A stretch of DNA of 64,000 nucleotides, taken from the NCBI GenBank assembly GCA_024223715.1, contig JAAEOA010000427.1:1-64000 (forward strand), given 5' to 3'. Every line of letters starts with the position of its first letter. Position 1 is the first letter of the stretch. Source of the stretch: a bacterium. Lineage in GTDB: Bacteria > Krumholzibacteriota > Krumholzibacteriia > LZORAL124-64-63. The position numbers and the translations under genes were made by a program. The notes under the pieces were generated by a model. That model did no database searches and was not told the origin of the DNA. It saw nothing but the letters and a program-made list of their open reading frames with translations. Of this stretch, positions 1-64,000 are shown piece after piece.

Positions 1-56
1 TGGTGGCTGGTGGCTGGTGGCAGGTGGCTGGTGGCTGGTGGCTGGAGGCTGGTGAT
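1..56. repeat. 7-bp tandem repeat (TGGTGGC)n
   Basis: Eight consecutive 7-bp units read TGGTGGC. The fourth begins with A, the seventh is TGGAGGC and the eighth decays to TGGTGAT. The array continues off the left edge, so its full length is unknown. Period 7 is not a multiple of 3, so it is unlikely to be coding; the 66-aa ORF through it is an artefact. The array lies upstream of the HNH nuclease gene. Confidence 0.9.
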
Positions 57-152
57 GCAAGTTCGCGTTTCTTCTGTTATTGTCAAGCAATTTTGGGTCC
101 CGCGACTATTCTTTAACTTATTATTTTTTAGATATTTAAACCATTTTCACCC

Positions 153-180
153 TTGCGTTTTCGTGGTTTTTTCGTATCTT
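153..180 (+). promoter_or_regulatory. possible sigma70 promoter of the HNH gene
   Basis: TTGCGT and TATCTT are separated by 16 bp in an AT-rich stretch, about 40 bp before the HNH start codon. The match is moderate and could be chance. The ribosome-binding site AAGGATAATTTC precedes the ATG at 221. Confidence 0.25.
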
Positions 181-220
181 ATGTACATCCTCCCAAGGCA
201 CCCAAATTAAGGATAATTTC

Positions 221-1363
221 ATGAATAGTTTACCCAAATACCATCCAGGCCAACCTGCAAAAAAAGTCGATCACCATTTAAAAGCGGCGCTCAAAGTCAA
301 AGAAACGGCACATCAGTGCTCTTTAGATTGGTTTGGGGAAATCTATAATCGAAAACTATTTAGAGATCTGGGTTTTAGCACCGTGAACCAATATGCCAGA
401 CAGGAACTTGGTTTCAGTAATTCAAAAATCGGTCATTATATTACGCTGACCAAAAAGCTGGAAAAGCTTCCTGAGTTGAAAAAGTCCCTCAGTAAAGGTG
501 ATTTGGGATATACCCTGGGCCGGGTATTGGTTGATGTTGCAGATGAAACCAACGAAAAACAATGGTTGGATTTTGCGAAGAAAAATTCCCGGCGCAAGGT
601 GGAAAATGAAGTAAAAAAGGCAAAGGGGGAAGCTAAGAATATTGCCAAAGGGCAGCCTTCATTTTTTCCAAGACCAAAAAAGAACATTCCACCCGTTGTT
701 TTGCCTGTGAAAGTCAATTTTGAAATGACTCCGACTCAGTTCGCCCGGTATGAAAAGTTGTGGGAGCAAGTCCGGAAAAATCGTAACGTTTCCTATGAAA
801 AAGTTGAAGCGATTTTGGAAATTATGGAAGGATTTCTGGAGTCCGATACGGAAGGAAAAATCGCTCCCCGGGGAGCGATTTGCGCACCTTCAACTCAGAT
901 TCACATTCATCATTGTCCGCAGTGCGAATCCTCTAAAGTCCAGTCCAGTAAAGGAGAATTGGAAGTCAGCGAGGCTGACTATGAACAGGCTCTGTGTGAT
1001 TGCCAGATTGAAGTTTCAGATTGTGGGGATGTAAAAACAAACACTCAAACCAGGCGAAATAAAACCTCAATTCCACCAGCCACTCGCCGCCGTGTTTTGG
1101 CCAATGCCCGGCACAAATGCGAAACTCCTGGTTGCAGCAATACGCGGTTCCTGGAAATCCATCACACCGTTCCCAGAAAAAATGGCGGTACCAACGACCC
1201 TGAAAATCTAAAATGCCTCTGTTCTTCCTGTCACAGCTTCATTCACGCGAAAGGTTTCATGGTTCGGGAATCATCAGAAAAATATTTTTGGACGGAACAG
1301 AAAACAAAACCCAATAAACTTATTTCAACAAATCGAATGCCCGTTGCCAGTCACCGTCGGTAG
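221..1363 (+). CDS. HNH endonuclease domain protein
   Basis: A 380-aa protein with a C-terminal HNH nuclease fold (roughly residues 290-345). It has paired zinc-type cysteines (CETPGC and CLCSSC), the catalytic EIHH and the downstream N and H residues, so it is probably a metal-dependent DNA nicking or cutting enzyme. The N-terminal 150 residues are basic and helical and resemble the leader of stand-alone HNH proteins that occur in multiple copies in some genomes; the substrate is unknown. The start is supported by AAGGATAATTTC-ATG. The gene looks A-richer than its neighbours. Its last 15 codons are antisense to the end of ispD, so the tail residues after the HNH fold are probably not constrained. 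It could be a selfish or defence nuclease, but no partner gene is visible in the window. Confidence 0.85.
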   Translation: MNSLPKYHPGQPAKKVDHHLKAALKVKETAHQCSLDWFGEIYNRKLFRDLGFSTVNQYARQELGFSNSKIGHYITLTKKLEKLPELKKSLSKGDLGYTLGRVLVDVADETNEKQWLDFAKKNSRRKVENEVKKAKGEAKNIAKGQPSFFPRPKKNIPPVVLPVKVNFEMTPTQFARYEKLWEQVRKNRNVSYEKVEAILEIMEGFLESDTEGKIAPRGAICAPSTQIHIHHCPQCESSKVQSSKGELEVSEADYEQALCDCQIEVSDCGDVKTNTQTRRNKTSIPPATRRRVLANARHKCETPGCSNTRFLEIHHTVPRKNGGTNDPENLKCLCSSCHSFIHAKGFMVRESSEKYFWTEQKTKPNKLISTNRMPVASHRR

Positions 1364-2042
1364 TCACTTTCCAGTTCAATTGTTCACCGGAAATTACTTC
1401 TGGATCAAGACCCCGGGCTGCCACAAGGGAACCGTCATCGGTAAAAACCAGGTCGTTGGCAGCTGCCCATTGATGGGCCTGGTATAATAATTCCCAGCGA
1501 AAGACCTGGGGAGTTTGCACCGCCACCAGTTCATTACGATTCAAATATTTACCAGCCGATTGCCCCTGAGGCTGTTGAAGAATAGTATCGGCAACGGGAA
1601 TGCCTGGGACTGCGGCTCCTTTATCCAGGGCCCCTTTGACCAGTTTTTCCAGCAAATTTAACGATGCAAACGGACGCGCGGCATCGTGAACGGCAACCAG
1701 GTCTTCGGGTTGTGTGGTTCCGCCCAAAGCCAATGCCTGCAATGCGTTGAAAGTGCTTGCGGTACGAGTCAGGCCGGGTGCAACTCTTTGGGTCGGACAC
1801 CCATAGCTTGAAATTTCATCAAAAAAACTGCGGACCTCAGGGTCCCAGCCATCAGCAGCAGTCACTGCAATTGAACCGAGGGTGCACAATGTATTTGGCA
1901 ATTTCAGGAACTGCTTCAGGCTGACACCAAACAAAATGCCCTTGCCCGTGGAACGAAACTGTTTGGGAATATCTCCTCCGGCGCGCATGCCTTTGCCACC
2001 TGCCAGTTGGACTATATGCAGCTTTCTTTTGGAAACGATCAT
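1320..2042 (-). CDS. ispD: 2-C-methyl-D-erythritol 4-phosphate cytidylyltransferase
   Basis: Transfers CMP from CTP to MEP, the third step of the MEP isoprenoid pathway, in the cytoplasm. The 240-aa product begins with the nucleotide-binding loop (AGGKGMRAGGDIPKQF, the family AAGxGxRMG..PKQ) and carries VHDAARP, the conserved catalytic segment. The ORF track starts 23 codons further upstream, but ATG at 2042 has AGGAAGG five bases before it and follows the radA stop after a single base (TGATATG), so this start is preferred. It is co-transcribed with radA. The 3' end overlaps the convergent HNH gene by 44 bp. Confidence 0.93.
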   Translation of the reverse strand: MIVSKRKLHIVQLAGGKGMRAGGDIPKQFRSTGKGILFGVSLKQFLKLPNTLCTLGSIAVTAADGWDPEVRSFFDEISSYGCPTQRVAPGLTRTASTFNALQALALGGTTQPEDLVAVHDAARPFASLNLLEKLVKGALDKGAAVPGIPVADTILQQPQGQSAGKYLNRNELVAVQTPQVFRWELLYQAHQWAAANDLVFTDDGSLVAARGLDPEVISGEQLNWKVTTDGDWQRAFDLLK

Positions 2043-2043
2043 A

Positions 2044-3600
2044 TCAACCTTCCTGATGAGCTTGGTCAAAAGCCCCCGGGTGAACCGCAAGAGCCACCGC
2101 TTCTTCAACACTCGAAACGGTTATCAGTTGCATTTTCAAACCTTTTAGTCGGGGATTGACTTTTCCGCCAGGGTTGGGATTGGCCATGACTGCCCGCCGA
2201 AAACCATGCCGGCCAGCTTCGCGCAGACGAGACTCCAGGTCGGCTACGCCCCGCACTTCTCCGGTCAGGCCTACTTCGCCGAGAACCAGAGTGTCCAACG
2301 GAATTGGTTTTTCACGGAGAGAAGAAGCCAATGCAGCCATGATAGCCAAATCGGCACCAGGATCATCTATGCGTCCGCCGCCGGCCACTTTAACGAAGAC
2401 ATCGCATCCGCCTAAATCCAGCCCCGCTCGTTTTTCCAAAATTGCCGACAAAAGGGCTACACGTTTGTTATCAACCCCTTGAACCACTCGTTGCGGAGTA
2501 CCATAACGGGAAGGAGAGACCAGAGCTTGAACTTCCACAAGGAAAGTTCGTGAGCCATTTTTTACAGCACAAACCGAAGAACCAGGTTCTTTGCCCCCAC
2601 GACCGCTGAGAAATAAAACACCGGCCTGATCCACAGGAAAAAGACCATCGCCACGCATTTCCATGACTGCCAGCTCACCAGTAGTTCCAAAACGGTTTTT
2701 CACCGCGCGCACCATGCGAATGGGGCCCCCACCACTGCCTTCGAAATACAACACGGTATCGACCATGTGTTCAAGAAGTTTGGGGCCAGCCAAGTCGCCA
2801 CTTTTGGTAACATGGCCCACAAGGAAAACAGGACAAGCGGTTCGGCGGGCAAAATCGGCGAGCACTCCCCCGCAATATTTGATTTGAGTGGGGCTGCCGG
2901 GGTACGAGTCTACCTGTTCGCTGTGCAGGGTTTGAATGCTGTCGGCAATGATGATGGTTTTTTGATCCGGTTTGGTAGCCTGGTCAGAGTCATTCCCTGG
3001 AATATCATGCTGTGTATCGTTCAGTGTATTGTGTAAAGTCTCCAAAAGAGTTTCCAAATGCACTTCGGGCAGAATAAGAAAACCATCTTCTGTTTCGGGT
3101 ACAAAACCAAGGCGTTCGGCCCGCATACGAATCTGGGCAGGAGATTCTTCCCCGGCCACATAAATAACCCGCAGGCCTTTTCGCACCCACCACAGAGCCA
3201 ATCCCGTCAACAAGGTTGACTTACCCACACCAGGCTCTCCGCCGAGCATGACCACCGAGCCTTCCACCAAACCGCCACCCAAAACCCGTGCCACTTCAGT
3301 TGGCTCCACAGGTAAACGATTGGTTTCTGCTGATGAGATTTTGGATAGGGGCACCGGCTTCAGTTTTCCGTCCGGGCCTACAGCTTCAGGCCAGGCGCCA
3401 GCTGTTTTGTTGGCAAAGCCAACCGGCCCGCGCTCCCGCTCTGGGGACTTAAAACCCCGGGAACCTTTTTTGGCCGAGGTGGAAGTTACCGTCATTTCCT
3501 TAAAAGTATTCCAGGAACCGCAACCCGGACATTTGCCGGCCCAGCGCAACTCTTCGTGTCCGCAATCGGTACAAAAAAAACGGGTACTATTCTTGGCCAT
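2044..3600 (-). CDS. radA: DNA repair protein RadA
   Basis: A RecA-like ATPase that drives branch migration during recombinational repair. The 518-aa protein shows all three family parts: an N-terminal C4 zinc finger (C10, C13, C24, C27), a RecA core with Walker A GGEPGVGKS near residue 120 and the RadA-specific KNRFG motif, and a C-terminal Lon-protease-like domain. The ATG at 3600 has GGAAGG six bases upstream; the ORF-track start 14 codons earlier lacks one. The gene runs directly into ispD (one base between stop and start), an unusual pairing that makes ispD expression depend on radA translation. A 44-residue linker rich in K, R and G sits between finger and ATPase. Confidence 0.96.
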   Translation of the reverse strand: MAKNSTRFFCTDCGHEELRWAGKCPGCGSWNTFKEMTVTSTSAKKGSRGFKSPERERGPVGFANKTAGAWPEAVGPDGKLKPVPLSKISSAETNRLPVEPTEVARVLGGGLVEGSVVMLGGEPGVGKSTLLTGLALWWVRKGLRVIYVAGEESPAQIRMRAERLGFVPETEDGFLILPEVHLETLLETLHNTLNDTQHDIPGNDSDQATKPDQKTIIIADSIQTLHSEQVDSYPGSPTQIKYCGGVLADFARRTACPVFLVGHVTKSGDLAGPKLLEHMVDTVLYFEGSGGGPIRMVRAVKNRFGTTGELAVMEMRGDGLFPVDQAGVLFLSGRGGKEPGSSVCAVKNGSRTFLVEVQALVSPSRYGTPQRVVQGVDNKRVALLSAILEKRAGLDLGGCDVFVKVAGGGRIDDPGADLAIMAALASSLREKPIPLDTLVLGEVGLTGEVRGVADLESRLREAGRHGFRRAVMANPNPGGKVNPRLKGLKMQLITVSSVEEAVALAVHPGAFDQAHQEG

Positions 3601-3691
3601 AATTTCCTTCCGTGGCTGGGCCGGCAAAATTTGCTGTGGCATTCCCTGTTGGAACTATGCCACAGCAAAGACCAGACCATAGCCACAAATA

Positions 3692-6600
3692 CTATCGGTC
3701 TTCCCGTTGGGGATTGGCACTCTCCTGGACAGCAGCTTCAACCATCAGTTCAATGGCTTTGTCGAGCTGAGGGTCGCGTTTGTGCATGCGGTCGGCGGCC
3801 GTCAGGTCCACTACATAGTCGGGAATGCATCCTTCAAGTTCGTGCACACCTTCCTGGTTTTTGTGGTTGCGTTCAGGGTTGTTTTTATCGCCCCAAACAT
3901 ACCATCCCCGGAAAGGAAGACGAGTATAGCCGCTGTACCGGTTTCCAAAACCACCGGTACTAATAACGTTGCCGCCAGTTTCCATGCCCACTACCGGACC
4001 GCGGTCAATGGTCTTAATGGCGTGACTGAAAATTTCAGCATTGGAATAGCTGCCCTGGTTGCAAATAACTGCAATGGGTTTACTCCACCGGAAAAACGGT
4101 TGCCGCTCAGTTTGCGGATAACCAATTTCACCGTTGCGAGGTAATGTGTAGGCGTGTACCGGCTGAGTCAGGATGGTCAGCAAAAGGTCGGTGGTCCAGC
4201 CACCACCATTGTTGCGCACATCAATTATCAGAGCGTCTTTGCCATCAGCGGCGGCAAATAAATTTTGTTCGAAACGTTCCACATTGGCAAAGCCCATGCC
4301 CTGAATGTGCACGTACCCTACGTGGTCATCTGATTTTTCTTCAGTATATGAACGTTTCGATTTTTCCATCGTCCGGTAGTTCAAATTCCAGATTTGTCGG
4401 GAAGTAGTCGGGACCACTTCAAATTCCAGGTCATCGCCATCACGGTTGACGGTTATGTAAGTAGGCAAATTGGCACGGGTTTCCAGAGCGGCAAACAAAT
4501 TCTCGCCCGAGGACACTGATTGACCGTCTACCGTTGTTAAAATATCGCCCACTTCAAGTTGGCTCAGGAATTTATCGCAAGGACCATGTTCAAGCACACG
4601 GTCAATTTGCAGGCCACCATCGGCAGGAGTGTATTCCAGACCGAGATAACCGTCGGTGCCGTAATTTCCAATACGATCCCACCGAGGATAAAACCCCATG
4701 TGGGAAGCATTCACTTCGCCCAGCATGAAATTCACCACATCGGCAAAGTCCCGGTCGTGGCTCACCGAAACAACCCAGGAGCCGTACTTCTCACGCAGGG
4801 CGGGCCAGTCCAGACCATGCATGTTTTCATCGTAGAAACGATCGCGAATGGTGCGCCAGGCCTCGTCCAGAACCTGCAGGCGAACGGCGGGACGATCAAT
4901 GGTCAGACGGGCTTCAAAGTCCGTGGTTTTAACTTCGCCCCCACCGGAACCCACTGTCGATGGCTTGCCGTTTTTCAGGAAGGTGAAGTTTTTGCCTTCG
5001 CTGTCCATGGCAATATTTTGCGGGGCCGTTCCATTTTTGGTGACGTTTTCACGCTCTTGACCAAACCGGTCCACACTGAACAAATCGGTATCGCCATCCA
5101 CTGTTGCCGTGAAATAAATACGGTCGCCCTTGGGGTCAATGCCGCGAGGGTTTTCGCTGCCCTTGAGCCGGGTCAGACGACGGGAGCGCAAATAAATATC
5201 ATCGAAGTCAATGGTCATGGTGAATTCGGGAGTTTCATCCTTGGTTAATTCTGCCAGGTCATCTTCGGAATCATCATCGGCAGGTTCTTCTTCAGGTTCG
5301 TCTTTCGTCGCTTTGTCGCGGGTTTTTTCCCAGATTTTCCAGTCTTCTCTGGAGCGCTCGTGCAACTCTTCGGTCAAATACATGAAATAAACATCGAAGT
5401 CCACTTCGGCAGGTGACGAACTGTGGCGGTTGGTATTCCAGGCCAGCATGGAACCGTCGGCACTGAAGACTGGATTGTCGTCATAGTCGGGATGACGGGT
5501 CACATTTATGGCTTCCCCCCCGGTGGCAGGCATCAACATAATATCGCTGTTGAAATTGCCGTCGTAGCTCACCACTGCGATCCAGTTTCCATCTGGAGAC
5601 CAGACATATTCTGACAAATACCAATGGTCATAAAGTAGTGTATTGTTTTTGCCATCGGCATCGATAACCCGCAAATCGCCGTCGCCTTCTTCGAACAGAA
5701 TTCGGTCTCCGGATGGAGACCAGCTTGGGCCACGGGTGGGCAGAGTATCTGGTGACAGGCGCTCAATGCGATGGGCCCGGGCCAGACGCAAATTACTTTC
5801 GTTTTCATCGTCTGAAACCAGAAGGCAGATTTCATCTTCACCAAACCGGTCGGTGACAAAAGCCAGAGTATCGTTTGAACCGGGACGGAAGCTGATATCT
5901 GTTTCAAGCCAAGGGCCGGGCACGGCAACAGTGGCTCTTCCTCCGAGCTCACGGTTTACCAAAACAATTTCACCTTCCACAATGAGGGCAAATTCTTCGC
6001 CGTCACTGCTGGTGGCCAATTCGGTGGCATCGGCGGTTTTGTTGGCAATAATGACCGGGTTCTCAATGGAATCGGCAGCTACCTGAATGCTTAGCGGGCG
6101 AGCCTGACCATCAGATAAATTCACCAGGAAAAGACCGGTTCCCGATTCAACCACCAGTGTTTTTCCACCATTGCCAATCCCGGCCCAACGCACGGCATCT
6201 TCGGCAAAATTTGTCACGGCTTTTTGGCCGCTGCCGTCACTGTTCATGGTAAATACGTTGGGGACTTTGCTATCGTTTTGATCGCCAATCCAATAAACCT
6301 GACCGTCGTCTGAAACCATGGGTTTGCGGTCAAAACCACGGTTATTGGTCAAACGAACCGGATCATTTCCGGCTGACCATGAAAACAGTTCCCGTTGGTA
6401 CGAACCCCGGTAATAAAGACGGTGTTCTTTGACCCGACCTTCGGCAATTACAAAAGTTTTTCCATCGTGGGTAGCCACTTCGTCGCCAAAAATATCGACC
6501 AGGCGAGTGGGGCTGCCACCGCTGGTGGGAATTTGCATAATTTGCGGGCCCATGGGAAAGTCGAAAAGACGCCGGGAAGCGAAATAAAGAGTTTTTCCAT

Positions 6601-6955
6601 CGGGTGAAAAGGCGCCCGGCTGTTCGGAAGATGCAGCAAAGGTGATCCTGCGGGGAGCCCCTCCTTGCACAGGCATGATGTAAATATCGTCATCGCCATA
6701 GCGATTGGAGGCAAATGCCAGTTCGCTGCCATCGGGACTGAAGATAGCCCGGCTGTCGTAAGCTTCGTGGGCAGTCAGGCGATGAGCCTGGCCACCATCG
6801 CTGGAAACGCTCCACAAGTCGCCCTGAAAGGAAAAGACCACGGTCTGGCCATCCGGGCTAAGGGCTGGAAAACGGGGCATAAAAACTTCTGCAGAATGGG
6901 CTACCGAAGCGGCAAGCAGAAGAACGGGCAGAATGATTTGAAAACAGCGTCGCAT
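3692..6955 (-). CDS. secreted tricorn-type protease (S41 family)
   Basis: A 1087-aa homologue of archaeal tricorn protease, which degrades peptides from larger proteases. A signal peptide (MRRCFQ...AHSA) predicts export. PD40 beta-propeller blades with SPDG repeats fill the first half, followed by an acidic spacer (DEPEEEPADDDSEDD), a tricorn C1 region, a PDZ domain and the S41 core. Active-site signs are the SH pair in LGEVNASHMGF, the nucleophile region NQGSYSNAE and the late HELEGCIPD. ATG at 6955 has GGAG eight bases upstream. With two secreted subtilases in the window, it suits a peptide-scavenging lifestyle. The 91 bp before radA show no clear terminator. Confidence 0.93.
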   Translation of the reverse strand: MRRCFQIILPVLLLAASVAHSAEVFMPRFPALSPDGQTVVFSFQGDLWSVSSDGGQAHRLTAHEAYDSRAIFSPDGSELAFASNRYGDDDIYIMPVQGGAPRRITFAASSEQPGAFSPDGKTLYFASRRLFDFPMGPQIMQIPTSGGSPTRLVDIFGDEVATHDGKTFVIAEGRVKEHRLYYRGSYQRELFSWSAGNDPVRLTNNRGFDRKPMVSDDGQVYWIGDQNDSKVPNVFTMNSDGSGQKAVTNFAEDAVRWAGIGNGGKTLVVESGTGLFLVNLSDGQARPLSIQVAADSIENPVIIANKTADATELATSSDGEEFALIVEGEIVLVNRELGGRATVAVPGPWLETDISFRPGSNDTLAFVTDRFGEDEICLLVSDDENESNLRLARAHRIERLSPDTLPTRGPSWSPSGDRILFEEGDGDLRVIDADGKNNTLLYDHWYLSEYVWSPDGNWIAVVSYDGNFNSDIMLMPATGGEAINVTRHPDYDDNPVFSADGSMLAWNTNRHSSSPAEVDFDVYFMYLTEELHERSREDWKIWEKTRDKATKDEPEEEPADDDSEDDLAELTKDETPEFTMTIDFDDIYLRSRRLTRLKGSENPRGIDPKGDRIYFTATVDGDTDLFSVDRFGQERENVTKNGTAPQNIAMDSEGKNFTFLKNGKPSTVGSGGGEVKTTDFEARLTIDRPAVRLQVLDEAWRTIRDRFYDENMHGLDWPALREKYGSWVVSVSHDRDFADVVNFMLGEVNASHMGFYPRWDRIGNYGTDGYLGLEYTPADGGLQIDRVLEHGPCDKFLSQLEVGDILTTVDGQSVSSGENLFAALETRANLPTYITVNRDGDDLEFEVVPTTSRQIWNLNYRTMEKSKRSYTEEKSDDHVGYVHIQGMGFANVERFEQNLFAAADGKDALIIDVRNNGGGWTTDLLLTILTQPVHAYTLPRNGEIGYPQTERQPFFRWSKPIAVICNQGSYSNAEIFSHAIKTIDRGPVVGMETGGNVISTGGFGNRYSGYTRLPFRGWYVWGDKNNPERNHKNQEGVHELEGCIPDYVVDLTAADRMHKRDPQLDKAIELMVEAAVQESANPQREDR

Positions 6956-7061
6956 GGATTTCTCCGTTGGGGAAGCCAGAGTATCAGATTGTTATCGAAG
7001 TCGGGTATTTTAAAGTAACATTGACTGGGCTTTTCGGCTATAGATAAGGGACAAATACATT

Positions 7062-7100
7062 AAAAAAAACCGGCCACTTTCCTTGAGGGAAGATGGCCGG
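7062..7100 (-). terminator. rho-independent terminator of the S8 protease gene
   Basis: On the minus strand, CCGGCCA and TGGCCGG close a hairpin extended by CTTTCC/GGGAAG pairing around a four-base loop, followed by eight Ts. It lies 22 bp past the protease stop codon. Confidence 0.92.
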
Positions 7101-7121
7101 TCAATAGAACAAATGAATAAA

Positions 7122-10100
7122 CTAGCGCACCAGGAGCATTTTCCGTTCCTGAATATCAGCACCACTTTCAAGACGATACAAATAAACACCACTACTTACC
7201 GAGCGACCACCATCGTCACGACCATCCCAGCGCACGGTGTGCCGGCCGGCCACCATTTCTTCGCTGATCAGGTGCCGGACAAGATGCCCACGCAGGTTAA
7301 AAATCCCCAGCCGAACCGAACCGTTGTGAGCCAGATCGAATGAAATTTTGGTCATGGGATTAAACGGGTTGGGTACATTGGGGTTCAATCGGGTCACAGC
7401 AGGAAGAGCTTCGCCATCAACACCGGAGACTGTTCCGGGAATAGTAAAGTTTATACCCCAGCTGACAAGCGTACCGGTGTCTGACCCCGCATGATCGGCA
7501 ATGGCCAGAACCCAGGTGCCTGAATTACTGATTCCAATGTAGTCATTCAGACTTCCGGGGCCATCGACGGTCAAAGTCATGGGCCAGTTGCCAATGATAT
7601 CATTTGCACTGCCGCCACTGCGATCATGCAAATTGACAATCTGGCCGGTGGGGCTGATCAGTTGCACCGACAAATCGCCGATGTAAGTATGCTCAATATC
7701 GATATCCACCGTCACATCTGAGATGATACCCGCTTCATTCTCAGGAACGACAATAGTGCTGGAAATTCCGTTGCTGGAATTATCGGGAATGGGCAGGTTG
7801 GGACTGGTTGAATATTCCACCTGAATCACGGGCATCAGGTTGACATTAATGCCGGTCATATTGGTGCCATCATCCAGATCCACATCTACAATTATGGTTC
7901 CCCATTCAGCCTTGCTGAACTGAAGGCTGTACAGCCCTTCATAAAGATTGTCCAGAGTATAACTGCCATCATATTCGGTCAGAGTGCTGGCACCGGCACC
8001 GTTGGAAACCAGGACACCGGAATTATCCATTTCACCAACCAGGTTAACTGTTCCGGAAATGGAAGACGTCGGGGCCGGCTCGGCAGCTAAAAGATAGGCC
8101 GCCGCGTTCAGTGTCAAATCTTTGCCTGCGGTGCCATCAATGGCTTCCACGTTGAAAGCAAAGTACACAATCTGGGCCGACTGAGGGGCCGAGTTGTTGT
8201 CGTGAACCAGAATGCCGGCATCGCCCGACATGGCTGCAGGACTCATTATCACATAAGCATCAGATGTCGCCTCAACAGCATCCTGATCGCCATATCCGTC
8301 GTAAGTCATGGTCACGGTGGGATCAATCATTACCGGTACATTCAGCAGAGGGTGATTTTCATAACCTTGATCCACATGCAGATCGCCCGAGTTATCACTG
8401 TCCCATGATTCTCCATGCAAGACGTGCTGCGCAAAGTCGGGATAACCAGGATTGGACAAAGCATCGTATCCAATTTCGCCACCTTCGATGAGCAATTTGC
8501 CACCGCTGGTTGCCCAATCCTGAAGGGCTTGGCGAGTGGTTTCTTTGTCCACCGGAACCGCATTGTCACCAGCGGAAAGAATAACCAACTGGTAACTGAG
8601 GAAATCTTCCAAGGTCGCCTGGTCGGCAATCATTACATCGGCCACATAACCGGCATCGGTCAGCCAGGTGGCTATGGTTGCAGCGCTGGATTTGCCATCG
8701 TTGCGCCCTTCCACAGGCTGTTTATTTTTGTTGGTTTTCTCATCGGCCCTGGCTGCTGCTGTGTCGTCAAGAACCAAGACAACACCAAGAGCATCCATGA
8801 TGATAAACGCATGAGGACCACTGGTGTTTTCATTGGGAATGTTTGCCAGGTCATAAGCGGTGATGCTGTAAGTCAGACTATCGCCGACCTGCAGAGCCAC
8901 AGCGTCGACAGGAAAGACCAAGGAGTAGGCATCGTTGCTATCATCAGTCAAAACATAAGGCCCCATAACAGGCCCGCCGTTCAGCTGATAAGTCATTTCA
9001 ACCCGGTCCAGACCCAGGTTGTCGCTGGCAGTGCAATACAAGGTGGGCGGCCAGGCAATGAGTGCCTGATCGCTCAAAGCATTGTGCAATAACTCAGGCA
9101 ACGTAACATCCGGTCCCACATTGAAAGAGAAATAATTCTCTGGGGCCAGAGCAGGCAGAACCGTTTGCACACCATTTGTGCTTAGGGCGGACAAGTAATA
9201 ATCGACGGTGGTGCCGGCTGCCTGGCCGGGAATGTCTGCTGAATAAGTATCAGGCTCTCCGGTGGCAGTCATCGCTTGTTGTTGCCATAAGCCTGAGTCA
9301 ATTCGGTAAGAAAGAGTGACCGTATCAAGCCCTTCCCGGTCGGTAACCAGAGCAGATACGCTGTAAGGAGTTCCGGTACTTTCTGAATCGCCAAGAGGAG
9401 CATGATCCAAATTGGGACCAAAATATTGAACGGCTTCAAAGGCGTTGATAATTCCCCAACCAAAATCGTTGTTGGGACTATCGGCCATGCTGGCGGTTTC
9501 GCGCAGAGCTTCACGAACCTGCGCTGGTGTCAGGTTCGGAGCGCGGGAAAGAATCAATGCTGCAACACCACTGGTTAACGGGCAGCTGAAGCTGGTTCCG
9601 GAGGCGGTACGATAGCCATTGTCGTCACTCGGATCGGCAACGGTATTGCTGACACCCAAAGCCGATACATCGGGTTTGATGCGGCCGTCATAAGACGGTC
9701 CAGGTGATGAAAAAGAACTGATATTATCGGATGAATCCACTGCACCAACTGTGATGACATCAAAACCATCGGCGGGGGCAATGATATGATTCCAGCTGGA
9801 ATTCCGCTCGTTACCTGCACTGTTGATCACAATAATACCACGCGCCACAGCCAGGTCAGCAGCCAGGGTGGTTACGGCAGTATTGCCGTCCATGTCACTG
9901 AAATCGTACCAGTCGAGATAACCCAGGGACGATGAAACGATGTCCACACCAAAAGTTTCAACCCATTCCAGACCGGCAACCCACTGGTCTTCTTCAATGG
10001 GAATTTCCTGAGAAACGTCTTCGGTTTTGGCTAATACAACCGAGGCACCAAAAGCAGGGGCCACTAATTCACCGGGCATGTTGCCAGTCACTGTTGACAT

Positions 10101-10898
10101 GGTCATTGTACCGTGGTCACGACTGTTGCCGGGATCGCCAGGTTCGTTGTCCACGTTTTCATCGTCGTTGACAAAGTCATAAGTGCCAAGGACGGGAGTA
10201 TTGATAAGGGCTTCGTGAGTAAAGTGGAAACCGGAGTCGAGCATGCCTACGATAACCCCGCTGCCGTCGATTCCCATTTCGTGAACAGCGGGCACACCAG
10301 CTTGTACCATGGCAGCCAGGTTTCCGCCGTAATCGATGGTCCAATTGGGAGATTTGTCAGAATTTTTGTCGGCATCGTTTGATGAATCTTCAATAACCGG
10401 TTCGGATGAAGGAATGGGGCGATGCTGAAAGCGGGCCACCAGATCGGTTTTGCGTACAAAATTCAGGTTCAGCATTTGGTTGATCTGCGAGTCAGTCATT
10501 TGAAAACTGGCCGCGTTTAACCAACGGCTTTCCCGACGAAAAATAGCGCCGGTATTTTTTACCGCTTCCAGATAACTGGGATGCACGGGCAAATCGCCCA
10601 CGTTAACCAGACGTTCACCAGCAGCGGTGACTTTGCCACGACGCCAGGCCGCCCGTTCAGTCAAATTATCTTCAGCCAAATCCAGCGCGGCTTCCAATTC
10701 GAGTCCGGAAAAACCCTTGTCCTGGAAAAAGACCCAGACCGTCAGGCTGCCATCGCTGTTGCGCCAGGAAAAATCGTTGGCCCCCATTGCAGCAGAAAGG
10801 CGTTCGCTGGTAACAGGTTGATTGGCCGCCGCAGAGAATGTTGCGATCAGCAGAAGCAGGCAAAGAGCGAATAGGCGCAAAAAGCGAGGCTGGAACAT
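7122..10898 (-). CDS. secreted subtilisin-like protease with P-domain and FlgD-like C-terminus
   Basis: A 1258-aa exported S8 serine protease. A signal peptide (to about residue 25) and an inhibitor-like propeptide precede the catalytic domain, whose triad is visible as D221 (MLDSGF), H262 (DHGTM) and S436 (GTSFSCP). Ig-like and GATase-like segments follow, then a carboxypeptidase-regulatory fold (SGTVNLVG), a proprotein-convertase P-domain (IEHTYIGDLSVQLISP) and a terminal FlgD-type Ig domain that begins NPNVPNPFNPMTKISF and ends RKMLLVR. That last module resembles type-A sorting domains of FCB bacteria and suggests surface delivery. The start has AGGAGAAATAA before ATG. A strong terminator follows the stop. 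The upstream TATAAT-like box overlaps the end of the TPR gene's hairpin. Confidence 0.93.
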   Translation of the reverse strand: MFQPRFLRLFALCLLLLIATFSAAANQPVTSERLSAAMGANDFSWRNSDGSLTVWVFFQDKGFSGLELEAALDLAEDNLTERAAWRRGKVTAAGERLVNVGDLPVHPSYLEAVKNTGAIFRRESRWLNAASFQMTDSQINQMLNLNFVRKTDLVARFQHRPIPSSEPVIEDSSNDADKNSDKSPNWTIDYGGNLAAMVQAGVPAVHEMGIDGSGVIVGMLDSGFHFTHEALINTPVLGTYDFVNDDENVDNEPGDPGNSRDHGTMTMSTVTGNMPGELVAPAFGASVVLAKTEDVSQEIPIEEDQWVAGLEWVETFGVDIVSSSLGYLDWYDFSDMDGNTAVTTLAADLAVARGIIVINSAGNERNSSWNHIIAPADGFDVITVGAVDSSDNISSFSSPGPSYDGRIKPDVSALGVSNTVADPSDDNGYRTASGTSFSCPLTSGVAALILSRAPNLTPAQVREALRETASMADSPNNDFGWGIINAFEAVQYFGPNLDHAPLGDSESTGTPYSVSALVTDREGLDTVTLSYRIDSGLWQQQAMTATGEPDTYSADIPGQAAGTTVDYYLSALSTNGVQTVLPALAPENYFSFNVGPDVTLPELLHNALSDQALIAWPPTLYCTASDNLGLDRVEMTYQLNGGPVMGPYVLTDDSNDAYSLVFPVDAVALQVGDSLTYSITAYDLANIPNENTSGPHAFIIMDALGVVLVLDDTAAARADEKTNKNKQPVEGRNDGKSSAATIATWLTDAGYVADVMIADQATLEDFLSYQLVILSAGDNAVPVDKETTRQALQDWATSGGKLLIEGGEIGYDALSNPGYPDFAQHVLHGESWDSDNSGDLHVDQGYENHPLLNVPVMIDPTVTMTYDGYGDQDAVEATSDAYVIMSPAAMSGDAGILVHDNNSAPQSAQIVYFAFNVEAIDGTAGKDLTLNAAAYLLAAEPAPTSSISGTVNLVGEMDNSGVLVSNGAGASTLTEYDGSYTLDNLYEGLYSLQFSKAEWGTIIVDVDLDDGTNMTGINVNLMPVIQVEYSTSPNLPIPDNSSNGISSTIVVPENEAGIISDVTVDIDIEHTYIGDLSVQLISPTGQIVNLHDRSGGSANDIIGNWPMTLTVDGPGSLNDYIGISNSGTWVLAIADHAGSDTGTLVSWGINFTIPGTVSGVDGEALPAVTRLNPNVPNPFNPMTKISFDLAHNGSVRLGIFNLRGHLVRHLISEEMVAGRHTVRWDGRDDGGRSVSSGVYLYRLESGADIQERKMLLVR

Positions 10899-10975
10899 TT
10901 ATTTCTCCTGAAAAGCTGAGACCGAAAGCACGGAAAGCGGGGCGATGAGATATTAACAGTATAATTATAACATAA

Positions 10976-11007
10976 AATGCCCTTTCCAGGGAATTGGAAA
11001 GGGCATT
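10976..11007 (-). terminator. hairpin after the TPR gene
   Basis: A perfect 12-bp inverted repeat (AATGCCCTTTCC / GGAAAGGGCATT) with an 8-base loop, 23 bp beyond the TPR-gene stop. On the minus strand it is followed by only TTTATG, so the U-tract is short and termination may be partial. Confidence 0.65.
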
Positions 11008-11030
11008 ATTTGATCAATAAAAAGAGACAA

Positions 11031-12005
11031 TTAATGCAATGGAGCCCCAGGATTTGAAGAATCGTCCCCATGCGGACCTTCATCCAGGGAAATGAGTCCC
11101 ATTTTCACCAATTCACCGTGTAACCACATTTGGGCTGCGGGGTTATGTTCCCATGCTTCGCCAATAATCTGTACGGTCACTTCAGCCTCCTGCGGGCTGC
11201 CAATGGTCACTTTCACAGGATTTTCTTCACTGCTTTCACCCATTCCAAGCAAATGGGGCGCCACATGCGGATTCACCGTCATTGCGTTCTGCAGGCTGTC
11301 TTCAGCAGCTTCCATATCTCCGGACAAAAGGGCCACCAGCACCCAGCCCCATTGGAAGATAGCACTTTCATCGTCATATTCTTCCAGCAGATCCCAGGAC
11401 CGTTGCACTTCACCCATGGCCAGATAACAACCCAGTAATAACACACTGTTGCCTTCGTGGTCTTCCGGATCCAGATCCAGCAAATTAACATAGTGCTCAA
11501 TGGCATCGAACCGGCGTCCAACGGTCCACAAAACTTCAGCTAGTTGTTTGATGGCACGCAGATAAGGACGAGCCTCCACCATGGGCCAAAAAGCACCCAT
11601 AAATTCGGAAAAGAAATCTTCACCCAAGCGGTTTTCACCACATGTGGCCGCATGTTCCAGAGCATCGATAAGCTGAGCGGCGTTCTCGCTCTCCAGAAAG
11701 GCCCGAATGGACAGTGCGTCCACGCAATCGGCATCCACTTCGAGGGCTTTTTGGGTCAACTTGTCGGCGAGGTCCTGATCGGCGCTTTCAAAAGCCTGAT
11801 ACGCCAGCTCCTGAGCCAATTCCTGAGGATGTTCTTTTAATGCTTTCAGCCGGTCATCATCCATATCGCCATCAATGAATTTGTGCATTTGTTCACGAAA
11901 TTCAGCCTCGCTGGTGAAATCTTCCTCTTCAAAACTCCGTCGGGTATCGCGCATAAGGCGTTCAATAATGAATGGAGATTCAGGAATATTGGGCGTTTCG
12001 CTCAT
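11031..12005 (-). CDS. TPR-like protein, function unknown
   Basis: A 324-aa cytoplasmic, acidic, helical protein without signal or membrane segment. Helix-turn-helix pairs such as RAIKQLAEVLWTVGRRFDAIEHYVNLLDLDPED mark TPR repeats; the motif resembles the ST7-like TPR family found in many bacteria. The family probably scaffolds proteins, but no partner is known and none is suggested by the neighbours. It stands alone: a hairpin separates it from the S8 gene, and a 198-bp divergent region separates it from the patatin gene. The tail is charged and low-complexity. Confidence 0.7.
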   Translation of the reverse strand: MSETPNIPESPFIIERLMRDTRRSFEEEDFTSEAEFREQMHKFIDGDMDDDRLKALKEHPQELAQELAYQAFESADQDLADKLTQKALEVDADCVDALSIRAFLESENAAQLIDALEHAATCGENRLGEDFFSEFMGAFWPMVEARPYLRAIKQLAEVLWTVGRRFDAIEHYVNLLDLDPEDHEGNSVLLLGCYLAMGEVQRSWDLLEEYDDESAIFQWGWVLVALLSGDMEAAEDSLQNAMTVNPHVAPHLLGMGESSEENPVKVTIGSPQEAEVTVQIIGEAWEHNPAAQMWLHGELVKMGLISLDEGPHGDDSSNPGAPLH

Positions 12006-12124
12006 TTAAAGCCGTCCTTTGGGGAAAAAAACCCGTTCAGTGGTCCATTCCACCGTTTTGGCAGGGAAATTGCAGATCCAGTATGACCATGCTAAGCATT
12101 GTTTGCTCCGCAGTCAAAGAATCG

Positions 12125-12153
12125 TTGTCTGGTTCGTGGTTAAACCCTATGAT
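12125..12153 (+). promoter_or_regulatory. sigma70-type promoter of the patatin gene
   Basis: TTGTCT, a 17-bp spacer and TATGAT lie about 50 bp before the patatin start codon, giving a predicted leader of about 44 bases. Spacing is ideal and each hexamer matches at four or five positions. Confidence 0.5.
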
Positions 12154-12203
12154 CATGGCCTGTTGGATCATCAATTTCGTAGGCGGAAAAGGACAGGGAA
12201 GAC

Positions 12204-13136
12204 ATGGGGAATTCACTGAAAATTGGCTTGGCCCTTGGCAGCGGCGGGGCCCGCGGTTTAGCTCATGCAGGAGTATTGCAAGCTCTGGCTGAATCGGGAA
12301 TCGAGGCCGATTTTGTCTCGGGAACCAGCATGGGTTCCATTGTGGGCGGGCTTTATGCTCTGGACCCGGATCCGGCCATGGTTTGGGAACGTTTGAGTAT
12401 GTATGTCGGCAACGAAGATTTTGCCTCTTACTGGACTCCGTTTCTTCCCCGGGACGAAAACAACAATCGCGACCCACAACAACGCCTGGTCGATGTTTTC
12501 GATTTCATGCAACGCAAACTCATTGCCGTCAAAACCGTCACCAAATCATATATGCAGAGTGAAGAAAAACTGCGCGACCCCTTGATCCAACTCTTTGGTC
12601 AGCTTTCTTTTTCTGATTTAAAAATCCCTCTGTCTACTGTAGCCCTTGATTTGGTTTCCGGTGAAAGTGTGATTTACCGAGAAGGCTCGGTGGTGGAAGG
12701 TGTTTACGCCAGCAGTGCCATTCCTTCGGTTTTTCCACCGCTAAAAGGCGAGAACAGCATGATTGTCGATGGCGGCGGACCCTACCGCGTGCCTATTGAA
12801 GCCTGCCAGGAAATGGGTGCCAAATTTATTATTGCCGTAGATATTCCCGCCTTTGAAGAGACAAGTTTTTCAACAGGGTTGGACATGATTTTGCGCAGCA
12901 ACGCCATTGCCAGACGCCGTTTGAATCGCCTGGTTTGCGCCCAGGCCGATTTTGTTATTCGTCCCAATGTGACTGAATTTCACTGGGCAGATTTTGGTGC
13001 TGGTGAAGCTTGTCGTGCTCGTGGTTACAAAGCGGCCATGGATTCCATGGATGAACTTTTAAAGCTCATGCGCTGGCGCCGCAGTTTGCCGTTCAAGGCA
13101 AAAATGGCTACCCGGAAATTATTGCGGATGGATTGA
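12204..13136 (+). CDS. patatin-like phospholipase
   Basis: A 310-aa serine lipase of the RssA/patatin family. The oxyanion loop GSGGARG (12-18), nucleophile elbow GTSMG with S42, and DGG with D189 give the complete Ser-Asp dyad. There is no signal peptide, so it acts in the cytoplasm, probably hydrolysing phospholipid or lysophospholipid acyl esters. GGGAAGAC precedes the ATG and a good promoter lies at 12125-12153. Its stop codon abuts the stop of the convergent LpxR-like gene with no spacer. With LpxR-like and PagL-like deacylases next door, the locus appears devoted to membrane-lipid deacylation, although the patatin's target is inferred only from family. Confidence 0.9.
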   Translation: MGNSLKIGLALGSGGARGLAHAGVLQALAESGIEADFVSGTSMGSIVGGLYALDPDPAMVWERLSMYVGNEDFASYWTPFLPRDENNNRDPQQRLVDVFDFMQRKLIAVKTVTKSYMQSEEKLRDPLIQLFGQLSFSDLKIPLSTVALDLVSGESVIYREGSVVEGVYASSAIPSVFPPLKGENSMIVDGGGPYRVPIEACQEMGAKFIIAVDIPAFEETSFSTGLDMILRSNAIARRRLNRLVCAQADFVIRPNVTEFHWADFGAGEACRARGYKAAMDSMDELLKLMRWRRSLPFKAKMATRKLLRMD

Positions 13137-14174
13137 TCAGTATCCGATAGAAATTGTCACGGCCCCAAAATGATCGGCTGCGTCCTGCCCTTTGAATTCT
13201 TTGCTGCGCATGACGTAATTAGCCGCCAGCCGAACCTGATAAAGGGACACAGCCCAGCCAAACCAGGCATCGGCCACATATGGTTCTTTGTCCACGCTGT
13301 GACTGGAACCGAAAGTATTGCCATCCAGGAAAATATTCTGCAACATTACCCGGCCTTCAATTCCCGCAAAAAAATACCAGGTCAGGCCTCCGTGCCTTCC
13401 AAAAGCCCGTGAACCTGGCGGGCCGGGACGCAGACGGGGAGGACCAAAACCTCCTGCCAGGCCCTGACCGAAACGGATATTTGCACCCATGGCTCCGTAG
13501 GTAAAAACATTCCCCAGAGCCACATCAAAATGAGGCGCGGGGTCTATTTCCAAATTCCAAAATCCAAGGTCTACGATGTTGCGCCAGCGGCGTTCAAAAC
13601 CGATAAGCAGAGCCAGTTCATCGTGCAGCTGATTATCCCAGCCCTGAGGATCGGGTGAGTCAATCAGGTCATGGAATTTCCCCTGTAACCACTGGCCGCC
13701 TGCTGAGGGGCCTACAACTCCCAGAGAGAGTTCCAAAACATTCATAGCCGTTTCGTCGCACCCGATGAGAGTCATGTCGCCGTGCAGCCAGCCCGCATAT
13801 GGGCGGTCATCGATTACCAGGTCTGACGATTCGATATCTTCAGGTGTGTAAAGATTTTGTCCCACGGCCAGTTTTGAATAGATTGTGAAATGCCGATTGA
13901 AGAAGATACTGCGGCGGGCCCAACTCGCAAGGGAACAGGGAACTTGCCCGGATGCCGATTGCCAGGACAACTGCAGACCGTTTGTGTAATGCTGGTCTGA
14001 ATCGTCCAGCCCAAGGACGTCGTTTTCGAATTGCAGAGAAAAAGCAGGACCCGATTCCTGGGCTGAGTAAGTTGAACCAGCAACCATTAACACCAAAAGC
14101 AGAACCCAAAAGCCATGTTGCCATCCGCACACCGGCGGTGTTATTTTTAAGTTGTAAAAATGATTGGATAACAA
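13137..14174 (-). CDS. LpxR-family lipid A 3'-O-deacylase (outer-membrane)
   Basis: A 345-aa beta-barrel of the LpxR/DUF2219 family, which removes the 3' acyloxyacyl chain of lipid A at the outer membrane. The family fingerprint is clear: FENDVLGLDDSDQHYTNGL near the N-terminus, then GVVGPSAGGQWLQ...H and GWDNQLHDELALL..FERRW. The signal peptide is HGFWVLLLVLMVAGSTYS. The start is uncertain. The ORF-track start is TTG at 14174, nine bases after GGAG (half of the palindrome CTCCGGAG); GTG at 14132 would give a more ordinary signal peptide but lacks a ribosome site. Only 20 bp separate it from the divergent PagL-like gene. The 3' end abuts the patatin gene. Confidence 0.88.
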   Translation of the reverse strand: MLSNHFYNLKITPPVCGWQHGFWVLLLVLMVAGSTYSAQESGPAFSLQFENDVLGLDDSDQHYTNGLQLSWQSASGQVPCSLASWARRSIFFNRHFTIYSKLAVGQNLYTPEDIESSDLVIDDRPYAGWLHGDMTLIGCDETAMNVLELSLGVVGPSAGGQWLQGKFHDLIDSPDPQGWDNQLHDELALLIGFERRWRNIVDLGFWNLEIDPAPHFDVALGNVFTYGAMGANIRFGQGLAGGFGPPRLRPGPPGSRAFGRHGGLTWYFFAGIEGRVMLQNIFLDGNTFGSSHSVDKEPYVADAWFGWAVSLYQVRLAANYVMRSKEFKGQDAADHFGAVTISIGY

Positions 14175-14183
14175 ACTTGTTTA

Positions 14184-14191
14184 CTCCGGAG
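14184..14191. promoter_or_regulatory. palindromic Shine-Dalgarno serving two divergent genes
   Basis: CTCCGGAG reads the same on both strands. On the plus strand, GGAG lies three bases before ATG 14195 and six before ATG 14198 of the PagL-like gene. On the minus strand it lies nine bases before TTG 14174 of the LpxR-like gene. Both starts therefore seem to use the same eight base pairs. Confidence 0.5.
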
Positions 14192-14194
14192 ATT

Positions 14195-15406
14195 ATGATG
14201 CAAAATCTGACTGTGCCAGCCCTTTTGATTCTTGTTATTTGCGCCCTGGGAGACCAAAGCCAGGCCCTGGCTGAAGATAACACAGTGAACACGGAAACAG
14301 TCAACCCCAATAGTGCTTCCCACTATTTGCGTCTGGGCTTCCAATACGGGTCCGTTTTGCAAACCAACGGTTTTGTTGAGGGCGAAAATAATACTGGCGA
14401 GCCCATCAAAAAATATCAATCCCTTTGTCTGGATTTTGGCTGGCAAACCGACGGCAGCAAAGATTGGCATCATCTGTACAACTTCCCGTCTTTTGGTGTG
14501 GGAATTTATGGGGCTGATTATCCTGATACGGACGAACTTGGCCACCCCACCAGCATTTACGGTTTTTTTGCCTGGCCTGTTGTTCGCCACCAGCACTGGA
14601 ACCTGAATTTTGACCTGGCATTTGGTTTGACCGATAATTGGAAGCCCTACGACCCAGTCAATAACCCCAACAACATTGCTATTGGCATGGGACGCTCGGT
14701 TCACATTCAAAGTGGGCTGAGCGCTGAATACAAGGTGGCTAAACAATGGTCCCTGATTGGTGGCCTGACCTACACCCACTTTTCCAATGGCGGCACGCAG
14801 CGCCCCAATCATGGATTAAATAATTTTGGACCGGTGGTTTATCTGCAACACAATCTTGAAGATCAGGGGCCCGTGCCCCTCAGACGTCATATTGAAGGTT
14901 ACGACCCACAGTGGGAACTGAGTTTTACCGGCAGTGGCGGCATCCGTAATCTGAACCTTGATTTGCAAGATCTTGACCTGCGCCGAACCTATTTAAATCG
15001 CCATTATTTTGTGGGCAATTTCATTGCCACCATGGGCAAACACTTTTCAAGAATGGCACGCTTTAATTTTGGGTTGGACCTGACCTATGACCAGAGCGTC
15101 GCCGACCTGATGCAGATTGAGGCTTACAAAAACGGTGAAAATGCAGAGACCAGTGAGTTCGATAAATTTGACCTCGCCGCAGTAGCCGGGTACGAACATG
15201 TGGTGCACAATACCCGGCTACAGGTTCAACTGGGATATATATTTCTGCGCACAGATGTTGAAGGACGGTTGACACGGTTTTATCAGCGTTTGGGTTTGAA
15301 GCAGTTTTTCTTTGAGAACTGGTTTGGTGGGCTGAATGTACGTTTCCATGAACTGGGTAGTGCCGATAATCTGGAGTATAATATGGGGTTTGTTAGTCGG
15401 TTTTAG
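14195..15406 (+). CDS. PagL-like acyloxyacyl hydrolase (lipid A 3-O-deacylase)
   Basis: A 403-aa exported beta-barrel. The ORF track begins 81 codons earlier inside the opposite gene; the real start is ATG 14195 or 14198, just after GGAG, giving signal peptide MMQNLTVPALLILVICALG...ALA. PagL hydrolyses the 3-position ester of lipid A with a Ser-His-Glu triad. Here the H-x-S-N signature appears as TYTHFSNGG followed by RPNHGLN, matching the family catalytic segment. The length fits the longer FCB-type acyloxyacyl hydrolases rather than the roughly 170-aa enterobacterial PagL, and the C-terminal half adds further barrel strands. It is divergent to an LpxR-like gene, so two lipid A ester positions could be served from one locus. 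Confidence 0.8.
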   Translation: MMQNLTVPALLILVICALGDQSQALAEDNTVNTETVNPNSASHYLRLGFQYGSVLQTNGFVEGENNTGEPIKKYQSLCLDFGWQTDGSKDWHHLYNFPSFGVGIYGADYPDTDELGHPTSIYGFFAWPVVRHQHWNLNFDLAFGLTDNWKPYDPVNNPNNIAIGMGRSVHIQSGLSAEYKVAKQWSLIGGLTYTHFSNGGTQRPNHGLNNFGPVVYLQHNLEDQGPVPLRRHIEGYDPQWELSFTGSGGIRNLNLDLQDLDLRRTYLNRHYFVGNFIATMGKHFSRMARFNFGLDLTYDQSVADLMQIEAYKNGENAETSEFDKFDLAAVAGYEHVVHNTRLQVQLGYIFLRTDVEGRLTRFYQRLGLKQFFFENWFGGLNVRFHELGSADNLEYNMGFVSRF

Positions 15407-15501
15407 GGAAAAATTCCGTTTAGATTTCCCCTCTGGTGTTAAAGGCAGGAGCTGATTCGGAAAGAGCCTCCTCTGTTTGAGAAGGCTCAGGTAATTAAAT
15501 G

Positions 15502-15544
15502 ATAGCCAATTCCCAACTCAGCCTGACTTTGCCTTGGCTATTTT
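15502..15544 (+). terminator. possible terminator after the PagL-like gene
   Basis: ATAGCCAA and TTGGCTAT form a perfect 8-bp stem around a 24-base loop and are followed by TTTTG. The large loop and short U-run make it weak. Confidence 0.3.
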
Positions 15545-15613
15545 GAACCTCGAAACATGGCCTTTAGCCCATCAAAAGTTGCAGCCCCTGGGAGAATGAC
15601 CCAATCCTGAATC

Positions 15614-18031
15614 TTACTTCACCACCAAATTGACCAACCGCCCCGGCACATAAATCAGCTTTACAATGGTCTTGCCCTCAAGATGACCCTCCAGCTTCTC
15701 CCGACCGCCAATCATCTGCTGAATTCCACTCTGATCAATATCGGCCGGTACTTCCATCTGGTCGCGAAGCTTGCCGTTAATTTGCACAGCCACAGTAATA
15801 GTATCGTCCACCAGATACTTCTCATCTGCCTGAGGCCAGGCGACGTAGGAAATAGTTTCTTCATGACCCAACCGAGCCCAGATTTCCTCAGCCAGGTGCG
15901 GCGCATAAGGTGCCAGCAGCTTAATAAAATCTTCCATCACAGCCCTGGGACGAACGTCCATGCTGGTCATTTCGTTTACAAAAACCATCATTTGGCTGAT
16001 GGCGGTATTGAACCGCAAATCTTCAGTCATTTGGCTGACCGCATCGATGGTTTTATGCAACAGTTTCAAAGCTTCGTCACTGGCTTCACAGTCCTGAATG
16101 GCTCCCTGCAACTGACCCTCGTCATCTACATAAAGACGCCAGGTGCGGTCCAGGAATCGGCGCACACCTTCAATGCCCTGAGTGTTCCAGGGTTTGTCTC
16201 TTTCCAGAGGCCCGAGGAACATAAGGTACAGGCGCAGGGCATCGGCGCCCTGGTCGGCAATCACGTCATCGGGGTTAACGACGTTGCCCCGGCTCTTGCT
16301 CATTTTGTCGCCGTTTTCGCCCAGAATCATGCCCTGGTTGCGCAGTTTTTGGAACGGTTCCTTTGTGGAAACCAGATCCAGATCGAAAAGGACCTTGTGC
16401 CAGAAACGTGCATACAGCAGGTGCAGTACCGCGTGCTCAGTTCCACCCAGATACAGATCAACCGGCATCCAGTAATTTTCTTTTTCCGAGGACCAGGCCT
16501 CTTCCGTATTTCTTGGGTCGATATACCGCAGGTAGTACCAGCAACTGCCCGCCCACTGGGGCATGGTATTGCTTTCGCGCACGGCTTTCTGGCCACTGAC
16601 TTTATCGTCAATATTCATCCACTCGTCGATGACCGCCAAAGGGCCTTCGCCGGTGCCGGCGGATTCGTATTTTTCCACTTCGGGCAGAGTCAGAGGCAGC
16701 TCATCGGCACCCATCAGGCGGGTGGTGCCGTCGGCAAGTTTCAACAGGGGGAATGGTTCGCCCCAATAACGCTGGCGGCTGAAGAGCCAATCTCGCAATT
16801 TGAAATTAACCACGGCTTTGCCCAGGCCTTTTTCCACCAACCATTCAGTCATGTGAGCTTTGGCTTCATGAACGCCCATGCCGTCAAGGAACTCGCTGTT
16901 GATAGCCAGACCATCTTCGGTATAGGCTTTACCTTCGAAATTTTCAGGTGTTTGAACGGTGCGAATAATGGGCAGATCGAATTTTTCGGCAAACTCCCAG
17001 TCGCGCTCGTCCTGGCCGGGTACCGCCATAATGGCACCGGTGCCATATCCCATCATCACATAGTCGGCAATCCAAATGGGGATCAGCTTGCCGGTGGCCG
17101 GATTCACAGCTTCAGCGCCACAGAAAACACCGGTTTTTTCCCGGGCAATGAGGCGGTCGCGGTCGCTCTTGCCGGCGGCTTCTTTCAAATACGCTTCAAC
17201 AGCTTCCTTCTGATCGGAAGTGGTCAGCTTTTCTACCCAGGCGTGCTCCGGGCTAAGCACCATATAGGTTGCACCAAAGAGCGTATCCGGACGTGTCGTG
17301 AAGACACGGAGTTTTTCTTCGTGACCTTCAATGCTGAAGTCCACTTCGGCGCCTTCGCTGCGGCCAATCCAGTTGCGCTGCAAATCTTTGATGTATTCGG
17401 GCCAATCAAGGTCCTCCAGATCGTCGAGCAGGCGCTGGGCATAGGCGGTTATTTTTAACATCCACTGTTTCATGGGTTTGCGCACTACCGGATGGCTACC
17501 CACTTCGCTCAAGCCGTCTTTGACCTCTTCATTGGCCAGCACCGTGCCCAGAGCTGGGCACCAGTTCACAGCCATTTCACCTTCATAAGCGAGGCCCTGC
17601 TCGTACAGTTTGGTAAAAATCCACTGAGTCCAGCGGTAATAATCGGGATGACTGGTGGCCACTTCCCGGTCCCAGTCGAAACTGAAGCCCAGCATTTTCA
17701 ACTGACGCTTAAAGTTGGCAATGTTCCTCGAAGTTGTGGTTGCAGGATGTTCACCGGTTTTCATGGCGTGGTTTTCAGCAGGCAGACCAAAACTGTCCCA
17801 GCCCATGGGGTGCAAAACGTTATGGCCGGTCATGCGTTTGAAACGCGCCACAATATCAGTGGCTGTGTAACCTTCTGGGTGTCCTACATGCAAGCCGTTA
17901 CCAGATGGATAGGGAAACATGTCCAGGACGTAGTATTTTGGCTTGTCACTTTTGTCGGCAGCTTTGAAGGTTTTATTGGCTTCCCAATAATTTTGCCAGT
18001 TCGTCTCAATTGCTGATGGATCGTAGGCCAT
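15614..18031 (-). CDS. leuS: leucyl-tRNA synthetase
   Basis: A class I aminoacyl-tRNA synthetase that charges tRNA-Leu. The 805-aa product has the HIGH motif within [16 protein letters not shown], the CP1 editing domain in the middle ([24 protein letters not shown] just before it), KMSKS ([14 protein letters not shown]), an anticodon-binding helical domain and the C-terminal tRNA-contacting tail. ATG 18031 follows AAGGATTTATC; the ORF-track start 12 codons upstream is unsupported. It is a single-gene unit 101 bp downstream of the histidine-kinase stop. No T-box leader is seen. Confidence 0.97.
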
Positions 18032-18132
18032 GATAAATCCTTGTCTGGAAACAAAAAACACCCGCATTCCGGAAGAATTCTAAGAGATTTCTGAAAGAAG
18101 CGGAAAATTACTTGAATGGAATATGAAACAAA

Positions 18133-19968
18133 TCAGGAGATATGGCAACACGAAGGATCTGAAGTTGTATTCGTGACTTCAACCGGCAACGTGAACCGGA
18201 ACCTGCTACCCATACCTTCGGTACTTTTGAAGGTGAGGGTTCCCCCCATTAAAGTGACCAATTGCCGGCTGATTGCCAATCCTAGGCCGGTGCCACCAAA
18301 ATGGCGTGTGGTGCTGTTATCGGCTTGGTTGAAAGCCTCAAATAGTCTGTCTTTTTCCTGAGGGGAAATGCCAACCCCTGTATCAGAAACTGTGAACCTC
18401 AAGTGAGACCTGGAATTCTCAGATGCTTCCAAATCAACCTGAAAAACCACGCTCCCCACAGGGGTAAATTTCAGGGCATTGTCAAGAAGGTTGACCACCA
18501 CCTGTTTGAGGCGAACCGGGTCACAATTTATTTTTTCTGGCACTTCTGCAGCTACCGTGCAGGTCAATGACAGTCCTTTTTCTTCGGCTTCAGGTCGTAT
18601 TTCCTGAGTCACCAGATCCACCACCGAGCGTACATCCATGGACCGAAGGTCCAATTTCAGATTTTGAGACTCAATCTTGGAAATGTCCAGAAGGTCGTTA
18701 ATAATTATCATTAAAGACTGTGCACTCGTCTGAACCAAAGAGGCATATTCCTCCTGTTCTTCGTTTAAATTACTGTTCAAAAGAATTTCCGCCATGCCCA
18801 GAACCCCATTCATGGGTGTTCTTATTTCATGACTCATGTTGGCCAGGAAATTACTTTTTATCTGGTCTGAGGCTTCTGCCTTGAGGCGCATTTTTTCAGC
18901 CTCATCTGTTGCAACCACCTGCAGAGATAAGGTGTGGGTTAAATCCTCATGAGCTGAGTCCAGGTCGTATTGTACCTGGCCCAAATAATAATAACCCAGA
19001 GCAAGAATTAATACACCAATTCCGAAGACTCCCAAGATAAGAATCCAGAACATTGAAGAATGATCCCTGACCACTTCTGAGGCATCCCAGACCACGATCT
19101 GAAAACCCATCACTTCGCTTTTAAAATCAATCAGGGGATACAACCCGCTCAACTGCCTTGGGCCAGATTGATTGGTTTGCCAAATCCGGCTTAAAGAAAT
19201 TCGATCACCTTTACGAAGCACTTCATGCAATCCCGGGTCAACCTTGGCCAAGCTTCCATCGGCAATAACGTAGCCTGGATAATCGGTCCACTTTCCTGTG
19301 TATCCAAAAGTATCCTTGCCTTTTTTCCAATCAGACTCTGTGAGTAGAGTTTTGTCCAAAACAGTAATAATGTTCAAATCCAGAACCCGACGGATATCTG
19401 CAGTCAGCCACTGCATTTCCATGCCCAATTCCAGATAACCAATCAACAATCCTTCATGGTACCAGGGTCGAACCAGACGCAAGGTCATGGCACCACGCCC
19501 ACCCAACTCCATTCCTACAATTTCTGACTCCGTAACCACAGCCTCATCCAGAGTTTCCCGTTGGACTATATCTCCATAATGGTTCGTGCTGTGTGCTCTC
19601 AGGAAGCAGATTTTGTCCATTTCGTGGAAATATATCTGGGTTATATTTGCCGACCGGTTCAATTGCACAAAAAGAGGGACCACCTGATCAAGGAGGGTCC
19701 CTCTGTCTCGTTCCAAAAATGCGGTTCTCAGGACGGGGTCTTTTTCAATGACCTCTACAGCAGTCTGGAGTTTCTGTCTGTAGGACTTTGCCTGCAAAAT
19801 CTGTAAAGCCTCGACCTGGTCCATGGTATTGTCATGCCGTTGGCGAAGGTGTTTTTCCAGCCCAACTTTCAGGGTTCCCGAGATTCCCGCCAGGAAAATC
19901 CCGATAGTCAGAAACAAGGGAACCATGGCTCGGTGTCGCATGTTCAGGTTGTCTGTCCAACGACTCAC
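18133..19968 (-). CDS. membrane sensor histidine kinase with dCache-type periplasmic domain
   Basis: A 611-aa two-component kinase. A first membrane segment (about 14-33) leads into a periplasmic region of the double-Cache type (ITQIYFHEMDKICFLRAH...YGD and the later LPGLY-like half). A second membrane segment lies near residue 315, followed by HisKA (FLANMSHEIRTPMNGVLGMAEIL) and a HATPase domain with DNALKF, DTGVGI and GTGLGLAISRQL. There is no receiver domain, and no response regulator is adjacent. It starts 15 bp after the stop of the chemoreceptor gene, so the two are almost certainly co-transcribed and may sense related signals. The ligand is unknown; Cache domains usually bind small organic molecules. 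Confidence 0.92.
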   Translation of the reverse strand: MSRWTDNLNMRHRAMVPLFLTIGIFLAGISGTLKVGLEKHLRQRHDNTMDQVEALQILQAKSYRQKLQTAVEVIEKDPVLRTAFLERDRGTLLDQVVPLFVQLNRSANITQIYFHEMDKICFLRAHSTNHYGDIVQRETLDEAVVTESEIVGMELGGRGAMTLRLVRPWYHEGLLIGYLELGMEMQWLTADIRRVLDLNIITVLDKTLLTESDWKKGKDTFGYTGKWTDYPGYVIADGSLAKVDPGLHEVLRKGDRISLSRIWQTNQSGPRQLSGLYPLIDFKSEVMGFQIVVWDASEVVRDHSSMFWILILGVFGIGVLILALGYYYLGQVQYDLDSAHEDLTHTLSLQVVATDEAEKMRLKAEASDQIKSNFLANMSHEIRTPMNGVLGMAEILLNSNLNEEQEEYASLVQTSAQSLMIIINDLLDISKIESQNLKLDLRSMDVRSVVDLVTQEIRPEAEEKGLSLTCTVAAEVPEKINCDPVRLKQVVVNLLDNALKFTPVGSVVFQVDLEASENSRSHLRFTVSDTGVGISPQEKDRLFEAFNQADNSTTRHFGGTGLGLAISRQLVTLMGGTLTFKSTEGMGSRFRFTLPVEVTNTTSDPSCCHIS

Positions 19969-19983
19969 GAGGTCATTCCAATC

Positions 19984-22053
19984 CTACACAAGGGCCCAAT
20001 CGTCTTCGTAGGACTCTTCATAAGACCCAGGCTGCTCCACCACTGGAACCGGATTCGCTGCCACAGAGGCATCGGTTTTAAACTGCTGCAGTTGAGTTGC
20101 CAGGCTTCCTGACTGAGCGTTAAGTTCGTCTGCAGAGGCAGCCAATTCTTCGGCCGCTGCTGTGCTTTGTTGAACCACGCCGTCAATCTGCTTCAAACCT
20201 TCGGTGATTTCTCCAATGCCGGTGGCCTGTTCGTTGGCTGCTACGGAGATATCTCCAACCAGGCTGGCAGCTTTGGTGACTTCATCCACAATACCCCGGA
20301 AGCTCTCGGCCGTACGATCAGCCAGTTCGCCACCCTGAGTTACTTTTTCGTAGGAATCTTCAATCAGTTGGCTGGTTTCGCGGGCAGCTTTAGCACTGCG
20401 ACCTGCAAGGCTGCGAACTTCTTCAGCCACAACGGCAAAACCTTTTCCGTGTTTTCCAGCCCGGGCCGCTTCCACGGCAGCGTTCAAGGCCAACAAGTTG
20501 GTTTGGAAAGCAATGTCATCCACAGTCTTAATGATGTGTCCAATTTTTTGACTGGACTCATTAATTTGCTCCATGGATTGAACCATTTTCTCCATGTCAT
20601 TGATGCCACTCTCGGACGCTTCTTTTGCGCTATCAGTAAGTTTCTTGGCTTCACCGGCATGATTTGCATTTTCACTGGTGCTGCTACTTAACTCGGTCAT
20701 GCTGCTGGAGATTTCTTCCAGTGTTGCTGCCTGTTCAGTGGAGCCCTGGGAAAGGCTCTGGCTGGCAGAGGCAATTTCACTGGAACCAACCGAAACCTGA
20801 TTGGAGCTGGCACGTGACTGCGAAATAAGTTCGCCAAGGGCATTTACCATTTTTTGCAGCGATGCCCCCAGGGTGTCTTTGGGGCCAGCCAAATTCACAT
20901 TCACGGTCAAATCCTTTTCTGCAATTTTTTCCGCTACTTTGGCCTTATCCTCCAAGCTTGAAATCATGGAGTTCAAAGCGGTCACCAATTGACCCGTTTC
21001 ATCTTTGGCGGAGCTACTGATTCGCTGACTCAAATCTCCTTCAGCCACAGCAAGCGCCAGGCTTACAGCACGATTCAATGAAGATGTAATTTCCCTGGAA
21101 TAATATGCCAAAAAGGCAAGAGATGCGCAGATGGCCAGGACCAGTACACTTGACCACAAAATTAGATCCTGCACTGCCTGGGCATTTTCACTATTAGCTC
21201 TCGCAACAACAGCTTCCTGCTGATCAAAAAGAATGGCCCCAAATTTATCGATATAAGAAGTCATTGTGTTAAATACTTCGGAACTGTCGAATCCATAATT
21301 TCCTTCAGATGATTTCTCCAATACCTTTTGGTATACACTATTTGTATAGGTCCATTCCTGACCCTCCTGCAACTCCCGGAATCTGGCTTTATTGGATTCC
21401 GTGAGAACCATCCCCGGAGAACTAACCCCTAACTCCACACCATTCATTTTGCCAGCCAGTTTTTCGACACCTTTGTAATCCAGTGGTCCGTCACCCGCAA
21501 CAGAGGCAGCCAGTCCGGCCCGTAATTGGCCAGCATTTTCTTTGGCCAATTCCAGGGTGAGCAAGGTCACCATGCGTTTGCCAAGCCCCTTGCCCGTTTC
21601 TTGGTTAATTATTTTTGTCTGATAGTTCGTAAATTCCTTAATCAAGGAAGTGTAACCGGAAACCACAACTCCCACCGGTCTTTCACTATCTGTTTCCGAA
21701 CGCAAATTATCTACTTTGCGGGCCAATCCTGCCAAATAGTCTTTAGTGGTCTTGTCCAGAGATTTATTTTCAATGGCAGCCAGAAACTCGGCTTGGCTAT
21801 CATTGGTATCATTCCGATGACCAACCAATTGGCTTTTTGTAAAGCCACCTTTTAAGAAGTTTGCAGTAGCTCCCCGTTCCACCTGCAACAGGTGGATATA
21901 ATGCGAGCAATCGGACATTAACTCTGTAGATTGGGCCCAGTGGGCTGAATCACTTTTTAAAGTGACCCGTGGTGCAATTACCACATAAGAAAAGGCCAAC
22001 AAAGCCACGATAGGAACCAAACCAACCAAGCCAATTTTTTGCAGGATCTTCAT
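19984..22053 (-). CDS. methyl-accepting chemotaxis protein with NIT-type sensor
   Basis: A 689-aa chemoreceptor. The N-terminal membrane helix (about 8-28) is followed by a large periplasmic helical domain whose opening ([23 protein letters not shown]) matches the NIT (nitrate/nitrite-sensing) fold. A second membrane segment lies near residue 300, then a HAMP linker and the signalling hairpin with its signature tip ([20 protein letters not shown]). The C-terminal tail ends DDWALV, which does not match the CheR-tethering pentapeptide. A nitrate or nitrite ligand is an inference from the domain only. It is the first gene of a two-gene unit with the dCache kinase and has a terminator hairpin upstream. 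Confidence 0.93.
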
Positions 22054-22142
22054 TATTCCACCTCATGAAAAATTCCGCGACTGAAATGCCGCCGGTATTA
22101 ATGTTCATGAGATTCCATCGGCAGCTAAAGAGATCGCTTAAG

Positions 22143-22173
22143 AAAAAAAACTCCCGCTAATAGCAGGAGTTTT
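22143..22173 (-). terminator. rho-independent terminator closing the dnaB-mla-rubrerythrin operon
   Basis: On the minus strand, AAAACTCC and GGAGTTTT pair with an inner GC/GC step, and the stem runs into eight Ts. It lies 23 bp past the rubrerythrin stop. Confidence 0.85.
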
Positions 22174-22195
22174 GAAATCAGACAAATTCAGTCAG

Positions 22196-22708
22196 CTACA
22201 TAGGAGAAAAGCCCTGATCCGACCAATAAGCATCCTGATAAATTTTTTCCAACTCCAAAAGTTGTTCCAGGTGACCGTCTTCCCATTCAGCCAGCCAGGT
22301 AAAAAGTTGCTTCAAATCGGCATCATCTGTCTTGGCCGCCTGGTCCCGGTAATAAGCAATAGCTTTATTTTCCAGATCACAACCAATGGAAATGATAGCC
22401 ATTTCAAAATTTCCACGCTTGATGGATTTCTTGAAATCATCGGTAACCACATTCTGACTGCCGTGGTCCACTTCAGCAGGATCGATTAGGCTGAGATCCA
22501 CTTTTCCATCTTTGAGCAGACTTTTGTATTGGGCCGAAAGAATAGCCACGTGGTCATCTTCGTCCTTGGCCAGCATTTCAAACATGGCCCGGGCCGCAGC
22601 GTCTTTTGTTTCCTTGGCGGCATGGTTGTACAGTTGCTGTCCCTTGATCTCTACCATCAGGGCATCCTTGATGGCCTTGATCATGGCTTCTTTTCTGGGG
22701 TCACTCAT
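22196..22708 (-). CDS. rubrerythrin/ferritin-like diiron protein
   Basis: A 170-aa four-helix-bundle protein with the spaced carboxylate and histidine ligands of the ferritin-like superfamily: E in VEIKGQQLY, EDDH, E in CDLENKAIAYY and EWEDGH. The C-terminal rubredoxin domain of classical rubrerythrin is absent. It probably reduces peroxide or protects iron sites during oxidative stress in an anaerobic or microaerobic cell. ATG 22708 lies seven bases after GGAG; the ORF-track GTG immediately upstream is too close to that site. It is the last gene of the dnaB-MBL-mlaEFD unit, 24 bp after mlaD and followed by a terminator. Confidence 0.85.
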   Translation of the reverse strand: MSDPRKEAMIKAIKDALMVEIKGQQLYNHAAKETKDAAARAMFEMLAKDEDDHVAILSAQYKSLLKDGKVDLSLIDPAEVDHGSQNVVTDDFKKSIKRGNFEMAIISIGCDLENKAIAYYRDQAAKTDDADLKQLFTWLAEWEDGHLEQLLELEKIYQDAYWSDQGFSPM

Positions 22709-22732
22709 CACAGGTCTCCTCTTCAGCTCTGA

Positions 22733-23632
22733 TTAGAAATCCATCACGTTAACTTTAAAATGACGTTTCGGGTTGCGCCGCATGGCATCTACCAGACGTT
22801 TGACTGAGGCCATGGTAGAATCGGCACGATCGTAAAGCAGGGGGTCATTGAGAAATTTGGCCATAGATCCGTCCCCTGAATCCATCTTTTCCAATACCAC
22901 ATTAAGACGATTGGCGGCAGTATTCAAATTATTCATGAGACTGTCTGCGCCGGCCAGGGCTCCGTCGATGTTTTCAAAGGCATCGTTAACCTGGCCAGAC
23001 TCCACAAACTTCCGCAATCCTTCGGTGGCCACCACCAGATTATCCAGGCTCTCCTCAATATCTGCCTGATTTTTTTCAATCATGGAATCGATTTTCCCCA
23101 AGGTTTGGTTGGCCTGAGCAAAGGTTTCCACGACTTTGCCCTGCTCCTGAACTTCATCGACCAGCTCGGTTACTTTTGCCGTCAGAACTCTCATTTCCTC
23201 CAGAGCAGCTCCCGCGGCATCCGTCATCGCAGCAATGGTTCCGGCAGTGCGACCGGCAAAAATAAAACCTTCATCGGCCTTTTTTCCCTGCCCGGGATCA
23301 ATTTCAAGGACGATTTCACCAACAATGCCTTTTTCTCCCAGAATAACGATGGCATCTTCCCGCAGGTCCGCTTTGGAGGACATTTTGATTTGAACCCTCA
23401 CAGCGGTGGAAAGCAGAGTCAAAGATTCCACCTCACCCATACGTATCCCTCGAATTTGAACCCGGTCTCCCTCACGCAGGCCTTCGACCTTGGAAAAATC
23501 CACCTGAAAGCGCATCTGGTCATCGGAAAGGTCCACATTCTTGAACCACATCATGCCAATGACAAGAACGACTACGGCAAAGGTGGTCAGTGCTCCCACT
23601 TGCACTTCGTTAAATTTTCTATTAATAGTCAT
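22733..23632 (-). CDS. mlaD: MlaD-family (MCE domain) lipid-transport substrate-binding protein
   Basis: A 299-aa inner-membrane-anchored periplasmic protein. One membrane segment (residues about 13-31), then an MCE domain (RFQVDFSKVEGLREGDRVQIRGIRMGEV) to about residue 120, then long helices likely to form the tunnel over the transporter. MlaD hexamers pass phospholipids between inner and outer membranes. It is longer than E. coli MlaD (about 180 aa) because of the extended helical tail, as is common outside proteobacteria. The ATG follows the mlaF stop directly (TAAATG). No mlaC, mlaB or mlaA is present in this window. Confidence 0.9.
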   Translation of the reverse strand: MTINRKFNEVQVGALTTFAVVVLVIGMMWFKNVDLSDDQMRFQVDFSKVEGLREGDRVQIRGIRMGEVESLTLLSTAVRVQIKMSSKADLREDAIVILGEKGIVGEIVLEIDPGQGKKADEGFIFAGRTAGTIAAMTDAAGAALEEMRVLTAKVTELVDEVQEQGKVVETFAQANQTLGKIDSMIEKNQADIEESLDNLVVATEGLRKFVESGQVNDAFENIDGALAGADSLMNNLNTAANRLNVVLEKMDSGDGSMAKFLNDPLLYDRADSTMASVKRLVDAMRRNPKRHFKVNVMDF

Positions 23633-24457
23633 TTAAAAAGTCTCCAGAGGTCCGGTGGAATTGCCTTCAATAAACTGGCGCACCATTGGGTTGCTGGTGT
23701 TTTTTACTTCATCAACAGTTCCAGTGTATACGATCTTCCCTTGGCTGAGCATTGCAATGCGATCAGCGATTTTGAACGCGCTGGGCATATCATGGGTCAC
23801 AACAATGCTGGTCACTCCCAATTCTTTCTGCAGCTTAATGATCAACTCGTTGATGGCATCGCTGGTAATGGGATCCAAACCAGTGGTGGGTTCGTCATAA
23901 AGAATGTACTCAGGTTCCATGACAATGGCTCGGGCCAGCCCGGCGCGTTTTTTCATGCCACCACTTAAAGCACTGGGCAGTTTATCTTCGACCTTATCCA
24001 GCCCCACCTGAGCCAGACACTCACTGGCCCGAGCTCGGATTTTATCCTTGGGCCAGTCTGTATGTTCTTCCAGAGCCAGTCCAATGTTTTTGCAAATGGT
24101 CATGGAATCGAAAAGGGCCGCGCCCTGAAAAAGAAAACCGAATTTACGCCTCAATTCCATGAGGGAACGGGTTCCCAGGCCGGTAATTTCGGTACCTTCA
24201 AACCAGATATTGCCTTCATCGGGTTCCAGAAGCCTGACTATGTGCTTCAATAAAACCGATTTACCTTCTCCGCTGCGACCAATAATAACCAGGGTCTCGC
24301 CTTTATTAACCAGTAAGTCGCACTTATTTAGAACTGTTTTGGTTCCAAATATTTTTGAGATTTCCTGAATAACGATTCCCTCAAAAACATTGGGATCGGT
24401 TGTGCGCAAGTGACGCGGCGCGGCTGAGGAACCGGCTGAATGAGATGGGTCAGACAT
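23633..24457 (-). CDS. mlaF: MlaF-family ABC transporter ATP-binding protein
   Basis: A 274-aa ATPase that powers the MlaE permease. It has Walker A (GRSGEGKSVLLKH), the Q-loop (GFLFQGAALFDSM), the ABC signature LSGGMKKRAGLARAI, Walker B with the DEPTTGLDP extension typical of Mkl/MlaF, and the H-loop VTHDMPS. The first 28 residues form a non-conserved basic and Ser-rich leader. It sits 12 bp after mlaE and abuts mlaD, so the three are translationally close. Cytoplasmic face of the inner membrane. Confidence 0.94.
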   Translation of the reverse strand: MSDPSHSAGSSAAPRHLRTTDPNVFEGIVIQEISKIFGTKTVLNKCDLLVNKGETLVIIGRSGEGKSVLLKHIVRLLEPDEGNIWFEGTEITGLGTRSLMELRRKFGFLFQGAALFDSMTICKNIGLALEEHTDWPKDKIRARASECLAQVGLDKVEDKLPSALSGGMKKRAGLARAIVMEPEYILYDEPTTGLDPITSDAINELIIKLQKELGVTSIVVTHDMPSAFKIADRIAMLSQGKIVYTGTVDEVKNTSNPMVRQFIEGNSTGPLETF

Positions 24458-24469
24458 GCAAACAGCTCC

Positions 24470-25282
24470 TTACTTCTGGAGAATGATTTGGAAAATGACG
24501 ATGGCCAGCAAATAGTCAGCCACCAGAACGCTCAGGGCACTGCCCACCACCGCGGTCATAGTGCTGCGGCCCACACCTTCGGCCCCCCCCTGGGTATTAA
24601 AACCAAAGTAGATGCCACTCATACCAATAATAGCCCCAAAGACTACTGATTTGGCCAGACCACCCAAAATATCGCTGTGCCGGTAAAACATCCGCAGGCC
24701 TTCAATGAAAACACTGCTGGTCACATCGAGGGTCATGACCGAAACCAAATACGCCCCAAAGATAGCAACCCCATCACAAATAATAGTCACCACGGGAATC
24801 ATCAACAAAGCCGCCAGAAAGCGCGGCAACGCCAAATAAGCCACTGGGTCAATAGCCATAATGCTCATGGCATCGATTTGTTCAGTCACTTTCATAGTAC
24901 CCAGCTCGGCAGCGTAATTGGCACAAAGACGGCTGCCCACTACCAGAGCCATCAGCACCGGGCCCAGCTCAATGAATACTGTTTTGGAGATCATTACTCC
25001 GAGAAATTTCAAAGGCACCATGGCCTGCATTTGGTAAACAGCCTGAACCGCAGTTACCGCTCCGACAAAAATTGATGTGACCAGAACCAAAGGAAGGCTG
25101 CCCATGGCCACAATATGCATTTGTTCACCAATTTCCCGGCGGCGGCGCCAAATTTTTGGAAACTGTAAAATGATGGCCCTGAAGAGCATGGCCCCACGAC
25201 CGGCATTAACCAGGCCGGTGAGGACAGAAGATCCGATAGTGTGGAAAAATGCTATCATAATGAGCGAATATAACCTCGTCAA
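24470..25282 (-). CDS. mlaE: MlaE-family phospholipid ABC permease
   Basis: A 270-aa integral membrane protein, the permease of the Mla lipid-transport complex. The MlaE signature is visible: TAVQAVYQMQAMVPLKFLG, FIELGPVLMALVVGSRLCANYAAELGTMKVTEQIDAMSIMAIDPV, and the glycine-rich C-terminus GAEGVGRSTMTAVVGS. Start uncertain: TTG at 25282 (given) or ATG at 25258 (262 aa). Neither has a strong ribosome-binding site, though GAGG lies 15 bases before the ATG. It follows the MBL-fold gene by 26 bp. Confidence 0.9.
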   Translation of the reverse strand: MTRLYSLIMIAFFHTIGSSVLTGLVNAGRGAMLFRAIILQFPKIWRRRREIGEQMHIVAMGSLPLVLVTSIFVGAVTAVQAVYQMQAMVPLKFLGVMISKTVFIELGPVLMALVVGSRLCANYAAELGTMKVTEQIDAMSIMAIDPVAYLALPRFLAALLMIPVVTIICDGVAIFGAYLVSVMTLDVTSSVFIEGLRMFYRHSDILGGLAKSVVFGAIIGMSGIYFGFNTQGGAEGVGRSTMTAVVGSALSVLVADYLLAIVIFQIILQK

Positions 25283-25308
25283 AGACTCAAGTCCACAACC
25301 CTGTTTTT

Positions 25309-26247
25309 TCAGTTATTTCTGGCCAAAAACCCAGCCATACCACGCAAAGTTTGGTTAGTGAAGTCCGTTTCCCGCTGTTGAATGTCCTTAGGCAATTCAC
25401 TCCCCCGGGCAAAGAAAGGATCGGCGTCACGCAGTATTTGTATCAACTCCGGTGCATGGTTTTGCACCGCGGAATCATGGGCGGGGTTAATGCCTGCCTC
25501 TTTCAGTGTTTGGCCCACGACTTTAATCCAGAGCTTGAGTTGATGCCTGGCTTGCTCCAACAAAACCCGGCCATTTCCTTCAAAACTACCGTGATGGGCA
25601 AAGCACAATCGTTCGGGGAACGGTGTCCAGTCCAGCATCGCCTTCAGGGATTGGTCGGCAATGTCTGGAAAAAACCGGGGAGGAGTTGCCGGCCGAAGGT
25701 AATAGTCAACCGAACCGGCAGGCTTATGCAAGTTGCTGAAAGTTCCGGCAGATTCACCCAGAAAAAGATTCTCACCACACACAAAAGAAACATGGTGCGG
25801 AGCGTGTCCTGGAGTCTTAATAACCTGCATACCGTTTTCAGCAAGCTCCGGTTCATTCATTAGAGAATTTTCAGGAACAGGCTGCGGCTCACCATAGACT
25901 TCCGCCTTGTGCCCCAACACACTTAAAGATCCCTGCCACAACTTGCCGGGATCCACCAAATGGGGCCGTCCTTTTGACTGACAAAAAACCCGGGCGGCAG
26001 GCCACCGCTCAAGAATATGGGAAGTGGCTCCGGCATGATCCAAATGAATATGAGTCAGCAGAACAACGTCAACGCGGGGCAAGTTCAGGCTTTCCAGACT
26101 GGACACCAGAAAATCGCCAGTTGAAGGCGGGCCTGGATCCACCAGAAAGTACTGGCCATTCAAAGACCCCACCCAGCAGCTGATGAATCGGCGTTGGCCG
26201 GGAAGATTTTGGTCCAGATCAATGAGGTGCAGCAATTCCTGGTTCAT
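25309..26247 (-). CDS. MBL-fold metallo-hydrolase
   Basis: A 312-aa metallo-beta-lactamase-fold enzyme with the zinc-binding HxHxDH motif (LTHIHLDHAGATSH), a second metal histidine in TPGHAPHH and the downstream HHG. This is the glyoxalase II-like/quinoprotein-hydrolase type; the substrate cannot be told from sequence, but a thioester or similar small ester is typical. ATG 26247 is four bases after the dnaB stop; the ORF-track start 30 codons upstream lies inside dnaB and is rejected. The C-terminal helix region ends RGMAGFLARNN. Part of the dnaB operon. Confidence 0.87.
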   Translation of the reverse strand: MNQELLHLIDLDQNLPGQRRFISCWVGSLNGQYFLVDPGPPSTGDFLVSSLESLNLPRVDVVLLTHIHLDHAGATSHILERWPAARVFCQSKGRPHLVDPGKLWQGSLSVLGHKAEVYGEPQPVPENSLMNEPELAENGMQVIKTPGHAPHHVSFVCGENLFLGESAGTFSNLHKPAGSVDYYLRPATPPRFFPDIADQSLKAMLDWTPFPERLCFAHHGSFEGNGRVLLEQARHQLKLWIKVVGQTLKEAGINPAHDSAVQNHAPELIQILRDADPFFARGSELPKDIQQRETDFTNQTLRGMAGFLARNN

Positions 26248-26251
26248 TTTA

Positions 26252-27685
26252 TTACCGGGCAAGGTCGGCAAATTTGGTGAATTCCTTGTGGAAATACAGG
26301 TCCAACTGGCCAATGGGGCCGTTACGCTGCTTCCCAATAATAAGAGTGGCTAAATTGCGAAGAGATTCGTCTTCCGGTTTGTAAACTTCTTCCCGGAAAA
26401 TAAACATCACCACATCGGCATCCTGCTCAATGGCCCCGGATTCACGCAAATCACTAAGCATGGGTTTGTGATCGCTACGCGATTCCACACCACGGGATAA
26501 CTGACTCAGAGCAAGGACCGGCACATCGAGATCTTTGGCCATTCCTTTCAGATTTCGACTGATAACAGAAATTTCCTGCTGACGGTTTTCGTTGCGGCCA
26601 CTGCCCGTCATCAATTGAAGGTAGTCGATAACAATGAGACCCAGACCGTGCTGCTGTTTCAAGCGCCGGGCCTTGGCCTTCATTTCGAGAACATTGATGC
26701 CACTGGTATCGTCAATATGAATGGGTGCGTTTGACAATTGTTCACATGTGGAAGTTAGTTTGGGCCAATCTTCAGCTTTCAGCCGCCCCCTGCGCAGGTT
26801 GTGCAGGTTGAACTCACCGCTGGCACCCAGCATTCTCATGACCAGCTGTTCCCGGCTCATTTCCAGGCTGAAAACTCCCACGGGAACTTGCTCAATCATG
26901 GCCACATTATAAGCCAGATTCAGGGCAAAACTAGTTTTACCCATGGAAGGACGAGCGGCCAGAATGATGAGGTCACTGTCCTGCAGTCCCCCGGTTTTTT
27001 TATCCAAGTCGGTAAAGCCGGTGCGCAAACCGGTAACTTCGTCGTTATTCTGGAAAGCGTCTTCAATGCCTTTGAAGGTATCCGGTACAATGGAATGAAC
27101 CGAGCTGAAGCCTCCCTGGCGAGTGTCTTCGCTGATTTCATAAATGCGCCCCTGGGCACGGTCCAGAATATCAGCGGCGTCGTCTTCGGCGGCGAAAGCT
27201 TCTGCGGCAATGGTGGAAGAAACTCCGATAAGATTTCGCAACACTGCTTTTTCATGCACGATACCCGCGTGAAAATAGGCATTGGCCGCCGTCCCCATCA
27301 TCCCGGAAAGGTCGATGAGAAAATCCATGCCTCCGACCAATTCAACCAGATCACGGTCTTCCAGTTGTTTCTTCTTTTCCCGGCCCAGGAATTCTTCGCC
27401 GCCTTTTTTCAGCAAGTCGGCAATGGTGATCGGATCAATGGCCTGATCATCTTCGTAAAGACGGCACATAGCGCGAAAAATCAGTTGGTGCTCCAACCGA
27501 TAAAAATCGGGAAAATCGACTTTCTCCCGAGCCATTCCTATGGCTTCACGGTCAATCATTCCCGCTCCAAGAACCGCCTGCTCTGCTTCTTCATTAAATG
27601 GCAATTGCTTGTCTCGAGGCAAATTTTCGTAACCAAAAGATGATTTTTTACCCTTTCGGGATTTTCCGTATTTCTGGGGTTCCAA
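26252..27685 (-). CDS. dnaB: replicative DNA helicase DnaB
   Basis: The hexameric helicase that unwinds DNA at the replication fork. The 477-aa protein has the N-terminal helical domain (QLPFNEEAEQAVLGAGMID), the primase-binding linker, and the RecA-like motor with Walker A AARPSMGKTSFALNLA, Walker B LIVIDYLQLM and the arginine-finger region GAIEQDADVVMFIFRE. No intein is present. The start is TTG at 27685, with AGGAT eight bases upstream; there is no ATG before the conserved domain. It is the first gene of a dnaB-MBL-mlaEFD-rubrerythrin unit and begins at the edge of a DnaA-box-like cluster. Confidence 0.96.
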   Translation of the reverse strand: MEPQKYGKSRKGKKSSFGYENLPRDKQLPFNEEAEQAVLGAGMIDREAIGMAREKVDFPDFYRLEHQLIFRAMCRLYEDDQAIDPITIADLLKKGGEEFLGREKKKQLEDRDLVELVGGMDFLIDLSGMMGTAANAYFHAGIVHEKAVLRNLIGVSSTIAAEAFAAEDDAADILDRAQGRIYEISEDTRQGGFSSVHSIVPDTFKGIEDAFQNNDEVTGLRTGFTDLDKKTGGLQDSDLIILAARPSMGKTSFALNLAYNVAMIEQVPVGVFSLEMSREQLVMRMLGASGEFNLHNLRRGRLKAEDWPKLTSTCEQLSNAPIHIDDTSGINVLEMKAKARRLKQQHGLGLIVIDYLQLMTGSGRNENRQQEISVISRNLKGMAKDLDVPVLALSQLSRGVESRSDHKPMLSDLRESGAIEQDADVVMFIFREEVYKPEDESLRNLATLIIGKQRNGPIGQLDLYFHKEFTKFADLAR

Positions 27686-27995
27686 ACCAAAATCCTATCT
27701 TTTATACTGCTGACAATTTTTGAAGTTTTTTTCGGAAGATATAATCTATCATGGTGCCTTGAGAATGTCATCCCAGCGAATAACAACAGCGCAAACTCCC
27801 GTGGATAACTTGGGGAAAAAATCTGTTACACCCCGGGACAACACTTGAAGAATGTGTTGATAACTCTCAAATTTAGTGGAAAACTAAAGCCTTACCGAGG
27901 ATAATTTAGTACTCTGAAGGCCCAGACCCCCAACAAACACTCGTTCCCCCCTTGTGGATAACTGGGGATAACTTTTCTAAAAAGAAAGCCTAGCC
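27686..27995. other. 310-bp gene-free region between dnaB and the methyltransferase
   Basis: Divergent intergenic stretch. The left 90 bp are AT-rich (TTTATACTGCTGACAATTTTTG...) and presumably hold the dnaB promoter. The right 200 bp carry six DnaA-box-like 9-mers in one orientation, listed separately. No RNA gene or ORF of substance is visible. Confidence 0.7.
27800..27971 (-). promoter_or_regulatory. cluster of six DnaA-box-like 9-mers
   Basis: Read on the minus strand: TTATCCACG (27800-27808), TTATCAACA (27855-27863), TTTTCCACT (27875-27883), TTATCCTCG (27896-27904), TTATCCACA (27953-27961, perfect) and TTATCCCCA (27963-27971). All share one orientation; the last two are 10 bp apart, one helical turn. 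The DnaA consensus is TTWTNCACA. Function could be DnaA control of dnaB, DnaA titration, or part of an origin; gene order around it does not support a bidirectional origin. Confidence 0.55.
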
Positions 27996-28850
27996 TTGAA
28001 TCACCAAAATGCCCTGAAACAAATCATGGAAGCACCCCACCCGCCTGAACCCTGGGTTAATGGCCACCAAATTCCCTGGAATGACCCAGCTTTCAGCCAA
28101 CGCATGCTGGAAGTGCATTTGGACCCAAACACGCATATGGCCAGCCGCCGCTCAGAAGTCATTGACCATCACATAGACTGGCTGGTTTCTCAAATACCAG
28201 CCGGAAGTCATGTCCTGGATGTGGGCTGTGGTCCCGGCTTGTACAATCATGAGCTGGCCCGACGTGGATTTCGCTCCACTGGTTTTGATTTTGCTCCCGC
28301 AGCTTTGAAGTGGGCAGAAACCAAATCAGAATCTGAAAAATTGGCCTGCAATTTTCTGAATCTCGACCTTACCGCCCTTCCCAACGATCTGGTAGAAATA
28401 ATTGGCGGCCCAGTCGATGCGATCACCTTCTGGTTTGGTGAGTTTCACTCCTTTTCACCGGAAATGGTTCGTGACTTCCTGCCCCGGCTGCACTCCTGCC
28501 TTCGCCGGGGAGGAAAATTCATACTCGAATACCAGCCAGATGATATTTTTGTCCGTGAAGAAAGTAGCGAATGGTCTGCTGAAAAGTCCTCAGTTTTCTG
28601 CGACTCACCTCATTTATGGCTACAGGAATTTGGCTGGGACAAAGAAACGACTACAGAAGTGCATGTGCACTGGATTCTGGAACAAGAATCCGGTAGTCTG
28701 CAAAGGTACATTCAGTGTCACAAGGCTTGGACCGAAGCTCAACTTGTCGGCCTGCTGGCCGATGCCGGTTTTCGTGACCCTGCTTTTCACCCGCCCATTA
28801 CGGGTGATAGCGAAGAATTTGAATTTCCCATGGTGGTAACGAGTGCGTAG
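27996..28850 (+). CDS. class I SAM-dependent methyltransferase
   Basis: A 284-aa cytoplasmic methyltransferase. Motif I is HVLDVGCGPGLYNHELARRG (about residues 69-88), motif II region STGFDFAP, and a later LPRLHSCLRRGGKFILEY matching the post-IV strand. It resembles small-molecule or lipid methyltransferases; the substrate is unknown. The start is a TTG with only a weak purine stretch upstream; ATG at 28026 is an alternative. It overlaps the SLC13 transporter by 8 bp, so the two are co-expressed and may handle the same compound. Confidence 0.85.
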   Translation: MNHQNALKQIMEAPHPPEPWVNGHQIPWNDPAFSQRMLEVHLDPNTHMASRRSEVIDHHIDWLVSQIPAGSHVLDVGCGPGLYNHELARRGFRSTGFDFAPAALKWAETKSESEKLACNFLNLDLTALPNDLVEIIGGPVDAITFWFGEFHSFSPEMVRDFLPRLHSCLRRGGKFILEYQPDDIFVREESSEWSAEKSSVFCDSPHLWLQEFGWDKETTTEVHVHWILEQESGSLQRYIQCHKAWTEAQLVGLLADAGFRDPAFHPPITGDSEEFEFPMVVTSA

Positions 28851-30279
28851 AAAACGTCGACTGCTTCCTTTTCTTTTTGGCATAGCCCTCTTTGTGGGCT
28901 TTTATCTGGCACCTGCCATGCCGGATGCCCTTGACCCCGCCGGGCAAAGCATTTCTCTAACGCACGAAGGCAAAGCCGCCCTGGGCCTATTCCTTCTTGC
29001 GGGTGTTTGGTGGGTGTTTGAAGTTTTGCCCGCTGGAGTCACCGGCCTTACCATTGCCGTTATCCAGACCCTTTGGTTCATTCGTGAACCCAGAACCGCC
29101 ATGACCGATTTTATGGACCCTTCGGTCTTTTTCATATTTGGCAGTCTGCTTATTGGTGCTGCTTTTTCCAGCACCGGGCTTACCAAACGCATGGCCTTTT
29201 ACATGCTAAAAGCCATTCCTGAGCGTACGCCCATTATTTATCTCGGTGTCTTTTCCATGACCGCCACAATGACTCTGTTCATGGCCCATACGGCGGTGGC
29301 AGCGGCCGTATTTCCTTTGTTACTGGTTGTGCATCAACTTTACGATCCCACCGGCCGGCCCACCCGTTTTGGCAAAGGCCTCTTTATTGGCATGGCCTGG
29401 ACAGCCGGTGCCGGTAGCATTATTACCCTTTTGGGAGCCGCCCGTGGTGCCGTGGCCATCGGTTTTTTTAAACAACTCACCGGTCAGGAAATTTCCTTTT
29501 TCGAAATTTCAAAATTCATGCTGCCCTTAGGCGTGACTATGGTTCTGCTCTTGTGGGGGTACGTTTGCCTGGCTTTCAAACCTGAGCGAGATGAGTTGCC
29601 GGGCTTGCGGAAAAAAGCCTCTTCCTTGTACGATGCCCTTGGCCCGATTAAGAAGAAAGAAACGGGGACTCTGGTTATTGTGCTGGGCCTAATGATCCTG
29701 CTAAGTTTGCGCTCTTTCATCCCCGCTTTGGCCCCTTTCCACAAATCAGCCATTATTCTGGGGGCTGCCATTCTATTCTTTGTGACAGGGATTTTACGAT
29801 CCAAGCATCTGGAAGATGTCCCCTGGAATATCATTCTGCTCTTTGGTGGGGCCATGAGCATCGGATTCTGTTTGTGGCAAACCGGAGCCGCTCAATGGCT
29901 GGCCATTGGCTGGTTGCGCCAACTATCGGGAGCTCCCTGGCTGGTGTTCATCCTTGGGGTTGCCTTCCTCATTCTGATTATGACCAACTTTATCATGAAT
30001 GTGGCTGCCATTGCCATCACGTTGCCAGTTTCTCTGGTAATGGCACCTTATATTGGAGTCGAGCCCGAAGTTGTCATGTTTGTAGCTCTGGCCACTGCCG
30101 GTATGCCATTCATGCTTTTGGTTGGTGCGGCACCCAACGCCATTGCTTATGAAAGCAACCAGTTCAGTACCAAAGAATTCTTCATGGCTGGAATTCCAGC
30201 CAGTTTAATTCTCCTTGCCGTATTGATGTTGTTTGTCTGGAAAATATGGCCAATGATGGGAATGCCGATCTTAATTTAA
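28843..30279 (+). CDS. SLC13/DASS-family sodium:anion symporter
   Basis: A 478-aa inner-membrane transporter with about 11 hydrophobic segments. DASS features include the first helical pair (TGLTIAVIQTLWFI), the MAHTAVAAAVFPLLL segment and the late TNFIMNVAAIAITLPV, corresponding to the two re-entrant substrate loops; members import di- or tricarboxylates, sulfate or phosphate with sodium. Substrate not determinable here. GTG at 28843 overlaps the methyltransferase end (GTGCGTAG), so translation is probably coupled. It converges on the pseudo-receiver gene with a 10-bp gap. Confidence 0.87.
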   Translation: MRRKRRLLPFLFGIALFVGFYLAPAMPDALDPAGQSISLTHEGKAALGLFLLAGVWWVFEVLPAGVTGLTIAVIQTLWFIREPRTAMTDFMDPSVFFIFGSLLIGAAFSSTGLTKRMAFYMLKAIPERTPIIYLGVFSMTATMTLFMAHTAVAAAVFPLLLVVHQLYDPTGRPTRFGKGLFIGMAWTAGAGSIITLLGAARGAVAIGFFKQLTGQEISFFEISKFMLPLGVTMVLLLWGYVCLAFKPERDELPGLRKKASSLYDALGPIKKKETGTLVIVLGLMILLSLRSFIPALAPFHKSAIILGAAILFFVTGILRSKHLEDVPWNIILLFGGAMSIGFCLWQTGAAQWLAIGWLRQLSGAPWLVFILGVAFLILIMTNFIMNVAAIAITLPVSLVMAPYIGVEPEVVMFVALATAGMPFMLLVGAAPNAIAYESNQFSTKEFFMAGIPASLILLAVLMLFVWKIWPMMGMPILI

Positions 30280-30289
30280 CTGGCCTAAT

Positions 30290-30661
30290 TTACTCAGCAA
30301 TAATTCGAAACAGTTCACCCGGTGCAGGAATATCCTTCAAACGCACAATCCAGGGTTTGGCAGAATTTTGATAACTCAAGGGCCATTGACCCAATAGAAT
30401 AACCCGACCGCCAACATGCGAAACGGCGTCAATGATTTCGTTCGGAGATTCACTATTACTGGAAGCAACTCCGCTAATTAAAAGAACCACATCCGAATCA
30501 GGTGAAATGGCCTCAACCACCGCGGAAATACTTGTTTGAAGCTCAACTTGATGATATCCCGATAACAACGCACCCAAATCGCCAGCCAGAAATCCACTTT
30601 GGGAATAAATAATAATATTCAGTACATTGGTTGATTTAATTGGTTTCGGTTCCATAACCAT
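30290..30661 (-). CDS. pseudo-receiver-like small protein
   Basis: A 123-aa protein with alternating strands and helices like a CheY fold: LNIIIYSQSGFLAGDLGALL, then DVVLLISGV where the phosphoryl-accepting Asp is expected, then GRVILLGQWPL and a final helix after RLKDIPAPGELFRIIAE (position of the conserved KP). The acidic pocket DD and the acceptor Asp are missing, so it could not be phosphorylated in the usual way. Fold assignment is by pattern only. It lies 432 bp downstream of a sigma54 response regulator, with a long hairpin between them. Confidence 0.5.
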   Translation of the reverse strand: MVMEPKPIKSTNVLNIIIYSQSGFLAGDLGALLSGYHQVELQTSISAVVEAISPDSDVVLLISGVASSNSESPNEIIDAVSHVGGRVILLGQWPLSYQNSAKPWIVRLKDIPAPGELFRIIAE

Positions 30662-31093
30662 TTATCCGCCATTCAAAAAGGGAGCCAACGCAGCCGTGAT
30701 AAGCTCTCGCCCAATGCTATCCTAGCCGTGCCGACTCCCAAATCCAATCCCCCACCGTTTTCAATTCGAATGGCACCCATCACCCACATGATGTGCCCAT
30801 TCGAAAAAGGTTGGCCGTTCGCCTAGCCTCCCTCCAGAACCCCAGGCAGATGGCCTCCCTGTTCCTTCCTCCCATAAGGCAAATGGTGTTCCAGTTTGGC
30901 TGTTTTTTCAGAAATTCTTAAATGGTTAATTATCAATGACTTAACGGATATAAAAATGCTCACAATTGAGGATTGTTCAGCAACTGCAACATTTGCGTGG
31001 CAGTGAATCCGGGAAATCTTCATAAGTTATTGTGAATCAATCAGATACTTATGCATCATAAATGTTACATTTGACGCATCATTGTTGCACAAA
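30662..31093. other. 432-bp region without a gene
   Basis: No convincing coding sequence: the 66-aa minus ORF here has no start context and no recognisable fold. The left part holds a long imperfect hairpin (30765-30805); the right part (30890-31090) is AT-rich. It separates the sigma54 regulator from the pseudo-receiver gene on the same strand. Confidence 0.6.
30765..30805. repeat. long imperfect hairpin
   Basis: TTCGAATGGCAC...CATCA on the left pairs with TGATG...GTGCCCATTCGAA on the right: about 17 base pairs with two small bulges and a loop of CCCACA. Neither flank has a U-tract, so it is not an ordinary terminator. It could be a small-RNA structure, an mRNA-stability element or a palindromic repeat family member. 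Confidence 0.75.
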
Positions 31094-32470
31094 CTAAATT
31101 CTAAAATCTTCGGCCTCAATATTCAAAGACTTCAACAATCGTTGAAAACTTTGCCGCGGCATCCCACTTGCCTTCGCCGCTTCAGTAATATTCCCTCCAC
31201 AAAGCTCCAGGCGTGCCGACAAATAGTCTCTTTGCCATTTCTGAGTAACAATCAATTTGTCGTCATCATACAGCCCAGGAGTTTCCGCCTGGGCTGAACC
31301 ACTCAGTGAAGATTGAAAAATATCTCCAACCCCAATAACCTTACCCTGGCAGTTAAGAACCGCACGTTCAACCTCGTTCCCCAAGTGACGAACGTTGCCC
31401 ACCCATTCATGGCTCAATAACCGTTTTTTCACAGCATCGGAAAAACCATGAATGTCCTTTCGAAAGCGTGAAGCAGCCACCTGCAGAAAATTATCAGCCA
31501 GAGGAAGAATATCACCAGGACGCTCATTCAACGGCAACAGGTGGATTCGATATATGTTCAATCGATAGTATAGTTCCGGACGAAAATCACCATCTTCAAT
31601 AGCTTGCTCCAGGTCTTTACTGGTTGCAGCAATGATGCGTGTTTTCACCGGGATGTCGGAATTTTCTCCCACTCGGCTGAAAACCCTTTCGCCCAGAACA
31701 CGCAGCAATTTGACTTGAAAAGCCATAGGGCTGTCACCAATTTCATCCAGAAAAAGAGTCCCCCCCGAAGCCATTTCAAATTTCCCCACTCGTTGACGGT
31801 CCGCACCGGTAAAAGCTCCCCGGCTGTGGCCAAACATCTCAGACTCGATGATTTCCCCAGGAACAGCACCGCAATTAATGGCCACAAAAGGCCCTTCACT
31901 GACATCACTGCAATGATGAATTCGCCGGGCAACCATTTCCTTACCGGTGCCCGATTCACCGGTTATCAGAACCGTGGCATCGGTGGGCGCCACCCGATCA
32001 ATTTTGTCGAGCATATGGTGAGTGGAAGTGTCGCCGGCGATAAAAGAGCCCGTCAACCGAACAACTTCACCGCGATGAGCTGCCAGAGCCCGGCTGCTGT
32101 CACGGGAGGTGAGAGCTTTTTCCACAAGGTTCAGAAGCTGGGGCAAGTCAGCTTGTTTTGTAGCGTAATGAAAGGCTCCCATTTTTATGGCCTCCACCAC
32201 GGTAACCACTTCCTGATTTCCAGAAAGCATTATCACCGGTGGGGCATCATCCATAGCCCGAATATTTTCCAGGATTTCGAGACCCGACATTTTTCCAACA
32301 CCCAGATCAACGTCCAGCAGAATAATATCAGGGTGGTTTGATTTTAAATGCTCCAGAGCCTCGGGACCATTGTGGGCCATATCGAAGCAGAACTTTCCAC
32401 TGAGCATCAACTCCAGGTCCTGACAATACCGTATGTCATCGTCGATAATAAAAAGCCGGGTGCCGACCAT
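31094..32470 (-). CDS. sigma54-dependent response regulator (NtrC family)
   Basis: A 458-aa transcription activator. The receiver (1-120) has acidic pocket DDD and acceptor Asp in IILLDVDLG. The AAA+ domain has Walker A GESGTGKE, the sigma54-contact loop RGAFTGADR and GGTLFLDEIGD. The C-terminal Fis-type helix-turn-helix is GNITEAAKASGMPRQSFQRLLK. The receiver lacks the usual Lys-Pro (ATKQADLPQ), but the K is present. No kinase gene is adjacent. It starts two bases after the UDG stop, at the end of the rpoZ-coaBC-udg unit, an odd place for a specific regulator. Confidence 0.92.
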   Translation of the reverse strand: MVGTRLFIIDDDIRYCQDLELMLSGKFCFDMAHNGPEALEHLKSNHPDIILLDVDLGVGKMSGLEILENIRAMDDAPPVIMLSGNQEVVTVVEAIKMGAFHYATKQADLPQLLNLVEKALTSRDSSRALAAHRGEVVRLTGSFIAGDTSTHHMLDKIDRVAPTDATVLITGESGTGKEMVARRIHHCSDVSEGPFVAINCGAVPGEIIESEMFGHSRGAFTGADRQRVGKFEMASGGTLFLDEIGDSPMAFQVKLLRVLGERVFSRVGENSDIPVKTRIIAATSKDLEQAIEDGDFRPELYYRLNIYRIHLLPLNERPGDILPLADNFLQVAASRFRKDIHGFSDAVKKRLLSHEWVGNVRHLGNEVERAVLNCQGKVIGVGDIFQSSLSGSAQAETPGLYDDDKLIVTQKWQRDYLSARLELCGGNITEAAKASGMPRQSFQRLLKSLNIEAEDFRI

Positions 32471-32472
32471 GA

Positions 32473-33516
32473 TCAGGAGCCACCTTTGGCGTTGGAACGA
32501 TTTGTCACAACATCGTCAAGAGAGTCATGCAATGCTCTTAACCGCTGAACATCCTGCCAAGTGTCTTTTTTCCAGGCCGGATTGCGCAGCAAAGCCGCCG
32601 GGTGATAAGTAGCCATCACTGGAATTCCTTCGTAAAAATGAATACCCTCACGCAGACGGCCCAGGCTCAAATCCGAACCCAGCAAAGTTTGGGCAGCAAC
32701 CTTCCCGAGACAACAAATAATTTTTGGTTGAATGATGCTCAGCTGCTGTTTCAGAAAAGTTGAACAGGCTTCAATTTCGTCCAAAAGTGGATCCCGATTC
32801 TGAGGCGGGCGACATTTCAAAATATTGGCGATGTAAATGTGGCGCCGATCGAACCCAATGGCCTCGATAATTTTTGTCAGCAATTGACCACTGGCACCTA
32901 CAAAAGGCTCCCCTTGCAAATCTTCTTCTCTGCCAGGAGCCTCACCAATGAACAGAACCCGTGCCTGAGCATCCCCTGAACCAAAAACAACCTGGGTGCG
33001 ACTTTTGGCCAAACCACATTTCTGGCAGGATAAAGCTTCATCCCTCAAAGCCAGAAGGGTCTCTTTGGGGTTGTCTGAATTTTTTTGATCAAACTCTGCG
33101 ACAGCCGAAACTTGTGGACTCTGTTTGGCAATGGTCGCCAAGGCCTGAGCGACAAAACGCTCACACTCCTGCTTGAATTCCGGATTGGTAATTTCAGGTG
33201 CAGGTTTGGGTGCAGGTTTGGTTGTTGGTTTGGTTGTTGGTTTAGTTGTTGGTTTGGATTCCTTCGCAACATTGGAGGCTGTCACTTTTGCCTCAGGTGC
33301 TAAAGGTTTTCTGGCTTTTTCAACACGGGCAACAACAGCTTCCGGTATTTCCCCGACAGTAGATTCAGTATTGGGTTCTGAGATCTCCTCAGGCTTCCCT
33401 TCATCCAGAAACCAGCCCGACCCCAGGTCTTCATTCTGACGCACCCATTTCTTCAGGTCCGCTCGCAGTTTATCAGGATGATCATCCGCGTGGGTCATAT
33501 TCCGTATCTTTTTCAT
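32473..33516 (-). CDS. udg: family 4 uracil-DNA glycosylase (4Fe-4S)
   Basis: Removes uracil from DNA produced by cytosine deamination. The conserved core occupies the C-terminal 215 residues: cluster cysteines CQKCG and NILKC...C, active-site GEAPGREEDLQGEPFVGASG and the late YHPAALLR. The first 130 residues are a charged, low-complexity arm with TKPT repeats encoded by a 12-bp DNA repeat. The start is uncertain: ATG 33516 (given) or ATG 33498; both overlap coaBC (35 or 17 bp) and neither has a good ribosome site. It is translationally linked to coaBC upstream and to the sigma54 regulator downstream. Confidence 0.92.
   Translation of the reverse strand: MKKIRNMTHADDHPDKLRADLKKWVRQNEDLGSGWFLDEGKPEEISEPNTESTVGEIPEAVVARVEKARKPLAPEAKVTASNVAKESKPTTKPTTKPTTKPAPKPAPEITNPEFKQECERFVAQALATIAKQSPQVSAVAEFDQKNSDNPKETLLALRDEALSCQKCGLAKSRTQVVFGSGDAQARVLFIGEAPGREEDLQGEPFVGASGQLLTKIIEAIGFDRRHIYIANILKCRPPQNRDPLLDEIEACSTFLKQQLSIIQPKIICCLGKVAAQTLLGSDLSLGRLREGIHFYEGIPVMATYHPAALLRNPAWKKDTWQDVQRLRALHDSLDDVVTNRSNAKGGS
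33203..33256. repeat. 12-bp in-frame tandem repeat in udg
   Basis: About four and a half copies of GGTTTGGTTGTT (plus-strand view), the first diverged to GGTTTGGGTGCA and the fourth to GGTTTAGTTGTT. Read on the minus strand it encodes a (TTKP)n linker before the glycosylase domain. Copy number may vary between strains. Confidence 0.9.
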
Positions 33517-34768
33517 TATCAGCCAAATTGTTCAAAATTCCCCAGGCCAGTTTACTTTTGGCCACGGAATCGCTCTGCCAAACCACTCCATCAGATCCCA
33601 GTAAGGTAACCTGATGATTTACCCCGCCAAAACCCGCCCCTTCGGCAGTTGGGTTATTGGCCACGATATAGTCCATATTTTTGGCTTGGCGTTTGCTGGC
33701 AGCCCGGTTCAGCACATCTTCTGTTTCCAGGGCAAAACCAACCACTTTGGTTTCATCAGTGCGATGAACAGGCACAACTTCAGCAAGAATATCAGGATTT
33801 CCCTGCAGATCCAACGACCAATGGCCCTGCATCGATTCTTTTTTAATTTTCCCGTCGACAATTTCTTTGGGCGCAAAATCAGCGACCGCTGCGCTCATAA
33901 ATAACCAGTCACAACCTGCCTGCAATCCTGTAGCCACGGCATCAGCCATTTCGCAAGCCGATTGAATTCTATCAGTCTGCACCAATCCCCTTGGCGGCAG
34001 CATGGCCGTGGGCCCAGCCACCAAATGGACCTGTGCGCCGGATTGAATGAGAGCTGAAGCCAGAGCAAAACCCATGGCACCAGTAGAGCGATTGCCCAGA
34101 AAACGAACCGCATCGATAGTTTCAAAAGTGGGACCGGCTGTTACCAAAACCTTCTTGCCTGTCCAGAAGCCTGATTGAATTGACGATGGCTCCTGCCGGG
34201 GATGCTGATCTGGGCGAAGCCCTTTCAAGGATCCGGCCATCTCCAGAGCGGCAGCCAGAATATCTTCCGGCTCACTCATGCGTCCTTCACTGATGGTGCC
34301 ACAGGCCAGCCAGCCATCGCCCGGGCCCACAGTGGCAACGCCACGGTCATGCAAAGTCTGCAAATTTGCCTGTGTGGCAGGATGACGCCACATATTATCG
34401 TTCATGGCCGGTGCCATCAGAACAGGACCACCAAAAGCGAGCAACAGAGTGGAGACAATGTCATCGGCTATTCCGTGAGTGGCTTTGGCCATGGTATTTG
34501 CCGTCGCCGGGGCAACAATGGCAATATCGGCCCAGCGGGCGTATTCAATGTGATCAAGGGCTTCACTCTGGCCTTCACCCCACAAATCGGTGGCAACGGA
34601 ATGGCCCGTCAAAGCTTCAAAAGTAATCGGAGTTACAAATCGGGTGGCCGCCTCGGTCATGGCAACCTTAACAGAAAAACCCGCCTGCAAAAGCAGGCGG
34701 GCTAAAAAACAAGCCTTATAGGCGGCAATACCACCGGAAACCATAAGAAGAGCTCGGGTAGAGGTCAT
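33482..34768 (-). CDS. coaBC: bifunctional phosphopantothenoylcysteine decarboxylase / phosphopantothenate-cysteine ligase
   Basis: Two sequential steps of coenzyme A synthesis in one 428-aa cytoplasmic protein. The FMN-binding CoaC half opens MVSGGIAAYKACFLARLL and contains the catalytic histidine in LDHIEYARWAD, the PAMNDNMW motif and ACGTISEGRM. The CoaB half begins VLVTAGPTFETIDAVRFLGNRSTG and includes DYIVANNPT. The ATG follows the rpoZ stop by two bases. Codons 23-32 coincide with a perfect terminator-like hairpin on the coding strand, listed separately. Confidence 0.96.
   Translation of the reverse strand: MTSTRALLMVSGGIAAYKACFLARLLLQAGFSVKVAMTEAATRFVTPITFEALTGHSVATDLWGEGQSEALDHIEYARWADIAIVAPATANTMAKATHGIADDIVSTLLLAFGGPVLMAPAMNDNMWRHPATQANLQTLHDRGVATVGPGDGWLACGTISEGRMSEPEDILAAALEMAGSLKGLRPDQHPRQEPSSIQSGFWTGKKVLVTAGPTFETIDAVRFLGNRSTGAMGFALASALIQSGAQVHLVAGPTAMLPPRGLVQTDRIQSACEMADAVATGLQAGCDWLFMSAAVADFAPKEIVDGKIKKESMQGHWSLDLQGNPDILAEVVPVHRTDETKVVGFALETEDVLNRAASKRQAKNMDYIVANNPTAEGAGFGGVNHQVTLLGSDGVVWQSDSVAKSKLAWGILNNLADNEKDTEYDPRG
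34675..34701 (-). terminator. terminator-like hairpin inside coaBC
   Basis: On the coding (minus) strand CCCGCCTGC-TTTT-GCAGGCGGG is a perfect 9-bp G+C-rich stem with a 4-base loop, immediately followed by TTTTT. It starts 67 bases into coaBC. It has every feature of an intrinsic terminator, but ribosomes on coaBC would mask it; it may act as a polarity or attenuation element. Confidence 0.6.
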
Positions 34769-34770
34769 GT

Positions 34771-35010
34771 CTAACCCTCTTCCTGCTCCCTTTCGGCGCG
34801 AATTTGACGGGCACGCTCTTTCTGGTCAAACCATTCGACTTTTCCGTCGATGAGTCGTTCCACAGCCAGGGAAGTGATTTTTCCAGGCAAGGTAACTTCA
34901 AACATACGAGCGCGTTCGTTCAAACGACGAGCTTCCAGGGCAGCAATTTTGATAGCCTTGAATTTATTGGGAATCAAGTCGACAACTTTATGGCGCGGTA
35001 TATAAGTCAT
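34771..35010 (-). CDS. rpoZ: RNA polymerase omega subunit
   Basis: A 79-aa small subunit that stabilises the beta' subunit of RNA polymerase. The family core is visible: TYIPRHKVVDLIPNKFKAIKIAALEARRLNERAR, followed by a charged tail. ATG 35010 has AGAGGAAGG six bases upstream; the ORF-track start 22 codons earlier has none and is rejected. It is the first gene of the rpoZ-coaBC-udg-regulator unit. The position next to coaBC is conserved across many phyla. Confidence 0.87.
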   Translation of the reverse strand: MTYIPRHKVVDLIPNKFKAIKIAALEARRLNERARMFEVTLPGKITSLAVERLIDGKVEWFDQKERARQIRAEREQEEG

Positions 35011-35095
35011 GCGGCCTTCCTCTGCGGATATTAAGGTAATTCGGGGTACACATACCCATTCATTGCGTTTTGGCAACTGATGAACAATAGCGTAA

Positions 35096-35132
35096 GACTG
35101 GGAAAAAGCAAGAAGATTGCTCTTTCCCAGTC
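35096..35132 (-). terminator. hairpin after the second S8 protease gene
   Basis: A perfect 10-bp stem GACTGGGAAA/TTTCCCAGTC extended by AGCAA/TTGCT around a 5-base loop, starting 12 bp past the protease stop. The following minus-strand sequence is TTACGC, so there is no real U-tract; it may end or process the transcript before rpoZ. Confidence 0.65.
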
Positions 35133-35143
35133 AAAATTATTCG

Positions 35144-38047
35144 TTATTTAAGCAAAACCATACGCCGGGACAGAGTTTGACTGCCAGTCTGGAGTCGGTA
35201 GAAATATGTCCCCGAGGCCACCATTTGTCCCTGATCATTCCGACCATTCCAGGCTACTTTATGCGCCCCGGCACTCATGGGTTCGGAAACCAAAGTGGCA
35301 ATCCGGCGCCCATCCACGGAATAAATTTCCAGCTCCACAAGTTCGGATCCGGGCAATTCAAAAGAAATTGTCGTGCTCGGATTAAACGGATTAGGATGGT
35401 TCTGGGCCAAACGCACTACAGCAGGTTGCAAGTTGCCACCAGGTACGGGTGTGGTCTGAGGGGTGAAAGCCATTATGGAAAAATCATCAATGGCCGCTTC
35501 CACCACACTGAGAGAATTTTCGTCGCAACCAGTGAAACGGAAGACAACCTGGTCGGTGAAATTGATCAGTTGATTCAAATCAACAACAACCTGCACCCAT
35601 TGCGGATCAGTTTCGACAATGCGCTCAATTTCAACCCAGGTTTCTCCTCCATCTTCAGAGACGTCCACCACAAATTCATCATCGGGAGTGGCGCCTCCTT
35701 CGGAATACCAGCGCCAGTACTTTGCTGTGGCAAACTCCACTTCCGACAAGTCAAAAACAGGGCTCAACAAAGTTGTGCATCCACCATCGAGATCAGAGGC
35801 CAGGGCGCTGCCTCCCGGTTGACCAATGCCTGTCACAAAACACATCACACCCGGGTCAGGGGTGTGGTCATCGGCGGGCTCAAAAATAATCCCACCGAAG
35901 CTGGTTCCTTCAGGGTCTCCCCGCTCCCAAAGGCCAGCGGTGGCCTCATCACCGGAAACACCCAATTGCCATTCATTGTCTTCGGGGTTTTCGACTGTAT
36001 AGGAATAAATTTCCGTGGAAACCAACAAAGTAAAATAGCTTGTCGGCGCATCTGAAGGGCCATATCCGACCTGGTTAATGCCATCGGTGGCAGAAACAAA
36101 ATAATCGACGGTGGAATTGGGCCCCTGATTGGGAATTGCCGCTTCATGCAAACCATCTGCAAAAGACATGGGCAATTCAGTCCAGGCCCCATTGTTCACC
36201 CGGTAATGAAGTGAGGCAGAAAGCACCGAACTGTGGTCATAGGCCGCAGCAGTAATAGGATAGTCTGCATCTTCAGTACTTACAGCCAAAGGCTGCAGGA
36301 CATCAGTGACCACCGGTCCCTGGTTGTCCAACAAAGCAAAATCCTCGGTTTCAACATTGGGAACAGACAGTTGAACCGATGACTGGCCACTGGCAAAGCC
36401 ATCCATCTGAACTGAAACGGTGTAAGTTCCGTCGGGAGCATAAATGGAAAAGTTGCCCTCACTGTTGGTCTGCTGTTCGAAAGACTCCCGACCATTGGTC
36501 AAAGTAACTGTTGCTCCCGAAATGGCACCACCACCAAAACTGCCGTTAGTGACCTGACCAACAAACTGGCCATAGCTGTATTGCATTGCCTGAGATACGG
36601 CTTCATACGCATCGATAAAACCCCAGCCGTACAGATTGTCTTCACCGGAAGTTCCAAAATCGTGGGCACTGTCCATGAGAATCTGCTTAATGGTATCCAC
36701 TTCAATATTGGGAGCTGCTTCACGCATGAGGGCCACTACACCGGCAACGTGTGGAGTCGCCATGGAAGTGCCGTCAAAATTGGAATAGCCACCAGGTACG
36801 GAACTGTAAACACCCTGTCCAGGAGCCGAAACTTCCGGCTTAATAAGATTGGGCGCCGGAGCTGAACACTGGCTTGGACCACGACTGGAAAATGAGGAAA
36901 TCGAATAAGGATAAGAACCGTTGGCGTTTACTGAACCAACACTGAAAGAATTGGTGGTTGTTGTGGCACGGTTGGCAGGTGAACGCACGGAGCTTCCAGA
37001 AGGACCTTCATTTCCGGTAGCCCAAACGGTGACCACACCGGCGGCTTCGCAGTTGTCGATGACGGTATACCAATAACTGTAGCAGGCGGGATAGCCCATA
37101 TTCGATGTTACACCCCAGGAGTTGCATACAGCATCGGGCACATCGTCAATGGTTTCAGGGTTACCGTCTGGGTCGGTAAACCATTGCAGACAGTCAATAA
37201 TATCGTTGGTGAATCCGCCTCCGGCTCCCTGGTCGATGGCATTGGCGGCAATCCATTGAGAGCCCCAGGCCACGCCAATAGTATCGTTGGCCGCAACACC
37301 GGCCATGGTTCCGGTTGTGTGGGTTCCGTGGGAGTTGTAATCGACAGGGAATTGTGAGACCGCGCCCACAACATCGTGCCAGGACTCCTGCCAAGAGTGA
37401 GTTTGGCCGCGCCAACTATTGGCCAAAGCTACGTGACTTCCATCTACGCCAGTATCAAGACTGCCGACAATGCGGCCATTGCCGGTGATACCCAATTCGT
37501 ACCAAACACGGTCTGCGTTAATTGCAGTCAATCCGTTGGTGATTCCAATACTGCGGGAACCGGCTTGTGAGTCATCCCCGGACATTGTATTGCCGCGATG
37601 GATCGGTTCAATCAATTCCACTTCGAAGTTGGACTCGACGAACTCCACGTCCAAACGATCGGCAATGCGATAAATAACAGCTGGAGTTGCTTCAACCACC
37701 ATCAGGTTGCTGATCCAGTAACTGGTATAACCCACAACCTCGCCCGATAATTTTTGAGTCGATAGCTCGCTCAGAAGTTCTTTCTGGTTTTCAGCGACAT
37801 CCTGAAGGGTGGAGACAATAACACTGTGTCGCTGTTTTCTGCTGGCCTTGGCCGAGCGTAATTCTTCCGTAAGTTGGGCTATGGGAGCTTTTTCAGCCAT
37901 GTAAACCAGTACACTGACAGTTTCGTCGGCATTTTTGCCATCGAGAATGTCCTGCAGACCGGGAGCAATATCTCCGGCCTGAGCTGAGGTTGCCAGCACA
38001 AGGGTAGCCAAGAGGGCGAGGAATATCCTGGTCACTTTTTTCTCCAT
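35144..38047 (-). CDS. secreted subtilisin-like protease with FlgD-type C-terminal domain
   Basis: A 967-aa exported S8 serine protease. Signal peptide to about residue 24 (TSAQA), an inhibitor propeptide with the Q-K-E-L helix region, then the catalytic domain with D198 (SLDTGVDGSH), H240 (SHGTHTTG) and S428 (GTSMATPHVAG). After it come a carboxypeptidase-regulatory domain (GATVTLTNGRESFEQQT), Ig-like and beta-rich segments, and a terminal FlgD/type-A sorting-like module (NHPNPFNPSTTISFELP...RRMVLLK) like that of the 1258-aa protease, so both probably use the same export or surface route. An extended -10 promoter lies upstream. The gene splits yicC-gmk from rpoZ-coaBC. Confidence 0.94.
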   Translation of the reverse strand: MEKKVTRIFLALLATLVLATSAQAGDIAPGLQDILDGKNADETVSVLVYMAEKAPIAQLTEELRSAKASRKQRHSVIVSTLQDVAENQKELLSELSTQKLSGEVVGYTSYWISNLMVVEATPAVIYRIADRLDVEFVESNFEVELIEPIHRGNTMSGDDSQAGSRSIGITNGLTAINADRVWYELGITGNGRIVGSLDTGVDGSHVALANSWRGQTHSWQESWHDVVGAVSQFPVDYNSHGTHTTGTMAGVAANDTIGVAWGSQWIAANAIDQGAGGGFTNDIIDCLQWFTDPDGNPETIDDVPDAVCNSWGVTSNMGYPACYSYWYTVIDNCEAAGVVTVWATGNEGPSGSSVRSPANRATTTTNSFSVGSVNANGSYPYSISSFSSRGPSQCSAPAPNLIKPEVSAPGQGVYSSVPGGYSNFDGTSMATPHVAGVVALMREAAPNIEVDTIKQILMDSAHDFGTSGEDNLYGWGFIDAYEAVSQAMQYSYGQFVGQVTNGSFGGGAISGATVTLTNGRESFEQQTNSEGNFSIYAPDGTYTVSVQMDGFASGQSSVQLSVPNVETEDFALLDNQGPVVTDVLQPLAVSTEDADYPITAAAYDHSSVLSASLHYRVNNGAWTELPMSFADGLHEAAIPNQGPNSTVDYFVSATDGINQVGYGPSDAPTSYFTLLVSTEIYSYTVENPEDNEWQLGVSGDEATAGLWERGDPEGTSFGGIIFEPADDHTPDPGVMCFVTGIGQPGGSALASDLDGGCTTLLSPVFDLSEVEFATAKYWRWYSEGGATPDDEFVVDVSEDGGETWVEIERIVETDPQWVQVVVDLNQLINFTDQVVFRFTGCDENSLSVVEAAIDDFSIMAFTPQTTPVPGGNLQPAVVRLAQNHPNPFNPSTTISFELPGSELVELEIYSVDGRRIATLVSEPMSAGAHKVAWNGRNDQGQMVASGTYFYRLQTGSQTLSRRMVLLK

Positions 38048-38144
38048 TTATTTGGGAATGAGACGGTGGGCGCAATTAGTAACTATTTTGATAACCACTA
38101 TGCAAAAACAATGACTTTTGAACGACATTTACGTTACTAGGTCA

Positions 38145-38153
38145 ATTATACCA
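38145..38153 (-). promoter_or_regulatory. extended -10 promoter element of the S8 protease gene
   Basis: On the minus strand TGGTATAAT is a perfect -10 hexamer with the TGN extension, about 90 bp before the start codon. A -35 box at the right distance is poor, as is common for extended -10 promoters. The surrounding 150 bp are AT-rich. Confidence 0.5.
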
Positions 38154-38242
38154 TATTTATCATACGAAATGACAGGGGAATTTGGTTTGAGTTTTTGGGG
38201 TTTCAGCCCAATTCAAAGGAGACAAAGAAGCCAATTTTGCAT

Positions 38243-38827
38243 TTAGCCAAGAGGATTTGACCCAATATTCACCCGTCGCAATTCTTCAGCGGCAATAATT
38301 TGCTGCATGCGCTGAACCGCAGCATCCAGATCATCATTCACGACCCAGTATTCATACCGTTGGGCAAAGCCCACTTCGTTTCGGGCGTTGGTCAATCGGG
38401 TGGAAATCACTTCATAGGTATCGGTGGCCCTTGAGCGCAACCGCCTTTCAAGTTCATCCCAGGAGGGTGGGAAGAGGAAGACCGAAACCAGTCCTGTCTT
38501 GAACATTTCAATCACATTGACCCCGCCCTGCACATCAATATCCAGTACCGGGATTTTCCCGGCGGCGGTCATTTTGTCGAGATAACTGCGCCGGGTGCCA
38601 TAACGGTTGTTGTGCACAAGGGCCCACTCCACAAAATCTTCTTCCTCAATTAGCCCGTCAAAAGTGGCGTCATCTACAAAATCATAATCCTGACCATCGA
38701 CCTCGCCTTCACGAATGGGACGGGTGGTGGTGGATATGGAAAAAGCCAGCCGGCAGTCCTCTGCCATTAGTTTGTGAATAAAGGAACTCTTGCCGGCTCC
38801 GGACGGACCAGTGATTAGGACAATCAT
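38243..38827 (-). CDS. gmk: guanylate kinase
   Basis: Phosphorylates GMP to GDP. The 194-aa protein has the P-loop ITGPSGAGKSSF, the GMP-binding STTTRPIREGEVDGQDYDFV, and VLDIDVQGG. ATG 38827 has GGAG seven bases upstream and follows the yicC stop by four bases. yicC-gmk is a widespread pair; here the usual next gene, rpoZ, is displaced by the S8 protease gene. Confidence 0.97.
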   Translation of the reverse strand: MIVLITGPSGAGKSSFIHKLMAEDCRLAFSISTTTRPIREGEVDGQDYDFVDDATFDGLIEEEDFVEWALVHNNRYGTRRSYLDKMTAAGKIPVLDIDVQGGVNVIEMFKTGLVSVFLFPPSWDELERRLRSRATDTYEVISTRLTNARNEVGFAQRYEYWVVNDDLDAAVQRMQQIIAAEELRRVNIGSNPLG

Positions 38828-38831
38828 TCCC

Positions 38832-39713
38832 CTACTCCAAATTCATGATTTGTTCACGCATGGATTCCACTTCGTCTTTCATGGTAATGACCGACTGAGT
38901 AATGTCCATTAGGTTTGTTTTTGAGCCCATGGTATTAACCTCGCGGTGCATTTCCTGCAGCAGGAAATTCAAACGTTTAGCCACCTGACCACCACTATCG
39001 AGAGCCGTATGAAAATGCTGGATGTGAATGCCCAGCCGCTCGGTCTCTTCATTAATGTTGGCTTTGTCGGCCAGAAGGGCTATTTCCTGGGCCTGGCGCT
39101 GGGGGTCCAGCGGTTCGTCCAAAATTTTTGCCAGACGCTCTTCCAGCTTCGCCTTAATCTGCTCGCCCGCCAAGGGCGCCAGTTTTTCCACATCGGCCAG
39201 ATTAGTCGAAAGAGTTTCCAAACGTTGTTTCATTTCCAGGACCAAAGCGTCACCTTCGTCTTTTTTGGTTTGCATGAGCCCTTTATGGGCATCCTGCAGG
39301 GCCGCCATCAAAGTCGTTTTAATATCTTCGTCGGGAATTTCAACTTCTCGGGGACGCAAAATATCGGGAATAGCCAGCAAATGGTCCAAACTGATGGCCT
39401 GAGGTTCTCCATTCAGATCAGTCACGGCCTGAGCTGCATCTTTCAACAAACCTATTCCCTGAGCCAGACGTTCCGGGTCCAGGCTGGCGTCGACGGAAGC
39501 TTTATCCACAACCAATTGAGTAGTGACAGTAACCCGGCCCCGGGAAACATTTTCTTTCAGGAATTGGCGTATTTCCATTTCATGAGTTGCCAGGGAGCCA
39601 TAGAGTTTAAGTCCCACGTCAAGAAAGCGGTGATTCACCGACCGCAATTCCACGGTCACAGTGATAGGCCCCAATTGTTTTTCTCCATTGCCAAAACCGG
39701 TCATGCTGAGCAT
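38832..39713 (-). CDS. yicC: YicC-family endoribonuclease
   Basis: A 293-aa member of the YicC/DUF1732 family, recently described as endoribonucleases acting in RNA decay. Typical opening MLSMTGFGNGEKQLGPITVTVELRSVNHRFLDV and closing REVNTMGSKTNLMDITQSVITMKDEVESMREQIMNLE are both present. The middle is helical and coiled-coil. GGAGG six bases before ATG supports the start. Followed after four bases by gmk. Confidence 0.95.
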   Translation of the reverse strand: MLSMTGFGNGEKQLGPITVTVELRSVNHRFLDVGLKLYGSLATHEMEIRQFLKENVSRGRVTVTTQLVVDKASVDASLDPERLAQGIGLLKDAAQAVTDLNGEPQAISLDHLLAIPDILRPREVEIPDEDIKTTLMAALQDAHKGLMQTKKDEGDALVLEMKQRLETLSTNLADVEKLAPLAGEQIKAKLEERLAKILDEPLDPQRQAQEIALLADKANINEETERLGIHIQHFHTALDSGGQVAKRLNFLLQEMHREVNTMGSKTNLMDITQSVITMKDEVESMREQIMNLE

Positions 39714-39835
39714 GGAACGCCTCCAAAAGCGGATGATCTGATCAGAATTTGATTTCGGGTCAAAGTTTAGGTCAGGGCGGGCCGATAGGCAAGAGATTGT
39801 CGTTCGGGTCCGATTCTAGTTGAGGCCAGAGCTTA

Positions 39836-40372
39836 ATGGATTTATCTTGGTTCACAGGTTCCAATGAAACACCCTCTCCAATGAAAGTTCACACCGTCAT
39901 GATCCAGAAAGCCCTACTAATTGTCGCCACAATTCTAACTCTGACTGTTAGTCTTGTCCAAGCTCAGGATTTTTCTGTCGGCCCGAGAATAGGCTACACC
40001 AAATGGGACGACGTCAGCCAAGTTCATTTCGGAGGCCACCTCAACACTGGCGACATTTTCCCGAACATTGCCTTCCGCTCCAGTGCGGAACTGGGATTTG
40101 GTGACGGTTACACTATTGTCGCGGTCAACGGTGATGTGGTTTATCGTTTCACCGAACTGACCACTCCTCCCTGGGGATTTTACAGCGGGGCCAGCCTGGC
40201 AGCGATTTATCTGGATCATGACCTGATCGACAGCAATGTCGATTTGGGTTTCAGTGGGGTTGCCGGTGTGACCAAAAAACTGGATGAAAGACATGGCCTT
40301 TTGGGAGAAATTCGGATCGGCCTGGTCGACAGCCCCGATGTAAAAATCACCTTCGGTTACACCTTCTTTTAG
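39836..40372 (+). CDS. small outer-membrane beta-barrel-like protein, function unknown
   Basis: A 178-aa exported protein. A signal peptide (MIQKALLIVATILTLTVSLVQAQ) is followed by alternating amphipathic strands (VGPRIGYTKWDD, IAFRSSAELGFGD, GDVVYRF, WGFYSGASLAAIYLD) and ends with an aromatic Phe (ITFGYTFF), the usual barrel-closing signal. Start uncertain: 39836 (GAGG ten bases upstream), or in-frame ATGs at 39881 and 39899 that would give a normal signal peptide. It ends nine bases before rqcH, so the two are probably co-transcribed despite unrelated roles. Confidence 0.6.
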   Translation: MDLSWFTGSNETPSPMKVHTVMIQKALLIVATILTLTVSLVQAQDFSVGPRIGYTKWDDVSQVHFGGHLNTGDIFPNIAFRSSAELGFGDGYTIVAVNGDVVYRFTELTTPPWGFYSGASLAAIYLDHDLIDSNVDLGFSGVAGVTKKLDERHGLLGEIRIGLVDSPDVKITFGYTFF

Positions 40373-40381
40373 GACAGAATT

Positions 40382-41824
40382 TTGACTGGAGCCAACGCCC
40401 ATCCCTGGTCCGAACTACCGGTTCTTCAGGACCTATGCGCCCTGCTGCGGACACGCCTGTCTGGACGTGAAGTTTTCCGCGTGGCAGTGGGCCCCAATTG
40501 GCTGCGCCTGCATTTTGTGGGAGACGAGCGACCGGGACTGGTTCTTTCCTCCCGCCCGGGCAGCAACTACACGTTCCCTGTTCAAGGCACCTGGTCCGAC
40601 GCCATAAAAAAAGCTCTCCCGGTGGCCAAAGGCCATATTCTGGGCCAGCAGCTTACCGGCAGCACTCTTTTGCATTTGGGTGCCCTACCCGACGATCGGA
40701 TCATTGCTCTGCATTTTCTGACCCAGGACGGCAGCCATCTTTATGTTCTGCACCAGCTGTTTGGTCAAAGGGGCAATACAACCCTGCTCGACCATCAAAA
40801 CCGTTTGCTGTGGGCCCGTCACCAAATCCCGCACACGTTGCTGACTGAAATTCCCACACCTGAGACCTGGCAATCAGGCCAAGCCACCGATGCCAGGGAA
40901 GAATACTTCCAAGAGATGCGGCTCTTGTTTAAAAAACGCCTGGCTCAGGATGTATTCACTCAATACCATGCCGCTATTAATAAATCGAACGCCGCATGCC
41001 AAAGGCTGGTTGAAAACCTCAAACAAGATTTAGAAACTGCCAACCAAGGTGACCAGTTCCGCCGATGGGCCGAAGCTCTGGCTGCAAACCTGCATCTGCT
41101 GAAACAAGGTCAGGAAACTGCTGACATTATGGACTTACAGGATGGAACGCCCATCAGCATTCCTCTGAACCCAGCCCTCAGCCCAGCGGTAAACATGCAG
41201 CACTGGTTCCGCAAAGCCAGCAAAGCAGACAAAGGCCGGCAAACCATCGCTGACAATTTTCAAAGAAATGCAAGGCTGCTCCACCAACAGCAAAATGCTC
41301 TGGAGCAACTGACTGACCTGGCCCTTGTTGAAGACGATGAAACAAAGCTTTCTCAACTGCACCAATGGGCAGCTGATCATCAGGAACTTTTGCCCCGCCC
41401 CAAACCCGCCTCCCAAAAAAGGAAACACGGGCCGGAAGAGGCCACTCGTCCTTTCAGGCGGTATCTCATTGAAGACAAATGGGAAGCCTGGGTGGGTCGC
41501 AATAACAAAGAGAACGATGAACTGACCCACCGGGCCAGCCATAGCAAAGATATTTGGATGCACGCTCAGGGCGTGGCCGGAAGTCATGTCATTTTGCGTA
41601 CAGCTGGAAAACCGGAGCAAATTCCCCGGACGGTTCTGGTCAAAGCCGCCGCCCTGGCAGCATTGCATTGCAAAGCAAAACATTCCAAGCTGGTTCCGGT
41701 AATTTACACTGAAAAGAGATACGTGCGCAAACCACGCAAATCACCGCCTGGCTTGGCCGTTTGCATTCAGGAAAAAAGCATTGATGTACAGCCTGGAGTG
41801 GCCGAGGGAGTCTGCCCCATTTGA
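40382..41824 (+). CDS. rqcH: RqcH/NFACT-family ribosome quality-control protein
   Basis: Binds stalled 50S subunits and adds C-terminal alanine tails to mark the nascent chain for degradation. The 480-aa protein has an NFACT-N domain with the functional Asp-Arg pair (LGALPDDRIIALHF), two central helical stretches (about 170-340) and the NFACT-R domain (EDKWEAWVGRNNKENDELTHRASHSKDIWMHAQGV and KPRKSPPGLAVC). It is shorter than Bacillus RqcH (about 570 aa), mainly in the coiled coil. The start is TTG 40382 with AGGA seven bases before it. It converges on the HD-GYP gene two bases away. Confidence 0.87.
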   Translation: MTGANAHPWSELPVLQDLCALLRTRLSGREVFRVAVGPNWLRLHFVGDERPGLVLSSRPGSNYTFPVQGTWSDAIKKALPVAKGHILGQQLTGSTLLHLGALPDDRIIALHFLTQDGSHLYVLHQLFGQRGNTTLLDHQNRLLWARHQIPHTLLTEIPTPETWQSGQATDAREEYFQEMRLLFKKRLAQDVFTQYHAAINKSNAACQRLVENLKQDLETANQGDQFRRWAEALAANLHLLKQGQETADIMDLQDGTPISIPLNPALSPAVNMQHWFRKASKADKGRQTIADNFQRNARLLHQQQNALEQLTDLALVEDDETKLSQLHQWAADHQELLPRPKPASQKRKHGPEEATRPFRRYLIEDKWEAWVGRNNKENDELTHRASHSKDIWMHAQGVAGSHVILRTAGKPEQIPRTVLVKAAALAALHCKAKHSKLVPVIYTEKRYVRKPRKSPPGLAVCIQEKSIDVQPGVAEGVCPI

Positions 41825-41826
41825 GG

Positions 41827-43047
41827 CTACAAACTTATCTTGGAGACAGATTCAGCTGTTTTTTCCTTGTCCGGGTATTTGTTTCGAATTTGAATCAGGT
41901 CTTTTGGTCGGGAAATAAACACACTCACCAAATCCGGGTCAAACTGGGTTCCTGCCCCATCGCGAAGCACCTGAATCGTATCCTCATGGGACCAGGCCTC
42001 TTTATATACGCGGCGGCTGGTCAGGGCATCATACACATCACAAATGGAAACAATTCGGGCTTCCAGAGGAATAGATTTACCTGACAGGCCTTTGGGATAG
42101 CCCAAACCATCCCATCTTTCATGATGGCAACGGGCCACAATGGCTCCCATTGTGATCATGGCGTATTGACCAAAATCATCAATTAAATCTTCCAGCAATT
42201 CGCCACCGATGGTCGTATGAGTCCGCATGACATCAAACTCATCATCAGTCAATTTACCGGGTTTCAGCAAAATGGAATCGGGAACGCCGACCTTGCCCAC
42301 ATCGTGCAGAGCGGCCGCCCGTTCAATTATGTCAATAAAAGCTGGAGTTACGGAATGGTACCCCACGCGGTCCACCAAACGCTGAGCCAGGTAACGGCTC
42401 ATTGCACAAATACGACTTAAGTGACCGCCAATGTGTGAATCACGAATTTCGGACAACATGGCCATGCCCCGAATGACCGCATCGCGGCTATCACGCAATT
42501 CATTAACCAGGCGAATGTTTTCCAGGGAGTATGACATCTGGTCCACAATCATGGTGCACATGCCAATTCGGTCCTGAGTAAAAGCCCCCGGTTCGCAATA
42601 GCTGAAATCAAACACACCAACCGGCCCGGCGTTGGATATTACCGGAACCACCAGACTGCAACCCATGTCTTCGGCCAGAGGATTAATGCCAGGAGTGACA
42701 GTCAAATCATCGAGATGAACCTGATACTCTTCACTGAAAGCCTGGGCATGAATGCTGGAAGGGTCGTCGCAGGATATTCTCAGGCCCGCTTCAATGCCAT
42801 CAGTGCTGACAGCAGCCTGCAGGACCAACTCTTCGCTGTGTGGGTCTTTCAAAAACAGAGAGCAATAATCGCAACCAATTACCTTGGAGACGCCACTGAC
42901 CACTTCATCGTACGAAGACTCGTCCACCGTCATGCATACCATTCGGGCGTTTAAGGCTTGCAGGGCCTGCAATCGGTCAACCCCTGAAGCGGCTCCGGTG
43001 GCAACGGTCATGTCCTGATTAAAAAAGTTCTGAGTCAGATGTGGCAT
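41827..43047 (-). CDS. GAF-HD-GYP domain protein, probable c-di-GMP phosphodiesterase
   Basis: A 406-aa soluble protein. A GAF sensor domain (about 45-190; CDYCSLFLKDPHSEELVLQAAV) precedes an HD-GYP domain with HDVGKVGVPD, the bridging helix HHERWDGLGYPKGLSG and later ICDVYDALTSRRVYKEAWS. HD-GYP enzymes degrade cyclic di-GMP, lowering biofilm and raising motility signals. All metal-binding residues appear present. AAGGTCTAAAA precedes ATG 43047. Monocistronic, 85 bp upstream of nothing on its strand but ispG behind it. Confidence 0.92.
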   Translation of the reverse strand: MPHLTQNFFNQDMTVATGAASGVDRLQALQALNARMVCMTVDESSYDEVVSGVSKVIGCDYCSLFLKDPHSEELVLQAAVSTDGIEAGLRISCDDPSSIHAQAFSEEYQVHLDDLTVTPGINPLAEDMGCSLVVPVISNAGPVGVFDFSYCEPGAFTQDRIGMCTMIVDQMSYSLENIRLVNELRDSRDAVIRGMAMLSEIRDSHIGGHLSRICAMSRYLAQRLVDRVGYHSVTPAFIDIIERAAALHDVGKVGVPDSILLKPGKLTDDEFDVMRTHTTIGGELLEDLIDDFGQYAMITMGAIVARCHHERWDGLGYPKGLSGKSIPLEARIVSICDVYDALTSRRVYKEAWSHEDTIQVLRDGAGTQFDPDLVSVFISRPKDLIQIRNKYPDKEKTAESVSKISL

Positions 43048-43131
43048 TTTTAGACCTTGAGCGAAAGTTATTGATCTCCGATGGTCTTCTGGGTATCGGA
43101 CAGATATAATCTCACTAAAGGAAAAAAGATC

Positions 43132-44232
43132 TTATTTTAAACGCTCAATCTCGGCCACCAATACCTCTTCAAGGTCCTTTTTATCGATGGTCCGATGCAA
43201 TTCGCCCATCCGATAAATGGCCACCTTGGTTTGGCCAGCCGCAATACCCAGATCGGCAGCCTTCGCTTCGCCTGGTCCATTAACGATACAACCCATGACC
43301 GCAACAATTCTTTCGGGAGGCAAGTCTTTAGCCAGTTCTTCCACTTTTGCGGCCAGCTTGACCACATCGACCTCCACCCGACCACAGGTTGGACACGCCA
43401 CAACCCGGGCAAATCCCTGCCGTAATCCCAAAGCACTGAGCATGTGAAACCCGGCCAGAATTTCCTGCACCGGATCAGCCGCCAGACTGATACGAATCGT
43501 GTCACCAATACCCTCCGACAGTAACACCGACATGGCTGCCACCGACCGTGAGGTTCCGGCCAATAAAGTTCCGGCTTCAGTCACGCCAAGGTGCTGCGGC
43601 ACATCGCTGATTTTTGCAAAACGACGACAGGCATCGACTACCTGACCAGGCTCGCTGCTTTTCAGACTGACAGCCACATCGTGAAAGCCCACCGCTGCCA
43701 GAGTTTCGATTTCATCGAGGGCACACTGCACCAGAGCACCAGCAGGATCTTGGGCATGAAGCTCTTCATACCGACGATGCAAGCTGCCGCCATTGACCCC
43801 AATGCGAATGGGAACACCTTTATCCAAAGCCGCAGCCGCCACTTCCCGAATTTTGTCTTTGTTGCCAATATTACCGGGATTGATTCGCAATTTGGCAATA
43901 CCCGCTTCAAGGGAAACCAGAGCCAGTTTGTGGTTGAAGTGAATGTCGGCCACCAGAGGTGTATTGCTCTGGGCGATAATGCGCGGCAAAGCCTCACCGG
44001 CGGCTTCGTCGTTAACAGTCAACCGAACCAGTTCCGCCCCCGCGGTGGCCAGTTCACGAATTTGCTCCAAAGTAGTATCGGCATCACCTGTTTTGGTGCA
44101 AGTCATACTTTGAACCCGGATTGGGGCATCACCGCCAATAGTAATTCCCCCCACATTGATCTGGCGGGTTTTCACCCGAGGAGCACAAAGTCTGAAACTG
44201 TGGGAATTTCCAATCTGCTTTTCTCCAGACAT
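43132..44232 (-). CDS. ispG: 4-hydroxy-3-methylbut-2-en-1-yl diphosphate synthase
   Basis: An iron-sulfur enzyme that makes HMBDP in the MEP pathway. The 366-aa protein has IRVQSMTCTKTGDADTTLEQI at its barrel opening and three cluster cysteines near the end (ACPTCGR, VMGCIVNGPGEAK). It overlaps the selB stop by one base (TAATG), so its translation is coupled to selB. Together with ispD it confirms the MEP route. Confidence 0.96.
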   Translation of the reverse strand: MSGEKQIGNSHSFRLCAPRVKTRQINVGGITIGGDAPIRVQSMTCTKTGDADTTLEQIRELATAGAELVRLTVNDEAAGEALPRIIAQSNTPLVADIHFNHKLALVSLEAGIAKLRINPGNIGNKDKIREVAAAALDKGVPIRIGVNGGSLHRRYEELHAQDPAGALVQCALDEIETLAAVGFHDVAVSLKSSEPGQVVDACRRFAKISDVPQHLGVTEAGTLLAGTSRSVAAMSVLLSEGIGDTIRISLAADPVQEILAGFHMLSALGLRQGFARVVACPTCGRVEVDVVKLAAKVEELAKDLPPERIVAVMGCIVNGPGEAKAADLGIAAGQTKVAIYRMGELHRTIDKKDLEEVLVAEIERLK

Positions 44233-46148
44233 TATTTCTCCTCAAGAGCCGTGCCGGCCCTTCTTGTATCGCCCTGGCGAACGGTATAATCCATTTGGTC
44301 CAAATATTCGAGCATGGGAATTCCCAGTTTCCGGGTCAGGCCACTGATTTCCCGAAAAACAGCAAAAGCCAGCTCTCCCTCAGCAGAAAAATGAGCCCTC
44401 AGCTTCTGCAGCAACTCTTCAAAGGCCTGATGAGAGACTAAATAGTCGTTGTTAATGGCCACCGCATACTTGTGATCCACAAGATATCGACTCACTTCAG
44501 GTGTTTTGAATTCTTTCAACTCCGGCTGACTTGCCGCTTCCCTGAAAGTGGGAGATTCTTCTGCCCAATTATCCAACCCTGGCCAGTCCAAGGCGAAGGC
44601 AAGCAATTCCCCGATGACCTTTTGCACAGCCACTTCCATGGCCGTATTCAACGGGGGGCCAGCTTCCGAAAGAACAATGCGGTCATCCAAAACCTGCCAG
44701 GAATCTTCCTGACCCAAAGCCCGACAAATGGCATTCCATTCCGCAGCTCCACTTTTGAATTTCATTTTGCGACGGGCTTCTTCTTTGGGAATGCCCAGTC
44801 GCAAAGGAAAACGCGTACCATATTCACTTACCATGGTTACAATTTTTTGACCCAACTCAGCAAGCAACTCCCGCAAGTAAATACGTTTGCCCACCACCAT
44901 GGCTTCGGGATCATCCTGATGGCCCATGGCTTCAGCCACCGGCAACCCTTTCAGACCGGCGTCTTTAAGATTCTGCCGAAACAGATCACCGGTATCGCCT
45001 TCCTCCATAATCAGCAGAATTTCGCTTACTTTTTCGTCGAATCGTTTGTGCGGGACCGGGTTTGCATCAAGCACCACACCGCCGGCAATGCTAACCACCG
45101 GCGAATAAAAACGCAGAACCAGCCGGTCGTCACGCACGGCAATCAAGTCCGATTCCAGGTGCATTTGGGCTAAACCTTTTCGTGGACCACCGTCACCTCC
45201 GAGCTCGTGCTCATCCAAAAGAACAATGCGCCCGAGAACTTCCCGCCCAGCATGATGAACATGGACCCTCTGGCGATTTTTTATAATTCCCTTGTAGTGC
45301 GACATAACATTGACCCGAATGTCCAGCCGACGGGTGGGTTCCACCGCCTTGGCTTCAACAATTTGAAAGCCACGTTCCATCTCGTCTTTTTTGACACCGT
45401 GAAGAGCCAGAGCCAACCGCTGGCCGGAAGCCCCCTGGTCGGCCTTCACCCCATGAACCTGAACTTCCCGCACTCTGATTTTATCGCCCGTGGGTTGAAC
45501 CACAAGTTTGTCCCCAGGCTTCACCGAACCACTCCAGCAAGTGCCCGTCACCACAACGCCGGCTCCCGGCAAAGTGAAAATGCGGTCCACGGGCATGCGG
45601 AAAAACCCCTCTTCCTTGCGTTGGGGCAAAGCCAGGGCTTCACCTTCAAGGGCAGCTTTCAGGTCATCCAGGCCGGCCCCGGTGTGAGCAGAAACCGGAA
45701 CTACCGGTTTGCCCTCCAAAAATGTGCCCTCCACCAACTCCAGAGCTTCTTCGGTGGCCACGGCAAGAATATCTTCATCCACCAAATCAGTTTTGGTCAT
45801 GACCACAACACCGCTGGCTACAGCCAGGGAATCAAGAATTTCCAAATGCTCAACAGTTTGAGGCATGACACCTTCATCGGCGGCAACCACCAGGAAAGCC
45901 AGGTCCACACCACCGGCTCCGGACACCATTTGTTTGACAAACTTTTCGTGACCGGGCATATCCACCACACCCAGTTTCAGGCCATCCGAGAGTTCAAACT
46001 CGGCAAAGCCCAGCTCGATACTAATACCGCGTTCCCGCTCTTCCTTGAGACGGTCAGTATGGGTGCCGGTTAATGCAGTAATCAGAGCTGTCTTGCCGTG
46101 GTCAACATGACCTGCAGCTCCAAGAATGAAATGGCGATCCTGAGCCAT
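44232..46148 (-). CDS. selB: selenocysteine-specific elongation factor
   Basis: A 638-aa translation GTPase that delivers Sec-tRNA to UGA codons marked by SECIS hairpins. The EF-Tu-like half has GHVDHGKTALITALTG, RGISIELGFA, VDMPGHEKFV and MTKTDLVD; the rest is the two barrel domains and the winged-helix SECIS-binding tail. The ATG at 46148 (MAQDRHFILGAAGH) is preferred; the ORF-track start 42 codons upstream has no domain content. No selC, selA or selD lies in the window. It is coupled to ispG by a one-base overlap. Confidence 0.95.
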   Translation of the reverse strand: MAQDRHFILGAAGHVDHGKTALITALTGTHTDRLKEERERGISIELGFAEFELSDGLKLGVVDMPGHEKFVKQMVSGAGGVDLAFLVVAADEGVMPQTVEHLEILDSLAVASGVVVMTKTDLVDEDILAVATEEALELVEGTFLEGKPVVPVSAHTGAGLDDLKAALEGEALALPQRKEEGFFRMPVDRIFTLPGAGVVVTGTCWSGSVKPGDKLVVQPTGDKIRVREVQVHGVKADQGASGQRLALALHGVKKDEMERGFQIVEAKAVEPTRRLDIRVNVMSHYKGIIKNRQRVHVHHAGREVLGRIVLLDEHELGGDGGPRKGLAQMHLESDLIAVRDDRLVLRFYSPVVSIAGGVVLDANPVPHKRFDEKVSEILLIMEEGDTGDLFRQNLKDAGLKGLPVAEAMGHQDDPEAMVVGKRIYLRELLAELGQKIVTMVSEYGTRFPLRLGIPKEEARRKMKFKSGAAEWNAICRALGQEDSWQVLDDRIVLSEAGPPLNTAMEVAVQKVIGELLAFALDWPGLDNWAEESPTFREAASQPELKEFKTPEVSRYLVDHKYAVAINNDYLVSHQAFEELLQKLRAHFSAEGELAFAVFREISGLTRKLGIPMLEYLDQMDYTVRQGDTRRAGTALEEK

Positions 46149-46349
46149 GGGAGTTTTTGCCTTTCCGAAAGAGTGTTCTGGGTTCCGGTCAAAGATAGAA
46201 CACTTTAAGTCCTTTGACTTACAAAAACTTGGGACTTCCTCTGAAAACCCCAATTTCATACCTGCCAGAAGCAAGATGTCCTGGCGGAATAAATATCCAA
46301 TCGGAACTTCAATGGGCTGAGAGCCCCATTCTCAAAGCGATGAAGAACA

Positions 46350-46499
46350 CAACAACGGCTTGTTGAATTTAACAACACAAGCAACTAGTTGCCATATAAG
46401 TGGTTAGATTCACTTTTCCGTATTCCCTCAAAATTAGCCGCTGAAATATTCATCATTATCATTACTTCAACTAAAGAAACAACACCCGTAACCTGTTGT
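46350..46499. promoter_or_regulatory. cluster of CAAC/GTTG palindromes (candidate activator sites)
   Basis: CAACAA-N4-TTGTTG (46350-46365), an overlapping GTTG-N7-CAAC (46362-46376), the perfect 12-bp palindrome GCAACTAGTTGC (46381-46392) and ACAACA-N9-TGTTGT (46479-46499). They lie about 60 to 210 bp before the predicted start of transcription, the usual distance for sigma54 activator binding. A similar CAACTGTTG occurs at 53418-53426, upstream of the ferredoxin-NrfD operon. Confidence 0.45.
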
Positions 46500-46529
46500 C
46501 CCCCTGCTTGTTAAGCGACACCAACTTCC

Positions 46530-46546
46530 TGGCACCCTCTATGCAA
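46530..46546 (+). promoter_or_regulatory. sigma54 (-24/-12) promoter
   Basis: TGGCACCCTCTATGCAA matches the consensus TGGCAC-N5-TTGCW at all but one specific base, with the invariant GG and GC exactly ten bases apart. It sits about 63 bp before the GcvH-like start codon, leaving a leader of about 50 bases. Two sigma54 response regulators lie in the window; one converges on this gene. Confidence 0.75.
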
Positions 46547-46608
46547 TACATAAAATGTGATTCCCATAATTATTCTGTTTCAACGGAAACAAAACCAAAG
46601 GAAACGCC

Positions 46609-47274
46609 ATGACTGCCATCCTCGTAATCCTCATGTTTGTTGTTCTGTTAAGCCTCGACTCATTCAAACTTTACCTCAAACGACGCAAGGGTGCCGAACC
46701 AGCCGAAAAACCGCTGGCCACATTCACCCCCATTCAATTCCCCAAGGGTTTGTTCCTGGGCAAAAACCACAGTTATGCCCGGCTCACGGAATTGGGTGAA
46801 CTGAAAGTTGGAATCGATGAGCTGCTGACCCAGGCCCTTGGCGATGTGGATGAAGTGGATATCATGCCTGCCGGAACACGCCTGGCCAAAGGTGATACCA
46901 TGGCCATTGTCACCCGCTTGGGTCACAAATTTCAGGTTACTTCTCCAGTTTCCGGCACTGTTGTTGCCCCCAACGAGAACGCTGAAATTAATCCCTACAC
47001 CATCAATACCGATCCGTATGGCCGCGGCTGGCTGGCAACCATCTGGCCTGTTGAACACAACGAAGCCCTTCGGGACCTAAAAGTTGGCGACCGGGCCTCC
47101 AGTTGGTTAAAAAACGAGACAACCCGGTTCACTGACTTTTTAACCGCCCGAACCAGTTCTGAAATGGGAGGAGCCCTGGCTGCCGATGGTGCCCATCCTG
47201 TAGTTGGCGCAGCTTGTATTCTGGATGAAGAAGGCTGGAATCAGTTCGAAAAGGAATTTGCCCGGATCAAATAA
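46609..47274 (+). CDS. membrane-anchored GcvH-like protein lacking the lipoyl lysine
   Basis: A 221-aa protein with an N-terminal membrane helix (TAILVILMFVVLLSLDSF), then a lipoyl-type barrel similar to glycine-cleavage H protein (FPKGLFLGKNHSYARL; QVTSPVSGTVVAPNENAEINPYTINTDPYGRGWLATI). In GcvH the lipoylated Lys lies eight residues before PVSG; here that position is Gly and the nearest Lys is at -6, so it is probably not lipoylated. Similar proteins occur beside NrfD-type redox modules. AGGA lies eight bases before ATG. It has its own sigma54 promoter and terminator and converges on the cytochrome gene. Confidence 0.75.
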   Translation: MTAILVILMFVVLLSLDSFKLYLKRRKGAEPAEKPLATFTPIQFPKGLFLGKNHSYARLTELGELKVGIDELLTQALGDVDEVDIMPAGTRLAKGDTMAIVTRLGHKFQVTSPVSGTVVAPNENAEINPYTINTDPYGRGWLATIWPVEHNEALRDLKVGDRASSWLKNETTRFTDFLTARTSSEMGGALAADGAHPVVGAACILDEEGWNQFEKEFARIK

Positions 47275-47307
47275 TTATAAACTCCGGCACTGAAATTCAA
47301 AGGAAAT

Positions 47308-47337
47308 GAGGGAGGCCGAACCAGCCTCCCTCTTTTT
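47308..47337 (+). terminator. rho-independent terminator of the GcvH-like gene
   Basis: GAGGGAGGC and GCCTCCCTC form a perfect 9-bp stem around CGAACCA, followed by TTTTT. It ends one base before the convergent cytochrome stop codon and has no U-tract on the minus strand, so it is directional. Confidence 0.93.
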
Positions 47338-47338
47338 A

Positions 47339-47740
47339 TTACCGCACTTCGCCTTCACCAAGTTCCGGCCCTTCGGGCAAAGCTTTTCGCTCGTGACAAT
47401 CGATACAGGTCGTGGAAATTTCCTCCACCATATGACACCCCACACATAACTGGTGGTAAGCCATCTTCAAATCCGGGCTCTCCCAATCTGCAGGATCAAA
47501 TTCCTCCATATGACAATCGCTGCATAAGGATATTTCATCCGGTTCCTGGTCGTGGTGGCAATCCGTACAGTCTTCGGCAACATCCACATGATCAGAATGG
47601 GTGAACTCCACCGCCTCAAACCAGTAACTAATGGATTCAATAGTCACCTCTTCAGGACTCTCAATCACTTCTGCTTCCTGGCCCACACCCACGGCAGCAA
47701 CCCAGGTTACAAAAGCAATCGTCAGGACCAAAGTTTTCAT
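47339..47740 (-). CDS. periplasmic tetraheme cytochrome c
   Basis: A 133-aa exported cytochrome. Signal peptide to about residue 20, then four CxxCH heme sites: CTDCH 58-62, CSDCH 73-77, CVGCH 99-103 and CIDCH 112-116, with extra histidines (EFTHSDHVD, AYHQL) suitable as distal ligands, as in class III (c3/c7-like) cytochromes. It probably takes electrons from the NrfD/ferredoxin complex encoded upstream in the same operon and hands them to periplasmic partners. It overlaps the archaemetzincin stop by four bases. No terminator of its own is seen. Confidence 0.9.
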   Translation of the reverse strand: MKTLVLTIAFVTWVAAVGVGQEAEVIESPEEVTIESISYWFEAVEFTHSDHVDVAEDCTDCHHDQEPDEISLCSDCHMEEFDPADWESPDLKMAYHQLCVGCHMVEEISTTCIDCHERKALPEGPELGEGEVR

Positions 47741-48312
47741 TCGTTGTCTCCTTTCAGGAAGAACGACAGGATTCCGTCTTTAGGTACATTCATGACTTCT
47801 GCACAGGACCCGCAATAGGACGGATCCTTCAAATCAACATGTTCAGGAAGAAGGGAAGCGTTCATCACACACCAGGAAAGCTGGCAATGAACCAAACCGA
47901 AGGTATGGCCCAGCTCGTGCATCACCTCTTTGAGGATTCGCAATCTGAGCTTGTGCAAATCCATTGGTTCCCCTGCAAACATGGGGCACAAACGATGGGT
48001 TGAGGCAATACCCAACTGCCCGTTTAATTGGGCGCTTCCCAATACGTGGGCAAAAACCGGTAGAAATAAATCAACATCCGTGACAGCAATCCGTTTTGTT
48101 TCCGGGTCCACAGCGGGCCGCTGCATCGTTTGAAGAAGGACGTCCACGGAATATTGCTGACGATCCAGAACAAAAGCCTCTTTAGTGGGCAGAACCTGAT
48201 CCATGACCCTAACCGGATGGGCCAAACTAACAGCCAGGTCCTGACGCAGCTGATTCAACAGCCCGGGCGCCAGGCCTCCCGTTCCCATGAGTTCCAAACT
48301 CCAGGCTGGCAT
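47737..48312 (-). CDS. archaemetzincin-family zinc metalloprotease
   Basis: A 191-aa peptidase (M54). The extended zinc motif is complete: HELGHTFGLVHCQLSWCVMN followed by CGSC, matching HExxHxxGxxHCx4CxM...CxxC with its second structural zinc. The family occurs in archaea, some bacteria and animals, and its physiological substrate is unknown. There is no signal peptide, so it should act in the cytoplasm. It starts one base after the sigma54 regulator stop and overlaps the cytochrome gene by four bases, placing it within the redox operon. A role in maturation or turnover of a redox protein is only inference. Confidence 0.92.
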   Translation of the reverse strand: MPAWSLELMGTGGLAPGLLNQLRQDLAVSLAHPVRVMDQVLPTKEAFVLDRQQYSVDVLLQTMQRPAVDPETKRIAVTDVDLFLPVFAHVLGSAQLNGQLGIASTHRLCPMFAGEPMDLHKLRLRILKEVMHELGHTFGLVHCQLSWCVMNASLLPEHVDLKDPSYCGSCAEVMNVPKDGILSFFLKGDNE

Positions 48313-48313
48313 T

Positions 48314-49657
48314 TCACTTCCGTTCGATGCCGAACTTGCGCATCTTGTTGTATAAGGTCACTCTGTCGATTTCCAAAGTCTTGGCTGTATGAGTAACATT
48401 AAAAGCATGAAGCTTGAGTAGCCGGCGAATGTGTTTCTCTTCAATGGCCCGGAGGGATTGGTCATCGTCCCCTCCTGTTTTGTCCTTGTCGACAATGGGC
48501 AGGTGCTCCTCCTGAATTTCGACACCTCGGCAGACAACCAGCGCCCGCTCAATGGCATTGGCCAGCTCCCGCACATTTCCAGGCCAGGAATACCTGACCA
48601 GCAACTCTCTGACTTCTTTTGAAAACCCTTTAGCCTGACGTCCCATGGCTCCGGCATAACGATCCAGGAAATGTTCGGCAATTGGCAAAATGTCCTCTGG
48701 TCGATCCCGCAAAGGAGGAATAGTCAGGGAAAAAACATTGATCCGGAAAAACAGATCATCACGGAAATCGCCAGAGTCGACAGCTTTCTGAAGGTTTCGA
48801 TTGGTGGCACAAATCAAACGAAAATCCACAGAAATTTCCTGATTGCCACCCAAACGGGTTATTTTCCGGTCTTCAAGAGCGCGTAATAACTCAACCTGAA
48901 CCTTGGGTGAAACTTCACCCACCTCGTCTAGAAAAAGTGTGCCACCGTCGGCCAATTCAATTTTCCCTTTTCGCCGGGAAGTTGCCCCCGTGAAAGCACC
49001 TTTTTCATGACCAAATAATTCGGACTCCAGCAAACTGTCCGAAAGAGCACCGCAATTAACAGCCACCATGGTGCCAAAATTGCGTTGACTGCGATTATGA
49101 ATCTGACGGGCAATCAGTTCCTTTCCCGTTCCCGATTCTCCAAAAATCATGACTGAAGTATCAGTGGGCGCAACCATCTCTGCCAACTCCATCACCTTGC
49201 CCATTTCCGGACTCTGGCCGGTAACAATTGTTGGCCCTGATTTGGTCAACTGGTTTTTCAGCGTCACATTTTCTTTCGTTAAGGCAACTTTTTCGCAGGC
49301 CTGGGCCACAATTCTTGAAAGGGCTTCCGGATCAAACGGTTTGACGAGATAATCGTAAGCTCCTTCCTTCAGAGCATGAACAGCGGTATCCACAGAGGCG
49401 TACGCCGTTACCAGAACAACCGCAATATCGGCATCCTTCCGACGCACCCGGCCCAGTAATTCCAGACCATCCATTCCCGGCATTTTTATGTCGGAAACAA
49501 TAACATCGTACGATTGACGACCGAGCATGTTGAGAGCCTCCTGCCCACTCGATGCTGACTCGACATCGTAGCCATCCTCAGCAAACCAATGCGACAGTGA
49601 CTCCCGCACATGGAGTTCATCATCAACAATCAAGAGCCTGGGTATGTGCTGACTCAT
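48314..49657 (-). CDS. sigma54-dependent response regulator (NtrC family), partner of the heme kinase
   Basis: A 447-aa activator. The receiver has DDELHVRES and acceptor Asp in VIVSDIKMPG with the closing KPFDPE. The AAA+ domain has GESGTGKELIARQ, the sigma54-contacting KGAFTGATSR and GGTLFLDEVGE. The C-terminal helix-turn-helix is HAFNVTHTAKTLEIDRVTLYNKM. It starts 11 bp after the kinase stop, so the pair is clear. Its probable target is the sigma54 promoter at 46530, just beyond the end of its own operon, with the CAAC/GTTG palindromes as candidate sites. Confidence 0.95.
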   Translation of the reverse strand: MSQHIPRLLIVDDELHVRESLSHWFAEDGYDVESASSGQEALNMLGRQSYDVIVSDIKMPGMDGLELLGRVRRKDADIAVVLVTAYASVDTAVHALKEGAYDYLVKPFDPEALSRIVAQACEKVALTKENVTLKNQLTKSGPTIVTGQSPEMGKVMELAEMVAPTDTSVMIFGESGTGKELIARQIHNRSQRNFGTMVAVNCGALSDSLLESELFGHEKGAFTGATSRRKGKIELADGGTLFLDEVGEVSPKVQVELLRALEDRKITRLGGNQEISVDFRLICATNRNLQKAVDSGDFRDDLFFRINVFSLTIPPLRDRPEDILPIAEHFLDRYAGAMGRQAKGFSKEVRELLVRYSWPGNVRELANAIERALVVCRGVEIQEEHLPIVDKDKTGGDDDQSLRAIEEKHIRRLLKLHAFNVTHTAKTLEIDRVTLYNKMRKFGIERK

Positions 49658-49668
49658 GACACTTCCTC

Positions 49669-51249
49669 CTATGCTTGCAAATCAGTTTTCAGAGGCAGGT
49701 AAATACTGAACTGGCAACCTTTTCCCGGCTGGGTCGCCAACTCGATTCTTCCGCCATGGCTTTCCACAATTCCGTAAACCACCGAAAGCCCCAACCCCAC
49801 GGACGAGCCTTCCCCTTTGGTGGAATAGAAAGGCTCAAAAGCGTGGCGAGCTACCTCCGCTGCCATGCCCGGACCATTGTCCTGAACAATTATCTGCACA
49901 TCGTTTTCAAGGTGATGAGTGTGAATTTTTAACTGTCCGCCATTGGGCATGGCCTGAGCTGCATTAATGAATAAAGCCATCAGCAATTGCTGCAATTTGT
50001 TCTGGTCAGCCAAAGTGACAGGGAGATTTGGCTCCAGGTTTCTTACAATTTCAATGGCATTCAATTCGAACTGATGGTTGACCAGAAAAAGAGATTTTTC
50101 GACAATTTCATTGATGTCCGTCCGGTCCAGACTGCCACTTCCCCGCCGGGCAAATGTAAGAAGCTGAGCGACAATTTCACCACACCGGGTGGCCTCCGAT
50201 GAAATTGATTCCAGATACTCCAGATTTTTTTCGCACTCCTCGTTCATTTTCGATTTTTTGATTCGGCGCACCAGAATTTTGGCATAAGTGACCACACTGG
50301 CCAGAGGGTTGTTGATCTCATGAGCCACCACGGCGGCCAACTTGCCCAACGATGCCATTTTCTCCACTTGCACCAATTGGTCCTGAGCACGCACCAGCTC
50401 GTCTGTTTTCAACTCCACTCGTTGCTCCAGAGTTTTACCCCAAAGCAAAAGCTCTTCTCTTGCTTGTTTCAGATCCAGAGCCAACAAATTGAAAGACCGG
50501 TCCAGACAGCCGATCTCATCGCTGGATTCATCATCGATTCGCACAGAGAGGTCTCCCGCGGCCAGCATTTGGGTCTGGTCTATCAGCCTTTGAACTCTTT
50601 GGTAAACAATGGTTCTGCCAGCAAAATAAACGACAATGACCCCCAGAATGACTCCAGCCAAACCAGCCAAAGCCATGCCCTTGGCATTGTCCCGCCGGGC
50701 CTGGTGAAAAGGCTCCAGATCAAGTTTCAAACCCAGCACTCCAAGCAATGCGTCGGGTTTTTCATCGGAGTGACAGTCTGTGGTGGAACACGATGGCCGG
50801 TTTAATAGAACATTATTGACCATTAAAGATTGCCGCCCATCCTTCTGCTCCATATATGAGTGCTTATTGGCGGGGAAATTTACCGGCACAGGATCCTGAT
50901 TGTGACAGAGCATGCACTGGGTCTGATGCAGATCCTGCTGAAGCCCAATTTCTTCGTGATTGGTGGAATAAGCGATAGCTCCACCCCGGGTGTAAAGCCT
51001 AATACGTTCCACATCCCGATGCGCAGCAAAATCATCAATGGTGTTTTGAATCCTGTCCTGATCATTTACCAGCATGGATTCCTGTAAAACCGATAGCACG
51101 GTCTCGGTCAACTCCAAACCATTCTGACGTAAAATGCGAATGGTCGCCCTTTCCTGAACTTTCACGTTTATGAAAGTTGTCACCAGGAACACCCCAGCTA
51201 ACATTATTGAGGTGATGATAGTCATCTTTCCCGCAACACTGAGTTTCAT
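49669..51249 (-). CDS. sensor histidine kinase with diheme c-type periplasmic domain
   Basis: A 526-aa membrane kinase. First membrane helix about 8-28; periplasmic domain to about residue 188 with two c-type heme attachment motifs, CMLCH (112-116) and CSTTDCH (154-160, the CX4CH variant); second membrane helix about 191-211; HAMP; HisKA with LAAVVAHEINNPLASVVTYAK; HATPase with NAAQAMPNGGQL, DNGPGM and GLGLSVVYGIVESHGG. A covalently bound heme pair would let it sense redox potential, oxygen, NO or a c-type cytochrome. Its gene lies between nrfD and the sigma54 regulator, so the operon encodes its own sensor. Confidence 0.92.
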   Translation of the reverse strand: MKLSVAGKMTIITSIMLAGVFLVTTFINVKVQERATIRILRQNGLELTETVLSVLQESMLVNDQDRIQNTIDDFAAHRDVERIRLYTRGGAIAYSTNHEEIGLQQDLHQTQCMLCHNQDPVPVNFPANKHSYMEQKDGRQSLMVNNVLLNRPSCSTTDCHSDEKPDALLGVLGLKLDLEPFHQARRDNAKGMALAGLAGVILGVIVVYFAGRTIVYQRVQRLIDQTQMLAAGDLSVRIDDESSDEIGCLDRSFNLLALDLKQAREELLLWGKTLEQRVELKTDELVRAQDQLVQVEKMASLGKLAAVVAHEINNPLASVVTYAKILVRRIKKSKMNEECEKNLEYLESISSEATRCGEIVAQLLTFARRGSGSLDRTDINEIVEKSLFLVNHQFELNAIEIVRNLEPNLPVTLADQNKLQQLLMALFINAAQAMPNGGQLKIHTHHLENDVQIIVQDNGPGMAAEVARHAFEPFYSTKGEGSSVGLGLSVVYGIVESHGGRIELATQPGKGCQFSIYLPLKTDLQA

Positions 51250-51270
51250 GCGCAGCCTCCCCCTTTTGGG

Positions 51271-52434
51271 TCAGGACAATTCCACGAAAGGATCTTTGGG
51301 TTTGGCATCGGTCAAAGGACCTTCCGGAAATACCGGCAGATACCGTACGGCCAAACTGAAAGCGTAAATACCCAGGGCCACCATGCCCATCGAGACAACA
51401 AACTCCATCCAGTGGGGTTTGTAATCGGCTCCGGTTCCCAGCTGAAACGCAGTCACGGCAACATTCATTCGATTGAAAATTACGCCCAGAACCACTAACA
51501 ACTGAGCGCCACCGAGCCAGAGCATATTTTCACGCACCTTCCGCGTGAAAAGCAGCATCATGGGCACAATGCCTCCCAGGGTAATTTCAGCCAGGAAGAA
51601 CCACGATGCGGTATCAAATTTAAAAACGTATTGGAAGGCGTCGCGAATAATCAAATCTTCCACCCGGATAACCAGGTAGACCAAAAGCATAACGGCTGAA
51701 GCCCGGCCCACTCCCCGCAACAACCGGGGTTTGAAGCGATGTCCCAATCCGCGAAGAGTAAAAAATGCTTCTACATTCGTCATGGAAAGCCCCAGCGTTA
51801 TTGCCGAAACAAAAAACAAAATGGGAAGAATGGGTGAGTACCAAAGAGGGTGTAACTTCTGCGGCGCAATGACATAAAGCGTGCCCAGAGAACTTTGATG
51901 AAGAGTGGAAAGCAATACCCCGGCAATGACCAATCCTGGCGTCAAATATTTGTGCATAAATTTCGACTGACGAATGAAACCGAATCGCTCAAAAACCAGA
52001 GGCAGAAACTCCAGGAATAGGACTGTTGTGTAAAGCATCACACACCAGCCCACCTCAAACATTACCGAATGCGGATTCCAAAATACCAGCGGGTGCCAGA
52101 TATTCCACGGCCGCCCCAAATCCACCAGTAAGGCCATCACCACAATGATGTAACCCAGGAAAGCAGTCAGGACTGCAGGCCGGGCCATGGACTGGTAATT
52201 CTTAAGATGAAAAATATAGACCACCGCTGTAACAGTAAAACCACCTGCACCAAGGGCCACTCCACACAGCAAATCAAATCCAATCCACAGCCCCCAGGGC
52301 ATGGAGTCACTCAGATTTGAAATGGCCCCCAGGCCCATTGTGTAACGCCGGAAAAGAATAAAAACCAATAGGGCCACCAGCCCTAAAAAGAACGATGACC
52401 AAAAATGCGGGCGAAGGACTTTTACTCTACTCAT
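51271..52434 (-). CDS. NrfD/PsrC-family quinol oxidoreductase membrane subunit
   Basis: A 387-aa integral membrane protein with about ten hydrophobic helices. NrfD-type features include SMPWGLWIGFDLLCGVALGAGGFTVTAVVY in the second helix pair, LVDLGRPWNIWHPLVFWNPHSVMFEVGWCVMLYT and GGIVPMMLLF. These subunits exchange electrons between membrane quinones and an iron-sulfur partner. ATG 52434 overlaps the ferredoxin stop by eight bases; the ORF-track start 41 codons earlier lies inside the ferredoxin gene. No catalytic molybdopterin subunit is present, so the complex may be a quinol:cytochrome c oxidoreductase. Confidence 0.92.
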   Translation of the reverse strand: MSRVKVLRPHFWSSFFLGLVALLVFILFRRYTMGLGAISNLSDSMPWGLWIGFDLLCGVALGAGGFTVTAVVYIFHLKNYQSMARPAVLTAFLGYIIVVMALLVDLGRPWNIWHPLVFWNPHSVMFEVGWCVMLYTTVLFLEFLPLVFERFGFIRQSKFMHKYLTPGLVIAGVLLSTLHQSSLGTLYVIAPQKLHPLWYSPILPILFFVSAITLGLSMTNVEAFFTLRGLGHRFKPRLLRGVGRASAVMLLVYLVIRVEDLIIRDAFQYVFKFDTASWFFLAEITLGGIVPMMLLFTRKVRENMLWLGGAQLLVVLGVIFNRMNVAVTAFQLGTGADYKPHWMEFVVSMGMVALGIYAFSLAVRYLPVFPEGPLTDAKPKDPFVELS

Positions 52435-53182
52435 GAGACCGACCTCTTTCTTTTTCCTCAGCCGCAGCCACTGCTTCTTTCCTTGATCCCAACCAATGCA
52501 TTCCACCCAAAAAAGCACCCCAGACCGGAATGATGGCTGGCAACTTTTCCAACACATTCCATGTCAAATGAGGCAAGTCCTGGTGAGGCACATTGTCTGG
52601 CAAGCCGGATTCTTTAATTGGATGAGTCAAAAGCATCAAAACACAGGTACCACCAGCTTCTTCTTCACCGTAAATGGTATCCTGATATTTGTCGGGGTTG
52701 GCAGCTAACCTTCGTTTGGCTTCATTCATCATGATTTCACGCTCGCCAAAATTGGTGGCTCCGGTAGGACAAATGCTGGCACAGGCGGTGGGTAAGTCTT
52801 CGGTAACCCGATGCACACACATATCGCACTTGCGAATTCGCGGGTTGCGTTCAAACCATTCGTAAGTTGGGATTTCAAAGGGACAGGCCATCATGCAATA
52901 ACGACACCCAATGCATTTTGAAGCATCCCAGGTTACAGGCCCGAAAGAAGATTTTTCCAATGCAGCCACCGGGCAAACCGAAGCGCAGGTTGGATCCTCA
53001 CAACTCATGCACAAGTGCCGGGTGTACTGATTATTCCCCAGGTCTTCCACCCAGGTAAACGATTCATGATCCAGTTTTTCAGGTTTATGAAGAAGCTGAT
53101 CATGCTCCGACTGGCACCCCTGCTCACAGGCTCCACACCCTATGCAAAGGCTTTGATCGAATAGAATCGCGTATTTTGACAT
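52427..53182 (-). CDS. four-cluster ferredoxin-type iron-sulfur subunit
   Basis: A 251-aa protein with four [4Fe-4S] cysteine sets: CIGCGACEQGC, CMSCEDPTCASVC, CIGCRYCMMAC and CDMCVHRV...CASIC, the pattern of NrfC/HybA/DmsB subunits. A hydrophobic stretch near the C-terminus (LPAIIPVWGAFLGGMHWL) may anchor it in the membrane. There is no twin-arginine signal, so it probably faces the cytoplasm, unlike HybA. ATG 53182 has GGAG ten bases upstream; the ORF-track GTG three codons earlier sits on top of that site. First gene of the six-gene redox operon. Confidence 0.93.
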   Translation of the reverse strand: MSKYAILFDQSLCIGCGACEQGCQSEHDQLLHKPEKLDHESFTWVEDLGNNQYTRHLCMSCEDPTCASVCPVAALEKSSFGPVTWDASKCIGCRYCMMACPFEIPTYEWFERNPRIRKCDMCVHRVTEDLPTACASICPTGATNFGEREIMMNEAKRRLAANPDKYQDTIYGEEEAGGTCVLMLLTHPIKESGLPDNVPHQDLPHLTWNVLEKLPAIIPVWGAFLGGMHWLGSRKEAVAAAEEKERGRSHE

Positions 53183-53570
53183 GGCTATCACTCTCCGTTG
53201 TCTTCAAAACGTAAATCGAATGACCACCTGATAATTTTTACGCTTTTAAAACCTCAAGTAAAGTTTATTTTTTAACAACCCACACTAACCCACTGGGATT
53301 TAATGACTTATGATTTACAGAAGTTATATGGTCTAATATATTCTAAATTAAATAACTGAAAGGCGAATATAGGGTTGGGAGTTTTCCAGTGTAAAAACCA
53401 TAAACACACAAACCCGCCAACTGTTGAATTCTTAAACACTTAGAAATTTTACTATTTAAAAATATTTGATGACTATGTAATTATTTTCAGCAGTCAGAGG
53501 GTCCGGGAATGCTCACCTCTTCAAAAACCACATAACACCAGACTTCGGGGTTGCTCAAAAGAAACGCTGA
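53183..53570. other. 388-bp AT-rich region upstream of the redox operon
   Basis: No gene is seen. The stretch 53200-53500 is markedly AT-rich. It holds a CAACTGTTG palindrome (53418-53426) similar to those before the sigma54 promoter at 46530. No sigma54 GG-N10-GC site on the minus strand was found; a weak TTGAGG-N17-TTATCA pair near 53230-53258 might serve sigma70. No murA terminator is obvious. Confidence 0.55.
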
Positions 53571-54827
53571 TCAATAACTCTCGCGCTTAATATTTGCCCC
53601 CAGCGCGGCCAGCCTCACTTCAATTTTTTCATAACCACGATCAATGTGATAAACCCGGTTCACTTCCGTGGTGCCTTCAGCAGCAGCCCCCGCCAAAACC
53701 AGGGCCGCGCTGGCCCGTAAATCCGTGGCCATCACCGGTGCTCCCTGTAGCTTTTCAGACCCGAAAATAGTCGCCTTGTTTCCATCGAGACGAATATCAG
53801 CCCCCAAGCGGTTCAGTTCCGACACGTGGGTAAAGCGGTCATTATAAATGCTGTCAGTCATGAAACTCGTGCCATCGGCCAGAGCACAAACAGCCATAAT
53901 TTGAGCCTGCATATCGGTGGGGAAGCCCGGATAAGGCCGGGTCACCACTTCAATTCTTTTGGGACGCCGGTCCATTTCCACGGTAATCAAATCTTCATCT
54001 TCAATAATTTCACAGCCAAGATCCAACAAGACGCTTACCACCGAACGCAAATGTGAAGGATTAACCCGACTCATTGTCACCCGGCCGCCAGTCATGGCCA
54101 CGCCGGCCATGAAGGTGCCCGCTTCAATTCGATCAGCCATAACCCGATGCTTCAGTGGGGCAATTTCATTGACACCTTCAATGCGCATGGTATTTGTACC
54201 GATGCCTTCAATTTTGGCTCCGCTGCGCACCAGGGCTTCGGCCAGACCGGTCACTTCCGGCTCCACAGCACAGTTTTCAAGTTCCGTAACACCTTCGGCA
54301 AGAACCGCAGCCATCAGAATATTAGCCGAAGCTCCCACCGAAACGGGTTCAAAACGGAAACGAGTGCCTTGTAAACGTCCTTTGGTTTTCCCAACAATGT
54401 ACCCTTCATCCAGGTCCAGCTCGGCACCTAAAGCCTGCATAGCGTCCAAGTGAAGATTCACCGGCCGGGGGCCCCAGGCGCACCCTCCGGGCAATGAAAC
54501 CCTGGCTTCGCCGTGATAGGCCAACAGCGGCCCCAGAACATAAATACTGGCACGCATTTTACGAACCAGATCATAAGGAGCGTTGCAGCCGTCCTGGTGG
54601 GTTGTATCGATGGTCAGTCGGGAGTTTTCAAAATTACAAACAGCACCAAGTTCTTCGAGAATGGTCATGAAGAAACGCACATCCACCAAATCGGGGACAT
54701 TTTCAATAATCGTTTCACCACGAGCCAATAAAGCTGCAGCCATGAGGGGCAAAACCGCATTTTTGGCTCCGCCAATTGCAATTTCTCCCACCAGAGGAGT
54801 GGGCCCCTTGATTACAAATCTGTCCAC
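53571..54827 (-). CDS. murA: UDP-N-acetylglucosamine 1-carboxyvinyltransferase
   Basis: Catalyses the first committed step of peptidoglycan synthesis. The 418-aa protein has GGAKNAVLPLMAAALL at the start, the catalytic C116 in LPGGCAWGPRPVNLHL (the fosfomycin target residue, so it should be sensitive), and YPGFPTDMQAQ. The start is GTG 54827 with GGAGG six bases upstream. It lies 23 bp after prmC in the rho-rpmE-DUF1385-prfA-prmC-murA block. Confidence 0.97.
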   Translation of the reverse strand: MDRFVIKGPTPLVGEIAIGGAKNAVLPLMAAALLARGETIIENVPDLVDVRFFMTILEELGAVCNFENSRLTIDTTHQDGCNAPYDLVRKMRASIYVLGPLLAYHGEARVSLPGGCAWGPRPVNLHLDAMQALGAELDLDEGYIVGKTKGRLQGTRFRFEPVSVGASANILMAAVLAEGVTELENCAVEPEVTGLAEALVRSGAKIEGIGTNTMRIEGVNEIAPLKHRVMADRIEAGTFMAGVAMTGGRVTMSRVNPSHLRSVVSVLLDLGCEIIEDEDLITVEMDRRPKRIEVVTRPYPGFPTDMQAQIMAVCALADGTSFMTDSIYNDRFTHVSELNRLGADIRLDGNKATIFGSEKLQGAPVMATDLRASAALVLAGAAAEGTTEVNRVYHIDRGYEKIEVRLAALGANIKRESY

Positions 54828-54850
54828 GCTCAGCCTCCCTGCGGCGTTGG

Positions 54851-55747
54851 TTATTGGTCGGTTATTTGAGCAGAGACCACCCGGTCACGGTGGCTGTAAT
54901 CCTGAATTACCTGTATATCGCTGCCACCGGAGGCAGCAAAAATATCGCTGACATCCTGGGCCTGGTCGTCGCCAATCTCCACAATAATGTATCCACCAGG
55001 CCGCACCCAGCGTGCCATCTCCGCAGCCAAAGCCTTGTAAAACACCAGACCGTCGGGTCCACCATCCAGAGCTTCACGTGGGTCATGCTGAGCCACTTCC
55101 ACCGATAGCCCGTCAATATCGCCCCGGCGCACATAAGGCGGATTGCTCACCAGCAGGTCCACCTGTCCCTTTAGCTGAGATGGAATGGACTCAAAACGAT
55201 TGCCTTGGTGAAAGTTCACTCTGGCACTGACTTCCAACTGGCTGGCATTGCGTGTGGCCAGAGCAATGGCCTTGGGATTAATATCTGAAGCATGCAATAC
55301 CAACTGCGGAATTTCACAAGCCAAACTGATGCCCACAATGCCTGTTCCGCAACCAATTTCCACAGCTACGGGTTCCACCAATCTATGGTCCGCCGGAGTC
55401 AGCAGCTCGGCTGCCGCTTCCACCAGGTGTTCAGTTTCAGGACGGGGAATAAAAACGCCGGCTTCAACTTTAAAGGGTCGGGAATAAAATTCAACCATGC
55501 CCAAAATAGTTTGCAGAGGCTCACCGCTACCTCGACGCCGAACCAATTCGCGGTAGCTGTCCAACTCGGGGCCAAACACCGGCCGGTCAGCCTGCATGTA
55601 CAATTCCATGCGGGACATTCCCAGAACATCGCCCAGCAAACGCTCGGCATTCAGGCGGCAGGAGTCCAGCCCTTTACTCTCAAAATATCCGGTCGTAACC
55701 TTAATGAGCTCACGAACGGTTTTATTTTCCGCTGCTGCTGGCATCAT
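54851..55747 (-). CDS. prmC: release-factor glutamine methyltransferase
   Basis: Methylates the GGQ glutamine of release factors. The 298-aa protein has an N-terminal helical domain ([22 protein letters not shown]), a SAM-binding [12 protein letters not shown] and the catalytic NPPY ([14 protein letters not shown]). ATG 55747 overlaps the prfA stop (ATGATG, with TGA in the other frame), giving tight coupling to its substrate's gene. Confidence 0.95.
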
Positions 55748-56814
55748 TTGCGCGTGGCGGCCAGGGCTTCTTCACGGCGGTAGGCCAGAATGGCATCTAC
55801 CACTTCGTCAAGATTGCCAGCCATTACCGCATCCAGACTGTGAATCGTCAGGCCGATACGATGGTCGGTGACCCTGCTCTGGGGAAAATTATAAGTCCTG
55901 ATTTTAGCACTGCGGTCACCAGTACCAACCTGACTTTTACGCTCGGCAGCCATTTCCGCTTCCTGCTCCATAATGGCTTGTTCCAGCAAACGGGAACGCA
56001 GGACCTTCATGGCCTTGGCTTTATTTTTGTGCTGGCTTTTTTCATCCTGACACTGAACAACCAAACCGGTGGGTTCGTGAGTAATGCGCACTGCGCTGTC
56101 AGTGGTATTTACCGACTGACCACCCGGCCCCTGGGCCCGGTAAACATCGATCCGCAGGTCTTCATTGCGAATGTTCAGGTCAACTTCTTCAGCTTCAGGC
56201 AAAGCAGCCACGGTGATGGCCGAAGTATGCACCCGTCCCTGGCTTTCGGTAGCAGGCACCCGTTGCACACGGTGCACCCCGCTTTCCCAACGCAGAATAC
56301 CAAAAGCCCCTTCACCACGCACAGCGTAGCTGACTTCCTTCACACCTCCGGCAGTGCCTTCGGTCATATCAACGAGCTCTGTTTTCCAGCCCCGCTTCTC
56401 AGCATAACGAATGTACATGCGGGAAATTTCCTCGGCAAAAAGAGCGGCCTCGTCGCCACCGGTACCTGCACGAACTTCCAAAATAACATCACGGTCATCA
56501 TTGGGATCGTGAGGCAGCAAGGCTGTTTCCAGATCCTCTTCAGCCTTGGCATAAGCAGGTTCCAGTTCTCCAATTTCCTCACGAATCATTTCCTGCATTT
56601 CAGGATCCGATTCATCTTTCAACAACTCACGGCTATCGTCCAATTGTTCCCCGAGGGAAAGCCACTTTTCACCAAAAGCCAGGTTCTTACTCACCCGCGA
56701 ATGTTCCCGGGTTAATTTGCGATAAGCATCCTGATCGTTTAAAGATTCCGGCTTGGAAAGCTCGTCACTCAATTCCTGGTATCGCTGGCGCAAGGTTTCA
56801 ACATTGGCCTTCAA
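55744..56814 (-). CDS. prfA: peptide chain release factor 1
   Basis: Recognises UAA and UAG stops. The 356-aa protein carries the tripeptide discriminator PAT ([13 protein letters not shown]) and the GGQ catalytic loop ([20 protein letters not shown]). It overlaps the DUF1385 stop by four bases and is coupled to prmC. Because it does not read UGA, it is compatible with the selenocysteine system implied by selB. Confidence 0.97.
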
Positions 56815-57881
56815 GAGACATCTCCCTCTGTGGATTCTTCAGATTTTTCATCACGTACGGATTCAGCTGCACTGTCCAAGGGCATATCGTAATACACCCG
56901 CTCCTTGAAGTCATCACCTTCCGGTGTCAATACCGCTCGCAAAGCAGCCATCGATACGGTCAGTTGATCATCATCCGGTTCGCTGGTGGTAATCTTCTGA
57001 AGCAACAGCCCGGGTAGAATGACGGGCTTCAGGAACCAGGCTTTGGCGTATTTTCCGGAAAGCTTGATCGCTTCATAAGCCAGTCCGCCAATGACAGGTA
57101 CAAAGGCAATGCGTTGCAAACGGTCAACAATTTCTTCCGGACGCCCCAGCAATGAGAAAACCAGAATGGAGATCAGCATGACAAAGAACAGGAAGCTGGT
57201 TCCGCAACGGGGATGCAAAGTTGTGTATTCCCGGGAACCCTCGGCATCCAGAGGGCGACCATTTTCAAAAGCATGAATGCATTTATGCTCGGCACCATGG
57301 TACTCAAAGACCCGAGCCATGTCCGGCAGCTTGCTGACAGCCAGCAGGTAAGCCACAAACATAGCCACCCGAATAATGCCATCGACAATATTCCAGGTCA
57401 AACTGCCAGCATCTTCACCGACCACCAGGTCGGTCAGCAGAATGGGGAGGTAAAAAAACAGGCCCAGGCTCATGACAAAAGAGAACGCTACCGTGGCCCA
57501 CATCATGAGGGTGTCTTTCACGCTGGTCTTCTGATTTTCAATACGGTCTTCGCTGGTTGCCTGATCGGCCGAGAACATCAGGGCGTCAATACCCAGCCCC
57601 ATGGTTTCAATCAGATGAATACCACCACGAACCACGGGAATGTTCAGGAAGGGCAACTTTTTCATAATGCTGCCAAAGGTTTTCTTGCGAACCACAATTC
57701 GCCCGTCAGGAGTGCGTACAGCCATGGCCAGGTAAGATGGGCTGCGCATCATTACCCCTTCAATAAGGGCCTGACCACCTACGGCCAAATCCATATCCCG
57801 GGCATCAGAAGCATCAACCGAAGCAGGATTATCCACAGCACCAGTATCTTGACTTTGAGTATCGCTCATCACATCTCCCAT
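56811..57881 (-). CDS. DUF1385 membrane protein (YqhQ-like)
   Basis: A 356-aa protein of unknown function with the family signature [22 protein letters not shown], followed by four or five hydrophobic segments ([49 protein letters not shown]) and HRYHGAEHK-like [14 protein letters not shown], a conserved possible metal site. It is regularly found between rpmE and prfA in many phyla. A start at 57869 is also possible (MSDTQSQ). The N-terminal 28 residues are low complexity. Confidence 0.87.
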
Positions 57882-57918
57882 TAAAAGGGTTGCAACCGGA
57901 GTTGCAAGGTATCAAAGA

Positions 57919-57949
57919 GAGGGTGCCGGGACAATCACCCAGCACCCTC
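57919..57949 (-). terminator. hairpin between rpmE and DUF1385
   Basis: GAGGGTGC/GCACCCTC with an inner GGG/CCC stem around ACAATCA. On the minus strand it is followed by TCTTTGATAC, a poor U-tract, so it may attenuate rather than stop transcription from rho-rpmE into the DUF1385 operon. Confidence 0.5.
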
Positions 57950-57951
57950 AG

Positions 57952-57995
57952 GAAGCTTTTCTTGAAGCTTTTCTTGAAGCTTTTCTTGAAGCTTT
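57952..57995. repeat. 12-bp tandem repeat GAAGCTTTTCTT
   Basis: Three perfect 12-bp copies and a partial fourth, each holding the palindrome AAGCTT. It sits between the rpmE stop and the attenuator-like hairpin. No function recognised. Confidence 0.95.
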
Positions 57996-58041
57996 CGAGG
58001 TTCCCCCTAAAAAGCAAAGGGAAAACTCTTTCGAGACCAGC

Positions 58042-58257
58042 CTACTTCTTGGCGGTGGCAGAATTCTCGTACCGTTTGCGGAAACGTTCCACACGACCGG
58101 CTGTATCCATGATTTTCTGCTTGCCGGTGTAAAATGGGTGGCAATTGGAGCAAATTTCCACGTTCAGCGAGTTCTTGGTCGACCGGGTATTGATTACGTT
58201 GCCACAGAGGCAAGTAATGGTGCAGTCAACGTATTTTGGATGAATATTCTGTTTCAT
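58042..58257 (-). CDS. rpmE: 50S ribosomal protein L31 (zinc form)
   Basis: A 71-aa ribosomal protein that bridges the two subunits. It keeps the zinc-binding cysteines (CLCGN and [10 protein letters not shown]), so it is the zinc-requiring C+ form. KQNIHPKY at the N-terminus and [10 protein letters not shown] are family hallmarks. It is 195 bp downstream of rho on the same strand. Ribosome-binding site weak (GGCAGCTAGAAAA-ATG). Confidence 0.96.
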
Positions 58258-58452
58258 TTTTCTAGCTGCCTTTTTTATCTATCCTGTCGGACTATCCTGC
58301 GGCTTCTTTAAGCCAGGAATATTGAATACAGGTTGAGGCCAAAAAGAAGTAAGGAATGAGCTCAATTGCAAGGATATTTTTTATCAAAATACCAAACAAT
58401 TTAAACACTTTGCTCTTTTTTTTGGCTTTCTGGCTGAAAACAGGGCCAAAAA

Positions 58453-59841
58453 TCAAGTATTCATTGCGCCCAGGAACTGCTCATTATTTTTGGTTTTACC
58501 CAGCTTGGCGATCAAAAACTCCATGGCTTCAATGGGGTTGTAATCGCTCAGGTACTTGCGCAGAACCCATATTTTAGCCAAATCCTTGCTATCGATAAGC
58601 AGGTCTTCTTTCCGGGTCCCGGACTTGAATATGTCCATGGCAGGGTAAACACGACGCTCTGCGATTTTTCGGTCGAGAACCATTTCCATGTTACCGGTCC
58701 CCTTAAATTCTTCAAAAATGACCTCATCCATACGGCTGCCAGTCTCCACCAAAGCTGTCGCAATGATGGTGAGTGAGCCACCGTCTTCAATATTACGGGC
58801 CGCTCCGAAGAAACGCTTGGGCTTTTGCAAGGCGTTGGAATCCACACCACCGGAAAGAATTTTTCCAGAGTGAGGCACCACAGCATTGTGAGCCCGGGCC
58901 AGGCGGGTAATGGAATCCAGAAGAATAACCACATCGAGTCCGTTTTCCACCAGTCGGCGACTTTTGGCCAGAACCATATTTGCCACTTGCACGTGACGCT
59001 CGGCAGGTTCATCGAAAGTGGAGCTGACCACTTCACCGTTAACCGACCGAGCCATATCCGTCACTTCTTCCGGACGCTCATCAATGAGCAGCACAATCAG
59101 GTGCACTTCCGGATGATTAATACTGATGGAATTGGCAATCTGCTGCAAAATGATGGTTTTTCCGGCACGGGGAGGAGAAACAATAAGCCCACGCTGACCT
59201 TTGCCAATGGGCGACAGGAGATTTATTAGCCGGGTGGTCAGAATTTTTGGATCCCCTTCGAGATTCAAAATATCCTCGGGGTACAAAGGTGTCAGGTTGT
59301 CAAAGAGGGTGACCTTCTTGGCAGCCTTGGGGTCCTTGTAGTTAACAGATTCAACCTTCAGCAGGGCAAAGTAGCGCTCATTGTCTTTGGGAGGCCGCAC
59401 CTGGCCTGCCACCGTATCACCGGTTTTGAGGGCAAACTTTTTAATTTGGGACGGGGAAAGATAAATATCATCGGGACCGGGCAGGTAGTTGTATTTGGCA
59501 GCCCGCAGAAATCCGTAGCCTTCGGCCAGGACCTGCAGCACACCCTCAGCATAAATAAGCCCGTTTTTTTCCGTCTGTCCTTCAAGGATCTTAAAAATAA
59601 GTTCAGACTTTCGGAGGGTGCTGACCGCTTCAATTTCCATCTCCTGGGCAACATCCACTAATTCGTGAATGTCCATTTCCTGCAGTATCTTTATGTCCAT
59701 TTTGCTGTTGGCACCATTCTTTTTGGGTTTGGGGGCTGGTTTTTTCGCCCTGACCGGTTTCTTTGTTTTCACACCTTCAGTCTCTTTGGCAGCTAATGGT
59801 GTTTCTGATGATTTTTTTTGTTCGTTTTTTTCCATGTTCAT
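58453..59841 (-). CDS. rho: transcription termination factor Rho
   Basis: A hexameric RNA helicase that ends transcription at untranslated C-rich RNA. The 462-aa protein has a Lys/Ala-rich N-terminal extension (about 1-45), the Rho-N helical domain, the RNA-binding cold-shock-like domain ([30 protein letters not shown]), Walker [10 protein letters not shown], the Q-loop and the R-loop [14 protein letters not shown] eight bases before ATG 59841 supports the start. A gene-free 381-bp leader precedes it, which would suit autoregulation. Confidence 0.97.
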
Positions 59842-59999
59842 TTCACCGATCCTGTAGACCTGATTACCTGAATTCTGAGCGGAATCCCGATTTTCAACCG
59901 GACCCTCAAAAGGAAACCGGATCTAACGGGGGCAAAGGGTATATTTCAAAAGTGGTGTGTGTTATTCCTCAAGGTCTGAGTCAACAATCAGCCCGCGTT

Positions 60000-60035
60000 G
60001 GATACTCAGGATATTCAGGGTACTCAGGGCATTCC
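60000..60035. repeat. 9-bp tandem repeat, four copies
   Basis: GGATACTCA, GGATATTCA, GGGTACTCA and GGGCATTCC follow one another. Period 9 gives a Tyr-Ser-Gly repeat in one frame, but there is no gene around it. Confidence 0.85.
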
Positions 60036-60182
60036 AAGAATGTCCTGCAGGAAATCTCCTGGCGCGAAATAATAAACTGATTGCTGAAGTATTGGATAAT
60101 ATTAGCACATCAAATGCCAACAGGGAAACCTATTTATTTTCACTTTGCATTATTTTCAGACTGTACATCGGAAAATGATACA

Positions 60183-60213
60183 ACAGGACCCCATTTTCAC
60201 AATGGGGCCCTGT
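60183..60213 (-). terminator. hairpin after the TPR lipoprotein gene
   Basis: ACAGG-CCCCATT pairs with AATGGGG-CCTGT (one A/C mismatch) around TTCAC, starting ten bases past the stop. On the minus strand it is followed by TGTATCATTTT, a weak U-tract. Confidence 0.6.
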
Positions 60214-60222
60214 CTGAAATTC

Positions 60223-61434
60223 TTAAAAATCTGGTTGTGACGACAACTCTTCGTAGGTCTTGTAATTGGCATCAGAGGCAGTGAAGTCTCCGGTTTCAAT
60301 TTGAACCATACTCAGGAAAAGGAAACCCTGGTCATCCGACGGGAAGTTCAGAGTCATGGCCCGGCCAATTTCTTCAGCCCGGCGGAATTTTTCCATGCTG
60401 CGGGTTTTCAGGTCAGCTTTGAGCACGGCATCCTCTTCCAGATCGCCATCACCTTTAAGCTTCATGCCGTAGTCATAATAGGCACGCAAACGAGCCAGCA
60501 TGGTTCGCTGGTTCAAACTGGGATCCAACTCAGCGGAACGATCCAAAGCCACAATGGCGTCTTCGTAGCGACCCACAGAATTCATTCTGTACCAGTTACC
60601 AGCTGTGCGCAGAAGCAGGTTATTATCTTCATCGTTTTCGGCAATCACATCGGCTTCGTTCAAGTCCACAACCCTTACGTAAAGATCCGCCCCACGACCG
60701 TATTCACCGTCATCCACGGCCAGGGAAGCAATATCCATCAGCAAACGAACGTCATCACCGTGTTCACTCAGCAATTCATTGTACAACTGCCCAGCCTCTT
60801 CATCGCGGCCCAATAAATCCAATACGTTGGCTTTATCCAGGTTTAGGGAATAAGCCTCGGGATTGGCTTCCAGAGACTGGTTCAACAGCTCCAGAGCCTC
60901 TTCCCGCAAAGGAGTGGCCTGAGTACCAGTGGTATCTTCATCGGCCATCTGCATTTTCATGCGGGCAATACTTTTGATGGGAGTCAGACTGTCCGGCAAG
61001 GCAGCAAAAGCCAAACGCAAGTGGCCTTCAGCTTGTTCAAAATGACGGCCCTCCCAATCCAGGGCTGCCTGACGCACCCGGTTGGCATAGTTGTACTCCA
61101 GAGACTCCTTGACCATTTTGGACCATTCTGCGGCGTCCAGCTCAAGAGTCCTCATATAGGCATCGTAGGCCAACTGGTAGTTCTTTTTGGCTTCCGGGTA
61201 ATCGTCAACTTCCACGGCCTCGAGGGCCAAATGACTGTAAGCTTCACCCAGGTAATAATAAGCGTCGGGTTCATCATCCCCGTACTGGAAACCATCATGA
61301 ATCACATTGACCGCTTTGTCGTAGCTTTGCTCGTCGATGTAAAGAATGGCACTGGTTGTATGAGCGGAACGGCATCCAGCCACTACAACAACGGCCAAAA
61401 GAGCAAACAACAGGATAAGGCGCGATTTGGACAT
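60223..61434 (-). CDS. TPR-repeat lipoprotein
   Basis: A 402-aa membrane-anchored lipoprotein. The lipobox VVVAGC ends the signal sequence (MSKSRLILLFALLAVVVVAGC). Helical repeats follow, including YYYLGEAYSHLALEAVEVDDYPEAKKNYQLAYDAYM and RDEEAGQLYNELLSEHGDD. It probably scaffolds an envelope complex; no partner is identifiable. ATG 61434 has GAGGGGGA upstream; the ORF-track start 29 codons earlier is unsupported. Confidence 0.83.
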   Translation of the reverse strand: MSKSRLILLFALLAVVVVAGCRSAHTTSAILYIDEQSYDKAVNVIHDGFQYGDDEPDAYYYLGEAYSHLALEAVEVDDYPEAKKNYQLAYDAYMRTLELDAAEWSKMVKESLEYNYANRVRQAALDWEGRHFEQAEGHLRLAFAALPDSLTPIKSIARMKMQMADEDTTGTQATPLREEALELLNQSLEANPEAYSLNLDKANVLDLLGRDEEAGQLYNELLSEHGDDVRLLMDIASLAVDDGEYGRGADLYVRVVDLNEADVIAENDEDNNLLLRTAGNWYRMNSVGRYEDAIVALDRSAELDPSLNQRTMLARLRAYYDYGMKLKGDGDLEEDAVLKADLKTRSMEKFRRAEEIGRAMTLNFPSDDQGFLFLSMVQIETGDFTASDANYKTYEELSSQPDF

Positions 61435-61623
61435 TAAAAATCCCCCTCGGGACTGGGCGGCAAAGACTGCCGAAATGGGAACACCCCTGACGGGACAAAC
61501 CCGGAATGAAGTGGGGAACAACAGAACACCTGAACTAAAATTCGAGGACGGAAACCCGCCTCTTCGCTTGTAATAGATATAAAATGGGCTGCTTGGCTGT
61601 CAACTTGATTATTGTTTCGCACC

Positions 61624-62223
61624 CTAATTTGACTCCGGGGAATGACCTTTCATTTGCCGTTTCAAATGTCCGGAACGGAGACCCTTACCACCTCTACGCC
61701 CATTTAAGGTACCAAATGGCAGAATTTCCAAATACCGCGACCGTTGTTCATCGTCCAGAATTTCCAATTCCTGGAGCATGGTTTCAGTTACCATAGAGTC
61801 GAGTTTGGCTTGCTGGCGGCCCACTTCAGCAATTAAAGGACGAATAATAGAAATTTCAAACCCCGGTTGACCTGCAGCCTCCACCAAAGTCTTTTGAGCT
61901 TTGACGATAGTTTGACGTTGCTCTTTGAAACCTTCAATTGCCTTGCCGTGAATATCTTTGAACTCCGAAGCCTTGTCATTTTCGAGGCCCAATTGCTTGA
62001 TCACATATTCCAGTCTTTTGTCCACAATCCCCCGCCGAAAAGCTCCTCTTTCACCTTTTTCAGGATGTCGATCGGATGGTTTCCCCCTTTCATGCAAAAC
62101 TGAATGAGGCTCTGATGGGATACATCCTGGAGCCGAACGAGTCTGTTCACTACTGAGTCGAACCCAAAGACCCACGTTCAATCCCAATGAAATTAGCGCC
62201 AGCAATACCAGAAATCTTTTCAT
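61624..62223 (-). CDS. Spy/CnrX-like periplasmic sensor protein
   Basis: A 199-aa protein with one N-terminal membrane helix (KRFLVLLALISLGLNVGLWV) and a periplasmic helical region (EYVIKQLGLENDKASEFKDIHGKAIEGFKEQRQTIVKAQ ... LDDEQRSRYLEILP) of the Spy/CpxP/CnrX type, which sense misfolding or metals. It overlaps the anti-sigma-like gene by four bases (ATGA). Position in a sigma/anti-sigma operon suggests it modulates the anti-sigma, as CnrX does in the nickel/cobalt system. No metal-binding His/Met cluster stands out, so the signal is uncertain. Confidence 0.72.
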   Translation of the reverse strand: MKRFLVLLALISLGLNVGLWVRLSSEQTRSAPGCIPSEPHSVLHERGKPSDRHPEKGERGAFRRGIVDKRLEYVIKQLGLENDKASEFKDIHGKAIEGFKEQRQTIVKAQKTLVEAAGQPGFEISIIRPLIAEVGRQQAKLDSMVTETMLQELEILDDEQRSRYLEILPFGTLNGRRGGKGLRSGHLKRQMKGHSPESN

Positions 62224-62591
62224 GATCCTTCGCTTTCGTCTTGCATTCCCGGATCCAGCCAAATTTCCGCCAAACCGGTGGTGGCGGTTTCATCGAGCCA
62301 TGACGATTCATCACTCCAAAGACCGGTTGACTCGTCGGAACCCTGGTCTGTTGCCTGAGCTTGCTGAGAAATACCAGGTAACATGACTCCAACCATCAGG
62401 CCAACAACCACGGCACCGGCGGCAACTGCTCCCCGTACGAGGGAACCATCGCCAAAGAACCAGCCGGCAGGAGAGTTATTATCCAGGGTTTGGGCTCGCA
62501 CCTTGGGCCAGACAGTCGACCCGAGGTCAGATTCCGGAACTCGGCCCTCTTCCAGCAGATCCCACAATTCCCTGTCATGTCCTTTGTTCAT
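62220..62591 (-). CDS. probable membrane anti-sigma factor
   Basis: A 123-aa protein with a short N-terminal cytoplasmic part (ELWDLLEEGRVPESDLGSTVWPKVRAQT), one membrane helix (VRGAVAAGAVVVGLMVGVML) and an acidic periplasmic tail. It lacks the zinc-binding HxxxCxxC motif of ZAS anti-sigmas. The role is inferred from its place: four-base overlaps with the ECF sigma gene before it and the CnrX-like gene after it, the arrangement of sigma/anti-sigma/sensor units. Confidence 0.6.
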   Translation of the reverse strand: MNKGHDRELWDLLEEGRVPESDLGSTVWPKVRAQTLDNNSPAGWFFGDGSLVRGAVAAGAVVVGLMVGVMLPGISQQAQATDQGSDESTGLWSDESSWLDETATTGLAEIWLDPGMQDESEGS

Positions 62592-63148
62592 GATTCTCCC
62601 GCTTTCTCTTTCAGGGCATCGCCCAACTGACGCATGGCTCTTTGAATTAAAGATTCAACCGCCGGAACCGTCGCATCCATGGCTTCTGCTATTTCCCGAT
62701 ATTTCAAGCCCTGGAAACGATGCAAAACCAAGGCCTGCCTTTGTCTTTCCGGTAATTGGGCAATGGCTTGTTTTACCCGCAGAGCATCATTTTTTTTGTG
62801 ATACTCTGTTTCCGGATTAGCCCTGTCATCGGCATGGTCATGATAATCCGGATCAAACCGTATCCAGCTGATAACTTTCCGGCGGCGCAGTTTGCTGCGA
62901 GCAAGATTTCCGGCAATGCGAAACAGCCAACTCTGGAACTTCCCCTCAGGCGAATATTTGTCAGCCTGGTGATACACTTTTACAAAGGTATCCTGGGTCA
63001 AATCTTCGGCTTCTTCCACCGAAGAAAGCATGTGCACAAGAAAGGCCCTCACTTGATTTTCCCAACGCTGAACAAGGAGGCGGAAAGCCGCCTCCCTGCC
63101 CTGCTGTATGGCTTGCATGAGAGCATCATCGTGCATGTTATCAGACAC
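62588..63148 (-). CDS. ECF-family RNA polymerase sigma factor
   Basis: A 186-aa sigma70 of the ECF group, with region 2 (FLVHMLSSVEEAEDLTQDTFVKVYHQADKYSPEGKFQSWLFRIAGNLARSKLRRRK) and region 4 (AIAQLPERQRQALVLHRFQGLKYREIAEAMDATVPAVESLIQRAMRQL) and no region 1 or 3. It directs RNA polymerase to a stress regulon, probably including its own operon. The start is GTG 63148, with AAGG nine bases upstream. It is coupled to the anti-sigma-like gene (ATGA). Confidence 0.93.
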   Translation of the reverse strand: MSDNMHDDALMQAIQQGREAAFRLLVQRWENQVRAFLVHMLSSVEEAEDLTQDTFVKVYHQADKYSPEGKFQSWLFRIAGNLARSKLRRRKVISWIRFDPDYHDHADDRANPETEYHKKNDALRVKQAIAQLPERQRQALVLHRFQGLKYREIAEAMDATVPAVESLIQRAMRQLGDALKEKAGES

Positions 63149-63191
63149 TGGATATTACCTTCTGCCCTTGCCAATGACGACCATAAGTGGC

Positions 63192-63773
63192 TTAGCCATC
63201 ACATCTTTTAACTGGCTTGCTGTCACAACCAAAATTCCCCTGCCCGCATCCGGATCCATGGTTCCCTTTTTTCCCATGGTTGCCACGAGGAGATTTTCCT
63301 TTTCCACCGTGGCGGGACCCGCGTTCGCCCATGACAAGCATTTTATCGCGTTGTTCATCGGTTAATTCCTTGCGCACAGCCAGGCGAGTTTTCAAACGCA
63401 GGGCTTTCATTTCTGTTTTTAATTCACCCATTTTCTCATTTAAATCCAAGACGGTATTTTCTGAAGGATTGTCTTTCAGCATTTCGCCTTTTATTTCGTT
63501 ACGAAGACGCTTCATTTCTTTTCGTTTCTGCAGGCCTTCATCACGGGAATTTTCAAATAAGACTTTTATGGTTGATTGCTGGTCTTCAGTCAATTCCAGC
63601 CGCTTGGCCATCATTTCCAAACGATGACCTTTTCCTTCGCCCGGTCCATCACCGCAACGGCCAGGCCCCCTGCCCTGAGCCGAAACCAGGCCGGCGGTCA
63701 GAATCAGTGTGAGAACAAGAATTGATTTTCCGAAACTGAGGAAGCGGGAATTGATTTTGTTATGAGTTTTCAT
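63192..63773 (-). CDS. Spy/CpxP-family periplasmic protein
   Basis: A 193-aa exported protein. Signal peptide to about residue 32 (ILTAGLVSAQ), then the LTxxQ motif twice (LELTEDQQSTIKVLFENSRDE and KELTDEQRDKMLVMG), the hallmark of Spy/CpxP chaperone-like stress proteins, and a Gly/His/Cys-rich tail (HGGKGKSPRGNHGKKGNHGSGCGQG) that could bind metal. It is the first gene of the operon, 43 bp before the ECF sigma gene. It may be the stress effector whose level the sigma controls. Confidence 0.82.
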   Translation of the reverse strand: MKTHNKINSRFLSFGKSILVLTLILTAGLVSAQGRGPGRCGDGPGEGKGHRLEMMAKRLELTEDQQSTIKVLFENSRDEGLQKRKEMKRLRNEIKGEMLKDNPSENTVLDLNEKMGELKTEMKALRLKTRLAVRKELTDEQRDKMLVMGERGSRHGGKGKSPRGNHGKKGNHGSGCGQGNFGCDSKPVKRCDG

Positions 63774-63866
63774 TTTTTCTCCAGGGCTTTTCAGCCGAAC
63801 GGTTCAAGAGTTGTTTTTCGGGTTCGAAAACAAAACGCACCAATTTCAAGATACCAGCGAAAAAAA

Positions 63867-64000
63867 TCACCTTTGTAAACGAGACAGGTTTTCCCGCAGG
63901 AATTTATTATTCGGTTCCTGAACCAGACCCCTCTCGAAAACGGCCTTGGCCTGGTCTTTTTGACCCGATCGTGCCAGCAGAACCCCCAGATCCAAATATC
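63867..64000 (-). CDS. TPR-repeat protein, C-terminal fragment
   Basis: The last 44 codons of a gene running off the right edge. The visible sequence LGVLLARSGQKDQAKAVFERGLVQEPNNKFLRENLSRL is a single TPR repeat with the usual small-residue and Pro-Asn pattern, ending in TGA at 63867. Absent from the ORF track because it is partial. Confidence 0.7.
   Translation of the reverse strand, partial: YLDLGVLLARSGQKDQAKAVFERGLVQEPNNKFLRENLSRLQR

Follow-up and report, generated by a model that had tools for sequence, protein, structure and literature searches.

A sensor histidine kinase encoded in the 64,000-nucleotide stretch of bacterial DNA analysed here (the window) carries two c-type heme motifs in its periplasmic domain. 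Together with its NtrC-type response regulator it probably forms a two-component redox sensor, with NO or CO as possible inputs, that would control an NrfD/GcvH-like gene module through a Met-on/Met-off heme switch. We also put forward, tentatively and with a little less than even confidence, a broader reading in which the two-heme Cache sensor, the regulator and an archaemetzincin work as one unit over this module, amounting to an undescribed, cross-phylum form of redox control. A literature search found no description of this sensor kinase family, nor of its link to M54 archaemetzincins.

Two heme motifs in a conserved sensor domain

The 49669..51249 open reading frame lies on the minus strand, where it encodes 526 aa uninterrupted by a stop codon; the plus strand is not open. 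Its product is a real transmembrane sensor histidine kinase. Hydropathy places membrane helices at about residues 3-31 (TM1) and 190-214 (TM2), with the sensor between them, and the HAMP, HisKA and HATPase_c domains that follow each score above the Pfam cut-off. The phospho-accepting residue is His310, within AHEINNP. Flanked by the two helices, the motifs CMLCH (residues 112-116; 50902..50916, minus strand) and CSTTDCH (residues 154-160; 50770..50790, minus strand) both fall in the periplasmic loop, while the remaining cysteines (248, 339, 356 and 512) are all cytoplasmic. Translation, hydropathy and Pfam therefore confirm the initial annotation, which had read the gene as a histidine kinase with these two motifs in its periplasmic domain. 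No family found by Pfam or NCBIfam search explained the sensor region.

When 58 relatives were searched with the N-terminal 223 residues, the sensor domain turned up in 22 genomes. GTDB genomes were then scanned with an alignment of seven members (A2), which confirmed 179 encoded relatives, and 80 loci were kept; A2 is tighter than alignment A1, in which more distant relatives share about 17-25% sensor identity with the window. The kept loci are labelled Krumholzibacteriia, Latescibacterota, KSB1, Ignavibacteria, Bacteroidota, Gemmatimonadota, Planctomycetota, Zixibacteria, Acidobacteria, Myxococcota, Desulfarculales, Syntrophaceae, Betaproteobacteria and Elusimicrobiales, among others.

Conservation was counted over 108 distinct homologous sensor domains, with relatives from more than ten phyla. 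At the first motif, C112 and C115 are Cys in every domain and H116 is His in 107; at the second, which has the form CX4CH, C154, C159 and H160 are kept in all 108. Being near-invariant, the two motifs are not chance occurrences. Met59 (51073..51075, minus strand) is Met in 107 domains and falls in a gap in the other, and L169 and G170 are invariant. His162, which creates a CHxH at the second heme site, is present in 97 of the 108 relatives; the window kinase has Asp there, so its second heme may differ. The six-member clade to which the window kinase belongs has a long branch on the sensor tree.

Natural variants of each motif occur. One relative (L054:4408-6084) lacks the first CXXCH, reading CCGCA instead, and retains CX4CH; in another (L053:9092-10672) CRRCH replaces CX4CH. 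A second sensor clade (L068:3650, L103:937, L119, L123, L125:2520, L131, L135 and L138:7926) mostly carries motif pairs such as CYACH...CWxADCH or CYACH...CYQAACH and adjoins Fe-S/NrfD and often c3 genes, without M54.

Relationship to known heme sensors

When the sensor-family profile was compared with solved sequences, only two matched at E<0.001: GSU0582 (PDB 3b47, 2e-5) and GSU0935 (PDB 3b42, 4e-5). Both match over two segments: the N-terminal helix, and an NExxCxxCH heme loop that aligns with CX4CH. Each half is individually weak (independent E 0.1-3), and the significance comes from the two combined and from the fold. An AF2 model of the sensor, built with no cofactor, has a mean pLDDT of 84, with the CX4CH loop (153-163) as its least confident part. 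In the model, the heme motifs occupy the loop that follows the second strand and the loop that precedes the last. By Foldseek, the model resembles the Cache-type sensors WalK, DctB, CitA and GSU0935, the match to 3b42 having an E-value of 6.5e-4 and a TM-score of 0.49 by target length. These profile and fold matches indicate a Cache-type domain homologous to the Geobacter heme-c sensors GSU0935 and GSU0582, supporting the Geobacter-type kinship originally suggested, here in a complete kinase.

The family profile alignment also pairs Met59 with the first Met of the GSU0935 YMM sequence. Position 110 of the 3b42 chain is His144, an offset of 34, which makes chain Met26 the redox-exchangeable heme ligand Met60 (ligand assignment from PMC8396549). 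In one GSU0935 monomer the heme is ligated by His144 and Met60; the Met is bound on reduction, released on oxidation and displaced by CO and NO (PMC8396549). Reported potentials are -156 mV for GSU0582 and -251 mV for GSU0935 (PMC8396549).

Because the single Geobacter heme site aligns with CX4CH, this motif would hold the common heme and CX2CH an additional one. The Geobacter domains and the window sensor appear to have in common a Cache/PAS-like periplasmic fold, a heme site that follows an NE motif in the same loop, and an exchangeable Met on the N-terminal helix. They differ in that GSU0582 and GSU0935 have one CXXCH heme and chemoreceptor output, whereas the window protein has CX4CH at that site, a predicted extra CX2CH heme and kinase output. 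The PF21563 profile (Mcp40H-20_sensor) left the window kinase unmatched at E<=1 and matched 13 of 16 sensor-family members weakly, the best at 7.5e-5.

Other heme-bearing signal proteins show partial likenesses. GSU0591, GSU0599, Adeh_2011 and Adeh_3383 of Geobacter and Anaeromyxobacter have two c-heme motifs per protein with the signature CX2-4CH (PMC3831638, PMC8396549), a likeness by description; our literature search found no structure, family definition or gene-context analysis for these four. The NO-sensing sCache_heme family (DUF3365/Tll0287, PF11845; PMC12889525) resembles the window kinase in fusing a c-heme Cache domain to signalling modules, and the modelled window sensor shares its characteristic c-heme motif in a loop insertion of the Cache fold. 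That family has a single heme, as against two motifs here, and the PF11845 profile matched only 1 of 16 sensor-family members, at E 0.24. DcrA of Desulfovibrio vulgaris, in the account cited in PMC8396549, is a periplasmic c-heme sensor for redox or oxygen; likened by description, it is a one-heme chemoreceptor, in contrast to the two-motif kinase.

Cytochrome c maturation

The initial annotation regarded CX4CH as a variant needing a compatible maturation system and proposed a search of the genome for c-heme maturation genes. The window's genome encodes a single CcsBA fusion of 1199 aa (System II), which contains the motif WGWDPKE, and CcmE is absent. A c-heme maturase is thus encoded. The motif itself proves not to be a rare variant in this family, recurring in all 108 domains and in genomes with System I or System II. 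Among 39 sensor-bearing genomes, 18 have CcmE and 19 have ResB, one of these having both, and three have neither; the two systems are about equally common among relatives. Since CX4CH is invariant both where CcmE is present and where only ResB/CcsB is, we infer that the motif can probably be served by either system. A special lyase for CX4CH was considered and rejected on these counts of CcmE and ResB in the sensor-bearing genomes. The literature search on CX4CH with System II returned no usable report.

A conserved gene module around the kinase

The kinase gene is part of an operon with the order Fe-S (HmcB-like), NrfD (HmcC-like), kinase, NtrC-type regulator, archaemetzincin M54 and tetraheme c3. 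The first gene (52427..53191, minus strand) encodes an HmcB/DmsB-like four-cluster [4Fe-4S] protein with a Fer4_11 match, which has no Tat signal and is thus probably cytoplasmic. The second (51271..52434, minus strand) starts with an ATG at 52434 that overlaps the Fe-S gene and encodes an NrfD/HmcC-like membrane quinone oxidoreductase subunit (NrfD 9.6e-23). HmcB and HmcC of the Hmc complex are the best NCBIfam matches of these two proteins, but scores of 222 bits (cut-off 420) and 332 bits (cut-off 550) lie far under what membership of that sulfate-respiration complex would call for, and an HmcA-type 16-heme protein is absent among the operon genes. RRxF-type Tat signals occur in 25 of 68 Fe-S homologues; with this variation, the side of the membrane on which the Fe-S arm lies may differ between lineages.

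Directly downstream of the kinase in the operon, the NtrC-type regulator (48314..49657, minus strand) has a receiver, an AAA+ sigma54-interaction domain with GAFTGA and a Fis-type HTH. Its likely target, and a member of the module, is a GcvH-like gene on the plus strand (46609..47274), whose product has an N-terminal membrane helix and lacks the lipoyl-lysine. That lysine is present in just 3 of 96 GcvH-like copies with a scoreable motif. Lysine-less GcvH-like genes accompany the NrfD module elsewhere, often in two or three copies (L041-L138); our literature search for NrfD and GcvH together found no paper.

A predicted sigma54-like -24/-12 site, TGGCACCCTCTATGCA (46530..46545, plus strand), lies 63 bases upstream of the GcvH-like ATG at 46609. 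The prediction is supported by conservation of the motif in two relatives and by enrichment: sites scoring at least 14.5 precede 11 of 132 GcvH-like ORFs, compared with 0.25% of shuffles. Upstream of the operon's first (Fe-S) gene we found no convincing sigma54 site. Four CAAC-N-GTTG inverted repeats, possible regulator binding sites, lie at 46340-46500, upstream of the sigma54-like site; they cluster in the window, but relatives retain them only inconsistently.

In relatives, the kinase, regulator and M54 genes recur beside Fe-S, NrfD and GcvH-like genes. Gene content thus places the kinase in a widespread conserved module composed of an HmcB-like Fe-S protein, NrfD, a lysine-less GcvH-like protein, the kinase, an NtrC-type regulator and M54.

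An archaemetzincin linked to the sensor

The most surprising part of this module is the archaemetzincin, for which the genetic link is strong and the biochemical role conjectural. The M54 gene (47737..48312, minus strand; M54 3.8e-19) encodes a protein with no signal peptide and the zinc-site motif HELGHTFGLVHCX4CVM...CGSC. The pattern HEXXHXXGXXHCX4CXM...CXXC is intact, but with 16 rather than 17 residues ahead of CXXC, and the full zinc motif is present in 62 of 74 M54 homologues.

Within the window's phylum, M54 occurs in only 18 of 80 genomes. Of its 20 M54 genes, 17 share a strand with the sensor and lie within 6.5 kb of it; another two sit beside a kinase that a contig edge truncates, which puts 19 of 20 next to such a kinase. 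By genome, 17 have sensor and M54, one has M54 only, three have the sensor only and 59 have neither (Fisher p = 2e-13, uncorrected for relatedness). M54 presence is also clustered on the sensor tree, requiring 15 changes where shuffles give 29.7. In sensor-bearing genomes of other phyla, where only adjacency is informative because the genomes were picked for having the sensor, 26 of 35 M54 genes are adjacent to it.

The association is not absolute. About a quarter of the phylum's sensors have no neighbouring M54, so signalling does not require the protease. We inspected five of the nine non-adjacent M54 genes and found no such kinase near any of them, with a weak regulator match at one; these extra genes in sensor-bearing genomes (L142-L146, in G081, G107, G097, G094 and G105) suggest that M54 has other contexts too. 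Very little is known of archaemetzincin biology (PMC3427221), and the titles and abstracts of the archaemetzincin papers found yielded no link to a two-component system.

A proposed redox switch and its alternatives

We propose that the kinase monitors periplasmic redox state, with NO or CO as possible inputs, by means of a Cache-type domain that would hold two covalent c-hemes. The switching heme would be that of CX4CH, with His160 as proximal ligand and, in the reduced form, Met59 bound from the N-terminal helix just past TM1. Oxidation, or displacement by NO or CO, would release Met59 and shift the helix, TM1 and HAMP, altering autophosphorylation of His310. The CX2CH heme (His116) is probably a relay, passing electrons between the switching heme and carriers that are periplasmic or linked to quinones. 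The NtrC-type regulator would receive the phosphate and drive sigma54 promoters, with the promoter of the GcvH-like gene as the most plausible, so that regulator output would tune the Fe-S/NrfD quinone-oxidoreductase module. The archaemetzincin may contribute cytoplasmic regulated proteolysis together with the regulator pair.

The kinase could instead be primarily a sensor of NO (or CO) gas, with NO displacing Met59 and the second heme tuning the potential of the first or keeping it reduced. GSU0582 and GSU0935 bind NO and CO through ligand exchange (PMC8396549), and a single-heme Cache domain on a signalling module has the properties of an NO sensor (PMC12889525). Yet the kinase's neighbours form a quinone/Fe-S redox module and are not evidently NO-detoxification genes, and an invariant distal Met is closer to the GSU0935 redox switch than to the open site of the P. 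azotoformans NO sensor. We consider a primary role in gas sensing rather unlikely.

A second alternative develops the suggestion in the initial annotation that the kinase reads the adjacent tetraheme cytochrome, with the sensor taking electrons specifically from this co-transcribed protein. The gene for this secreted class III cytochrome (47339..47740, minus strand; Cytochrom_CIII 1.6e-12; four CXXCH and four further His) is the last in the kinase operon, overlaps the M54 gene and persists in the five closest relatives whose loci are intact. The suggestion is only partly supported: beyond the window's lineage most clusters with the same sensor have no c3 gene, and the conserved partners are the Fe-S/NrfD/GcvH-like genes, the NtrC-type regulator and the archaemetzincin. 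The c3 gene occurs mostly among close relatives of the window and in the separate sensor clade without M54. On this distribution, the cytochrome is a lineage-specific addition and only a local partner of the kinase, and we judge a specific dependence on it to be distinctly improbable.

That the cysteines of CX4CH and CXXCH bind another metal or form disulfides with no heme attached is very hard to credit: the literature searched holds no biochemical report on the sensor family and no cytochrome family scores above the Pfam cut-off in the sensor, but at each site the two Cys are conserved together with the His that a heme would require as its proximal ligand, homologous domains have covalent heme at the aligned site, and the genome encodes a heme maturase. 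The two-heme redox switch remains our preferred reading.

Implications for redox sensing and archaemetzincins

To our knowledge, there are few examples of heme-c sensor domains, and most are single-heme. The family described here adds a second predicted heme, keeps the putatively switchable Met throughout and spans many phyla, a spread that suggests a two-heme sensor may be a common bacterial means of reading periplasmic redox state. Because CX4CH is also present in genomes with System II only, the substrate range of CcsBA can be tested directly. If the kinase, regulator and protease do act as a joint unit, bacterial archaemetzincins would gain a physiological context, as cytosolic metalloproteases associated with a redox-sensing two-component system. 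Their near-exclusive link to the sensor kinase in one phylum makes this a testable context for these proteases.
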